Positions 1 through 45,141 of a DNA stretch of 45,141 nucleotides are shown here, one piece after another. Below the pieces are notes generated by a model, which worked only from the letters and a program-made list of their open reading frames with translations, did no database searches and was not told where the DNA came from. The position numbers and the translations under genes are program-made. Positions within the stretch are counted from its first letter, which is position 1, and each line of letters opens with the position of its first letter. The DNA comes from Acidobacteriota bacterium (GTDB lineage Bacteria > Acidobacteriota > UBA4820 > DSQY01): positions 1 to 45,141 of the forward strand of contig JBFMHB010000020.1 of the NCBI GenBank assembly GCA_040752915.1, in the 5' to 3' direction.

Positions 1-167
1 CCGATCCACCCCGCCTGAACGTCCGAGAAGCCCACCACGTCGGTGAGGTAGAGCGCCAGCGCGATGAATGTCCCGTAGTAGGCCGCCCGTTCGAAGAGTT
101 CCACGACGTTGCCGGTCCAGAAGGCCGTGGGAAATCTCCACGTGAGCGAGGCCTTTGCGTCGGTCAT
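1..167 (-). CDS. MFS/POT-type transporter, N-terminal fragment
   Basis: Read leftward from an ATG at 167, the first 55 residues form an open frame that runs off the window edge. They include FWTGNVVELFERAAYYG followed by a hydrophobic stretch ending in LYLTDVVGFS. This matches the first membrane helix of major-facilitator and POT-type transporters, where a Glu-Arg pair sits just before a Tyr-Tyr-Gly turn. The substrate cannot be told from this piece. The gene is divergent from the diguanylate cyclase at 400 and shares the spacer at 168-399 with it. The truncation is caused by the window, not by the genome. Confidence 0.75.
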   Translation of the reverse strand, partial: MTDAKASLTWRFPTAFWTGNVVELFERAAYYGTFIALALYLTDVVGFSDVQAGWI

Positions 168-348
168 GAGCCCTCCCGGGTCCGCGTCCGGTGCGGAGAG
201 CCACTCTACCCGGCCTGGGAGGTTCCGCACAAGGCTCCCGGCTGGCGTGGCCGTCGGCCCGAGCCGGAGATCCGGGCCGGACGCGGGGAAGGCCGTGACG
301 CATTGGGGGAATGGCCCCCCGCTCCGGCGCGGAAGCAGGGCCGGGTCG

Positions 349-377
349 TTGACAGATTCCTCGTTGGATGGTAGCAA
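349..377 (+). promoter_or_regulatory. sigma70-like promoter for the diguanylate cyclase gene
   Basis: A perfect -35 box TTGACA (349-354) is followed after 17 bases by TAGCAA (372-377), which matches only half of the -10 consensus. The predicted transcript would begin near 384, just before the AGGGAGGTG ribosome-binding site that precedes the TTG start at 400. The geometry is good but the -10 is weak, so this is a prediction from consensus only. Confidence 0.4.
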
Positions 378-399
378 CGTCGGTCAAGGGAGGTGTGGA

Positions 400-3333
400 T
401 TGAAGGGGGCCCTCGCGGCGATGGGGATCCGCCGCTGGAGTGTGGTTTTTCTGGGCCTGTGCGCCCTTCAGACCGCGGCCCTGGACCCCTCCAAGGCCGT
501 GACCCAATACCTTCACTCGACCTGGACTTCCACCGACGGGCTCCCCCAGAACTCGGGCCTGAGCGTGCTGGAGACCCGGGACGGGTATCTCTGGGTGGGC
601 ACCCAGGAGGGCCTTGCCCGCTTCGACGGCCTGGAGTTCAAGGTCTTCGATCGCTCCAACGTGCCCGTCATGACGAACCTCACCGTCCAGGCCCTGGCCG
701 AGGATCCCTCGGGAGCCCTCTGGGTGGGGACCGAGGGGGGAGGCGTCCTGTGCTACGAAAAGGGACGCTGGTCGGCCCACCGCGTCTCCTCGGGCCTGCC
801 CAGCGACATCGTCCACGACCTCTGCGTGGACCGGACGGGCGTCCTCTGGGCGGGAACCTACGGCGGGGTGGGCCGTCTGAAGGAAGGGCGGTGGACCGCG
901 TACCGACTCGGCCCCGCTCCCCACGGGTACCGCGTCCGGTGCTTGCTGGAGGACGACGGAGGCACCCTCTGGGCCGGCACCGAGGGGGGCGGGATCTACC
1001 GCTTCGTGGGGGAGGGGTTCCAGCCCTACACGCCCTCCGAGTCCCTTCCCGACCGGCGCATCCGGTGCCTGGGGCAGTCGCCCGAAGGCGACCTCTGGGT
1101 GGGGATGGAAAACGGGGGCCTGGCGGCGTGGCGCGGGGGGCGGTGGGAGCTCTTTACAGAAAAGAACGGACTCCCGGGCGATCGCGTCTTCTGCCTCCTG
1201 TGGGACCGCGACGGGTGCCTCTGGGTGGGGACCGAAGGGGGAGGGCTGGGGCGCTACGCCCGAGGTTCCTGGAGCCGGTTCACGACGCGCGATGGCCTGG
1301 GCACGAACCTCATCAACGCGCTCCACGAGGATTCCCAAGGGTCCATCTGGATCGGCGTCTTCGGAGGCGGGTTGGAGCGTCTGCGGGAGGGAAAGTGGAC
1401 TCCCTACTCCGTCTCCGAGGGGCTCTCCTCGAACACCGTGTGGTGCGCCTACGCGGATCCCGAGAACGGGCTTTGGGCCGGGACGGAGGAGGGGCTCTGC
1501 CGCTTCGACGGGGTGAGGTGGACCTCCTGGAGCACCGCCGACGGCCTGCCCCACAACCGGGTCCGGTCCATCCTCAAGGACCGCCGTGGAGCTGTGTGGG
1601 TCGGGACGGGGGGAGGGGGGCTGGCCCGGTTCGAGGGAGGGCGCTGGTTCCACGTGACGCCTCCCGGCCTTCCCGCCAACGAGAGGGTCTACGCGCTGTT
1701 GGAGGACCGCGACGGGGTCCTCTGGGTGGGGACCTACGGGAGCGGTGTCCACTACTTCGACGGGAAGTCGTGGGGGAGATTCTCGACCTCCGACGGCCTG
1801 GGGGGAGACCGGGTGCGCTGTCTCCTCCAGGACCGGTCCGGAGCCATGTGGTTCGGAACCTACGGCGGAGGCGTCAGCCGCCTTTTCGAAGGGCGCTGGA
1901 CGACCTGGACGACCCGCGACGGACTGCCGAGCGACCTCGCCCTCACGCTCTTCGAAGATTCCCTGGGCTGTGTGTGGCTGGGCACCAGCGGAGGCGGCCT
2001 GGCCCTGTGGAAGAACGGAAAATGGCACGGCTTCACGGCGGCCTCGGGGCTGTGCGACGAAAAGGCTTTCCAGTTTCTCGAGGACCGCTTCGGGCGTCTC
2101 TGGATCAGCTCCAACAAGGGCGTTTCGGAGGTGGAGCTGAAGGAAATGCACGACTACGCGGACGGAAAGGCGCCCTACGTTCGCTGCCGCCTCCACACCA
2201 AGAGCGACGGGCTCCTCAGTCAGGAATGCAACGGGGGCTCCCAGCCCGCGGGTTGCCGCACTCTCGACGGCCGGATCTGGTTTCCCACCCCGGGGGGCCT
2301 CGTCGTGCTGGACCCCGAACGAATCCCCCGCAGCGACACGCCGCCCCGCGTGGTCCTCTCGGAGGTCCTCGTCAACAAGGAGCCGGTGGACCTCCAGGGG
2401 CCCCCGCGCCGCCCCCTGGGACGGGGAGAGGTGGAGATCCGGTACGCGGGGTTGAGCCTCGAGGCCCCCGAGAAGGTCTCCTTCCGCTACCGGCTCGAGC
2501 CCTACGAGAGCGAGTGGGTCGACGCGGGACGCCGCCGGCAGGCCTTTTACACCAACCTGGCTCCGGGCGAGTACCGCTTCCGGCTCATGGCCTCGAGCGA
2601 GGAGGGGGTCTGGAGCGAGCCCGTGGAGGCGGTCTTTGCGCTGGACCCGCCGTTCTGGAAGACCGGTCTCTTCAAGGTCCTGACGGCGGGGGGCGTTCTG
2701 GCCCTGGGAGCGGGCCTGTTCTTCTTCCTTCTCCTGGGTGCCCGGCGCAGGGCGGCCACCCTGGAGCGGGTGGTGGCCGAGCGGACGAGCGAACTCGCCG
2801 ACGCGAACCGGAGGCTGGAAGAGCTCTCGGTCCGGGACTTCCTCACGGGCGCCTACAACCGGCGGAGACTGGAGGAGTTTCTCGATCAGGAATGGAAGCG
2901 GGGCATCCGCACGGGCCGCCCCCTCTCGGTTCTGCTCGTGGACGTGGACCGCTTCAAGTCCTACAACGACGAGCAAGGGCACGCGGCGGGAGACGCCGTA
3001 CTGACGTCCATCGTGGGCGTCCTGGAGGGCCTCTGCCGGCGGCCGACGGACCTCGTGGCCCGGTATGGGGGGGACGAGTTCGTGGTGGTCCTGGCGGAGA
3101 TGGACGTTCAGGCGGCCCGGGAGCTGGCCGAAACCTTGCGGGCGAACGTCGAGAAGACGTGCCGGTCTTCCGCCTCGCCGAACCTGCCCGGAGACGTGAC
3201 GGTGAGCGTGGGGGGTGCGGGGCGGGTGCCCGCTCCGGACGTATCCTACGAGACCCTTCTGCGGGAGGCCGACGCCGCCCTCCACCTGGCCAAACAAACG
3301 GGCCGCAATACGGTTCGGTGGCACGTGCTCTGA
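400..3333 (+). CDS. Propeller-sensor diguanylate cyclase (Reg_prop - Y_Y_Y - TM - GGDEF)
   Basis: A 977-residue membrane protein predicted to make cyclic di-GMP in response to a periplasmic signal. After a signal peptide (to about residue 28) come 14 copies of a W(V/A/L)GT..GGG repeat, about residues 60-650. These are Reg_prop beta-propeller blades, enough for two seven-bladed propellers. A Y_Y_Y immunoglobulin-like domain follows (about 680-755), then one membrane helix (about 761-781), a short coiled coil and a GGDEF domain. The active-site motif GGDEF is intact at 890-894. The inhibitory I-site RxxD is present at 881-884, so product feedback is likely. I chose the TTG at 400 because AGGGAGGTG lies just upstream; the ATG at 421 has no ribosome-binding site. 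The usual histidine-kinase output of this family is replaced here by the cyclase. The sensed ligand is unknown, possibly a carbohydrate as in Bacteroides hybrid systems. Confidence 0.9.
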   Translation: MKGALAAMGIRRWSVVFLGLCALQTAALDPSKAVTQYLHSTWTSTDGLPQNSGLSVLETRDGYLWVGTQEGLARFDGLEFKVFDRSNVPVMTNLTVQALAEDPSGALWVGTEGGGVLCYEKGRWSAHRVSSGLPSDIVHDLCVDRTGVLWAGTYGGVGRLKEGRWTAYRLGPAPHGYRVRCLLEDDGGTLWAGTEGGGIYRFVGEGFQPYTPSESLPDRRIRCLGQSPEGDLWVGMENGGLAAWRGGRWELFTEKNGLPGDRVFCLLWDRDGCLWVGTEGGGLGRYARGSWSRFTTRDGLGTNLINALHEDSQGSIWIGVFGGGLERLREGKWTPYSVSEGLSSNTVWCAYADPENGLWAGTEEGLCRFDGVRWTSWSTADGLPHNRVRSILKDRRGAVWVGTGGGGLARFEGGRWFHVTPPGLPANERVYALLEDRDGVLWVGTYGSGVHYFDGKSWGRFSTSDGLGGDRVRCLLQDRSGAMWFGTYGGGVSRLFEGRWTTWTTRDGLPSDLALTLFEDSLGCVWLGTSGGGLALWKNGKWHGFTAASGLCDEKAFQFLEDRFGRLWISSNKGVSEVELKEMHDYADGKAPYVRCRLHTKSDGLLSQECNGGSQPAGCRTLDGRIWFPTPGGLVVLDPERIPRSDTPPRVVLSEVLVNKEPVDLQGPPRRPLGRGEVEIRYAGLSLEAPEKVSFRYRLEPYESEWVDAGRRRQAFYTNLAPGEYRFRLMASSEEGVWSEPVEAVFALDPPFWKTGLFKVLTAGGVLALGAGLFFFLLLGARRRAATLERVVAERTSELADANRRLEELSVRDFLTGAYNRRRLEEFLDQEWKRGIRTGRPLSVLLVDVDRFKSYNDEQGHAAGDAVLTSIVGVLEGLCRRPTDLVARYGGDEFVVVLAEMDVQAARELAETLRANVEKTCRSSASPNLPGDVTVSVGGAGRVPAPDVSYETLLREADAALHLAKQTGRNTVRWHVL

Positions 3334-3491
3334 CGCGCCGCTCCAGGCGGCTCGGGCAACCCCCGTCGCCGGCGAAACCTATCGCTCCCCAAGCCTCCGT
3401 CCTGCGGTTTAAGGGAGGATCGGCCTGCCCCCTCGGGTTTCTCCGACGAGCCCCGTTGCGGAGGGGGGATGGCCGTCTCCATCCGTCCCGA

Positions 3492-3528
3492 GGGCTTCGC
3501 CCGGCCGGGAGGTAGGCCGGGAGAGCCC
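3492..3528. other. GC-rich compound hairpin in a convergent intergenic spacer
   Basis: The spacer between the convergent genes ending at 3333 and 3600 holds a two-part inverted repeat. An outer GGGCT/AGCCC pair (3492-3496 with 3524-3528) encloses CCCGGCC/GGCCGGG (3500-3506 with 3515-3521) with an 8-base loop. No T-run follows on either strand. It may help end transcription of the cyclase gene or be a small structured element; function is unknown. Confidence 0.3.
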
Positions 3529-3542
3529 GAAAAGAACGCGGA

Positions 3543-3580
3543 GCAAAGAGAAGGGAGCCCCGAGGGGCTCCCTTCTTTGC
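3543..3580 (-). terminator. Rho-independent terminator of the Cys/His-rich secreted protein gene
   Basis: A 10-bp perfect stem AAGGGAGCCC/GGGCTCCCTT (3551-3560 with 3565-3574) has a CGAG loop. It is extended by GCAAAG/CTTTGC at its base. On the minus strand it lies about 20 bases past the stop at 3600 and is followed by a pyrimidine-rich CTCTTTGC. It could work on both strands. Confidence 0.65.
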
Positions 3581-3599
3581 GTCGTTCCACGGGTCCGGC

Positions 3600-4106
3600 T
3601 CAGGTCTTGTCGGCCTTGGCAGACTTGGCGTGGCAGGTCTTCATGCAATCTTCGCGCAGGCCGATCACCTTCTCGAGGTTCTGGGCGTGGGCTTCGAGAA
3701 AGGCCTTCTCGGTGGCGGGATCCAAGCCCTTCTTGAGGGTGTCAAGGTCCTGGGAGAGGGCCTTGAAACCGGCAGCCATGGGATCCATGTGGGGGCAGGA
3801 GGAGGCCATGGAGGCCCGGTGGGCGCCGCAGGTGGACTCGCACTCACCCTTGGCTTTGAGGAGCTTGTCCAGGTTCTCGGAGTGGGTCTTGAGGAAGGCG
3901 GCCTTCTCGGCCTCGGGAACGCCGGTCTTGAGGGCGGCCACGTCCTTCTGCATGAGGGTGAAGCCGTCGGAGACGGCGGTCATGTGGGCCGAGCAGCCGC
4001 CCTTGGACATCTCGGCCTTCTTGGAGTGGTCGCAACCCGGTCCTCCCGCGAAGGCGAGGGTGGCGAAGGCGGCGGCGGCCAGGGAAACAAGCAGGACTTT
4101 GCGCAT
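3600..4106 (-). CDS. Secreted Cys/His-rich protein of two tandem repeats, function unknown
   Basis: A 168-residue protein with a clear signal peptide (cleavage near LAFA-GG, residue 20). The mature part is an internal duplication. Repeat 1 covers about residues 38-96 and repeat 2 about 104-160. Each repeat begins with a Cys/His pair (C38SAH41; C104PH106), continues as a charged helix with the shared pattern F(L)..H..NL.K, and ends in a CX3C motif (CESTC at 89-93; CMKTC at 154-158) followed by His. Seven cysteines in total suggest disulfide-linked helical hairpins or metal binding. The start at 4106 has a strong GAGGAGG ribosome-binding site. A promoter-like pair lies about 140 bases upstream and a terminator just after the gene, so it is probably monocistronic. 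I do not recognise the family. A periplasmic metal-binding role is only an inference. Confidence 0.8.
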   Translation of the reverse strand: MRKVLLVSLAAAAFATLAFAGGPGCDHSKKAEMSKGGCSAHMTAVSDGFTLMQKDVAALKTGVPEAEKAAFLKTHSENLDKLLKAKGECESTCGAHRASMASSCPHMDPMAAGFKALSQDLDTLKKGLDPATEKAFLEAHAQNLEKVIGLREDCMKTCHAKSAKADKT

Positions 4107-4431
4107 CGGAACCTCCTCGAAATGGGGCGCGCCGCTATGGCGCGCGGACTCATGTAACGACCAGGTCCTCCCCCTCCATTCCCGACATGGGTGTGCGCGG
4201 CGTCACGTGCGGGCCGAGACGGAAGGGCGGGACGCACTCCACACTATACGGCGTGGACATCTTGGGAGCAAGCCGGGAACACCGATCCCCCCGGCCATGC
4301 CAAAGACGCTCCGTCTTTTCCGTCGGGCGCGACCCCCGCCGAGGGCCAAAAGGGTGAAGGCCGGCTCCGGGTGATACCGACCCGCTTGCGGTGAATCTGC
4401 CGGGTAGGTACCCTTTGGGGAGAAGGGTCGG
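4107..4431. other. Divergent intergenic region (325 bp)
   Basis: This spacer separates the leftward secreted-protein gene from the rightward TPR gene. It contains a minus-strand promoter-like pair at 4243-4271 and purine-rich stretches. I see no convincing coding frame, tRNA or repeat in it, and no good promoter for the rightward unit. Confidence 0.5.
4243..4271 (-). promoter_or_regulatory. sigma70-like promoter for the secreted Cys/His-rich protein
   Basis: On the minus strand TTGCTC (4271-4266) and TATAGT (4248-4243) are separated by exactly 17 bases. The -10 matches the consensus at five of six positions, the -35 at three. Transcription would start near 4236, leaving a leader of about 130 bases before the ATG at 4106. 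Confidence 0.4.
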
Positions 4432-5532
4432 GTGAAGATGGCGGCGAGATGGAGCGAATCCGCGCGTCGGGAGGCCCGCTGGACGGTCCTGGCCGTCCTC
4501 GTCGCCCTTTCGATGCCATCGGCCCGGGCGGCGGGTCCCCCGTACGATCCCTCGGAGTACGTGGCCGGGCGCGAGGCGCTGGTCCGGGGGGACGTGGAGG
4601 GGGCGGTTTCGGCTTTCTGCTCCATGCTTCGCCCCGAGGCGGGGAAGCCCCTCTATACGGTGAGCGTGGTGCTCCTCTGCCGCCGGGAGAACCTGCGGGG
4701 CGAGTTCTCCAAACTGACCACCGTCGCCCCCGTCTTCGTCCAAGAGGTGCCCTACAAGGGGCAGATGTGTTACCGGGTCTGCGCCGGGCTGTCCTCGTCC
4801 AAAGGTGACCTTGGGGCGGTCCTGGAAAGGCTCTCTCCCGAGGCTCTGGCTCTGCATCCCTTCGTGACCTCCGTGGCCTGGCCCTGCGGACCTCCCTCTC
4901 GGGGGAACGGAGACAGGGCGGCGGCGGAGGCGCGGGAGGGGGCGCCGGTGGCGGCCCAGGCGGCGGAGATGGGCTCCGGCGCGCAGACCCCGTCCTCTGT
5001 CCCCTCTCCCGATCGCTCCACCCCACCGCCGACGCCTTCTCCCGCGGCGGGCGAATCGCCGGCGGCCTCCTCCGAGGCCTGGTTTCGAAAGGGGCTCGCG
5101 GCCTACGCCCAGGGCCGCCGGGAGGAGGCCGAGGCCTGCTACCGGAAGTCCCTTCAGGCCGCGCCCGGACGACCCGAAGTGCTCAACAACCTGGGCGTCC
5201 TGTGCCTGGAGGACCGCCGCCTCGAAGAAGCCCGGGGGCTCTTCCAGGAGGCCCTCGGCCGGGCGCCCGCCTACGGCCGGGCGCGCCTGAACCTGGCCGG
5301 CGCACTATGGGGGCTCGGGCGCGAGGCGGAGGCCCTCGAGGAGGCTCTGAGAGCGGCCGAACTCGACCCGAAGGACCTGGCGGCCCACCTGACCCTGGCC
5401 TCCTTCTATCTGGCCCGGGGCGAAAAGGTCGAGGCCCTTGCGGAGGCGGAGAAGGTCCTGGCTCTGGATCCTTCCAACGAGAGGGCCCAGGTCTTTGCCG
5501 CCGCCGCCCGGATGGAAGAAGACCACCAGTGA
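4432..5532 (+). CDS. Secreted SPOR-like/TPR repeat protein
   Basis: A 366-residue protein with a signal peptide (about residues 1-34). Residues about 78-122 (YTVSVVLLCRRENL ... CYRVCAG) look like a SPOR-type domain, the fold that binds denuded peptidoglycan. A Pro/Ser/Ala-rich linker (about 150-215) leads to three or four TPR units (about 218-362) with the usual A..Y...G...EA pattern. The gene overlaps the ABC ATPase by four bases (GTGA), so the two are translationally coupled. That suggests a role in the cell envelope together with the exporter. The start is GTG at 4432 or ATG at 4438; ribosome-binding signal GAGAAGG favours neither strongly. The SPOR assignment is by eye and less certain than the TPR one. 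Confidence 0.8.
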   Translation: MKMAARWSESARREARWTVLAVLVALSMPSARAAGPPYDPSEYVAGREALVRGDVEGAVSAFCSMLRPEAGKPLYTVSVVLLCRRENLRGEFSKLTTVAPVFVQEVPYKGQMCYRVCAGLSSSKGDLGAVLERLSPEALALHPFVTSVAWPCGPPSRGNGDRAAAEAREGAPVAAQAAEMGSGAQTPSSVPSPDRSTPPPTPSPAAGESPAASSEAWFRKGLAAYAQGRREEAEACYRKSLQAAPGRPEVLNNLGVLCLEDRRLEEARGLFQEALGRAPAYGRARLNLAGALWGLGREAEALEEALRAAELDPKDLAAHLTLASFYLARGEKVEALAEAEKVLALDPSNERAQVFAAAARMEEDHQ

Positions 5533-6269
5533 CGTGCGCCCTGGAGGTTTCGGGCCTTCGCTTCGCCTACCCCGCCCTTCCAGGCCCGCTGGCGTGGCTG
5601 TCGCGGGGCCCGACCCGGACCCTGCAGGTCCTGGATGGGGTCTCCTTCCGCGTGGATCTCGGCGAGAAGGTCTGCCTCATGGGCGCCAACGGGGCGGGAA
5701 AATCCACCCTGCTCAAGGTGGTTCTGGGCTTCCTGAAGCCGTGCGGGGGGGAGATCCGGTTGTTCGGCCGGCCCGCCGACCGGGAGGGGCGCCGGAGGGT
5801 CGGATACGTCCATCCCGACGAGAGGTCCTTTTACTGGAGGCTGACGGTCCTGCAGAACCTGGAGTTTTTCGGAGGCCTGTGGGGGCTGGACCGGCGGGAG
5901 GCGCGGGCCCGCGCCGCCCTGTGGGCCGAGGAACTGGAGCTGGAGCCGTGGCTCGGGAGGCCCTTCGCGGACCTCTCCACGGGCCTGAGGCAGCGGACGG
6001 CCATCGCCCGGGCCCTCCTGCACGGCCCCGACGTCCTGGTGATGGACGAGCCCACGAGGAGCCTCGATCCTCCCTCGGCGGCCCGCTTCCGCCGGTGGCT
6101 GTCCGAGGGACCCTTGCGGGACAAGGCGGTCCTGCTCTCCACCCACGGACTGGACGAGGCGAAGGCCCTGGGGGGGGCCTGCCTGGTCCTTGCGGGAAGG
6201 CGGCTGGTCTGGCAGGGCGGCCCCCCCGACGAAGAGGCCCTCCGGGGCCTCATGGAGGCGCCGCTGTGA
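5529..6269 (+). CDS. ABC-2 exporter, ATP-binding protein
   Basis: A 246-residue cytoplasmic ATPase that powers the permease encoded next. Walker A is GANGAGKST (52-60), the signature is LSTGLRQR (149-156) and Walker B is VLVMDEP (169-175) with catalytic Glu174. The segment DERSFYWRLT (97-106) is typical of ATPases paired with ABC-2 type permeases for drugs, polysaccharides or antibiotics. The GTG start at 5529 overlaps the preceding stop codon by four bases (GTGA), and the frame is closed further upstream by homology only, so the short form is preferred. The substrate cannot be read from the sequence. The coupling to a SPOR/TPR protein hints at an envelope component. Confidence 0.92.
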   Translation: MTCALEVSGLRFAYPALPGPLAWLSRGPTRTLQVLDGVSFRVDLGEKVCLMGANGAGKSTLLKVVLGFLKPCGGEIRLFGRPADREGRRRVGYVHPDERSFYWRLTVLQNLEFFGGLWGLDRREARARAALWAEELELEPWLGRPFADLSTGLRQRTAIARALLHGPDVLVMDEPTRSLDPPSAARFRRWLSEGPLRDKAVLLSTHGLDEAKALGGACLVLAGRRLVWQGGPPDEEALRGLMEAPL

Positions 6270-7063
6270 AACTCCTCCGGGTGGCTGCGGCGGTGTTGAT
6301 CCGGGACCTGCGACTGGCCCTCTCCTACCGGCTCAACTTCCTCCTCACCGCGGCCGCGGGCGTCTTCAGCACGGTGCTGTGGTATTACCTCTCGGCCTTC
6401 GTCTCCCCGAAGGCGGGGTCCGTTCCCGGAGGGTACTTCGGCTACGTCGTCACCGGGACGGCCCTCCTGGGATACGTCCACGCCGCCCTCCACGGCTTCT
6501 CGCGGAGGTTGAGGGAGGAACAGACCACGGGGACGCTGGAAATCCTCGTCTCCTCGCCGGCCCCCCCCTGGGCCCTCCTCGTGCTTTCCTCCCTCTGGGA
6601 GATGGGCGCGAGAACGCTCGAGGCCGCGTTTCTGCTGGCCGTTGCGGGCCTTCTGGGGCTCCAGGTGCAGGTCGCGCACCCCTGGGCCCTCGTGCCGCTC
6701 GGGATCCTCACGGTGACGAGCTTCGCGGGCCTGGGGATCCTCGCCGCCTCCTTCCTCCTGATCTTCCAGCGCGGGGAGCCCGTCACGCCCTTCGTGGGCG
6801 GGCTGATGGCCTTGCTGGGCGGCGTCTTTTTCCCCCCCGAACTCCTGCCCCCCTCTCTCGCCCTCCTCTCCCGCCTCGTCCCCCTCACCTGGGCCGTGGA
6901 GGGTCTGCGGGGCGTTCTCCTGGAGGGCAAGGGGACGGGGGATCTCGGCGTCGTCTTCGCCGCCCTGGGCCTGTTCACGGCCCTGCTCCTTCCCGCATCC
7001 TTCGTCTACTTCACCTTCGCCCTGAAGGTCGCCCGCCGCCACGGTCTGCTGACGAAGTATTGA
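6266..7063 (+). CDS. ABC-2 type exporter permease
   Basis: A 265-residue integral membrane protein with about six helices. It fits the ABC-2 membrane family: an amphipathic start (RVAAAVLIRDLRLALSYR), a TTGTLEILVSSP turn after the second helix, and a late FFPPELLPPSL loop before PLTWAVEGLRG. It forms the transmembrane channel of the exporter whose ATPase is encoded immediately upstream. The GTG start at 6266 overlaps the ATPase stop by four bases (GTGA). It ends the three-gene unit. Substrate unknown. Confidence 0.9.
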   Translation: MKLLRVAAAVLIRDLRLALSYRLNFLLTAAAGVFSTVLWYYLSAFVSPKAGSVPGGYFGYVVTGTALLGYVHAALHGFSRRLREEQTTGTLEILVSSPAPPWALLVLSSLWEMGARTLEAAFLLAVAGLLGLQVQVAHPWALVPLGILTVTSFAGLGILAASFLLIFQRGEPVTPFVGGLMALLGGVFFPPELLPPSLALLSRLVPLTWAVEGLRGVLLEGKGTGDLGVVFAALGLFTALLLPASFVYFTFALKVARRHGLLTKY

Positions 7064-7210
7064 GGGCGGTGGAAGAAGGAAAGGAACGCCCCCCGCGCCT
7101 TCAAGGATCCCCCGATGCGAAGGACTTGCCGGCGCACCGTGGCCCCGGAGCCGAGACCGCATGGGCCGTCGTCTGGACTTGGCCGTGCCCGTGCCGTGCG
7201 CACGCAACGA

Positions 7211-7238
7211 GCCGCCGGGCCCGTTCCGGTCCGGCGGC
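7211..7238. terminator. Possible terminator hairpin between convergent genes
   Basis: An 11-bp stem GCCGCCGGGCC/GGTCCGGCGGC, with one G-T pair and a 6-base loop, lies between the permease gene (ending 7063) and the leftward lipoprotein gene (ending 7300). Neither side has a good T-run, so termination is uncertain. Confidence 0.35.
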
Positions 7239-7299
7239 CCTCTCGTCGAGGTGGGGGATAGCGGCGGGTGCGGCCTCCCTCACGGGAGCCTGGGTCCGC

Positions 7300-7830
7300 C
7301 TATTCGGCCAGGGGAGCCTTGATGAGGTGCAGGTCGTCGATCCACACGGTCCCGACGCCGTTCACCACCAGGTTCAGCTTCACCGAATCCGGCTTCTGCC
7401 CCTTCTGGAGCCGCAGGGAGGTCTCGGAGGTCGTCCAGTCGGCCGTGCCGCGCAGGGCGTTCTGGTAGTTCTGGGCCGTCACCTCGCCGCCGCCGGGGAA
7501 GTGGACCACCATCTGGAGGTAGGCGTCGCCGCCGAAATCCTGAGCCTTGAGCTTGGCCCGGTAGATCAGGTTGGCGTATTCCACGCCGGGGAAGCCCACC
7601 TCGTAAAGAGAGACGGTGATGGGCACTTCGGTGGCCACCTTGAGGGAGCCGTTCCCGTCCGCCGAAACGGCCTTGTCGAGGGAGACCTGGCCCGGCATGA
7701 GCACGCCGTCGAGGGTGTCCGCGGCATAGGCCTGAATGTCCTTGGGCGGCTCGGGTCCCTTCTTGCAGCCAACGGCCGCGAGGGCCACGGCGAGGGCCGC
7801 CGCGGCGGCCCGGATCCACGTGATCTTCAT
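7300..7830 (-). CDS. Predicted lipoprotein with a beta-sandwich-like domain
   Basis: A 176-residue lipoprotein. The signal peptide ends in a lipobox (LAAVGC, lipidated Cys22). Residues about 32-172 alternate short beta strands and end with [13 protein letters not shown]. That ending is characteristic of jelly-roll, carbohydrate-binding-module-like domains, where the final strand reads 'vwiDdv.l'. The start at 7830 has the ribosome-binding site GGAGGAAACG. A separate gene (7872-8174) lies 41 bases upstream in the same direction, so they may be co-transcribed. Ligand and role are unknown; sugar or peptidoglycan binding is an inference from the fold. Confidence 0.75.
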
Positions 7831-7871
7831 CGTTTCCTCCTCCAGGTACCGATGGTTCGCGAAACGTCCCC

Positions 7872-8174
7872 TCAGTCCAGGTCGATGTCCCTCGGGATGG
7901 GTCCCACGGGACCTTCCTTGGCCTTTTTAAACAGGTCCTGGAACTTCTGCTCCAGCACCTCCTTCTTCGCCTTTTCGGAGCGGATGGACTCCTGGAATTT
8001 CTCCTCGGCCTGGCGCTTCTCCTCGTCGAGGCGCTTGAGGCGGTCCTCGAAGGAGGCCTTCTCGGCGGAGGAGGGCGGGGCCTCGTGGGACAGGACCACG
8101 CGCGCCTCCGCGTCGAGGGTGATGAGGGCCCCGCAGCAGGGGCACGTGACGGTGAAGCGCGCGCCTTCGGACAT
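7872..8174 (-). CDS. Zinc-ribbon/coiled-coil small protein
   Basis: A 100-residue cytoplasmic protein. The N-terminus has CPCCG (11-15), a single CxxC knuckle that could form half of a zinc ribbon, followed by a short beta segment. Residues about 40-88 are a highly charged coiled coil ([20 protein letters not shown] and onward), and the tail is Pro/Asp rich. I chose the ATG at 8174 because the zinc knuckle follows directly; an upstream ATG at 8207 adds only unlikely residues with no ribosome-binding site. It precedes the lipoprotein gene on the same strand. The function is unknown; dimerisation through the coil could complete a shared zinc site. Confidence 0.7.
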
Positions 8175-8325
8175 TCCCAACGCTCCAGGAGACGAAGGAT
8201 AGCACATCCGGGCGGGCGGCGGGAGGGTGCCGAGCAGGCCCGCACCGGGGTGCGCGCGGGGCGGTCCGCTCGCCGGGGCGGGTACCTATCCGCGCTCCAT
8301 CCAGCTCCTGTGCTACCTTGGAACG

Positions 8326-9894
8326 ATGGACGGCCAGGGCGGTCCCTCCCTCCTCGTGCGGGATACGGCGGCGGTGTCGGGGCTCACTCTGCTCAGCCGG
8401 GTGCTCGGATACCTTCGGGACCGCGTGGCGGCGCACCTGTTGGGCACCTCCTTCGCCGCGGACGCCTTCTACCTGGCCTTCCGCATCCCGAACACCGTGC
8501 GCCGGCTCGTGGCGGAAGGGGCCCTCGCGACCGCCGTCGTGCCCGAACTGGTCCGCGCTTCGGCGAGCGGCGGGATGGAGGACCGATCCACTCTCCTTGG
8601 CAGGCGGATCCTGTGGACCTTCGGGACCCTGGCGGGGGCCGTCGGGTTGGCCGGCGTTCTTCTGGCGCCGTGGGTCGTCCGCGTCCTGGCGTGGGATTTC
8701 CGCACCACGGCACCCGAGGCGTACCGTCTGGCCGGAGGGCTGACCGCGGCGCTCTTCCCGTACGTCGCCCTGGCGGGGGTCGCGGCCCTTCTCTCGTCCC
8801 TCCTCCTCGCGAGGGGCGAATTCGCGGTTCCCACGCTCTCCCTTTCCGTCCTCAACGCCACGGTCATCGCGGGCGCGCTCGCGCTGGCGCCGGTGTTGCC
8901 GTCTCCCGCGTGGGCGCTGGCCGGGGCCGTCCTCCTGGGAGGATTCTTCCAGGCGGCCGTCCAGGTTCCGCCTCTCCGGAGGAGGGGGATTCCGCTCGGG
9001 CCGGCCTGGGGCTGGTCGGATCCCGCCGTTCGCCGCCTGCTGGCCCGGGCGGCGCCCGCGGTTTTCGGGGCCGGGGCCTCGCAGGTGATCTTTCTTCTGG
9101 CCACGGTCCTCGCCCACACGGCGGGGGAAGGCTACGTATCGGCCCTGTACTTCGCCAACCGTCTGGAGGAGATCGCGCTCGGGCTGGTGACCGTGCCCCT
9201 TTCCCTGGTGGCCTTGCCGAGCCTCGCGCGGGCGGCCGGGGAGGGCGACCGGGCGCTTTTCCTGGGGACGCTCCGCCGCGTTCTTTCCATGGGCCTCTTC
9301 CTCCTCGTCCCCGCCGCCTCGGGCCTGGCCGTCCTGGCGGGGCCCATCGTTCGCGTGCTTTTCCAGACCGGAGAATTCACGGACCTCTCGGCGGACCTCA
9401 CGGCGGGCCCCGTGGTCTGGCTCGCCGCGGGGCTGGTGCCCTGGGGGGCGGGGGCGCTTCTGGTCCGGGCATCGCACGGGCTGGGCGACGTGCGGAGTCC
9501 CGTGGCCGCGGCACTCACGGCTCTTGGGCTCTTCGCCGTGTCGGGTCCCCCCGCCTGCCGGCTCTGGGCCGCCGAAGGGATCGCCGGTGCGTTCTCGGTC
9601 TCGGGGTTCGTCTACGCGGGGATCCTGGCGTTTTCCTTGCGAAGGCGCCTCGGGCATCCATTCCTGCCGGGACCCGTCTGGTGGGCGCGCCTTCTCGCCG
9701 CCGCCTTCTCCGCGATGCTGGCCGCCACGGGGGCGGCGTGGGTCTGGCCTCCCCGGCCCGGTTGGGCCGGCGCACCCGCCCTCTTCACGGCCGTGGCGTT
9801 GGCCGTTATCCTGTTCTCGGCCCTCGCCTGGGTCCTCAAGATGGAGGAGATTCGGGAGTTGCGGGGCGCCATCGGGAAAGGGACACCGCGTTGA
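8326..9894 (+). CDS. murJ: Lipid II flippase MurJ
   Basis: A 522-residue inner-membrane protein with about 14 helices, the right length for MurJ (MviN), the MOP-superfamily flippase that moves lipid II across the membrane for peptidoglycan synthesis. The N-terminus has the family pattern [17 protein letters not shown], then [22 protein letters not shown]. This matches the conserved 'D.f..afripn..RrlfaEGa' block that lines the central cavity, and the essential Arg and Glu are present. I chose the ATG at 8326 because it places the first helix correctly; the ribosome-binding site is weak. The stop overlaps the TTG start of dtd, so the two are coupled. Confidence 0.93.
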
Positions 9895-10370
9895 TCCTGG
9901 TCCTCCAGAGAGTCCGTCGGGCCTGCGTCCGGGTGGATGGGGAGACGGTCGGGTCCATCGGGGCCGGACTGGTGGCTCTCGTCGCCGTGGAGTCCTCGGA
10001 CGGGGAGGCCCAGGCGGCCTGGTGCGCCCGCAAGGTCTCGCAGGTCCGAGTCTTTTCGGACGGCGAGGGAAAGATGAACCGCTCCGTGCTGGACGTGGGA
10101 GGCGCCGTGCTCGCCGTGAGCCAGTTCACCCTGGTGGGAGACCTCAGGAAGGGAACGCGGCCCTCCTTCAGCCGCGCCGCGGAGCCGCAGACGGCGAAGC
10201 GCCTCTTCGAGTGTTTTGTGAACGGCCTGAGGCAGGAGGGGGTCAAGGTGCAGACGGGCCGGTTCCAGGCCATGATGGAGGTGGACCTCGTCAACGACGG
10301 CCCCGTGACCCTCGTCCTGAGGAAATCCGCTCCGGGCCTGGAAGGGGGAGGGGACCATGGCGATTCCTGA
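9891..10370 (+). CDS. dtd: D-aminoacyl-tRNA deacylase
   Basis: A 159-residue homodimeric enzyme that removes D-amino acids, and glycine mischarged on tRNA-Ala, from tRNAs. Both family signatures are present: SQFTL (77-81), and NDGPVT (135-140), the Gly-cis-Pro motif that gives chiral proofreading. The N-terminus [17 protein letters not shown] matches the family start 'mraLlQRV..A.V'. The start is TTG at 9891, overlapping the murJ stop (TTGA), with AAAGGGA upstream. It is slightly longer than the usual 145 residues because of a Gly-rich tail. Confidence 0.95.
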
Positions 10371-11172
10371 GGCCAACGCCCGGGTGACGGGCCGCGCCGA
10401 GGTGGCCCCCGGGCTCCTCACCCTGAGGGTGGCCCCCGAAGGCTGGGAACTCCCCGAATTTACTCCAGGCCAGTTTGCCGTGCTCGGTCTCCCTCCCGGA
10501 TCTCCCCGGTGCGATTTCGCGGAGCCGGAGGATCCCGCCCCGGCCCCCGACCGGCTCCTGAGAAGGGCCTATTCCATCGCCTCCTCCTCTCGCGCGCGGG
10601 AGTACCTGGAGTTCTATGTGGCGCTGGTGAGGTCCGGGGCCTTCACCCCGAGGCTCTTCGCCCTGGCGGTGGGGGACCGGCTCTGGCTCTCCCCCCGGAT
10701 CACCGGGATGTTCACGATCCGGGAGGTGCCCGAAGGGTCCGACCTCGTGCTCGTGGCCACGGGCACGGGCCTCGCCCCGTACATGAGCATGCTCCGCTCC
10801 GGCCTCGCGGCGCGGTCCGGGCGCCGCTTTGCGGTGATCCACGGGGCGCGCCATTCGTGGGACCTGGGGTACCGGTCGGAACTCATGGCGCTGGAGCGCG
10901 CCTGGCCGCGGTTTTCCTATTTTCCCGTGGTGAGCCGTCCCGAGGAGGAAGACCCGCCGTGGACGGCCCACCGCGGATACGTGCAGGACCTGTGGACTTC
11001 GGACGCCGTGGGGCGGGCGTGGGGTCGGACGCCTTCGCCCGAAGACACCCACGTGTTCCTGTGCGGCAACCCCTTCATGGTGGATGGGATGGCGGGGCTC
11101 CTGAAGGACGCCGGGTACAGGGAACACACGAGCCGGAGCCCCGGGGAGATCCACGTGGAGAGGTACTGGTGA
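10357..11172 (+). CDS. Ferredoxin-NADP+ reductase
   Basis: A 271-residue flavoprotein that passes electrons between NADPH and ferredoxin or flavodoxin. The FAD-binding motif RAYS is at 70-73. The NADP-binding [11 protein letters not shown] begins at 135, and a [10 protein letters not shown] segment lies near residue 235. The C-terminus HVERYW is the aromatic-ended tail typical of bacterial subclass-I Fpr enzymes, where the last aromatic residue stacks on the flavin. The start at 10357 has a good GGGGGAGGGG ribosome-binding site and overlaps dtd by 14 bases. Its place between dtd and xerD looks like operon packing and does not point to a shared pathway. Confidence 0.92.
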
Positions 11173-12071
11173 AGGGGAAACCGGGTCGCCCGGGCCTGCC
11201 GGAGGAGGCGGAGCGCTTTCTCGAATACGCCACCGTGGAGCGGGGCCTCTCGCCGAAGACCACGGAAGCCTACCGGGGAGACCTGGGCCGCTTTTTCGCC
11301 CGGTGTCGGAAGGCGCCGCAGGAGGTCGGACGGGAGGACATCCGGCGCTTTCTCGGCATGGAGCGGGAGGCGGGTCTCGCCTCCGCTACGGCCGCCCGCA
11401 GGCTCGTGGCGCTGCGCACGTTCTACCGCTTCCTCATCCTCGAGAAACTCGTCGAGTCGGACCCCACCGAGAACATCGAGAGCCCGCGCCCCGTGAAGCG
11501 CCTCCCCTCCTACCTGACGCCCGAGGAGGTGGATCGCCTCCTCTCCGCCCCCGACGGCGCTTCGCCGAGGGGGCTGAGGAACCGGGCCATGCTGGAGGTG
11601 CTCTACGCCACGGGCCTGAGGATTTCGGAGCTCGTGGGCCTCACCACGGAGCGCGTGAATTCCGAGGCGGGCTTCGTGCTCGTCCTCGGAAAGGGCGGAA
11701 AAGAGCGGGTCGTTCCCCTGGGCGAGGTGGCCCTGGATTGGCTGGAGCGCTACAGGCGGGAGGCCCGGCCGCTCCTTCTCGGCGAAAGGACGTCGAGGGC
11801 CCTCTTTGTCACGTCCAGGGGAGGGGCCATGACGCGCCAGAACGCCTGGATGTTCATCAAGGCCTGCGCGCGGGGCGCGGGCATCACCAAGCCCATGAGC
11901 CCCCACACCCTCCGCCATTCCTTTGCGACCCACCTTCTGGAGCACGGCGCCGATCTGCGGTCCGTCCAACTGCTCCTGGGCCACAGCGACATTTCCACCA
12001 CGCAGATTTACACCCACGTGGAGCAGGAGCGGCTGAAGCGGATCTACCGGAAATACCACCCGAGGGCGTAA
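11169..12071 (+). CDS. xerD: Tyrosine recombinase XerD
   Basis: A 300-residue site-specific recombinase that, with XerC, resolves chromosome dimers at dif. The SAM-like N-terminal core-binding domain covers about residues 10-100 and the catalytic domain about 112-295. All catalytic residues are visible: R151, K175, H246, R249, H272 and nucleophile Y281, in the expected contexts TGLRISEL, GKGGKER, SPHTLRHSFATHLL and LGHSDISTTQIYTH. The GTG start at 11169 overlaps the preceding stop (GTGA). It is the last gene of the murJ-dtd-fpr-xerD chain. No integrated element or att site lies nearby, so a housekeeping Xer role is likely. XerC is the alternative assignment. Confidence 0.9.
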   Translation: MKGKPGRPGLPEEAERFLEYATVERGLSPKTTEAYRGDLGRFFARCRKAPQEVGREDIRRFLGMEREAGLASATAARRLVALRTFYRFLILEKLVESDPTENIESPRPVKRLPSYLTPEEVDRLLSAPDGASPRGLRNRAMLEVLYATGLRISELVGLTTERVNSEAGFVLVLGKGGKERVVPLGEVALDWLERYRREARPLLLGERTSRALFVTSRGGAMTRQNAWMFIKACARGAGITKPMSPHTLRHSFATHLLEHGADLRSVQLLLGHSDISTTQIYTHVEQERLKRIYRKYHPRA

Positions 12072-12208
12072 CGGACGTGGGTACAGGGAGGCGGAATGAC
12101 CCGGGGGCAGGAGGGCCGGCGCCGGGACGCGCCTTCCTCCGCTTCGCTCCGGAAGGCAGGCGACACAAGGAGGGCAACAAGACCTCGGGCAGGCATGGGA
12201 TGGCTTGA

Positions 12209-12241
12209 AGAAAAACAACGGGCGGGGCCCGGCCCCGCCCG
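12209..12241 (-). terminator. Rho-independent terminator of the DUF4190-like gene
   Basis: A 9-bp stem CGGGCGGGG/CCCCGCCCG (12219-12227 with 12233-12241) has a 5-base loop. On the minus strand it is followed by TTGTTTTTC. It lies 24 bases after the stop codon at 12266. The T-run shows it acts mainly on the leftward gene, although it may also block read-through from xerD. Confidence 0.8.
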
Positions 12242-12265
12242 CCGCGCGTTCCCGCCCCGATCGGC

Positions 12266-12574
12266 CTAGCGCATCTGGGAAAGGCCCTGCAGGACGTTCA
12301 GGCCGCCGAAGAAGAAGATCCAGATGATCTGGATGCATCCCAGGATCGTAGCGATGATGCCCAGGATCATGCCCGCGACGGCGAAACCCTTGCCCTTGGG
12401 GGAGCTCTCCCCCCGATTGATCTTTCCGTTTTCCATCCAGCCGCAGATCAGCGCCGGGATTCCGGCGAACATCCCGCAGCAGCAGAAGCCCAGGATCCCG
12501 AGAACCAGCGCCGCGATGGCCATCCCGCTGGCCTTTTCCGGTGCGACCGGCTGTGCCTGATAGACGTCGCTCAT
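12266..12574 (-). CDS. DUF4190-like small membrane protein
   Basis: A 102-residue inner-membrane protein with two hydrophobic segments, about residues 17-47 and 63-95. The first contains ALVLGILGFCCCGMFAGIPA, the pattern of DUF4190 ('alvlGil..p...g..lai'). A charged loop with KGKGFAVAGMILGIIATILG repeats the same Gly-rich helix. The start at 12574 is preceded by AGGGAGG, with a promoter-like pair at 12630-12658 and a strong terminator after the gene, so it is probably monocistronic. The family has no established function. Confidence 0.8.
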   Translation of the reverse strand: MSDVYQAQPVAPEKASGMAIAALVLGILGFCCCGMFAGIPALICGWMENGKINRGESSPKGKGFAVAGMILGIIATILGCIQIIWIFFFGGLNVLQGLSQMR

Positions 12575-12629
12575 ACCTCATCCTCCCTGAATTGGCGGCG
12601 GGTTTCGAGGCCACCGTTCCCTTCTAAGC

Positions 12630-12658
12630 AGTCTATGACTCTTTTTCCACCCGTGCAA
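12630..12658 (-). promoter_or_regulatory. sigma70-like promoter for the DUF4190-like gene
   Basis: On the minus strand TTGCAC (12658-12653) and TAGACT (12635-12630) lie exactly 17 bases apart and about 55 bases ahead of the start codon. The spacer is A-rich, in contrast to its GC-rich surroundings. The -10 matches four of six consensus bases and the -35 three. Confidence 0.4.
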
Positions 12659-12778
12659 GGAATGCGTCCCGCCGCCGGTCCCCCTGGGGCAAGTGACGGA
12701 TCCCTGACCGCCGTTCGCTCTCCGGATAGTCGGAGCCTTGCGCCTCTCGTCGAGGGCGGAGGGGCGAACGCCTGGCGC

Positions 12779-13201
12779 TCACCGGACCATCTTCCATCCC
12801 CAGACGGCGAGGATGAGGATGATGAGGGAGAGGACGACGGGCACAAAGGCCCGCGTGTCGAAGATGTGCTCCAGCGGCCGCCGCCGGCGCCAGGCGAGGG
12901 GGAGGTAGAGCCAGGCCCAGAGCCCCGCCGCGAAGACCGCCACTCCGGCCGGTTGCGCCCGCAGGGCCTCGATGGGCCTGCCGTGCATGAGGAGGGAGAA
13001 GGCGGTGGTCATGCCGCAGGAGGGGCAGGGTTTGTGAAAGACCGCGTAGAACGTGCAGGGCGGGAGGTGAAGCCCGGTGTGGGTGCCCACTCCCGAGGGG
13101 TCGGGGTGGAGCCAGGCCGCCAGGGCCAGCACGGCCGCGAAGCCCAACCAGGCGCCGAGATAAAGGAAGTGGTCCAGCCGCGAGAAACGCCGGGGAACCA
13201 C
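12779..13201 (-). CDS. DUF2752 membrane protein
   Basis: A 140-residue membrane protein with three helices. The DUF2752 signature is clear: a HPDPSGVGTHTGLHLPPCTF stretch, then KPCPSCGMTTAFSLLMHGR, equal to the family's 'CP.CG.TRA......G....A'. I chose the GTG at 13201 because GAGG sits six bases upstream. The frame stays open further upstream, but only through the heptamer repeat, which would add a repetitive, non-native N-terminus. It lies downstream of cheC on the same strand. The family function is unknown; the two Cys could form a redox or metal site. Confidence 0.85.
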   Translation of the reverse strand: MVPRRFSRLDHFLYLGAWLGFAAVLALAAWLHPDPSGVGTHTGLHLPPCTFYAVFHKPCPSCGMTTAFSLLMHGRPIEALRAQPAGVAVFAAGLWAWLYLPLAWRRRRPLEHIFDTRAFVPVVLSLIILILAVWGWKMVR

Positions 13202-13292
13202 CGTGAACCTCGGATTTCCAGCGGCTTCTCCTGGAGTGCCCACTCCCGTCACCGCACGTCCCGCCCGCGTGTTCCCGATTCGAATCCCGCTG

Positions 13293-13357
13293 TCCGAATT
13301 CCCGAATCCGAAATCCGCAATCCGAAAACCGAAATCCGAAATCCGAAATCCGAAATT
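13293..13357. repeat. Degenerate heptamer tandem repeat (TCCGAAA)n
   Basis: About nine copies of a 7-base unit, consensus TCCGAAA on the plus strand (TTTCGGA on the minus strand). The last three copies are perfect and the first ones degraded (TCCGAAT, CCCGAA, TCCGCAA, ACCGAAA). It is strikingly AT-rich against the background and lies between cheC and the DUF2752 gene, where it reads through as open frame on the minus strand. Confidence 0.9.
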
Positions 13358-13370
13358 TCCTCCTCCTTCC

Positions 13371-13988
13371 TCACCCCCGCCCCCGCATCTTCCGTATGGC
13401 GGCCAGGATGGTCTCGATGGAAACGGGGTCGGGCAGCAGGAAGAAGTGTCCCGCAAAGGAGCGGTCCCGGGTGGAGAATTCGGTCTGAATGACGAGGGCC
13501 TTGCTCGTCACCTCCGCGAGTTCGATGAGCAGGAGGTCCACCACCGCCTGGGCCATGTCGAGCGAGAACGCAGGGATGGAGGGGATGAGGGGGATGGACA
13601 GCAGGCTCCCGATGGCGTTCAGGTAGGAGGATGTGAGGATGTTCCCCACCTCCTTCAGGGCCGAGATCTCCATGTCTCCGAAGGGCTTGGTCGCCCTTTG
13701 TCCATTGAAGAGGGCCGAGAGGAGCCGGTCCGCGGCCTGGCGGGGCATCACCACGAGCATGTTGCCCCGGGAGCCTCCAAAAATGCGGAAGAAGAGGCCC
13801 ACCACCTCCTCCTCTGGCCCGCCCAGCGCTTCCACCACGCGCGAGAAGGGTACGAGGCGGACGTGAGGCACTTCCAGCGTGATGATGCGGTGCGTCATCT
13901 GGTGGAGGGCGGTGACGGCATGCCCCGCGCCGATGTTGCTCACCTCGCGGAGGGCGTCCAGATCCTGCGGTTCGATTTCAGAGAGCAT
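13371..13988 (-). CDS. cheC: CheC-family CheY-P phosphatase
   Basis: A 205-residue protein with the two CheC active-site helices, LREVSNIGAGHAVTAL (from residue 13) and ALKEVGNILTSSYLNAI (about residue 110). Each carries the catalytic Glu and Asn of the (D/S)xxxExxN motif. CheC removes phosphate from CheY and is normally stimulated by CheD, but no cheD is present here. The start at 13988 overlaps the end of cheA by 11 bases and has GAGGAAG upstream. It is the last gene of the chemosensory operon. Confidence 0.92.
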   Translation of the reverse strand: MLSEIEPQDLDALREVSNIGAGHAVTALHQMTHRIITLEVPHVRLVPFSRVVEALGGPEEEVVGLFFRIFGGSRGNMLVVMPRQAADRLLSALFNGQRATKPFGDMEISALKEVGNILTSSYLNAIGSLLSIPLIPSIPAFSLDMAQAVVDLLLIELAEVTSKALVIQTEFSTRDRSFAGHFFLLPDPVSIETILAAIRKMRGRG

Positions 13989-15864
13989 GGGCTTCCTCTT
14001 CGGATCGGCGGGCCACGACCCGGCCGTCGAGGACGTAGGCCACCTCGCCCGTGGCCAGCAGGGCCCCTCCCATCCACTCGGGGACCATGTCCAGCGGGGG
14101 GCCGAGGGGCTGGATCACCACCCGCTCTATCTGGAAAACCGATCCTACGAGCAGGACCCGGTCGGCGCCTTCCAGCGTGAGCCGAAGCCCGAATCCGTCC
14201 CGGCCCACCGGCCCAAGACGCCAGGGCAGGACGGGAAGGAGCGATTCCCCGTCCACCAGGAGCTGGCGGCTTCCGGACCAGGTCAGGGCGTGGGAGGACA
14301 GGGGATAGATCCGGGACACCTGGGAGGCCGGCAGGCAGAACCGGGCCCCCCCGGGATCCCACGCGAAAACCAGGACCCGCGTGAGCGCCACCGCCGACGG
14401 GATGACGAGGGTAAACACGCTCCCCCTTCCCGGGGCGCTCCGGATCTCCAGGTGCCCTCCCAGGGACTCCACGGCGGCCCTCACCACGTCCAGGCCCACG
14501 CCCCGCCCGCTCACTTCGGTGACCTCCTTCCGCGTCGAGAAGGCGGGAAGGGTGAGCAGGTCAAAAAGGCGGGCCTCGTCGAGGAGCGAGGATTCCTGGG
14601 CCGTCAGGATTCCGCGCTCGACGGCGGCCTGGCGGATTTCCTCCGCGTTGATGCCTCGTCCGTCGTCCGTCAGGGTGACGAAAAGCGCTTCGGCATCCCG
14701 GCGCACTTCGATGCGGAGAAGGCCGTCCGCCGGCTTGCCCGCCGCGGCGCGGCCGGCGGCGTCTTCGATTCCATGGTCCAGGGCGTTGCGGACCAGGTGG
14801 AGGAGCGGGTCCCTCAGCCGCTCCAGGAGCCCCCGGTCGAGCTTCTCCTCGGCTCCGGCCGCTTCGAGACGCGCGCGCTTGCCCAGGCGGCTTCCCAGTT
14901 CCCGCACGGTGCGCTGCAGGTGCTCCACGAGGGGCTCGAAGGGCACGAGGCGGATGGTCAGAACCTGGTCGTAAAGGCGGCCGAGGCGCGATCGGTGCGC
15001 GTCCAGCCACAGACCGTGGGCGCGGCGGCCCGCCTCTCCGAGGCCCGCTTCGAACTGGTTCAGGCCATGGAGGAGATCGGAGGTCTGGTTCAGGAGGGCG
15101 TCCAGGTCCTTCGCCGGAACCCGCAGGTCGCGGACGATGGTGGCCTCCGGCGCGCGATCTCCTCGTGGAGCCCGTTGGATGGAGACGGCGGCCACCTCGG
15201 GGAGCGACTCCACGGTTCGGGCCAGGTCGCGCACGCGGGGGTCCTCGGGCAGGTGGAACTGCACCTGCCGCCCGTTGGTCTGTTGGAGGGTCGCCAGGTC
15301 CGGATCCATGCGGGCCTCGGGGAAGACCTCCCGGACCTTCTGCGCCACGACCAGGACGCGCGCCGCCGGCAGGACGGAGGCGCCGTCGATGGACACCGCG
15401 AGACGGAGCGCGGCCGAGGGCTCTGGGGAGGGAGGCGGCGTCGGCGGCCTGGCGGGCGGGGCGGGACGGGAGCCCGGTGCCTCGGGCGCCCCGGTGACCC
15501 GGAGTCCCTCGCTGGCCGCCGCGGCCGCCGGGGCCGCGAATTCGTCGGAGGCCGTGTCCCGGACGGCGTCCAGGAGCGCCTCCAGGGCGTCGGAGGCACG
15601 CAGGGCCGCCTCCACCTGGGGGGGGAGGGGCGGGGATCCCTTTCGCCAGAGGTCGAAGAGGTTTTCGAGGGCGTGGGCGAGGTCACCGGTGGCCGTGAAT
15701 CCCATGGAAGCCGCCATCCCCTTGAGGGAGTGGGCGTGGCGGAAAAGGTCGTGGACCGATTCGATCCCCGAGCCCTTGAGCAGGTCCTCCAGAAGGCCCC
15801 TCAGGCGCGAGAGGTGCTCCCGGCTCTCCGACAGGTAGAGTTCGCGGTACTTGTCGAGGTCCAT
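13978..15864 (-). CDS. cheA: Chemotaxis histidine kinase CheA
   Basis: A 628-residue kinase. P1 (HPt) carries the phosphorylated His45 in HAHSLKG. A Pro/Ala-rich linker (about 110-150) leads to a P2-like alpha/beta segment (about 150-230), then P3 dimerisation, P4 ATPase and P5 CheW-like domains. P4 has the N box LLHLVRNALDHGIE, DDGRG and GRGVGLDVV, so the kinase looks active. It phosphorylates CheY from the adjacent gene. The start at 15864 lies 21 bases after the cheY stop; the end overlaps cheC. It is a little shorter than E. coli CheA (654). Confidence 0.95.
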   Translation of the reverse strand: MDLDKYRELYLSESREHLSRLRGLLEDLLKGSGIESVHDLFRHAHSLKGMAASMGFTATGDLAHALENLFDLWRKGSPPLPPQVEAALRASDALEALLDAVRDTASDEFAAPAAAAASEGLRVTGAPEAPGSRPAPPARPPTPPPSPEPSAALRLAVSIDGASVLPAARVLVVAQKVREVFPEARMDPDLATLQQTNGRQVQFHLPEDPRVRDLARTVESLPEVAAVSIQRAPRGDRAPEATIVRDLRVPAKDLDALLNQTSDLLHGLNQFEAGLGEAGRRAHGLWLDAHRSRLGRLYDQVLTIRLVPFEPLVEHLQRTVRELGSRLGKRARLEAAGAEEKLDRGLLERLRDPLLHLVRNALDHGIEDAAGRAAAGKPADGLLRIEVRRDAEALFVTLTDDGRGINAEEIRQAAVERGILTAQESSLLDEARLFDLLTLPAFSTRKEVTEVSGRGVGLDVVRAAVESLGGHLEIRSAPGRGSVFTLVIPSAVALTRVLVFAWDPGGARFCLPASQVSRIYPLSSHALTWSGSRQLLVDGESLLPVLPWRLGPVGRDGFGLRLTLEGADRVLLVGSVFQIERVVIQPLGPPLDMVPEWMGGALLATGEVAYVLDGRVVARRSEEEAHAL

Positions 15865-15885
15865 CGCTCTGCGGCCGAAACGCCG

Positions 15886-16254
15886 TCACGCGGAGACGAC
15901 GGCGTCCAGGACCTTGAGCACCTTCTCCGCCGAGAAGGGCTTGACGATGAAGTCCTTGGCGCCGGCCGCGATGGACTCGATGACCAGCGCCTCCTGTCCC
16001 AGGGCCGAGCACATGACCACCCGGGCCCGGGAGTCCGCCTTCAGGATCTCCCGCGTGGCCTCGATTCCGTCCATCAGCGGCATGACGATGTCCATGGTTA
16101 CCAGGTCGGGCCGGAGTTTTCCGTAGAGTTCGACGCACTCCTGCCCGTTGGCAGCCTCCCCGACGACCTCGTATCGGTTGGAGTTCACCAGGATGTCCCG
16201 GATCATGGCCCGCATGAACATGGCGTCGTCGACGATCAGGACCCTATGAGGCAT
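15886..16254 (-). CDS. cheY: CheY-like response regulator
   Basis: A 122-residue single receiver domain. The acidic pocket is D9 and D10, the phosphorylated residue is D55 (in TMDIVMP), the switch Ser is S83 and the conserved Lys is K105 (in VKPF). It has no output domain, so it acts by binding a target such as a flagellar switch or pilus motor. The start overlaps the end of cheW by 11 bases. CheC encoded in the same operon is its likely phosphatase. Confidence 0.95.
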   Translation of the reverse strand: MPHRVLIVDDAMFMRAMIRDILVNSNRYEVVGEAANGQECVELYGKLRPDLVTMDIVMPLMDGIEATREILKADSRARVVMCSALGQEALVIESIAAGAKDFIVKPFSAEKVLKVLDAVVSA

Positions 16255-16699
16255 GGTCTCTCCCCGGCACGTGAGGATGGATGGCGGAAGCCATGGATCG
16301 GGCCAGTTCCCGGGCCACGGCAGGAGGGTTCACCACGTTCACCCATGCGTCCTCCCACGGATACAGCCCCGCCCAGATCCCCTCGGCGCTCTCCTCCCGG
16401 AGTCTGAGATCCGAATAGTCCAGGACGGACTGGATGGCGGGAAGTGGGAACCCGATATGATCGTGCGGGGGCGCGAGCCGGAGCAGGAGGCCGTTCTCCG
16501 GGGTTTCGGGCGGTTCCCCCATGAGGGGGAAAGTGTCGACCACCGTCACCAGCCGCCCGCTCAAGAAGGCGGTGCCGAGAAGGAGGGGATAGGGCTCGGG
16601 GAGGGGCGCGACGGGCGGCATCGGGCGAACGTCGGAGAGGTGGCCCGTGAGCCACCCCGCGTACCGACGGCCGATGCGCGCCACGATGAGTCTCTCCAA
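16244..16699 (-). CDS. cheW: CheW-like coupling protein
   Basis: A 151-residue protein made of one CheW-like domain: beta strands around SGRLVTVVDTFPLMG and LLLRLAPPHDHIGFPLPAI. It links the receptor to CheA. The sequence is divergent, with a weak family signature, so part of the assignment rests on its place between mcp and cheY. The reading frame and the 11-base overlap with cheY support the gene; a competing frame on the same strand (16236-16655) is low-complexity and Arg/Pro-rich. Confidence 0.8.
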   Translation of the reverse strand: MERLIVARIGRRYAGWLTGHLSDVRPMPPVAPLPEPYPLLLGTAFLSGRLVTVVDTFPLMGEPPETPENGLLLRLAPPHDHIGFPLPAIQSVLDYSDLRLREESAEGIWAGLYPWEDAWVNVVNPPAVARELARSMASAIHPHVPGRDHAS

Positions 16700-16732
16700 A
16701 TCACCCTCCAGGATCGACCGCCCCGGTGCCGA

Positions 16733-17971
16733 TTATAGCCGAAACCGCTCCACCAGGGATCGGAGGCGGTTGGATTCGTTCAGGAGCGCCTTCGCCTGCT
16801 GGTTGATCTCCTCCATGCTGGCGGTGGTCTCCTCGGTGGCCGCCGAGACTTCCTGCGTGCCCGCGGCGTTGTCCGTCGCCACGGCCTGGATCTCCTCCAT
16901 GGCCGTGTTCAAGGATGCGGCCCCCCGGGCCTGTTCCGCCGCCTCGAGGGTGATGCCCCGGACGGCCTCGCGGGTCTCCGCGGCCTCGGCCGTGATGCGC
17001 GCCAGGGACTCGGCGACGGCCCCGGTCCGCCGCTGGGCCAGGAGGGACGTTTCCTGCATCTGCTCCATCCTCCGCACGACGTCCTGGGTCCTGCCCGTGA
17101 TGTCCTGGGACAGGCGGGCGATCTGGGCGGCCAGGTCCCGCGTGCTTTCCGCCAGGCGCCTCACCTCCTCGGCCACTACCGCGAAACCGCGGCCGGCTTC
17201 GCCGGCCCGAGCCGCCTCGATGGCGGCGTTGAGGGCCAGGATGTGGGTCTGGTGGCTCAGGGTGGAGATCCCTTCCACGAGACTCTGGATTTCCATGGAG
17301 TGCTGCTGGAAGGTCCGGACCTGGCCCCCCGAGTTCTCCACGTGGACGAGCAGGTCGCCCATGGCGTGGTTGGCCTCTTCCGCCGCGGACGCTCCTTCCG
17401 CGGCCCGGCCCGCGGAGGTGACGGCTCTCTCCTCGGCGGCGCGGCTCTTCTCCGCGATGGCCTGGGCCGAGGAGGCCACACGCTGGGTGGCCTCCGCCGC
17501 GCGCTCCACCGAGGCCACCTGGGTCTCGGCGCCCTTGGCGATGTTCTGGATGTTCCCCGCCACCTCCGCCGTGGAGGCCGTGACCTCGGTCGTGGAGACG
17601 GTGAGATTCTGAACGGCGTCGTACATGAGCGCCGTGCTGTCCTGGACCTGCCGCACGATCTCCCGGAGGTTCGTCACGACGGTCTTGAGGGACCGGGCCA
17701 GGAGCCCGACCTCGTCGGAACCCTCGAAGGCGACCTGCTGGGAGAGGTCGCCCTCGGCCAGGCGCTGGCTCACCTCGGCCAGGTCCGTCAGGCGGCGCGT
17801 CAAGAACCGCGTCACGACCAGCGCGGAGAAGGCCGCCACGAGAATGCCCGCGAAGATCTTGAGCCACATGCCCTGCCACTGGCCGACGGCCGTCATGGTG
17901 TCGAGGAAGATGCCGAAGACCAGCGGAACGAACACGATGATGATGAAGGCCAGACCGATTTTCAGCTTCAT
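16733..17971 (-). CDS. Methyl-accepting chemotaxis protein with minimal external loop
   Basis: A 412-residue receptor. Two membrane helices (about residues 5-24 and 36-57) are separated by only about 12 residues, so there is no periplasmic ligand-binding domain. A HAMP domain (about 58-110) precedes the long signalling coiled coil. Its tip has [20 protein letters not shown], with the preceding QTN of most receptors changed to QTH. No C-terminal NWETF-type pentapeptide for CheR docking is seen. The ATG at 17971 overlaps the cheR stop by four bases (ATGA). It may sense membrane state or a partner protein. Confidence 0.93.
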
Positions 17972-18768
17972 TCGGCTCTCCCCGCCCTTTCGTAAATACG
18001 GGCCTCCCGGTCCAGAACGGCGAACATACCCGAACAGGCGCGCGCGGGCGCCTCCACCCTACCCAGCACGAGCAGGCCCCCCGGGACGAGGGCCCCGTGG
18101 ACCTCCCGCAGGAGGCGGGCCTGGGCCTCTTCCGTCAGGTAAATGAACAGGTTCCGCATGACCACCGCGTGAAACCCCCTGCCCGGAAGGCCCTGGGTCA
18201 AGTCGGCGCAGACGGCCACGACCCTGCGCCGAAGGGCCGGCGCCACCGAGACCGCGTCTTCCTCCGCCCTAAAATAGCGCGAGAACCTCTCTCTGTTCAA
18301 CGTTCGGAGGGTCCTGAGAGGATACTCCCCCCGGCTCAGGGTCCGCAGGGAGGCGCGCGAGCGGTCGGCGGCGAGGATCCTGCCTCGAATGCCCCGCTCC
18401 TCCATGAGGGCCGCCAGGCTGTACGTCTCTTCGCCCGTGGAACTGGGCGCGCTCAGGAGACGGAGGGTCTCCCATCCGGGGCGCCCAGCCCGGACGGCAA
18501 GGAGCGACTGGAGGCGGTCGAAGACCTCGGGATTGCGAAAGAACTCCGTGGTCGGCACCAGGAGCTTGCCGAGGAAGGCTCGGGCTTCGGCGGGGTGGGC
18601 GTCGGCGTGGGCGAGGTATGCCTGCAAGGAGGAGATCCCCGTGGCCCGGAGCCTGGGAGCGAGCCGGCGCTCCAGGAAGGAGGCGCGGTACTCCCCGGCC
18701 GCCAGGCCCCAGGAGCGTGTGATCCATGCCCTCAAACGGCGCAGGTCCTCGTCCGGGAGGGGGCTCAT
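17968..18768 (-). CDS. cheR: Chemotaxis protein methyltransferase CheR
   Basis: A 266-residue SAM-dependent enzyme that methylates receptor glutamates. The N-terminal helical CheR_N domain (about 1-70) leads to the Rossmann domain with [18 protein letters not shown], equal to the family's 'aA.cStGeEpYSlAm', and [13 protein letters not shown], equal to 'RNvlIYf'. I chose the ATG at 18768 because it overlaps the amidohydrolase stop (ATGA), which couples the two. The upstream frame in the same register is antisense-like filler. No CheB demethylase is encoded nearby. Confidence 0.93.
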
Positions 18769-20180
18769 GGGGACGCATCCCGCGGAAAGGCCGCGAAGCG
18801 GGCTCCCCGCAGCCAGGAGGGGTCGTGGGGATCCGTTCCCGTCGGGAGGGCCGCCGCGGGGAGGGGCCCCGAGCCGCCATGACCTTCCGGGGGGCGGCAG
18901 GCCCACAGGGCCTCGCTCCAGGTGAGGGCCTCGCCTTCCCGGTGGGTGAGCGCCGCAAGGAGCGTGCGCGCCGGGTCGGGCTCCTCGATGGGAAAGTCCG
19001 TTCCGAGGTGGAGGGGGATCCCGGCCCGAAGGAACCGGGCCAGGGCGTAGGCGTCGTCCGAGCGAGAGCCGAGGCGGGCCGGCGCCCAATCCGCGTCCGA
19101 GAGCCGGTGGCAGGGCTGAAGAGACGCGCGCAGGCCCAGCCGCGCCATCCGCTGGACGGACCGGGCCGGGGCCACCTGGGCGTGTTCGACCCGCAGAAGG
19201 GGGCCCATCCGGGCCGCCTCCGCGGCCGCGAGGACCTGGTCCAGCGCCCGGTCGCCGATGGCGTGGACGGCCGCCTCCATGCCGTCGGCGGCGGTCCTTC
19301 GGAGGGCCTCCCCGAGGTCCCCCGTCTCCCAGAGGAGATGGCCCCTCTCCCCCGGAGCATCCGAGTAGTCTTCGAAGAGGGCCGCCCCGCGGCTGCCGAG
19401 GGCGCCGTCGGTGAAGAACTTCCGGCCCGCGAGCCGGAACGCCTTGCCCGGTGGCAGGTCCGCGGAGGGAAGGCGGCCGTCCCGGGCCCAGAGGTATCCC
19501 ACCACCGCGATGGGGAGGCGGCCCGACCGGTCCAGGTCCGAGAGAATCTGTGCGTGTTCGGGCTCCAGCCCCATGTCGGTGGCGCCGCAAAGGCCCAGGG
19601 ACCGCAGGTGGTTGCAGGCGGAGAGAAAACGCCGTTCGAGAACCTCCCGTCCCGTCTCCCGGGCGGCTTCCTCCACCGGTTCCATGGCCCGGTCCAGGAG
19701 GATCCCCGTGAGGCGGCCTTCCCGGCGAAGGAACCTTCCACCTGCAGGATCCTCCGCGTCCTCGGAGATCCCGGCCCTCCGCAGGGCCTCCGTGCTCGCC
19801 CACCCGGCGTGGCCGTCGACCCGGTTCGCGAGGACCGGAACGCCGGGCAGGCGACGGTCCAGGAGGTCCCGGTCCGGGAACTCGCCGCCCCAGAGATTCT
19901 GGTCCCAGCCGAAGCCCCGGACCCACGAGCCGGGGGCGATTTCCGCCGCGGCCGACGCCAGCCGCTCCACGGCCTCCAAGGCGGAGGCGCTGCCGCGCAG
20001 GTCGGTCTGCTCCAGGAGGGATCCCAGCCATAAAAGATGCCCGTGGTGGTCCCACAGCGGGGGGAAGACCGCGGTGTCGCCGTGCAAACCCGCCACCTCC
20101 AGTGCGCCGCGAAGGGCCGGGTCGACGGTGCGCGATTGCCAGCGTCCCGCGGCTGGATCGAAAGTCCACGCAGTATTCAT
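18765..20180 (-). CDS. Metal-dependent amidohydrolase (YtcJ/amidohydrolase 3 family)
   Basis: A 471-residue cytoplasmic hydrolase of the YtcJ-like group. The metal-binding HxH is H46-x-H48 in LWDHHGHLLWLG. Later motifs are KFFTDGALGSRGAALFEDYS, VHAIGDRALDQVL, RVEHAQ and the final LGTDFPIEEPDP with the catalytic Asp. It is somewhat short at the N-terminus compared with the usual 530-550 residues because the first beta-sandwich part is reduced. It is the first gene of the chemosensory operon and overlaps cheR, an unusual partner. I chose the ATG at 20180 because a consensus promoter places the transcript start there; a GTG at 20207 is the alternative. The substrate is unknown. Confidence 0.88.
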   Translation of the reverse strand: MNTAWTFDPAAGRWQSRTVDPALRGALEVAGLHGDTAVFPPLWDHHGHLLWLGSLLEQTDLRGSASALEAVERLASAAAEIAPGSWVRGFGWDQNLWGGEFPDRDLLDRRLPGVPVLANRVDGHAGWASTEALRRAGISEDAEDPAGGRFLRREGRLTGILLDRAMEPVEEAARETGREVLERRFLSACNHLRSLGLCGATDMGLEPEHAQILSDLDRSGRLPIAVVGYLWARDGRLPSADLPPGKAFRLAGRKFFTDGALGSRGAALFEDYSDAPGERGHLLWETGDLGEALRRTAADGMEAAVHAIGDRALDQVLAAAEAARMGPLLRVEHAQVAPARSVQRMARLGLRASLQPCHRLSDADWAPARLGSRSDDAYALARFLRAGIPLHLGTDFPIEEPDPARTLLAALTHREGEALTWSEALWACRPPEGHGGSGPLPAAALPTGTDPHDPSWLRGARFAAFPRDASP

Positions 20181-20186
20181 AGGCCC

Positions 20187-20216
20187 ATTATATGGGTTTG
20201 AGCCCACGCCTGTCCA
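20187..20216 (-). promoter_or_regulatory. Strong sigma70-like promoter giving a leaderless transcript
   Basis: On the minus strand TGGACA (20216-20211) and a perfect TATAAT (20192-20187) are 18 bases apart. Only six bases separate TATAAT from the ATG at 20180, so the first transcribed base should be at or next to the A of ATG. That predicts a leaderless mRNA for the amidohydrolase-che operon. The -10 also lies inside a small palindrome CCCAT..ATGGG. Confidence 0.6.
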
Positions 20217-20229
20217 AAACGAACGGCGG

Positions 20230-20256
20230 GGGTTCCCGTTTCACAGAGGCGAACCC
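20230..20256 (-). terminator. Weak terminator candidate after kdpE
   Basis: GGGTTC and GAACCC (20251-20256 with 20230-20235) can pair around a 15-base loop, followed on the minus strand after a few bases by CGTTCGTTTT. The loop is long and the stem short, but the position between kdpE and the che promoter is right. Confidence 0.3.
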
Positions 20257-20278
20257 AAAGCGTCGCCCTTCGGGCCCG

Positions 20279-20977
20279 TCAGCCCTCGAAAACGAGCCTG
20301 TATCCCACGCCGGGTTCGGTGCGCAGGTATCGGGGATTGGCGGGGGTGGCTTCGATCTTGCGGCGAAGCTGGGCCATGTAGACCCGGAGGTAATGGGCCT
20401 GGAAGTCGTATTCCGGCCCCCATCCGGCATTCAGGAGCTGACGGTGGGTAAGGACTTTTCCCGCATGCTTCGCCAGGGTGACGAGGAGCCGGAACTCGAT
20501 GGGCGTGAGATGGACTTCCCGGCCCGCCACGGTGACGACCCTCGCTCCAAGGTCGATGCGCAGATCTCCCGTCGTGAAGACCGGCTCCTGTGGTCCGCTC
20601 GCGCGTAAAGCGTGCCGGAGGGCCACCCGAAGGCGCGCCAGGAGTTCGGGGGCCCCGAAGGGTTTGGTCAGATAATCGTCGGCCCCCGCGTCCAGCGCCT
20701 CCACCTTGGCCCGTTCCGATTCGCGTGCGGTGAGGACCAGGATGGGAACGGCCGTCCACTCCCGAAGGTCCCGGATGACCTCCATGCCGTCCCGGTCGGG
20801 AAGTCCGAGATCGAGGACCACGACGTCCGGACGTTCCGCCGCGGCCTTTTTCAGCCCGTCCTCCGCGCAGGCGGCCTCCACCACTCGAAACCCGCTGCTT
20901 GACAGGGTGACGCGGAGGAACCGCCTTATCCCGGGCTCATCTTCGATCAGAAGGACGAGAGGGAGGGCCGGGCTCAT
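20279..20977 (-). CDS. kdpE: Response regulator KdpE
   Basis: A 232-residue OmpR/PhoB-type regulator that activates kdp transcription when K+ is limiting. The receiver domain has the acidic pair E12-D13, phosphorylated D56 (VVLDLGLP) and K105. The C-terminal winged-helix DNA-binding domain (about 132-230) ends with RYLRTEPGVGYRLVFE, a typical KdpE ending. The ATG at 20977 overlaps the kdpD stop by four bases (ATGA). I reject the longer upstream frame because the receiver starts right after this Met. Confidence 0.95.
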   Translation of the reverse strand: MSPALPLVLLIEDEPGIRRFLRVTLSSSGFRVVEAACAEDGLKKAAAERPDVVVLDLGLPDRDGMEVIRDLREWTAVPILVLTARESERAKVEALDAGADDYLTKPFGAPELLARLRVALRHALRASGPQEPVFTTGDLRIDLGARVVTVAGREVHLTPIEFRLLVTLAKHAGKVLTHRQLLNAGWGPEYDFQAHYLRVYMAQLRRKIEATPANPRYLRTEPGVGYRLVFEG

Positions 20978-23658
20978 GGGGGGGCTCCCGGATGCCCGAG
21001 AAGGAGTTCCGGCGGCCCCGCCACGGGAAGGGTGACGACGAAAGCCGCACCGCCTCCGGGCCGGTTGATGCCCCGGATCGTTCCCCCGTGCGCCTCGGCC
21101 ACAGCCCGGCAGATGGCGAGGCCGAGCCCCGCGCCCTCCGCGTGCCCGGAGGCCCGGAAGAACTTCTCGAAAACGTGAGACTCCTCGCCCGTGGGAAGCC
21201 CCGGTCCCCGGTCCGCCACGGTGACGGTCACCCATCCTTCCGAGGCTGTCGCCCGGATTTCCACCGGACCGCTCGGGGCGTGCCGAACCACGTTTTCAAG
21301 GAGGTTGATGAAAAGGTGCTCCACGAGCCGGGCGTCGATGGAAACCATGGGCAGAGATTCAGGGAGATCCAGCTTGATCTCCCTTCCCTCCAGACGGGTC
21401 CTGACCCGGTCCAGCGCGGCCCCGACCACTTCCTCCACGGGCTGAGGTTCCCGGTTCAGCGACATGGATCCAGCTTGGAGGCGTGTCATGTCCAGCAGAT
21501 TGGCGACGAAGCGGCTGAGGCGGAGGGACTCGTCATAGACCGACTGGGCCAGCTCCCGGACCTCTTCTGGATCCAGGTTCCCGTCGGCGATGGAACTGGA
21601 GGCTCCGACGATGGAGGCCAGCGGGGTCCGGAAGTCGTGGGAGAGCGAGCTGAGCAGGTCGCTGCGAAGGCGCTCCGACTCTGCGTCCATTTGGGACTTC
21701 CGGGCCCGTTCCGCCAGAAGGGCCCTCTCGAGCGAGAGGGCCGCCTGATTCGCGGCGGCTTCGAGACGGTGACGGATTTCTGTGGGTTCCTCGCCCCGGT
21801 CCTGGGGCAATCTGGCTGCCAAGACACCCAACACCTCGCCGGAGGCCTTCAGCGGGAGGTAAAGCGCCTCGCTTCCCGGAAGGGTGTCGGTGTCCTGTCC
21901 GGCGGGGAGCCCTCGCTGGAGGACCCATTTCGCTACCGCCAGCTCGCTGGCCCGATAGGCGAAGGACGCCTCGTCGGAAGAGACGGTCTCGAGCGGAGGG
22001 TCGGATCCCGGCAGGAAGACGGCGGAGGGAAGGCCATAGCGGTCCGAGAGGTGCCGGACGGCGACTTCGGCCACGGCCCTGGCGTCTCTCGCCCGGGCCA
22101 GGTCTATCGTGAGTTCGGCCATGGCCTCCGATCGCTGTTGGGCCTCCCGTGCCCTCCTCGCCTCACGGCGGACCCTGGCGGCCAGGTTGCTGGTAAGAAG
22201 GGCCACCACGAGCATGACTGCGAAGGTGATGAGGTACTGCGAATCGCTCACACGGAACGTCAGGTGGGGAGGGACGAAGACAAAGTCGAAAAGGGCCACG
22301 CTCAGTACGGAGGCCAGGACGGAAGGACCCACCCCAAGCCTCGTGGCCACGAGGATTACGCCGAGCAGGAAGACCATGGCGAGGTTCGTGGGTTCCACAA
22401 ACGGGGAGAGGAGGCCCGAGGCGACGGCGGAGAGGGCAACCACGGCGGATGCCTTGAGGTAGGGTCTCCAGGTCTGCCGCTCGGGACGCCGGAAACGACG
22501 TAGCCTTTCCAGCCGCTCGTGGGCCGTTCCTCCCATGATGTAGACGTCCATGCCCTCGCTCCCCCGGATGAGGTCGTCCACGAGCCTGTCGCGGGAGAAC
22601 CTCCACCAGCCGGCGCGCGGAGGTTTTCCCAGAAGGATCTTGGTGACGTTTCTGGACCGGGCGAAGGACAGGATCTCCTCGACCGTATTCTCAGCCGGAA
22701 GGGTAACGGCCTTTCCGCCGAGCTGCTCTACCAGCCTGAGGGTTCGCTGGAGCTGCTCCCGGTCCGCCGGGAGCATCCGGTCGTGGGAAGGGGTTTCCAC
22801 GTAAAGGCCGATCCAATCCGCCCGGAGGCGCGCCGCCAGGGACCGGGCCGATCTCACCAGATGCTGACCGTAGGGGCTCGCCCCCAGGCAGACCAGGATC
22901 CGCTCTTTGGCCGGCCAGGGCTCGCTGACGGCGTGGTCCTTGCGGTAGCGCTCCATCTGCACGTCCACCCGGTCCGCCGTCTTTCGGAGGGCCATCTCCC
23001 TCAGGGCGATGAGGTTGCCCGGCCGGAAGAAATTCTCCAGGGCCCGTTCCGCCAAATGGGGAAAGTAGACCTTCCCCTCCTTCAGGCGGAGGATCAGATC
23101 GTCCGCCGTAAGGTCCACGAGTTCGACTTCGTCGGCCTCCTCGAACGCGGTATCGGGAACGCGCTCCGAGATGGAGACTCCCGTGACCTGGGCCACGACC
23201 CCGTGAAGACTCTCGAGGTGCTGAACATTCAGCGTCGTGTAGACGCCGATACCGGCGGAAAGCAGTTCCCGGGCGTCCTGCCACCTCTTCGCGTGGCGAG
23301 ATCCGGGGGCGTTGGTGTGGGCCAGCTCGTCCAACAGGATCAGCGCCGGCCTTCGGTCCAGGGCGGCTTCCAGGTCGAACTCCTCCAGTTCACGGCCCTT
23401 GTAGCTGAGGACCCTTGGGGGGAGCCGCTCGAGTCCCTCGAGAAGGGCCTCCGTTTCTCTGCGCCCGTGGGTTTCTACCCACCCCGCGACCACATCTACG
23501 CCTTCGGACCGCCGGGCCCGGGCCGCTTCCAGCATGGCGTAGGTCTTACCCACTCCCGGGGCGTACCCGAAGAAGATCTTCAGGCGCCCGCAGCGGGAGC
23601 GGACCTCGTCGGACTGGATCCGTTCCAGGAGTTCGTCCGGGTCGGGCCGGTCGTTCAT
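20974..23658 (-). CDS. kdpD: Sensor histidine kinase KdpD
   Basis: An 894-residue K+/osmotic sensor kinase. The N-terminal KdpD domain (about 20-230) has Walker A GYAPGVGKTYAML (31-43). A universal-stress-protein-like domain (about 250-370) follows, then four closely spaced membrane helices (DUF4118, about 400-500), a GAF-like domain (about 520-650), HisKA with SLSHDFRTPLASIVG carrying the phosphorylated His, and an ATPase with LFINLLENVVRHAP and GAGLGLAICRAV. All catalytic motifs are intact. The start at 23658 has CGGAGGGAGC upstream and follows kdpC by 22 bases. Confidence 0.96.
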   Translation of the reverse strand: MNDRPDPDELLERIQSDEVRSRCGRLKIFFGYAPGVGKTYAMLEAARARRSEGVDVVAGWVETHGRRETEALLEGLERLPPRVLSYKGRELEEFDLEAALDRRPALILLDELAHTNAPGSRHAKRWQDARELLSAGIGVYTTLNVQHLESLHGVVAQVTGVSISERVPDTAFEEADEVELVDLTADDLILRLKEGKVYFPHLAERALENFFRPGNLIALREMALRKTADRVDVQMERYRKDHAVSEPWPAKERILVCLGASPYGQHLVRSARSLAARLRADWIGLYVETPSHDRMLPADREQLQRTLRLVEQLGGKAVTLPAENTVEEILSFARSRNVTKILLGKPPRAGWWRFSRDRLVDDLIRGSEGMDVYIMGGTAHERLERLRRFRRPERQTWRPYLKASAVVALSAVASGLLSPFVEPTNLAMVFLLGVILVATRLGVGPSVLASVLSVALFDFVFVPPHLTFRVSDSQYLITFAVMLVVALLTSNLAARVRREARRAREAQQRSEAMAELTIDLARARDARAVAEVAVRHLSDRYGLPSAVFLPGSDPPLETVSSDEASFAYRASELAVAKWVLQRGLPAGQDTDTLPGSEALYLPLKASGEVLGVLAARLPQDRGEEPTEIRHRLEAAANQAALSLERALLAERARKSQMDAESERLRSDLLSSLSHDFRTPLASIVGASSSIADGNLDPEEVRELAQSVYDESLRLSRFVANLLDMTRLQAGSMSLNREPQPVEEVVGAALDRVRTRLEGREIKLDLPESLPMVSIDARLVEHLFINLLENVVRHAPSGPVEIRATASEGWVTVTVADRGPGLPTGEESHVFEKFFRASGHAEGAGLGLAICRAVAEAHGGTIRGINRPGGGAAFVVTLPVAGPPELLLGHPGAPP

Positions 23659-23680
23659 GCTCCCTCCGCGTTTCCGGCGA

Positions 23681-24292
23681 TCACGGCTCCATTATGCCAC
23701 GTGGGGGCGGAGCCCCTCCGGGATATCGCTCGTCCAGGGCCAGGTTCAACTCCATCACGTTCACCCGGGGCTCCCCCAAAATGCCCCAGGTCCGACCCTC
23801 CATGTGCGCCTCCACCAGCGCGCGGAGCGCTTCCTCGGATGCTCCCCGGGCCTTCGCCACCCGGCGGACCTGGTAGAAGGCGGCGTCGGGGCTGATGTGA
23901 GGATCGAGCCCGCTCGCCGACGCCGTGACCAGGTCCACGGGGACCGGCGAGGCGTTCTCCGGGTCGGCCGACCGAAGGGTATGGAGTCGCCTTTCTACGG
24001 CTTCCAGGAGGGCGGGGTTCGCCGGTCCGAGGTTCGAACCCGTCGAGAGGGAGGGATTGCACGGAAAGGGCCGGGTCGCCGAGCCGCGTCCCCAGAAGTG
24101 CGCGGGGTCCGAAAAATCCTGTCCGAGCAGGGCCGAACCGACCGCGCGGCCCCCGCGGAAGACGAGGCTCCCCGAAGCCCTGCCAGGGCAGAATAGGGCC
24201 GCCAGGCCCGTTACAGCCAGGGGGTAGGCCACTCCCGTGAGGAGGGTCAGAACTCCGACGGTCAGCACCGCAGACAACACATTCCGGTTCAT
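23681..24292 (-). CDS. kdpC: Potassium-transporting ATPase subunit KdpC
   Basis: A 203-residue subunit anchored by one N-terminal helix (about 5-30, VLTLLTGVAYPLAVTGLAAL pattern) with a periplasmic domain. Family motifs include GSLVF, GSALLGQDFSDPAHFWGR, ATRPFPCNPSLSTGSNLGP and TASASGLDPHISPDAA. It stabilises the KdpFABC complex. I prefer the ATG at 24292, with GAGG seven bases upstream, over a GTG at 24304 that overlaps the kdpB stop (GTGA); both are possible. The mature domain contains SLSTGSNLGPANP, a hallmark of this subunit. Confidence 0.94.
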   Translation of the reverse strand: MNRNVLSAVLTVGVLTLLTGVAYPLAVTGLAALFCPGRASGSLVFRGGRAVGSALLGQDFSDPAHFWGRGSATRPFPCNPSLSTGSNLGPANPALLEAVERRLHTLRSADPENASPVPVDLVTASASGLDPHISPDAAFYQVRRVAKARGASEEALRALVEAHMEGRTWGILGEPRVNVMELNLALDERYPGGAPPPRGIMEP

Positions 24293-24300
24293 TCGCCGCC

Positions 24301-26373
24301 TCACGCCAGGTGGAGGGCCGCGAGGGCCATGTCGATGAGCTTGATGCAGGGAAAGGGAAGGACCAAACCGCCTACTCCGTATCGGAGGAGGTTGCGCGCA
24401 AGGAGTGCTTTGGCGGTGGACGGCCGGTAGGGCACCCCCCTCAAGGACAGGGGGATGAGAGCCACGATGATCAGGGCGTTGAAGATCACCGCCGAGAGCA
24501 CGGCGCTCCGGGGGGTGGCCAGGTGCATGATGTTCAGGACGGAAAGCCCTGGATACGTCGCGGCGAAGGCCGCGGGAAGGATGGCGAAGTACTTCGCGAG
24601 GTCGTTCGCGATGGAGAAGGTGGTGAGCGCCCCGCGGGTCATCAAGAGTTGCTTGCCGATGGACACGATTTCCAGGAGCTTGGTAGGGTTTGAATCCAGG
24701 TCCACCATGTTTCCCGCCTCCTTGGCGGCCTGGGTTCCCGAGTTCATGGCCACGGCCACGTCCGCCTGGGCCAGCGCCGGGGCGTCGTTCGTACCGTCTC
24801 CGGTCATGGCCACCATGTGGCCCTTGGATTGGAGATCCCGGATGAGGGAGAGCTTGGTCTCCGGCGTCGCTTCGGGGAGGAAGTCGTCCACTCCGGCCTC
24901 GGCGGCGATGGCGGCCGCGGTCAGAGGATTGTCCCCCGTGATCATCACCGTGTGGATTCCGATGCGCCGGAACTCCATGAATCGCTCCCGGATCCCGCCC
25001 TTGACGATGTCCTTCAGCTGAACGACGCCCAGCACCGTCGGCCCGTCCGAGACCACGAGGGGAGTTCCGCCTTCCCGGGCCACACGATCCACGGCTCTCC
25101 GCACATCCTCTGGCATCGCCCCGCCCAGCGCCACCACGTGGGATTCCACGGCGTCCGCCGCCCCCTTGCGGATCTGCCTTCCGTCCAGGTCGACCCCGCT
25201 CATGCGGGTGTGGGCGCTGAAGGGGATGAAAGTGGCGCCCAGGGCGCGCAGGTCTCTTCCACGCAGGCCGAACCGCTCCTTCGCCAACACGACGATGCTT
25301 CGGCCTTCGGGGGTCTCGTCGGCGAGGGAGGCGAGTTGGGCCGCGTCGGCCAGGGCCGCCACGGAAACACCGGCGGCGGGGACGAGGTCCACGGCCTCCC
25401 GGTTCCCGAGGGTGATCGTGCCGGTCTTGTCAAGGAGCAGGACGTCCACGTCCCCGGCGGCCTCGACGGATCTTCCCGAAAGGGCGATCACGTTGGCTTG
25501 GATGAGTCGGTCCATTCCGGCGATGCCGATGGCCGAGAGAAGTCCGCCGATGGTCGTCGGGAGGAGGCACACGAGGAGGGCGAGAAGGGTGGCCAACGGG
25601 ACCGCCGCTCCGGCCCCGGCCGAGTGCGCGGCGTACAGGGAAAAGGGAAGGAGCGTGACGGTGACCAGCAGGAAGATGATGCTCATGGCGGCCAGGAGAA
25701 TGTCCAGGGCAATCTCCGTGGGTGTCTTCTGACGCCGGGCTCCCTCCACGAGGGAGATCATCCTGTCCAGAAACGTCTGCCCGGGGTCCGCCGTGACCCG
25801 GACGACGAGCCAGTCCGAAAGGACTAGGGTTCCGCCCGTCACCGCGTCCCGGTCGCCACCGGCCTCGCGGATGACGGGAGCGCTCTCGCCGGTGATGACC
25901 GCCTCGTTCACGGAGGCGACTCCCTCGACGACCTGGCCGTCGCAGGGGATCTCGTCTCCCGCCTCAACCAGAAAAGCCTCGCCCTTCTTGAGTTTGGAGG
26001 ACGTGGTGAGCGTGTACGGGGATCCTTTTCGCGCATCGGCCAGGACCTTTGCAGGGACCTGGCGTCGCGATCTTCTGAGGGCGGCCGCTCGGGCCTTTCC
26101 CCGCCCTTCCGCCAGGCCTTCCGCGAAATTGGCGAAGAGGACGGTGAACCAAAGGCCCAGGGCCACGGCCAGAACGTAGGACAGGGTGGCTTCCCCGGGT
26201 TCCCTCACAGCCTGCACCACCAGCAGTGTGGCGAAGGCGGCCCCCGCTTCCACCACGAACATCACCGGGTTCCTTGCCATTCGGCCCGGAGACAGCTTCA
26301 GGAGCGAGTCGAGCAGCGCCCGCCGGAGGAGGGGGGGATCGAACAGGGGAGCTTGACGTCGGGAGTGGCTCAT
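24301..26373 (-). CDS. kdpB: Potassium-transporting P-type ATPase subunit KdpB
   Basis: A 690-residue P-type ATPase, the energy-coupling subunit of KdpFABC. The phosphorylated Asp is D315 in [12 protein letters not shown]. The actuator motif TGES is at 161-164, and its Ser is the equivalent of the inhibitory phosphorylation site known in E. coli. [20 protein letters not shown] is the hinge motif. The membrane segment [20 protein letters not shown] contains the Pro-Thr-Thr expected in KdpB. The start at 26373 has AAAGGA upstream and follows kdpA by 22 bases. Confidence 0.97.
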
Positions 26374-26395
26374 CGGCGTCCTTTCTCTCTCGCGA

Positions 26396-28189
26396 TCACT
26401 TGAAGTGGGTCACGTATTCCGCAATGGGCCCCAAGGCCAAAGCCGGAAAGAACGTGAGCCCGCCCACGATGACCACGACGGCGAGAAGCCAAGCGATGAA
26501 CAGCGGTGAATCCGTGGGAAGGGTCCCCGGGCCTGCGGGCGTGACCTTCTTGCGTGCCAGGGAGCCCGCGAGGGCGAGCACCGGGATCATGACGAGGAAT
26601 CGACCCGCAAGCATGGCCAGAGCGAGGGCCAGGTTGTAGAAGGGGGTGTCCCCGTTCAGGCCCGCGAAGGCGCTGCCGTTGTTGTTTCCGCAGGAGGAGA
26701 AGGCGTACAGGATCTCGCTGAAGCCATGGATGCCCGGATTCGATGGACCCGCCGCCCCGGCCTCGGTGACGCTCGCCACGGCCGTCCCGATGAGCACAAC
26801 GAGCGGCATGGCCAGGATTCCCAAAGAGGCCATCTTCATGTCGTACGGTTCGATCTTCTTGCCCAGGTACTCTGGGGAACGCCCGACCAGGAGGCCCGCG
26901 GCGAAGACGGCTACCACGATGTAGAGAAGCATGCCGTAAAGCCCTGAACCCACTCCCCCCAGAGCCACCTCGCCCAGTTGCATGAGGAACAGGGGAGCGA
27001 GGCCTCCAAGCGGCGTGAACGAATCGTGCATGGAATTCACGGCGCCGCACGAAGTGGCCGTGGTGAGGGAGGCCCACGCGGCCGATCCGGATGCTCCGAA
27101 GCGGACCTCCTTCCCCTCCATGTTCTCGCCCGGCAAGATGGGGACGGCGCCCGCCTCTGCCCCGAGCCGCATCAGGAGGGGATTCCCAGACTGCTCCTGG
27201 TGAACACAGAAGAGCATGGGGAGGACGAGGAGGACGAGCATGGCGGTCAAGACGGCCCATCCCTGGCGTCGATCGCCAACCTGGATCCCGAAGGTCAGGC
27301 AGAGTCCCGCCCCGAGGATCCCCATGGCCAGCATCTGCAGGAAGTTGGAGAGCGGCGTAGGGTTCTCGAAGGGGTGGGCCGCATTGGCGTTGAAGAACCC
27401 CCCGCCGTTGGTTCCGAGGTTCTTGATGGCGACCTGGGAAGCCACGGGCCCGAGTGGGACCACCTTCCCGATCTCCGGGGATTGGGACCCCGGCTCCGAT
27501 CCGGGGGGATGCGGGTCAACCGGGTTGTTCGCCCCGCTCGTCGGCACCGCGGCCTCGAGCGGAGTGAGGACGACGGATCCGCGGAGGGTCTGCACGACGC
27601 CCTGAGAAACCAGCGCCGGCGCCAGGACGAGGGACAGCGGGAGGAGGACATAGAGCACGGTTCTCACGACGTCGACCCAGAAATTGCCGATGGTGTCCGA
27701 GTGCCGCCTCGCGATGCCGCGGACGAGCGCCGCCAAGACCGCCATTCCGGAAGCGGCCGAAAGAAAATTCTGGGCCGTCAAACCGGCCATCTGGGATAGG
27801 TGGCTCAGCGTGCGCTCTCCGGCGTAGTTCTGCCAGTTCGTGTTCGTAACGAAACTCACGGCCGTGTTGAAGGCCAGTTGCGGGGGAACGGGTCCCAGGT
27901 GGAGCGGGTTCAGGGGAAGCCAGGCCTGAGCCCTTTGGAGCCCGTAGAGCGCCAGCAAGCCCACGAGGTGGAGGAGGAGCATGCTTTTCGTATAGTCTTT
28001 CCATCCCATTTCGCTCCTGGCGTCGATTTGGCAGACCCTGTAGAGGAGTCGCTCCACGGGTCCGAACAACCCGCCCGGGCCGGGGCGCCCCCCCTCGAAC
28101 ACTCGGGCCATGTAGGCGCCAAAGGGTTTTGCGAGGGCGACGAGGAGGCCGATGAGGAGCGCAATCTGGAGCAGGCCTGAGGAGGTCAT
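26396..28189 (-). CDS. kdpA: Potassium-transporting ATPase subunit KdpA
   Basis: A 597-residue channel-like subunit with about ten helices and four selectivity-filter repeats. Visible filter segments are [48 protein letters not shown] and [11 protein letters not shown]. It belongs to the superfamily of K+ transporters and binds K+ from the periplasm. I chose the ATG at 28189 because it overlaps the kdpF stop (ATGA) and GAGAAG lies upstream. The frame extends further upstream only through the kdpF region out of register. Length and motifs fit the family well. Confidence 0.96.
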
Positions 28190-28278
28190 TGGAGCTTCTC
28201 GGGCTTGAGCAGCGCGAAGAGGAGGTAGAGGAGCAGAGCGGCAGCGGCCGCCGCTCCCAGGACGTGCATTCCATTCAT
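28186..28278 (-). CDS. kdpF: Potassium-transporting ATPase subunit KdpF
   Basis: A 30-residue single-helix protein: MNGMHVLG, then Ala- and Leu-rich helix, then [10 protein letters not shown]. The C-terminal 'L.KPE.L' is the KdpF hallmark. KdpF is a lipid-like stabiliser of the KdpABC complex. The stop overlaps the kdpA ATG by four bases (ATGA) and the start overlaps the stop of the next small ORF upstream (ATGA), so all are coupled. It is too short for standard gene callers. Confidence 0.9.
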   Translation of the reverse strand: MNGMHVLGAAAAAALLLYLLFALLKPEKLQ

Positions 28279-28406
28279 AGGTCACCCCACCTGTCTCCGG
28301 GATCTTCGCGGGACCATTCCTCCCAGCCCCTCTTTCCCCATCTGTACAGGGAGTAGATGATCAGCAGGCCGATCAGGGACGAAACGATGGTCTTTATGGT
28401 TGCCAT
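28275..28406 (-). CDS. Small single-TM protein upstream of kdpF
   Basis: A 43-residue frame starting at an ATG (28406) with a weak ribosome-binding site (TAGG). It has a hydrophobic helix (IVSSLIGLLIIYSLYRW) followed by a strongly charged tail (GKRGWEEWSREDPGDRW). Its stop overlaps the kdpF start by four bases, and it follows another tiny ORF by nine bases. This tight coupling argues that it is translated. Topology would be N-out/C-in by the positive-inside rule. I do not know a named family; a role in Kdp complex assembly or regulation is inference. Confidence 0.65.
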   Translation of the reverse strand: MATIKTIVSSLIGLLIIYSLYRWGKRGWEEWSREDPGDRWGDL

Positions 28407-28415
28407 GGATTCGAC

Positions 28416-28496
28416 CTACAGTCTGTCCAGCCGGTCTATGAGGGACCAGAAAAAGCAGAAAATGGCGAGGCTCAAGGCGATCAGCGCGGCGTCCAC
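28416..28496 (-). CDS. 26-residue single-TM protein at the head of the kdp operon
   Basis: A GTG start (28496) sits four bases after a textbook ribosome-binding site, AGGAGGAGAG. The frame encodes MDAALIALSLAIFCFFWSL and ends IDRLDRL: one hydrophobic helix and a short amphipathic tail. Tiny proteins of this shape ('MDa...l......f.....cDRL') are commonly seen just before kdpF, from memory of other kdp loci, but I cannot verify that here. It is the first gene of the operon, nine bases before the next small ORF. Its role is unknown. Confidence 0.65.
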   Translation of the reverse strand: MDAALIALSLAIFCFFWSLIDRLDRL

Positions 28497-28775
28497 GGGG
28501 CTCTCCTCCTTGCATCCGCTCAGATCATGGGGCCGGATGCGTCAAGGAGGTGCAAAGAAGGGGGCCGCGCGCATCAAGAAAGGGTCAAGACGCGAGGATC
28601 CGCCGCGAAGGGCCGGGTCGAAACGGGTCTCGAGGGCGGGGCGACCGCAGGACGTGCCGGGGCAGGGCCTGGAACCGCGGCCTGGTGGGCCGTGAGGGGA
28701 CTCGCGCCCGGCGGGAGTTGTCCAGCGGGCGGCGGAAAGGCCCTTGCGGCCCACAAGGGGTTTCGCAAGAGCCTG

Positions 28776-30080
28776 CTAAAGGACCGAGAGGGCCTCCTCG
28801 AGGTCGGCCATGATGTCGTCGGCGCGCTCGATGCCGATGCTGATGCGGATCCCTCCCGGGTCCAGGCCCGCGGCCACTTGCGCCTCCACGGGAAGGGGAG
28901 CGTGGGTCATGGAGGCGGGGTGTTCGATGAGGGTCCGGATCTGTCCCAGGGAGACCGCCAGGGTCACGGAGAGAGCGTGATCGGCCAGGTGGTCCATCAT
29001 CTTCCGGCCGGCTTCCCGGGCCTGCTCGGGGGTCCCCTTGAGGATGAAGTAGATCATGATGCCCGGGGCGAAGTTCCCATCGGGGTCGAGCATCTGCTTG
29101 CGGGCCAGGGTGTGCTGGGGGTGCGTCGGCAGACCGGGATAGAGCACCTTCGCGACCGCCGGGTGGCCTTCGAGGTAGCGGGCCACCTTGGTGGCCGTCT
29201 CGATCTGCTGGCGGGACCTCAGGGCGAGGGTCGGAAGCCCGTACACGAGGGGCGGCCAGGCGTCCTTGGGGGCGAGGGGCGCGCCGAAGTCCTTGCGGAA
29301 AAGGAGAACGTCGGGCTCGAGCAGGCGGGGGCCGACCCAGACGCCGCCCATGTCCGTTCCGAAGCCGCCCACGTTCTTGGTCAGGGAGGCCACCACGACG
29401 TCGGCGCCAAGAGTGATGGGGCGCTGGCAGAAGGCCGTGGCGAAGGTGTTGTCCACCACGATGAAGATCTTCCGCTTCTTCGGGTTTCTCGCGGCGTTGG
29501 CCCGGTCCACGGCCTGGCGGATCGAGGCCAGGTCCACGATCTCGAGGATGGGGTTGCTGGGGGTCTCGAAATAGACGGCGACCACGTCCTCGGTCAGCAT
29601 GCGCTCGAGGGCCGCCACGTCCTTCATGTCCACGAATTTGGCGGTGATGCCGAAGCGGGGAAGCCAGTTGGCCATGAGGGAGTAGGTGCAACCGTACATG
29701 GTCCGGTGGGCGAGGATCGTGTCGCCGGCCTTGGCGAGCACGCCCAGACTGGCCGTGATGGCCCCCATCCCGGTGGCGAAGCAGACGGCGCACTCCCCCT
29801 CCTCCGCGGCCGCCAGGTTGTCCTCGAGCATGGAGCGGCTGGGTTCGTCGAGGCGGTCGTAGATGTAAATCGGCGGCTGGGTGTGGCGGTTGAGTTCCGG
29901 GTTGGCGAAGGCCTGAAACCCTTGGGCGCCGCGCTCGGCGCTCTCGAGCCGGTAGGCGGCCGAGGCCGAAATGGGCGGGACGATGTGGTCGCGGTAGTCC
30001 CAGTGGGGCGAGTGGAAATCCCCGTGAATGAGGCGGGTTTCCTTGTGGTAGGCGCGCTTCTTGTCTTTCCGGGCGGTCAT
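28776..30080 (-). CDS. Cys/Met-metabolism PLP-dependent enzyme (cystathionine gamma-synthase-like)
   Basis: A 434-residue fold-type I enzyme. The PLP-binding Lys is K235 in ASLTKNVGGFG, D210 in VVDNTFAT contacts the pyridine nitrogen, and the C-terminal VSLGQIRTLIEHPASMTH is typical of the gamma-family (cystathionine gamma-synthase, methionine gamma-lyase, O-acetylhomoserine sulfhydrylase). SLTKNVGG is a minority variant of the usual S.TKY..GH, so the exact reaction cannot be assigned. I prefer the ATG at 30080, with GAGGAGG eight bases upstream; an ATG at 30104 is possible. It is divergent from the radical SAM gene. Confidence 0.88.
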   Translation of the reverse strand: MTARKDKKRAYHKETRLIHGDFHSPHWDYRDHIVPPISASAAYRLESAERGAQGFQAFANPELNRHTQPPIYIYDRLDEPSRSMLEDNLAAAEEGECAVCFATGMGAITASLGVLAKAGDTILAHRTMYGCTYSLMANWLPRFGITAKFVDMKDVAALERMLTEDVVAVYFETPSNPILEIVDLASIRQAVDRANAARNPKKRKIFIVVDNTFATAFCQRPITLGADVVVASLTKNVGGFGTDMGGVWVGPRLLEPDVLLFRKDFGAPLAPKDAWPPLVYGLPTLALRSRQQIETATKVARYLEGHPAVAKVLYPGLPTHPQHTLARKQMLDPDGNFAPGIMIYFILKGTPEQAREAGRKMMDHLADHALSVTLAVSLGQIRTLIEHPASMTHAPLPVEAQVAAGLDPGGIRISIGIERADDIMADLEEALSVL

Positions 30081-30228
30081 CCCCGTGCCCTCCTCGGCGC
30101 TCATTCTACTCCAGTCGGCGGACCGCGCCAGGGTTTTCCGCCTCCGGGGCCGGGGCGTGGGGCAAAATGTGCTATGTTGGGGCGCTGTTTCCGGGCCCGA
30201 AGGTCCGGGAAGAAAGGAAGGACGGATC

Positions 30229-32766
30229 GTGGATCTGGGGTTCTTGAGGTCCGTGGCCAAGCCCACGCGCTACACGGGCGGCGAGGTGAATCAGGCGGTC
30301 AAGGCGGAGCGGGAAGGCCTGCTCCATGTGGCGCTCGCCTTTCCGGACGTCTACGAGATCGCCATGAGCACCCTGGGCCTCAAGATCCTCTACGGGGTGC
30401 TGAACGAGCGGGAGGACGTCTGGGCCGAGCGCGTCTTCATGCCCATGCCCGACATGCAGGAGGCCCTCGAGGCTCGCGGTCTGCCCCTCTACGGGCTCGA
30501 ATCGGGCCGGCCGCTGAAAGCCTTCGACCTGGTCGGGTTCACGCTGCAGTTCGAGTTGACGTACACGAACATCCTCCACATGCTCCGCCTGGGGGGGGTG
30601 CCCCTGAGGGCGGCCGACCGTGGCCCCGAAGATCCCGTGGTGGTGGCCGGCGGACCCTGCGCCGTGAATCCGGAACCTCTGGCCCCCTTTTTCGACGGGT
30701 TCTTCGTGGGGGACGGCGAGGAGGGGATCCTCGACCTGTGCGAGGCGGTCCGGGCTACCCGCGGACGTCCCCGCCGCGACGTGTGGCGCGCCCTGGCCTC
30801 CGTGGAGGGGACGTACGTTCCCGCGCTCTACCGCACGGAACGCGACCCGGCTACGGGAATGGAGGTGGTGACGGGTCCGGCGGAGGAGGGAGCCCCCTTC
30901 CCCGTCCGCCGCCGACTCCTGAGGGACATCGACGCCTTCCCCTTCCCCTCCAAGGTCATCGTTCCCCACCACGAAGTGGTCCACGACCGGTACAGCCTGG
31001 AGCTTTCCAGGGGATGCGCCGTCGGGTGCCGCTTCTGTCAGGCGGGGTACATCTACCGTCCCCAGCGGGACCGGGACGCCGGGGCGGTTCGCGCCGCGGT
31101 GGCGCGAGGGCTCGAATCCACGGGCTTCAACGAGGTGACGCTGTTGAGCCTGAACGCGGGGGAGTACGCGGGGATCGAGCGCCTGGCCCGAGCCATCGCC
31201 GCCGAGGCCGCCGACCGGGGCGTGGGCGTCGCCATGCCCAGCCTGCGCGTGAGCAGTCTCACGCGGGAACTGGTGGGGGCGCTCTCGGCGGGGCGGAAGT
31301 CGGGCTTCACCATCGCCCCCGAAGCCGGGACCGAGCGCCTCAGGGCCGTGATCAACAAGAAGATCTCCGAGGAGGACCTCGTCAACGCCGTGACGGTGGT
31401 CTTTTCCTCGGGGTGGAGCGTCCTCAAGCTCTACTTCATGATCGGACTCCCCACGGAGCGGCCCGAAGACGTGGACGCCATCGCACGCCTGGCGGATCTT
31501 TCGGCCCGGGCGGCCAAGAATGCGGGCTGCCGAAACCCCGTGGTGACGATTTCCACCTCCTCCTTCGTGCCCAAGCCCTTCACCCCCTTCCAGTGGTTCC
31601 CCATGGAAGGCCCGGACTCGCTCCGAGACAAGCAGGCCCGGCTCAAGTCCCTCCTTCGCCGCCCCGCGCAATACCGGTGGCACGACGTGGAGGGAAGCCT
31701 CCTGGAGGGGGCCTTCTCCCTCGGGGATCGCCGGCTGGCCGACGTCCTGGAAGAAGCTTCCGGGCTGGGGTGCCGCCTCGACTCCTGGACCGAGCACTTC
31801 CGGCCCGATCTCTGGAGGGAGGCCTTCTCCCGAAAGGGCCTGACTCCGGAGGAATACCTCCACCGGGAGCGGGGCCGGGAGGAGCGCTTCCCGTGGGAGG
31901 TGGTGGACGTCGGGGTGACGCGGTCCTTCCTGTGGCGGGAGCGGGAGAGAGCCCTGGCGGGGGAAACCACCGAGACCTGCGGCCCCGAGGCCTGCCACGG
32001 CTGCGCCCCCTTCGCCAAGGACTGCCTCGCGAGCGTCTTCGCCCGCGCGCTTCCAAAGGAGGCCGCCTCGGTCCCCCGTCCTCCGGTACCGGCGCCCGCC
32101 CGCCATCGGCTGCGGTTCCGGAAGGAGGGGCCCTCCGTTTTTCTGGGGCACCTCGACCTCACGGAGGCCCTCGTCCGGGCCCTGCGCCGCGCCGGAGCCG
32201 CCCTGGCCTATTCGCAGGGGTACCACCCCATGCCCAAGATCGAGTTGTGCGCGCCCCTCCCTCTGGGCGTGGAGGGGAGGGAGGAGTGGATGGACTTCAC
32301 GGCCCACGTGGGGGACCGGGGGCTCTTCCTGGGGCGCCTCGCCGCCACCCTCCCCAGCGGCATCCTCGCCGAGCGCCTGTTTCCCGTTCCGGAGGGCTCG
32401 CCTTCGCTCTCGGAACTCGCCCTCCAGGTCTATGAAGTGGGGCTCGGCCGCCTGGACGAGGCGGAGCGGGCCGAGGTCCGGCGGAGAGCCGAGGCCTTCC
32501 GGGCATCCGAATCGTGGCCCGTCACCCGGGAGGGGAAAGGAAAGACCCGCACCTTCGATCTTCGGGCCCGCGTCCAGGGTCTGGAGGTGGAGGAGGGCCG
32601 CATCGAAGTGCGGCTCCTCCAGGGGGGCTTCATGGACCTGGTGGAGGCCGTCGCGCCCGAGCCGCTTCGGGACCGCCTCTCCCTGGTTCGGTTGGGTCTC
32701 CGTTTCGCCCCCCGGCCCGCCCCGCCCCCCGCCCAACCCGCGTCGAAGGGGCGCGCGGAGCGTTGA
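30229..32766 (+). CDS. TIGR03960-type radical SAM protein fused to DUF2344
   Basis: An 845-residue protein. Residues about 1-230 are an N-terminal domain resembling a B12-binding fold with no obvious cobalamin His motif. The radical SAM domain follows with the 4Fe-4S motif CAVGCRFC (near residue 265) and GFTIAPEAGTERLRAVINK later on. Near the C-terminus, from about residue 620, is a DUF2344 domain with FLGHLDLTEALVRALRRAG, YSQGYHPMPK and LPLGVEG. In many bacteria the two parts are separate neighbours of RNase G, here encoded a little downstream. The GTG at 30229 follows AAGGAAGGA. A role linked to ribosome or RNA maturation is inferred from that linkage. Confidence 0.9.
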   Translation: MDLGFLRSVAKPTRYTGGEVNQAVKAEREGLLHVALAFPDVYEIAMSTLGLKILYGVLNEREDVWAERVFMPMPDMQEALEARGLPLYGLESGRPLKAFDLVGFTLQFELTYTNILHMLRLGGVPLRAADRGPEDPVVVAGGPCAVNPEPLAPFFDGFFVGDGEEGILDLCEAVRATRGRPRRDVWRALASVEGTYVPALYRTERDPATGMEVVTGPAEEGAPFPVRRRLLRDIDAFPFPSKVIVPHHEVVHDRYSLELSRGCAVGCRFCQAGYIYRPQRDRDAGAVRAAVARGLESTGFNEVTLLSLNAGEYAGIERLARAIAAEAADRGVGVAMPSLRVSSLTRELVGALSAGRKSGFTIAPEAGTERLRAVINKKISEEDLVNAVTVVFSSGWSVLKLYFMIGLPTERPEDVDAIARLADLSARAAKNAGCRNPVVTISTSSFVPKPFTPFQWFPMEGPDSLRDKQARLKSLLRRPAQYRWHDVEGSLLEGAFSLGDRRLADVLEEASGLGCRLDSWTEHFRPDLWREAFSRKGLTPEEYLHRERGREERFPWEVVDVGVTRSFLWRERERALAGETTETCGPEACHGCAPFAKDCLASVFARALPKEAASVPRPPVPAPARHRLRFRKEGPSVFLGHLDLTEALVRALRRAGAALAYSQGYHPMPKIELCAPLPLGVEGREEWMDFTAHVGDRGLFLGRLAATLPSGILAERLFPVPEGSPSLSELALQVYEVGLGRLDEAERAEVRRRAEAFRASESWPVTREGKGKTRTFDLRARVQGLEVEEGRIEVRLLQGGFMDLVEAVAPEPLRDRLSLVRLGLRFAPRPAPPPAQPASKGRAER

Positions 32767-32833
32767 CAGCGAGGGGCCGGGCTGGTAGCCTGAAACCCTT
32801 GCGGGGGCGGGGCCCCGGCCAAGGGAGACCGGA

Positions 32834-33643
32834 TTGAGACGGACGAGGTTCCTCTTTCAGGCGGCGCTGGTGGCCGCGGCCGCGGGGGCCGGGTTTGCCT
32901 ACAGCCGGGGGTGGCTTCTGGGCAGCGTGGAAAAGTACTGCCCCTTCGGCGGACTCGAAACGGCCTACGCCTTCGTCACCAACCAGCGCTTCACCTGCGC
33001 GGCGGGGGAGCTGAACCTGGCCTTGTTCGTGGCCCTTCTGGGGCTCACCTTCGTGGCGCGCAAGGCCTTCTGCGCGTGGGTCTGCCCCGTGGGGACCGTC
33101 TCCGAATGGCTGGGCCTCCTCGGCGAGAGACTCTTCCGAGCGGGCCGCAAGGAGGCGTCCGGCGCTCCTCTCCGGGCTCTGGAGCCGCCGCGGAGCGCCG
33201 ACCGCGTCCTCCGCTGGCTCCGGCTGCCGGTCCTGGCCATCGTCCTCTATTTCACGTACAAGACGGGGGAACTGGTGTTCCGCGGCTACGACCCCTATTA
33301 CGTGCTCTTCAGCTTCCACGGCCACGACGTGCGCGGGTGGAGCTACCTCCTCGTGGCGGTCCTCCTCGCGGCGGCGGTGGCGGTCCCCATGGCCTGGTGT
33401 CGGTACTTGTGTCCCCTCGGATTGGCCTTGTGGCCCTTCTCGGCGGTTGGCCGGCTGCGGTTGAGGCGCGACGCCGAGACCTGCACCTCCTGCCGGGCCT
33501 GCGACCGGGCCTGTCCCCACGCCATTCTGGTTTCCACGGCGGGGGAGGTGAGGTCCGGTGAATGCACGCTCTGCCTGGCCTGCGCGGACGCCTGTCCGGC
33601 GGGCGAAACCTTGACCTTGCGGTTGAAGGCGCTCAAGCCGTGA
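32834..33643 (+). CDS. Membrane 4Fe-4S protein (NapH/NosR/CcoG-like)
   Basis: A 269-residue membrane protein with about four or five helices. Membrane-side cysteine motifs are KYCPFGGLET (near 38), CAWVCPVGTVSEW (near 80) and CRYLCPLGL (near 190), the CxxxCP pattern of polyferredoxins such as NapH, NosR and CcoG. Two classical 4Fe-4S clusters follow at the C-terminus: CTSCRACDRACP and CTLCLACADACP. It probably moves electrons across or along the membrane. The TTG start at 32834 follows AAGGGAGACC. The gene overlaps the next one by four bases (GTGA), so a joint function with two small HMA-like proteins is likely. Confidence 0.88.
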   Translation: MRRTRFLFQAALVAAAAGAGFAYSRGWLLGSVEKYCPFGGLETAYAFVTNQRFTCAAGELNLALFVALLGLTFVARKAFCAWVCPVGTVSEWLGLLGERLFRAGRKEASGAPLRALEPPRSADRVLRWLRLPVLAIVLYFTYKTGELVFRGYDPYYVLFSFHGHDVRGWSYLLVAVLLAAAVAVPMAWCRYLCPLGLALWPFSAVGRLRLRRDAETCTSCRACDRACPHAILVSTAGEVRSGECTLCLACADACPAGETLTLRLKALKP

Positions 33644-34065
33644 GAGTCCCCATGGCCGCCGTGCCCGCCCTCGTGGTCCTCTTTGCCCTGGCGGGCCTTG
33701 GGTCCGCCCGGTTCTTCGCCGTTCCCACGCTGACGAGGGACTTTGCGGCGGGCGGGGGGAGCGCCCTCAGGACGTCTTCCTTCCGGGTGGAAGGCCTGAA
33801 GTGCCGCGACACCGCGGAGAAGGCTTTCGAGCACCTCGATGGCCTGCAAGGCCTCGGGCGGGCCGAAGCCTTCGCCTCTCGAAACGAGATCCGCCTGACC
33901 TACGACCCATCCGTGACCGGCCCCCAGGCCATTCGGGAGGCCCTCGAGGGCCCCGAGTTCGACCCCGCCACCGGGGAGATTTGGTTCGGGCGCTTTCGCG
34001 TGATAGAAATAGACGGGAAGCCCCTTCCAGTGGGGACGGGGAGTGCGTCCTCCGGGGCACCGTAG
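33640..34065 (+). CDS. Membrane-anchored protein with degenerate heavy-metal-associated fold
   Basis: A 141-residue protein. One N-terminal helix (about 5-28) anchors an external domain. Residues about 45-110 (SFRVEGLKCRDTAEKAF and onward to GPQAIREALEGPEF) follow the beta-alpha-beta-beta-alpha-beta pattern of HMA domains. The usual metal-binding CxxC is reduced to one Cys (GLKC..T). The last strand reads GRFRVIEIDG. The GTG start at 33640 overlaps the 4Fe-4S protein stop; an ATG at 33652 is the alternative. A redox or metal-relay partner of the 4Fe-4S protein is inferred from coupling only. Confidence 0.7.
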   Translation: MRVPMAAVPALVVLFALAGLGSARFFAVPTLTRDFAAGGGSALRTSSFRVEGLKCRDTAEKAFEHLDGLQGLGRAEAFASRNEIRLTYDPSVTGPQAIREALEGPEFDPATGEIWFGRFRVIEIDGKPLPVGTGSASSGAP

Positions 34066-34085
34066 TCCGTAGAGGGAGATTGCAC

Positions 34086-34478
34086 ATGAGGTCGAATCTG
34101 CGCGTGTGGGTGCTGGTCCTGTGTGCCGCCGTGTTGGCCGGGGCGGTTCTCGCCGCCGACCCGGCGCCCGCCGCCGGTCAGGAGACGGCGGTCTTCGAAG
34201 TGGCCAAGCTGTCCCAGGGTACCGTGGTCAAGGACCTGGCGGGGGCCCTCGCCAAGGAGCCGGGCGTGGTCAAGGCGAAGGCGGATCTGGACCAGGGGCT
34301 TTTCTCCGTGACCTTCGAGCACGGAAAGACCAATCCCGAGGTCCTCGCCAAGGTGGTGAACGCCGTCGCGGGCGAATCGAAGCTGAAGGAAGTCGTCGCC
34401 GCTCCAGGCGGAGCGAAGGCCGCCTCGGGTTGCGGGGCGTGCCCCAGCCGGAGCACCTGCTCCTCCAAGAAAAAGTAG
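34086..34478 (+). CDS. Secreted HMA-like protein with Cys-rich tail
   Basis: A 130-residue protein with a signal peptide (to about residue 23). Residues about 34-100 again look like an HMA fold (FEVAKLSQGTVVKDLAGAL, then VKAKADLDQGLFSVTFEHGK), but with no Cys in the normal CxxC loop. Instead the tail holds CGACPSRSTC. The start at 34086 has GGGAGA upstream and follows the previous gene by 20 bases. The cysteines thus appear to have moved to the C-terminus. The pair with the upstream HMA-like protein and the membrane 4Fe-4S protein suggests a small periplasmic metal or electron relay, not assigned to any known system. Confidence 0.72.
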   Translation: MRSNLRVWVLVLCAAVLAGAVLAADPAPAAGQETAVFEVAKLSQGTVVKDLAGALAKEPGVVKAKADLDQGLFSVTFEHGKTNPEVLAKVVNAVAGESKLKEVVAAPGGAKAASGCGACPSRSTCSSKKK

Positions 34479-34557
34479 CGCGAGCACCAGGGTTTTGTGG
34501 AGGCGGCGGCCCCCAGGACGGGGACTGCCGCCTCGTCGCGTCCGCCGGGGGGCGGCG

Positions 34558-34586
34558 TTTCCCTCCGGCCCGCGGGCGGGTACAAT
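34558..34586 (+). promoter_or_regulatory. Possible promoter for RNase G
   Basis: TACAAT (34581-34586) matches five of six -10 bases and lies about 40 bases before the rng start. The only -35 candidate at 17-base spacing, TTTCCC, is poor. The AT-rich -10 stands out from GC-rich surroundings. Confidence 0.3.
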
Positions 34587-34626
34587 AGGAGCTTGCAGGG
34601 AGGCTGAGGTTCCTCAACCCGATGCC

Positions 34627-36072
34627 ATGAAGCTGGAGCTCCTGATCACGCGAGATGCCTGGCAGACGCAGGTGGCCGTCCTGGAGGACGGCTTGCTGGT
34701 GGAGTTCCAGCAGGAGCCCCGACACCTGGACGGCCTGGTGGGCAACCTCTACCTCGGGCGCGTGAGCCGGGTCCTGCCTGGCATGGAGAGCGCCTTCGTG
34801 GACGTGGGGCTGGACCGTGACGGCTTCCTCTACGAGGGGGACATGGGCCCCCTGCCCGACCTCGCCGACGCCGATGGAATCGAGGGCAAGTTTCGGAACC
34901 CCTCCATCCGCGACTTGAAGGAAGGGTCGGGGATCCTCGTGCAGGTGACGAAGGAGCCCATGGGGGCGAAGGGCGCGCGGCTCTCCACACAGATTTCCCT
35001 TCCCGGGTCCTACGTGATCTACCTGCCCTTCATGGAGCACGTGGGGGTTTCCAGGAAAATATCGGGCGGAGAGCGGGCCCGCCTGAAGGAGATCGTGCGG
35101 CGCCTCAAGGCCCGGGTTTCGGGCGGGTTCATCATCCGGACGGCCGCCGAGGGGGTGGCGGAGGAGGATCTCGCCCTGGAGATGCAGGGCCTCCTGGACC
35201 AGTGGGCCCTCATCCGTTTGCGAGGACAGCGGGCCGAGCCCCCGGCGGTCCTCCACCAGGAGGCCGACCTGGTGGCGCGCCTGATTCGCGAGGTTCTGTT
35301 GAGAGCCGACGGGGAGGTCCTCACCGACGACGCGGAAGCGGCGGAACAGGCTCGCGACCTGCTCTCCTCCATGGGCCATCCCCGGGAGAAGGTGCACCTC
35401 TGGCCGGGGAAGCCGGGGTCCCTCTTCGAGCACTTCCGGATTCAGGAGGAGATCGACAAGGCCCTGCGGGCGAGGGTGTGGCTGAGGTCCGGCGGATGCA
35501 TCGTGATCCAGTCCACGGAAGCCCTCGTGGCCATCGACGTCAACTCGGGGCGCTTCACCGGGAAGCGCTCCCTCGAGGAGACGGCCTTCGCCATCAACAT
35601 GGAGGCGGTGGACGAAATCGTCCGGCAGATCCGCCTTCGGGGCCTGGGGGGCATCCTCGTCATCGATTTCATCGACATGACCAAGAAGGCCCACCGCGAG
35701 GCCCTCTTCGCCCGGCTGAGGGAGGCCCTGGAACGGGACCGGGCCAAGTCCAGGATCCTCAACATCTCGGAATTCGGCCTGGTGGAAATGACGAGGAAGC
35801 GGAGCCGGAGGAACTTGGAGCGGGTCATGACGGGCGTTTGTCCCTGCTGTGAGGGTCGCGGCCGGCTTCCCGCACCGTGGCGGACGGCCCAGATGATCGC
35901 CGAGACGCTTTCGGGCCGCCACGCGCCGAAGAAAGCCGTGGTGACGGCATCGCAGGAGGTGGTCCGGTTTATCGAGGAAAACCGGGACCGGTACGCCTTC
36001 CCCTCCGGGATCTCCTTCGAGGCGGCGGAGACGCCGCGCCTCTCCCACTTCACGATCCGGCCCGCTTCCTGA
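34627..36072 (+). CDS. rng: Ribonuclease G
   Basis: A 481-residue endoribonuclease of the RNase E/G family that matures 16S rRNA 5' ends and starts mRNA decay. An S1 domain lies near residues 35-120 (GNLYLGRVSRVLPGMESAFVDV). The DNase I-like catalytic part has VAIDVNSGRFTGKRSLEETA and LVIDFIDM, with the two Mg-binding Asp residues. CPCCEGRG is the Zn-link that joins two protomers. The length fits RNase G and not the larger RNase E. The ATG at 34627 was chosen because MKLELLITRDAWQTQVAVL matches the family start. The gene converges on an MBL-fold gene with 14 bases between stops. Confidence 0.95.
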   Translation: MKLELLITRDAWQTQVAVLEDGLLVEFQQEPRHLDGLVGNLYLGRVSRVLPGMESAFVDVGLDRDGFLYEGDMGPLPDLADADGIEGKFRNPSIRDLKEGSGILVQVTKEPMGAKGARLSTQISLPGSYVIYLPFMEHVGVSRKISGGERARLKEIVRRLKARVSGGFIIRTAAEGVAEEDLALEMQGLLDQWALIRLRGQRAEPPAVLHQEADLVARLIREVLLRADGEVLTDDAEAAEQARDLLSSMGHPREKVHLWPGKPGSLFEHFRIQEEIDKALRARVWLRSGGCIVIQSTEALVAIDVNSGRFTGKRSLEETAFAINMEAVDEIVRQIRLRGLGGILVIDFIDMTKKAHREALFARLREALERDRAKSRILNISEFGLVEMTRKRSRRNLERVMTGVCPCCEGRGRLPAPWRTAQMIAETLSGRHAPKKAVVTASQEVVRFIEENRDRYAFPSGISFEAAETPRLSHFTIRPAS

Positions 36073-36086
36073 CGGGGCCGCCCCGC

Positions 36087-36710
36087 TCAGGACGTCAGTT
36101 CCGGCAGAAGCTCAAGAAACCTCTCGTACTCCGCGCAGGCCAGGAATTTGTTGAGGATCGCCTCCTCCCCGAGGGTCCTCTTCTCCACGGCCCCATAGTG
36201 GTGGCCGGGGTGGATCACCAGCGCCGAGGGCAGGGAGCGAAGGCGGGCGAGGCTATCGAACAGGGCCCGTGGATCGCCGCCCGGAAGGTCGGCGCGGCCC
36301 ACCCAGTCCACGAAGAGGACATCGCCGGTGAAGAGCGCCCCGTCATAGAGGTAACACACCCCGCCTGGCGTGTGGCCCGGAGAGTGGAGGGCCCGGACTT
36401 CGGGAAGGCCGGGGAGGGGCCCGTCCGCTTCGATCAGAGAGGATCCGGCGGGGATGGCTCGCTCCGTCCAATGAACCCAAACGCGCGGATCCGAGGCGGC
36501 CCTCAGCTCGGGCAGGGTGGCGGTGTGGTCTCCGTGGGTGTGCGTCAACAGAACATCCGTGAGGCGGCACCCCGCCTTTCGGCACAGCGAAAGGACCGCG
36601 GAGGCGGCGTAGGAGGGGTCCACGCACCAGGCGACCCCCCGGGACCTGGAAAGGACCACGTAGGTTCGGTTCTCGTCGCCTCCGGCGTCGAGTGTCGCGA
36701 TCTCGTCCAT
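36087..36710 (-). CDS. MBL-fold metallo-hydrolase (glyoxalase II-like)
   Basis: A 207-residue metallo-beta-lactamase-fold enzyme. The zinc-binding motif HTHGDH covers residues 57-62, followed by His113 in HSPGHTPGG, an Asp in FTGDVLF and a His in VIHPGHHYG. This is the full set for a dinuclear site of the glyoxalase II or persulfide dioxygenase type. The substrate cannot be decided. The ATG at 36710 has no strong ribosome-binding site, and the gene follows ssb by 37 bases, so it is probably co-transcribed. Confidence 0.88.
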   Translation of the reverse strand: MDEIATLDAGGDENRTYVVLSRSRGVAWCVDPSYAASAVLSLCRKAGCRLTDVLLTHTHGDHTATLPELRAASDPRVWVHWTERAIPAGSSLIEADGPLPGLPEVRALHSPGHTPGGVCYLYDGALFTGDVLFVDWVGRADLPGGDPRALFDSLARLRSLPSALVIHPGHHYGAVEKRTLGEEAILNKFLACAEYERFLELLPELTS

Positions 36711-36747
36711 GGGGCCCGTGCGCGGAAGGCGACCGGCGGTTCGGTCG

Positions 36748-37155
36748 TCAGAAGGGGATGTCGTCGTCGCTGAACTCGGGGGAGGCTTCGGCGGCGGTGC
36801 GCCCGCCCTCTCCCGAACCGCCTTCCGGGCGACCCACCATGACCAGGGTGTCGGCCCGGATTTCGGTGGCCGTGCGGTCGTTGCCGTCCTTGTCCTTGTA
36901 GGTCCGGCTGCGGATCCCGCCTTCGATATAGACCTGGCGGCCCTTCTTGAGGTATTCGCCGGCCACTTCGGCGAGCTTTCCCCAGACCACGACCCGGTGC
37001 CATTCGGTGTGTTCCTGCTTCTGCCCCTCCTTGTCCTTCCACACCTCGTTGGTGGCCAGGGTGAAATTGGCCACGGGCGTGCCGTTGGGGGTGTAGCGAA
37101 GCTCCGGATCCCTGCCCAGGTTGCCCAGGAGGATAACCTTGTTCACGCTTCCCAT
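36748..37155 (-). CDS. ssb: Single-stranded DNA-binding protein
   Basis: A 135-residue protein with the OB-fold of bacterial [43 protein letters not shown] and GRQVYIEG. The Gly/Ser linker ends in the acidic tip DDDIPF that recruits partner proteins. It protects single-stranded DNA in replication and repair. I chose the ATG at 37155, preceded by AAGGAG, over an ATG at 37170. Confidence 0.96.
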
Positions 37156-37182
37156 GACGCACTCCTTCACGAGGGGCCGCCC

Positions 37183-37215
37183 TTGCTTATAGGACGGATC
37201 GATTTTCCTTATAAT
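37183..37215. promoter_or_regulatory. Divergent promoter region between ssb and rsmD
   Basis: The 86-base spacer between ssb and rsmD is AT-rich. On the plus strand TATAAT (37210-37215) lies 27 bases before the rsmD start. On the minus strand TATAAG (37191-37186) lies about 30 bases before the ssb start. The -35 boxes (TTATAG and TTATAA) are weak and overlap. The two promoters probably share this region. Confidence 0.45.
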
Positions 37216-37241
37216 ACGGGCCTGTCCGGGAGGGAGTCAAC

Positions 37242-37826
37242 TTGAGGATCGTCGGCGGGGATCTGAGGGGGCGAAGGCTGGACGTCCCGCGGGGCATGGA
37301 CGTGAGGCCCACGTCTGAGAAGGTCCGCGAAGCCCTCTTCGACATTCTCGGTTCGCGTGCGGCGGGCGTGGTGTTTCTGGACCTGTACGCGGGGACGGGT
37401 GCCGTGGGCCTCGAAGCCCTGAGCCGGGGGGCCGCGGGCGCCGTGTTGGTGGAAAAAAGCGCGAGGGCGCTGGCGGCCCTCCGGTCGAACGTGGAGCGGC
37501 TGGGGGTCGGCGGCCGGTGCCGGGTTCTGCCCGTGTCCTCCGAGAAGGCCCTGCGGGTCCTTTCGGAGGAGGGGGCCGCGGTGGGCGTGGCCTTCTGCGA
37601 CCCGCCCTATGCCGATCCGGGCTGGCCGGACCTTCTCGGCCGGCTGGCCGCCTTCCCGATCTGGGTCCCTCCGGGAATCCTGGTCGTGGAGTCCGCCGCC
37701 AGGTCATTGCCTGCGTGTCCCGCGGGCTTCGAGGCGGGGAGAACCTATCGCTACGGGGACACCGCCCTGTCCGTGTATCGGTTCTCGGACGAGCGGGCCG
37801 GCCTGTCTCGGGAGGCGACGCCATGA
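37242..37826 (+). CDS. rsmD: 16S rRNA (guanine966-N2)-methyltransferase RsmD
   Basis: A 194-residue SAM-dependent enzyme that methylates G966 of 16S rRNA. The N-terminus RIVGGDLRGRRL and RPTSEKVREALFDIL are family signatures. The SAM-binding motif is FLDLYAGTGAVGLEALSRGA (from residue 45) and the catalytic motif is DPPY (120-123). The start is TTG at 37242, with GGGAGG just upstream; the family normally begins 'mRI..G..rGr.l'. It overlaps selB by four bases (ATGA). Confidence 0.93.
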   Translation: MRIVGGDLRGRRLDVPRGMDVRPTSEKVREALFDILGSRAAGVVFLDLYAGTGAVGLEALSRGAAGAVLVEKSARALAALRSNVERLGVGGRCRVLPVSSEKALRVLSEEGAAVGVAFCDPPYADPGWPDLLGRLAAFPIWVPPGILVVESAARSLPACPAGFEAGRTYRYGDTALSVYRFSDERAGLSREATP

Positions 37827-39712
37827 GGGACGTGGTGGTTGGAACGGCGGGGCATATCGACCACGGGAAGACCCTTCTGGTGAAGGCCCTCACGGGAATC
37901 GACGCGGACCGGTGGGAGGAGGAGAAGCGGCGCGGCATCACCCTGGACATCGGATTCGCCACCCTCGAAACCCCGGAGGGGGCCCTCCACTTCGTCGATC
38001 TTCCGGGCCACGAGCGCTTCATCAAGAACATGCTGGCCGGGGCCACCGGAATCGACCTCTGCCTCCTGGTGGTGGCGGCGGACGAGTCGGTCATGCCCCA
38101 GACTGTGGAGCACGTTGAGATCCTCGGGCTCCTCGGCGTGTCCCGCGGGGTCGTGGCCCTGAACAAGGTAGACCTCGTGGATGTGGAAACCCGCGAACTG
38201 GCCCTCTTGGAGCTCTCCGAATTCCTGGACGCCCACGGCCTCGGGCACCTTCCCGTGGTTCCCGTCAGCGCCGCCTCCGGAGAGGGTCTGGAGGCCCTGC
38301 GGGAGGCCCTGTTCCGGGAGGCCGCCCTGTGCCCCGAACCCCCGGCCGACCGGCCCTTCCGTCTGCCGGTGGATCGCACCTTCCCCGTGAAGGGCTTCGG
38401 CACGGTGGTGACGGGAACCTGCATCGACGGCTCCTTGAAGGTGGAGGACCCGGTGGAGGTCTTTCCCCAGGGCTGGGAGAGCCGGGTTCGCGGGCTCCAG
38501 ATCTTCGGCAAGCCGGTGGAGGCGGCCCGGGCGGGCCAGCGGGTGGCGGTCAACCTCTCGGACATCCACCACGCGGACCTGAGGCGCGGACATCTTCTGG
38601 CCCGTCCCGGGACGGTGTGGCCCACACACCTCCTGGACGTGCAGCTGACCGTCCTGCCCTCGGCGAAAAGGCCCCTCAAGACGGGCGCGATCTGCACCCT
38701 CCACCTCCACACCCAGGAGGTGGAGGCCCACGTTCACCTCGCGGATGCCGGGGCCCTGGCGCCCGGGGAGGCGGGTCTGGCCCAGATTCGCTGCCCGGAG
38801 AAGGTGAGCGCCTGGCCCCAGGACCGGTTCATCCTCCGACTGCCCTCCCCGGCGCGGACCGTGGCCGGCGGCGAAGTCCTCCTTCCAGCCCGTCGCCGTG
38901 CTCGCTGGAGGCGTGAGCGGGACCGCGCCGTGGGCCAGGCCCTTCTGGGGAAGGATGCCCTGAGGGCCATGCTCGTGGAGGCCGGTCCCGCCGGGATCCC
39001 CCCGAAGGACGGCTTGGCCCGCCTCGGGGTGACGCCCGGGCGTTTGGCAGCCCTTGCGTCGGAGGGAGAGAAGGCTGGAAACCTGGTTCGGTGGGGAGAA
39101 GGGACCTGGTGGCTCGATGCGGGGGAGGCCTCGGGGTGGTTGGACCGCGCCGCGGCCTGGCTGAAGGCGCGCCATGCGGGGAAGTCGCCCGTGGATTCGA
39201 TCCCACGCCAAGAACTCCTGGGCCGGTGGAGCCGGATGCTCGGTGCGGCCCGCTGCGAAGCGCTCCTTCAGGCCCTGGTGGCGGCGGGGCGCGTGGAATT
39301 GGACGGGGACAGGGTGCGTCCCGCCGGCCACCGCGTGACCCTAACGCAGCCCCAGCGGGCCGCATGGGACGGGATCCTGCAAAGGCTGGCCGAGGCCGGC
39401 ACGCCCGTCCAGACGGGCAAGGAACTGGAGGAGGCCTTCGGGCCGGCCGCACGGCAGGTCTTGCCCCTGCTCGCGGCGGAGGGCCGATTGCGCCGGTTCG
39501 GGGGAGATTTCTTCATCGCGCCCGCCACCCTGGACACCCTCCGTCTGGCCCTGGCCGCGTGGGGGAAGGGCAAGTCGCCCCTCATCGCGGTGCCCGACTT
39601 CAAGGACCTGTTGGGCATCACCCGCAAGTACGCCATGCCTCTCCTGGAGTTCCTCGACGAAATGAAGTGGACCCGGCGGGAGGGAGAGGGGAGGAGGATC
39701 CTGGTCTCCTGA
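37823..39712 (+). CDS. selB: Selenocysteine-specific elongation factor SelB
   Basis: A 629-residue GTPase that delivers Sec-tRNA to UGA codons marked by a SECIS hairpin. G1 is GTAGHIDHGKT (7-17), followed by the RGITLDIGF switch I, DLPGHE and NKVD. The beta-barrel domains follow, and the C-terminal winged helices (about 370-629) that bind the mRNA hairpin are present. The ATG at 37823 has GGGAGG upstream and overlaps the rsmD stop. It shows that the organism uses selenocysteine, although no selA, selD or selenoprotein was recognised in this window. Confidence 0.95.
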   Translation: MRDVVVGTAGHIDHGKTLLVKALTGIDADRWEEEKRRGITLDIGFATLETPEGALHFVDLPGHERFIKNMLAGATGIDLCLLVVAADESVMPQTVEHVEILGLLGVSRGVVALNKVDLVDVETRELALLELSEFLDAHGLGHLPVVPVSAASGEGLEALREALFREAALCPEPPADRPFRLPVDRTFPVKGFGTVVTGTCIDGSLKVEDPVEVFPQGWESRVRGLQIFGKPVEAARAGQRVAVNLSDIHHADLRRGHLLARPGTVWPTHLLDVQLTVLPSAKRPLKTGAICTLHLHTQEVEAHVHLADAGALAPGEAGLAQIRCPEKVSAWPQDRFILRLPSPARTVAGGEVLLPARRRARWRRERDRAVGQALLGKDALRAMLVEAGPAGIPPKDGLARLGVTPGRLAALASEGEKAGNLVRWGEGTWWLDAGEASGWLDRAAAWLKARHAGKSPVDSIPRQELLGRWSRMLGAARCEALLQALVAAGRVELDGDRVRPAGHRVTLTQPQRAAWDGILQRLAEAGTPVQTGKELEEAFGPAARQVLPLLAAEGRLRRFGGDFFIAPATLDTLRLALAAWGKGKSPLIAVPDFKDLLGITRKYAMPLLEFLDEMKWTRREGEGRRILVS

Positions 39713-39952
39713 CCCCCTCCACGGTCAGCGCGGTTGGCTCAAGAAACGCATCTTGGCCCGCGAGGCCGGAGGGCTTCGCCACCTGAATCAGTGCCGGGCG
39801 TCGCATCATGATGCACCGTTCGGCGAGTGTCGAGCCGCCACCGCGAGGCCCCATCGCGGGATAGACATCCACTCGCCGCTCCCACTCCGAGGTCGGGCGG
39901 TGATATGATAAACATCTTCTTGGGGGGGCTCCGGCTCGCATTGGAGGAACGC

Positions 39953-41455
39953 ATGGTAGACGTCGGCGGGAAACGTGCGTCATTGGAAGGGAAGGGGAGG
40001 AAACGGATCCGATCCCGGGTTCTCCTCCTGATCTTGGTCCTATCTATCTTGGCCTTCGGCACCACGGGGTGGCTGGCCTCCGAAGGGGCGCCCGCGGCGC
40101 TGGAACACCCGCCCATCGGGGAGGTGCTACCGCTCTGGTCCGTCCTGCCCTTCGTTGGGATCCTCCTCTCCATCGCCCTCTTCCCCCTGTTGGCTCCCCA
40201 TTTCTGGCACCATCATTATCCCAAGGTCTCCCTGGCCTGGGGGCTTCTGTTTCTTCTCCCGTTTCTCCTGGCCTTCCGCGGGGAGGCGGGTCACGAGACC
40301 CTGCACATTTTCCTGATCGACTACGTGCCCTTCATCATCCTGCTGTGGGGCCTGTTCACCGTTTCCGGCGGAATCGTGGTGCGGGGCACCCTGGCGGGCA
40401 CTCCGGGGATCAACACGGCGCTCCTCGCCATCGGGACCTTGATCGCCTCGTGGACGGGCACCACGGGTGCGGCCATGCTCCTCATCCGCCCACTCCTGAG
40501 GGCCAACGCCGCGCGGAGGCACAAGGTCCACGTGATCGTCTTTTTCATCTTCCTGGTGGCCAACATCGGCGGCTCCCTGACGCCTCTGGGGGATCCGCCG
40601 CTCTTCCTCGGTTTCCTCCACGGGGTGCCCTTCTTCTGGACGATGAAACTCCTTCCCGTAATGGGCGCGGCCTCCGCCTTCCTGCTGGTCCTCTTTTACC
40701 TTCTGGACCGCCACTACTATAAGAAGGAAGATCCACAGGCCGTGGCCGTTCCGGATGGAGAGAAGACCCCCCTTCGGGTGGACGGCCTGGTGAACCTCCT
40801 CTTCTTGGGAGGCATCTTGGGGGGAGTACTCCTCTCCGGCTTCTGGCGCCCCGGGTCCTTCTCCCTCCTTGGCATCCACATGGAGATCCAGAACCTCGTG
40901 CGGGACGCCATCATCGTGGCCATGGGTGGGCTCTCCCTCTGGGCCACGCCGAAGGCCCTCCGGGACGACAACGGGTTCACGTGGGAACCCATCCGGGAAG
41001 TGGCCATCCTCTTCGCCGGGATCTTCGCCACCATCATTCCGGCCCTGGCCATCTTGAAGGCCGGCGAGCAGGGCCACCTCGCCTTTCTGATCCGGTCCGT
41101 GAAGGAGCCCTGGCAGTACTTCTGGGCGGCGGGCGGCCTCTCGTCCTTCCTGGACAACGCGCCGACCTACCTCACCTTCTTTAACATGCAGTTGGGGCGC
41201 TTCTACCCGGGGCTGCCCGAGGCCCAGGCCGTTCCTCAACTGATCGCCCAGAACGCCGTGTTCCTCAAGGCTGTGGCCGCCGGGGCCGTCTTCATGGGGG
41301 CGAACACCTACATCGGGAACGCTCCCAACTTCATGGTGCGCTCCATCGCCGAGGAAGCGGGTGTGGACATGCCTTCCTTCTTCGGCTACATGTTCAAGTG
41401 GTCCATCCCCGTCCTGATCCCGCTGTTCGTGGGCATCGGGCTCATCTTCTTCTGA
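39953..41455 (+). CDS. Sodium/proton antiporter, NhaD-like (ion transporter superfamily)
   Basis: A 500-residue membrane protein with about 11-12 helices. Typical motifs are VANIGGSLTPLGDPPLFLGF in one half and SSFLDNAPTYLTFFN in the other, the paired Asp-Asn hairpins of NhaD/ArsB-type carriers. Family members exchange Na+ for H+; citrate or other substrates cannot be excluded. I chose the ATG at 39953 because GGAGGAAC lies upstream; an earlier ATG at 39905 has none. The 240-base leader upstream is long for this genome. The following gene begins 15 bases after the stop. Confidence 0.88.
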   Translation: MVDVGGKRASLEGKGRKRIRSRVLLLILVLSILAFGTTGWLASEGAPAALEHPPIGEVLPLWSVLPFVGILLSIALFPLLAPHFWHHHYPKVSLAWGLLFLLPFLLAFRGEAGHETLHIFLIDYVPFIILLWGLFTVSGGIVVRGTLAGTPGINTALLAIGTLIASWTGTTGAAMLLIRPLLRANAARRHKVHVIVFFIFLVANIGGSLTPLGDPPLFLGFLHGVPFFWTMKLLPVMGAASAFLLVLFYLLDRHYYKKEDPQAVAVPDGEKTPLRVDGLVNLLFLGGILGGVLLSGFWRPGSFSLLGIHMEIQNLVRDAIIVAMGGLSLWATPKALRDDNGFTWEPIREVAILFAGIFATIIPALAILKAGEQGHLAFLIRSVKEPWQYFWAAGGLSSFLDNAPTYLTFFNMQLGRFYPGLPEAQAVPQLIAQNAVFLKAVAAGAVFMGANTYIGNAPNFMVRSIAEEAGVDMPSFFGYMFKWSIPVLIPLFVGIGLIFF

Positions 41456-41470
41456 TCGGGAGGCTCAGCC

Positions 41471-42052
41471 ATGGCAGTCAAGTACTGGGAACTGGTGATT
41501 GACGGCCCGAAGGGGTGGGACATTGGCTTTCTCAGGGGCTACCTCGCCGGCAAGGGCCTGGATGGGAACATCGTGGACCTGGAGGCGGAAGGGTTCGACT
41601 GCGAGCCCTATCGAGAGAAGATCCGTGAGCTGCTGAACCCGGGACAAGACACCCTCCACGTGGCGGTGCCCGAAGGGTCCCTCGAAGGCGTGGCGCAGGC
41701 CTTGGGCGAATCGGCGGCGGCGGGCCGCCCCATGGTTCTGCGTCACAAGCGGCTCCTCGCCGGGGCTGGCTTCGGCTTCTCCCTGCGGGTCTACTCGCGC
41801 GAACACGGAGCCCGCTTCCTCGCCTACTTCCGCAACCTCCCCGCTGGATGCCGACTCGTGGAGGAGGAGCCCCTTCGGGAGAAACAGGACCCCAACTCCA
41901 AGGGGGTGGAGCTGTATGCGCCCTCTCATGACTACGAACTGGCCGGCCGCGGACGGGTGGAGGGAGCCTTCGATGCCGTATTGGAAGCCTACCGCTTCTG
42001 CCGGAAAGAAGACCTCATCCACCAGGAGCGGGCCGAGGTCCATCCCGAGTAG
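41471..42052 (+). CDS. Conserved-looking protein of unknown function
   Basis: A 193-residue soluble protein with no signal peptide or membrane helix. It has alternating alpha and beta elements, a central LHVAVPEGSLEGVAQALGES helix and a C-terminal acidic tail. The ATG at 41471 has the ribosome-binding site GGGAGGC and follows the antiporter by 15 bases, so they are co-transcribed. Codon use is like that of its neighbours. I do not recognise the family. The location between a Na+/H+ antiporter and a K+-dependent pyrophosphatase suggests, but does not show, a link to ion homeostasis. Confidence 0.8.
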   Translation: MAVKYWELVIDGPKGWDIGFLRGYLAGKGLDGNIVDLEAEGFDCEPYREKIRELLNPGQDTLHVAVPEGSLEGVAQALGESAAAGRPMVLRHKRLLAGAGFGFSLRVYSREHGARFLAYFRNLPAGCRLVEEEPLREKQDPNSKGVELYAPSHDYELAGRGRVEGAFDAVLEAYRFCRKEDLIHQERAEVHPE

Positions 42053-42077
42053 GGTCAGCCTTACGGACAAAAGAACA

Positions 42078-42103
42078 GGGCGCCGGCCGTGAGGCCGGCG
42101 CCC
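42078..42103. terminator. Bidirectional Rho-independent terminator
   Basis: An 11-bp perfect stem GGGCGCCGGCC/GGCCGGCGCCC has a GTGA loop. The plus side is followed by TTCTTTCT and the minus side by TGTTCTTTTGT. It lies 25 bases after the unknown gene at 42052 and 22 bases after the leftward pyrophosphatase stop at 42126, serving both. Confidence 0.9.
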
Positions 42104-42125
42104 TTCTTTCTGCCCTGCTATGAAC

Positions 42126-44342
42126 TCAGCCGCCGTAGTGGATGGCGTAGAAGATGGGGGCCAAGATCATGGCCACCACGCTGATGAGCTTGATGAGGAT
42201 GTTCAGCGAAGGACCGGAGGTGTCCTTGAAGGGGTCCCCGACGGTGTCGCCGGTCACCGTTGCCTTGTGCATGGCGTCGTAGTTCTCTCCATACACCTTG
42301 TGACCTTCTTCCTTCACCTGCTTCTTGGAGTTGTCCCAGGCGCCGCCCGCGTTGGCCTGGAAGATGGCCAGGCAGACGCCCGAGATGGTGACGCCCACAA
42401 GCAACCCGCCCAGCATGTCGGGGGAGATGAGGCCCACGATCAGGGGGGCGGCGAGCGCCATGATGCCGGGGGCCATCATCTTCTTGATGGCGGCGGCGGT
42501 GGAGATGTCGATGCACTGCGTGTACTGGGCCTTTCCGTCCGCGGCGCGGATGATCTTGGTCTCCTCCGCATTGGGCTCGCGCTCCTCGCTCTCGGCCTTC
42601 TGGGCGGCGATGAGGGCAGGGCGGAGTTCGGGAATGTCACGGAACTGGCGGCGGACCTCCTGGATCATGTCCTGGGCGGCCTTGCCCACCGCGACCATGG
42701 CCATGGCGGAGAAGCGGAAGGGGAGCATGCAGCCGATCAGCAGGCCGACGAGGACGTAGGGGTTGGCGGCGTCCATGTCGATCTTTCCCTGCATCTTGGT
42801 GATGTAGGCGGCGGTCAGAGCCAAGGCCGTCAGGGCCGCGGATCCGATGGCGAAGCCCTTGCCGATGGCCGCGGTGGTATTGCCGACGGCGTCGAGCTTG
42901 TCGGTCCGGGCGCGCACGTCGCGCCCCAGGCGGGACATCTCGGCAACTCCGCCGGCGTTGTCCGCGATGGGTCCGTAGGCGTCGGTGGCGAGCTGGATGG
43001 CCAGGGTGCTGAGCATGCCCACGCCCGAGAGGGCGATGCCGTAAAGTCCGGCGAACTTGTAGGCGACCAGAATAGCCGCGCTGATCATGAAGATCGGCAG
43101 GGTGGTGGAGTTCATGCCCACCGCGATGCCCTGGATGACGGTGGTGGCGGGCCCCGTCTTGGAGGCCTCCACGATGCTCTGGACGGGCTTCTTGAAGGTG
43201 GCGGTGTAGTACTCGGTGATGAGGCCGACGGCGATACCGGCGACGAGGCCGGAGACCACGGATAAGGCCACGCCCCACCAGTGGTAGGTGGCCGTCTTGC
43301 CGGTGATGATGTCCATGACCTGCACGTCGCCGGCGGGGATGAGCCAGCGGATGGCGAGGATCGTGGCGATGACCATGAGGATGCCCGAACCGAAGGTTCC
43401 CATGTTCAGGCCAGTCTGGGGGTTCCCGCCCTCTTTCGTGCGGACGAAGAAAAAGCCGATGATGCTGGAAAGGATGCCGATAACCGCCACGATCAACGGG
43501 AGATACACGGCGTTCATGCTGGCGCCCTGCTGGAGCGCGCCGAGCCCGCCGAACCACGCCACGCCGAGGATCATGGCCGAGACGATGGCCCCGATGTAGG
43601 ACTCGAACAGGTCCGCGCCCATGCCCGCCACGTCGCCCACGTTGTCGCCCACGTTGTCGGCGATGGTGGCCGGATTCAGGGGATGGTCCTCGGGGATTCC
43701 GGCCTCGACTTTGCCCACCAGGTCGGCGCCCACGTCGGCGGCCTTGGTGTAGATGCCGCCGCCCACGCGCGCGAAGAGGGCGATGGAGGAGGCGCCCAGG
43801 GAGAAGCCGGAGAGGAGGTTCAGGACGAGCATCATGGCCGATTCGCTCGTCTGGGACTCGGGGTACAGGAAGGTGTAGAGGATGAAGAGGAGGCCGAAGC
43901 CCGTGATGGCCAGTCCCACAACGGAGAGGCCCATCACGGAACCGCCCGCGAAGGCCACCTGCAGGGCGTTGTTGAGACCGAAGCGCGCGGCGGCCGTGGT
44001 CCGGACGTTGGCCTTGGTGGCGGTCTTCATGCCCAGGTATCCGGCGAGGGCGGAACAGGTGGCGCCCAGTACAAAGGACAGCGCGATGAAGGCGTTGGTG
44101 TCCTCGGCCACGTAGTGGTTGGAGACGCCGAGCAGGATGGCCACGGCCACGACGACCACCGACAGCGTCTTGTACTCGCGCTTGAGAAATGCCATGGCGC
44201 CCTGGGCGATCCAGCTCGAAATGAGTTGCATGCGCTCGTCGCCCGGATCCTGCTTGGCCACCCAGGACGCCTTGATGAAGGCGTATACCAGGGCCGCCAG
44301 GGCCGCCAGCACCGGAAGGTAGTAGTACAGGAACATCTTCAT
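42126..44342 (-). CDS. hppA: K+-dependent membrane-bound pyrophosphatase (probably Na+-pumping)
   Basis: A 738-residue protein with about 16 helices that hydrolyses PPi to drive ion transport. The PPi-binding motif [11 protein letters not shown] is at 203-213, and DNVGDNVGD at 229-237. The K+-dependence motif is GNTTAA (487-492): Ala where K+-independent enzymes have Lys, so K+ is required. Glu247 in GADLFESY sits at the position seen in Na+-pumping enzymes such as that of Thermotoga. Together these favour Na+ (or Na+ and H+) transport, an inference from published residue rules. The start at 44342 has AAGGGAGG upstream; the gene ends at a shared terminator. Confidence 0.95.
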
Positions 44343-44797
44343 GCGGATCCTCCCTTTCTTCGAAACCTCGCCGCGTCAAACGATTCCGCGTTCCCCTGTG
44401 TCCTTGGCTTCCCCTCCCATGTGAACGCCCCCCCTTCGGGCCCGCTCCGTCGGAGCCGCGGGTTGGTTCGGAAGGCGTAAGTGTCTGCGCGTCAATCCGT
44501 TGCGTGCGCCGAGAAGGCGCCGACCCCCCCCCCATGCTCCTCCAATATTGGCACGGCGGCGAAGCTGGGTCCATATGGACCGCGGGGCGGAGTGGACGAC
44601 TGTGCAATTTGCCCGAGCCGTTCGTGCCCCTGGGGTGCGAGCGTGGAGTTCGGTCCTTCGCCCCGTGGGGGAGGGGCGCTCGTAATTTACTGATCAGACT
44701 GGGCATTTGTAAAAGGAAGTGGGAGCCTCCTGCGGGAGGCTCCCACTGACAAGTGAAACAACTTGAACCGCTGCCCCTTGAAAAGCGGGCGGCTGGT
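44343..44797. other. Long intergenic region (455 bp) upstream of hppA
   Basis: This region separates hppA from an exbD-like gene, both on the minus strand. It holds the exbD terminator at 44718-44747, a short palindrome GTCCATATGGAC (44570-44581), a run of ten C (near 44525-44534) and GC-rich possible hairpins. I see no coding frame with a ribosome-binding site. A promoter and a regulatory leader for hppA are expected here, but none can be shown by eye. Confidence 0.5.
44718..44747 (-). terminator. Rho-independent terminator of the exbD/tolR gene
   Basis: A 13-bp perfect stem AGTGGGAGCCTCC/GGAGGCTCCCACT has a TGCG loop. On the minus strand it is followed by TCCTTTTAC and lies 50 bases past the stop at 44798. 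It is a typical strong terminator. Confidence 0.85.
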
Positions 44798-45141
44798 TCA
44801 GTTCAAGACGAACCCGATGGTCTCGACCTTGCCGGGGCCGCGGGCGATGTCCAGGGCCTTCACCACGGATTCGTAGGGGGCCTTGTCGTCCACGTCGACG
44901 AAGAGGACCTTGTCCGCGCGTGTGGCGAAGATGGCGCCGAGCCGTTCGCCCAGGTCCTGCAGCGTGACGGGTTGACGGTTGATGGACATCCCGCTTCCGG
45001 CGTCGATTTGAAGGACGATCGCGTTGCTCTGGCTGGGGTTGGTGGACGGAGGCGCCTTGGGGGGCACCTGCGTCGTGAAGCCCTTCTGGAGGATGGGCGT
45101 GATCACCATGAAGATGATGATCAGCACCAGGAGAATGTCCA
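44798..45141 (-). CDS. ExbD/TolR-family biopolymer transport protein, C-terminal part
   Basis: The open frame is cut by the right end of the window, which removes the N-terminal segment. The visible 114 residues begin in the membrane helix with DILLVL, whose Asp is the conserved proton-path residue, then IFMVITPILQ. The periplasmic domain contains the typical IDRxPVTLQDLGERLGAIF-like stretch and VLFVDVDDKAPYESVVKALD, ending in GKVETIGFVL. With ExbB or TolQ it would energise outer-membrane transport or envelope integrity. Which partner it has lies beyond the window. Confidence 0.9.
   Translation of the reverse strand, partial: DILLVLIIIFMVITPILQKGFTTQVPPKAPPSTNPSQSNAIVLQIDAGSGMSINRQPVTLQDLGERLGAIFATRADKVLFVDVDDKAPYESVVKALDIARGPGKVETIGFVLN

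Follow-up and report, generated by a model that had tools for sequence, protein, structure and literature searches.

A recurrent bacterial gene unit joining a NapH-like membrane polyferredoxin to HMA-like proteins with an unusual cysteine pattern

The membrane proteins NapH/MauN (TIGR02163), NosR, and RdhC/PceC have a common four-helix core with two CX3CP motifs (PMC5928378). CcoG/RdxA and YccM are likewise membrane polyferredoxins, and the CcoG polyferredoxin reduces Cu(II) (PMC7558416). In Archaeoglobus, Cu(II) is reduced by CopZ, which is fused to an Fe-S domain (PMC7558416). The PepSY_TM proteins are ferrisiderophore reductases (PMC13038864).

We analyzed a stretch of 45,141 nucleotides from an Acidobacteriota bacterium (contig JBFMHB010000020.1; hereafter, the window), in which a gene for a NapH-like polyferredoxin is followed by two genes for small HMA-like proteins. 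These genes represent a real and conserved unit that apparently has no name yet and falls within the membrane polyferredoxins of the NapH/CcoG kind. No relevant report on a NapH-HMA system was found in the literature searched (most subscription papers lay outside its scope).

The three-gene locus and its polyferredoxin

The features of the locus are the following:

32834..33643, + strand: protein 1, a NapH-like membrane polyferredoxin of 269 aa with a TTG start (TIGR02163, Fer4_5, Fer4_10, alignment A3)
32939..32998, + strand: extra Cys pair of protein 1, C36 (CPFGG) and C55, in a predicted extracytoplasmic loop (invariant in A3)
33071..33088, + strand: first CX3CP motif of protein 1 (C80, C84; invariant in A3)
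33398..33415, + strand: second CX3CP motif of protein 1 (C189, C193; nearly invariant in A3)
33461..33598, + strand: C-terminal 2x[4Fe-4S] ferredoxin domain of protein 1 (Pfam Fer4_10, residues 210-255)
33640..33643, + strand: GTGA, overlap between the stop of gene 1 and the start of gene 2 (sequence)
33640..34065, + strand: protein 2, a membrane-anchored one-Cys HMA-like protein of 141 aa with a GTG start (phmmer to the HMA domains of ATP7B/CopA; profile A1; homologous domain modelled)
33646..33702, + strand: single transmembrane anchor of protein 2, residues 3-21 (hydropathy)
33802..33804, + strand: C55, the sole Cys of protein 2, in the motif GxxC-x-[D/G]-[T/S] (context GLKCRDTAE)
34086..34478, + strand: protein 3, a secreted HMA-like protein of 130 aa with a Cys tail (profile A2 to the HMA domains of CopA/MerP; AlphaFold; Foldseek)
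34431..34460, + strand: C-terminal tail of protein 3, CGACPSRSTC, i.e., CxxCPx4C (conservation of C116, C119, P120, and C125)

Direct reading of the open reading frames bore out the original prediction in its gene order, in the GTGA overlap, and in the 20-base gap between genes 2 and 3, and equally in the single Cys of protein 2 (C55) and the CGACPSRSTC tail of protein 3. The start sites of the homologues coincide with the unusual TTG and GTG starts of genes 1 and 2, which supports these starts. The N-terminus of protein 3 is signal-like, and the Cys residues of the mature part are confined to the tail (C116, C119, and C125).

Protein 1 is best described as NapH-like, with a score of 81.3 bits against TIGR02163 (napH_), which is below the curated NCBIfam threshold of 213. 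The Pfam family Fer4_5 matched with 52.1 bits, and Fer4_10 was also matched. The two CX3CP motifs and the two C-terminal [4Fe-4S] motifs of the NapH kind are present (A3; Pfam Fer4_5/Fer4_10), the latter as in NapH and NosR (PMC5928378). The score against the CcoG family TIGR02745 was 23.3 bits, with a cut-off of 316.7. No napA/napG or mau genes were found among the ORFs read around the unit, and a Foldseek search with the model of the fusion protein from locus L007 returned no good match to the NapH-like core among the solved structures.

Every one of the 22 complete HMA-linked NapH loci has the extra Cys pair (C36/C55), and each of the 24 unlinked NapH relatives lacks it, in a set that was collected with protein 1 alone (one genome per species) and is uncorrected for phylogenetic relatedness. 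Because these loci were found by protein 1 alone, the comparison is not biased by the search for HMA proteins. The pair follows helix 1 and is predicted to lie on the outer face, since the CX3CP motifs and the ferredoxin domain of the NapH-like family are taken to be inside.

HMA likeness and cysteine pattern of the small proteins

Judged by Pfam alone, the HMA likeness of proteins 2 and 3 is weak: they scored 14.6 and 13.4 bits, respectively, against PF00403 (HMA), under the gathering score of 24.8, and weak sub-threshold matches were likewise obtained for 15 of 16 members of the protein 2 family and 9 of 12 members of the protein 3 family. Family profiles were built from 16 sequences for protein 2 (A1) and 12 sequences for protein 3 (A2). 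A1 matched the tandem HMA structure of CopA (1p6t) with E=1.4e-15 and single HMA domains with values of 1e-8 to 1e-5, and A2 matched 1p6t with 2.9e-11 and MerP (1osd) with 5.6e-6. The very low values against ATP7B are sums over its six repeated domains and are not single-domain evidence. The AlphaFold model of protein 3 has the order beta-alpha-beta-beta-alpha-beta, with a pLDDT of about 84 in the domain and disordered ends that include the tail, and Foldseek ranked MerP (1osd) first for it (TM 0.85 by target). For protein 2, the homologous domain was modelled within the natural NapH-HMA fusion of L007 (pLDDT 85.6 overall and 93-97 in the HMA part, pTM 0.74), and the structures closest to this HMA part were MerP and CopZ (Foldseek). 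With family profiles and models combined, the predicted HMA-like character of both proteins is firm. The folds proposed originally were thus recovered, for protein 3 in a model of the protein itself and for protein 2 through the L007 homologue and the profiles.

Proteins 2 and 3 have the fold and the sequence family in common with the HMA domains of MerP, CopZ, and CopA (PF00403). In place of the canonical CxxC of these domains, however, protein 2 has Cxx[T/S], and protein 3 has no such motif at all but carries CxxCPx4C at its C-terminus. The MerP family TIGR02052 gave 12.3 and 27.4 bits against a curated cut-off of 92.55, and its CxxC was also lacking. The best NCBIfam match of protein 2 was the UxxU metal-binding (seleno)protein family NF041115, with 17.7 bits against a cut-off of 95 and the motif CxxT, which is neither UxxU nor CxxC. 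The curated cut-offs rule out membership in the NapH, CcoG, MerP, and UxxU families.

A selenoprotein reading of these genes, which the UxxU match and the SelB encoded in the window would bring to mind, was ruled out by the lack of any in-frame TGA. The selB gene itself (37517-39712, + strand; TIGR00475, 334 bits, cut-off 242) lies 3 kb downstream of the trio, and because of its presence the window organism probably makes selenoproteins. No tRNA genes were found in the window. We also observed that genome G000 (98% complete) has no protein at the PF00403 score with E 0.001, which is unusual, as 13 of 14 control genomes have one.

In the protein 2 family, all 57 NapH-linked sequences retain the first Cys of CxxC and have Thr or Ser at the position of the second. 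The only CxxC sequence of the comparison set belongs to an HMA protein that is unlinked to NapH, and one later family member (L155) has Arg in place of the second Cys. The conservation of Cxx[T/S] rules out a random decay of the HMA motif. It had been proposed that the domains lack the canonical CxxC and are degenerate. The absence was confirmed, but the degeneracy was not, as the family has a conserved Cxx[T/S] that is paired with the two extra Cys residues of the NapH-like protein.

In the protein 3 family, C116, C119, and P120 are invariant, and C125 is present in all members that are not ended by a contig edge (A2). Two further trios agree on these tail Cys residues, so that their conservation, a check suggested at the outset, extends beyond the family alignment. 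The spacing CxxCPx4C is that of the known [4Fe-4S] motifs in the N-terminus of NBP35/NUBP1 and in SPASM. Those sites, however, are cytosolic and have a fourth Cys, whereas protein 3 has three and is exported by a Sec-type route. With only three Cys residues and Sec-type export, a metal site or disulfides would be as likely for the tail as a [4Fe-4S] cluster. The loop pair of protein 1 and the HMA Cys of protein 2 constitute three invariant thiols, which are predicted from the sequences to lie on the outer face, opposite the inner side of the Fe-S electron carrier.

Several family members had MerP, a MerTP fusion, or the UxxU selenoprotein as their best NCBIfam match, all far below the cut-off. 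These matches would fit a system for the handling of mercury or another toxic soft metal that is related to MerTP. We consider such a system very improbable, because the second Cys of the motif is absent, the loci read contain no mer genes or MerR-type neighbours, and the genes are stably chromosomal in many genomes of the Zixibacteria phylum and are not carried there by plasmids. Plasmid-borne resistance was itself ruled out, as the fusion form from Bacteroidota (see below) had no match in 72,556 plasmids.

Recurrence, architectures, and gene neighbourhood

The scan with protein 1 (one genome per species) yielded 49 loci. An HMA-like protein was directly downstream or fused in 22 of them, 24 were ordinary NapH relatives without HMA, and 3 were cut by a contig end; for one of the latter (L009, genome G304), the remainder of the unit turned up at the beginning of a different contig. 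Strong members of the HMA profile were found in 6 of 297 Acidobacteriota genomes, in 21 of 118 genomes from the phylum of L013 (Zixibacteria record), in 4 of 47 from that of L002 (Eisenbacteria), in 3 of 8 from that of L003 (CSSED10-310), and in 1 of 193 from that of L008 (Myxococcota). With an Alistipes fusion as the query, 9 of 247 Bacteroidota genomes were positive, and L006, L007, and L012 add records labelled Deltaproteobacteria, Wallbacteria, and Calditrichaeota. A protein 2-type HMA that adjoins or is fused to a NapH-like protein occurs in dozens of genomes from seven or more phyla. The NapH-like gene adjoins the HMA gene in 19 of the 20 Zixibacteria-phylum loci read; L137, from the same phylum, has a CxxT HMA gene without a detectable adjoining NapH-like frame, which may reflect a frameshift, a problem of the contig, or a true loss. 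Within the window's own family the distribution is patchy (present in G000, G002, G005, and G007; absent from G001, G003, G004, G006, and G008).

The full trio was found in 14 genomes (window, G002, G005, G007, G052, G075, L001, L002, L003, L006, L007, L008, G871, and G304), and the third protein carries the Cys tail in each of them. A duo without the third gene is present in the Zixibacteria-phylum genomes and in L011, L012, and L014. Proteins 1 and 2 are fused in frame in L006, L007, L008, G304, and G867. The 4-base overlap of the GTGA type recurs in L002-L005 and L051-L053, with fusion taking its place in L006-L008. In Bacteroidota and in one Acidobacteriota genome (G069), a polypeptide of ~650 aa combines the NapH core with a one-Cys HMA-like domain and more HMA-like stretches without conserved Cys; three HMA-like stretches were counted in these polypeptides by eye. 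The architecture of the locus is not due to chance, as its gene order, its overlap, and its Cys pattern are found again in different phyla. The linkage of the trio, whose absence from other genomes would have refuted the original proposal, does recur, but the recurring core in most lineages is the duo or fusion of the NapH-like and one-Cys HMA proteins, to which the tailed protein is added in one lineage group. Gene overlap and natural fusions argue for a putative fixed complex of the NapH-like and HMA-like proteins.

In the window, a radical SAM gene and an RNase G-like gene lie on either side of the trio, which has no metal-related neighbours. The ORF directly upstream (30061-32766, + strand) is a fusion of a B12-binding radical SAM protein (TIGR03960) with its TIGR03936 partner. 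The trio seems to be inserted into a common gene order of radical SAM and RNase G-like (downstream ORF) genes. No neighbours were common to the trio loci: a cluster for NrfD and multiheme cytochromes was present only in G002 and G005, and the other loci differ.

In these two relatives the trio comes directly after the NrfD/multiheme cytochrome cluster, and NapH, NosR, and PceC, which have a common membrane core, donate electrons to periplasmic enzymes (PMC5928378). The unit could accordingly supply electrons to a respiratory enzyme or to another redox enzyme of the periplasm, and its HMA-like domains would then serve only for docking, like the FMN domain in NosR/PceC. This role is improbable, since no partner enzyme recurs in the trio or duo loci and docking leaves the Cys that is invariant in 57 of 57 linked members unexplained.

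The same cytochrome neighbours bear on the main rival to a role in metal reduction, a thiol-disulfide reductase. Electrons from the Fe-S clusters would reach first the loop Cys pair and then, by thiol exchange, the HMA Cys and the three-Cys tail; some protein outside the cytoplasm would in this way be kept in its reduced state, alongside DsbD/CcdA. A Cys pair and a single Cys make a plausible exchange chain, the trio of G002 and G005 lies beside the cytochrome cluster, and the duo of L011 adjoins ccsA, resB, and multiheme cytochromes, whose maturation needs reduced thiols. We nevertheless regard this function as rather unlikely: the fold is that of a metal chaperone and not of thioredoxin, the cytochrome neighbour is not consistent across loci, and 27 of 28 genomes examined encode DsbD/CcdA-type proteins (PF02683), regardless of whether they have the unit. 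The latter count also rules out that the unit replaces DsbD/CcdA. The L011 duo (4905-9426), directly beside ccsA, a ResB-like gene, and multiheme cytochromes, was the only such case seen. Elsewhere, an RND-type efflux ORF (L161, 13-3108) and, on the opposite strand, a cation-diffusion-facilitator-like ORF (L162, 1146-2234) were noticed by eye near the unit.

The Bacteroidota loci have a different context. In Alistipes, the fusion comes after genes for a TonB receptor, DUF4876, DUF6850, and fimbrillin-like proteins. In other Bacteroidota, it lies near ABC/permease/DUF4857 genes in 3 of 8 loci and near DUF4920 and PepSY_TM-like genes in 3 of 8, often with an M16 peptidase gene beside it. The Alistipes genes from the TonB receptor to fimbrillin have counterparts in the cluster BT3625-33 of Bacteroides thetaiotaomicron, where two PepSY-type genes come after fimbrillin, with an ABC ATPase and DUF4857 beyond them; iron limitation raises the expression of this cluster 36 to 128 fold (PMC10434189). 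The Bacteroidota fusions form a branch distant from the window trio (their NapH part is about 30% identical), and the metal context would carry over to the trio only indirectly.

Proposed function and comparison with known systems

A periplasmic redox or metal relay, as was originally proposed, remains our inference, and we tentatively favour an extracytoplasmic metal reductase or relay for Cu or Fe. The Fe-S clusters would take up electrons on the cytoplasmic or quinol side and pass them across to an outer-face site in which the loop Cys pair is combined with the Cys of the HMA domain. At this three-thiol site, a thiophilic metal ion would be reduced and held, either as Cu(II) to Cu(I) or as a ferric complex. 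The HMA-like domain is tethered outside by an extra helix, often within the NapH polypeptide, and in the window organism the secreted, tailed protein 3 may receive the product or carry it onward. Such a mechanism would be analogous to the CcoG cupric reductase combined with a hand-over from MerP to MerT, or would be a heme-free counterpart of the PepSY_TM metal reductases.

This metal role is favoured by the conserved three-thiol pattern coupled to Fe-S motifs, the HMA fold of both small proteins, and the natural fusions, and the Bacteroidota gene context tips the balance from a disulfide to a metal substrate. Several points count against it: the trio of the window lacks metal-related neighbours, the Bacteroidota context comes from a distant branch, an HMA domain with a single Cys makes a poor chaperone for Cu(I), and HMA domains are not known to bind iron. 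A general role in supplying copper to heme-copper oxidases was ruled out, as many genomes that carry the unit (G297, G299, G301, G303, G304, G306, G308-G311, and G624) lack PF00115 (heme-copper oxidase). It is possible, though doubtful, that the unit represents an undescribed class of polyferredoxin reductase, with HMA, normally a passive metal chaperone, as a fixed subunit and a three-thiol, Fe-S-driven site, that occurs in seven or more phyla in the form of a duo, a trio, or a fusion and replaces the heme-containing PepSY proteins in the metal acquisition of Bacteroidota. Genes annotated as iron-sulfur binding protein and hypothetical protein can now be grouped into a single, definable family whose residues are open to testing. 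Should the metal role hold, it would provide a heme-free, Fe-S-driven route of extracytoplasmic metal reduction in gut Bacteroidota and uncultured phyla, and would show a metal-chaperone fold rebuilt as a fixed redox subunit.

Among the described systems, NapH, NosR, and RdhC differ from the unit, which has the extra outer-loop Cys pair and an HMA-like partner or fusion, with no adjoining nap, nos, or rdh genes. CcoG has a periplasmic Ig-like domain where the extracytoplasmic domain of the unit is HMA-like in the model; unlike CcoG, the unit occurs in many genomes without a heme-copper oxidase. In CopZ of Archaeoglobus, an Fe-S carrier is joined to HMA as in the unit, but this protein is soluble and cytosolic, has an intact CxxC, and lacks a membrane core. 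The PepSY_TM reductases (FoxB, FpvG, and CrpH) occupy a comparable place in the iron-starvation cluster of Bacteroidetes and carry out transmembrane metal reduction at the outer face; in contrast to the unit, they use membrane heme and have no sequence relation to it.
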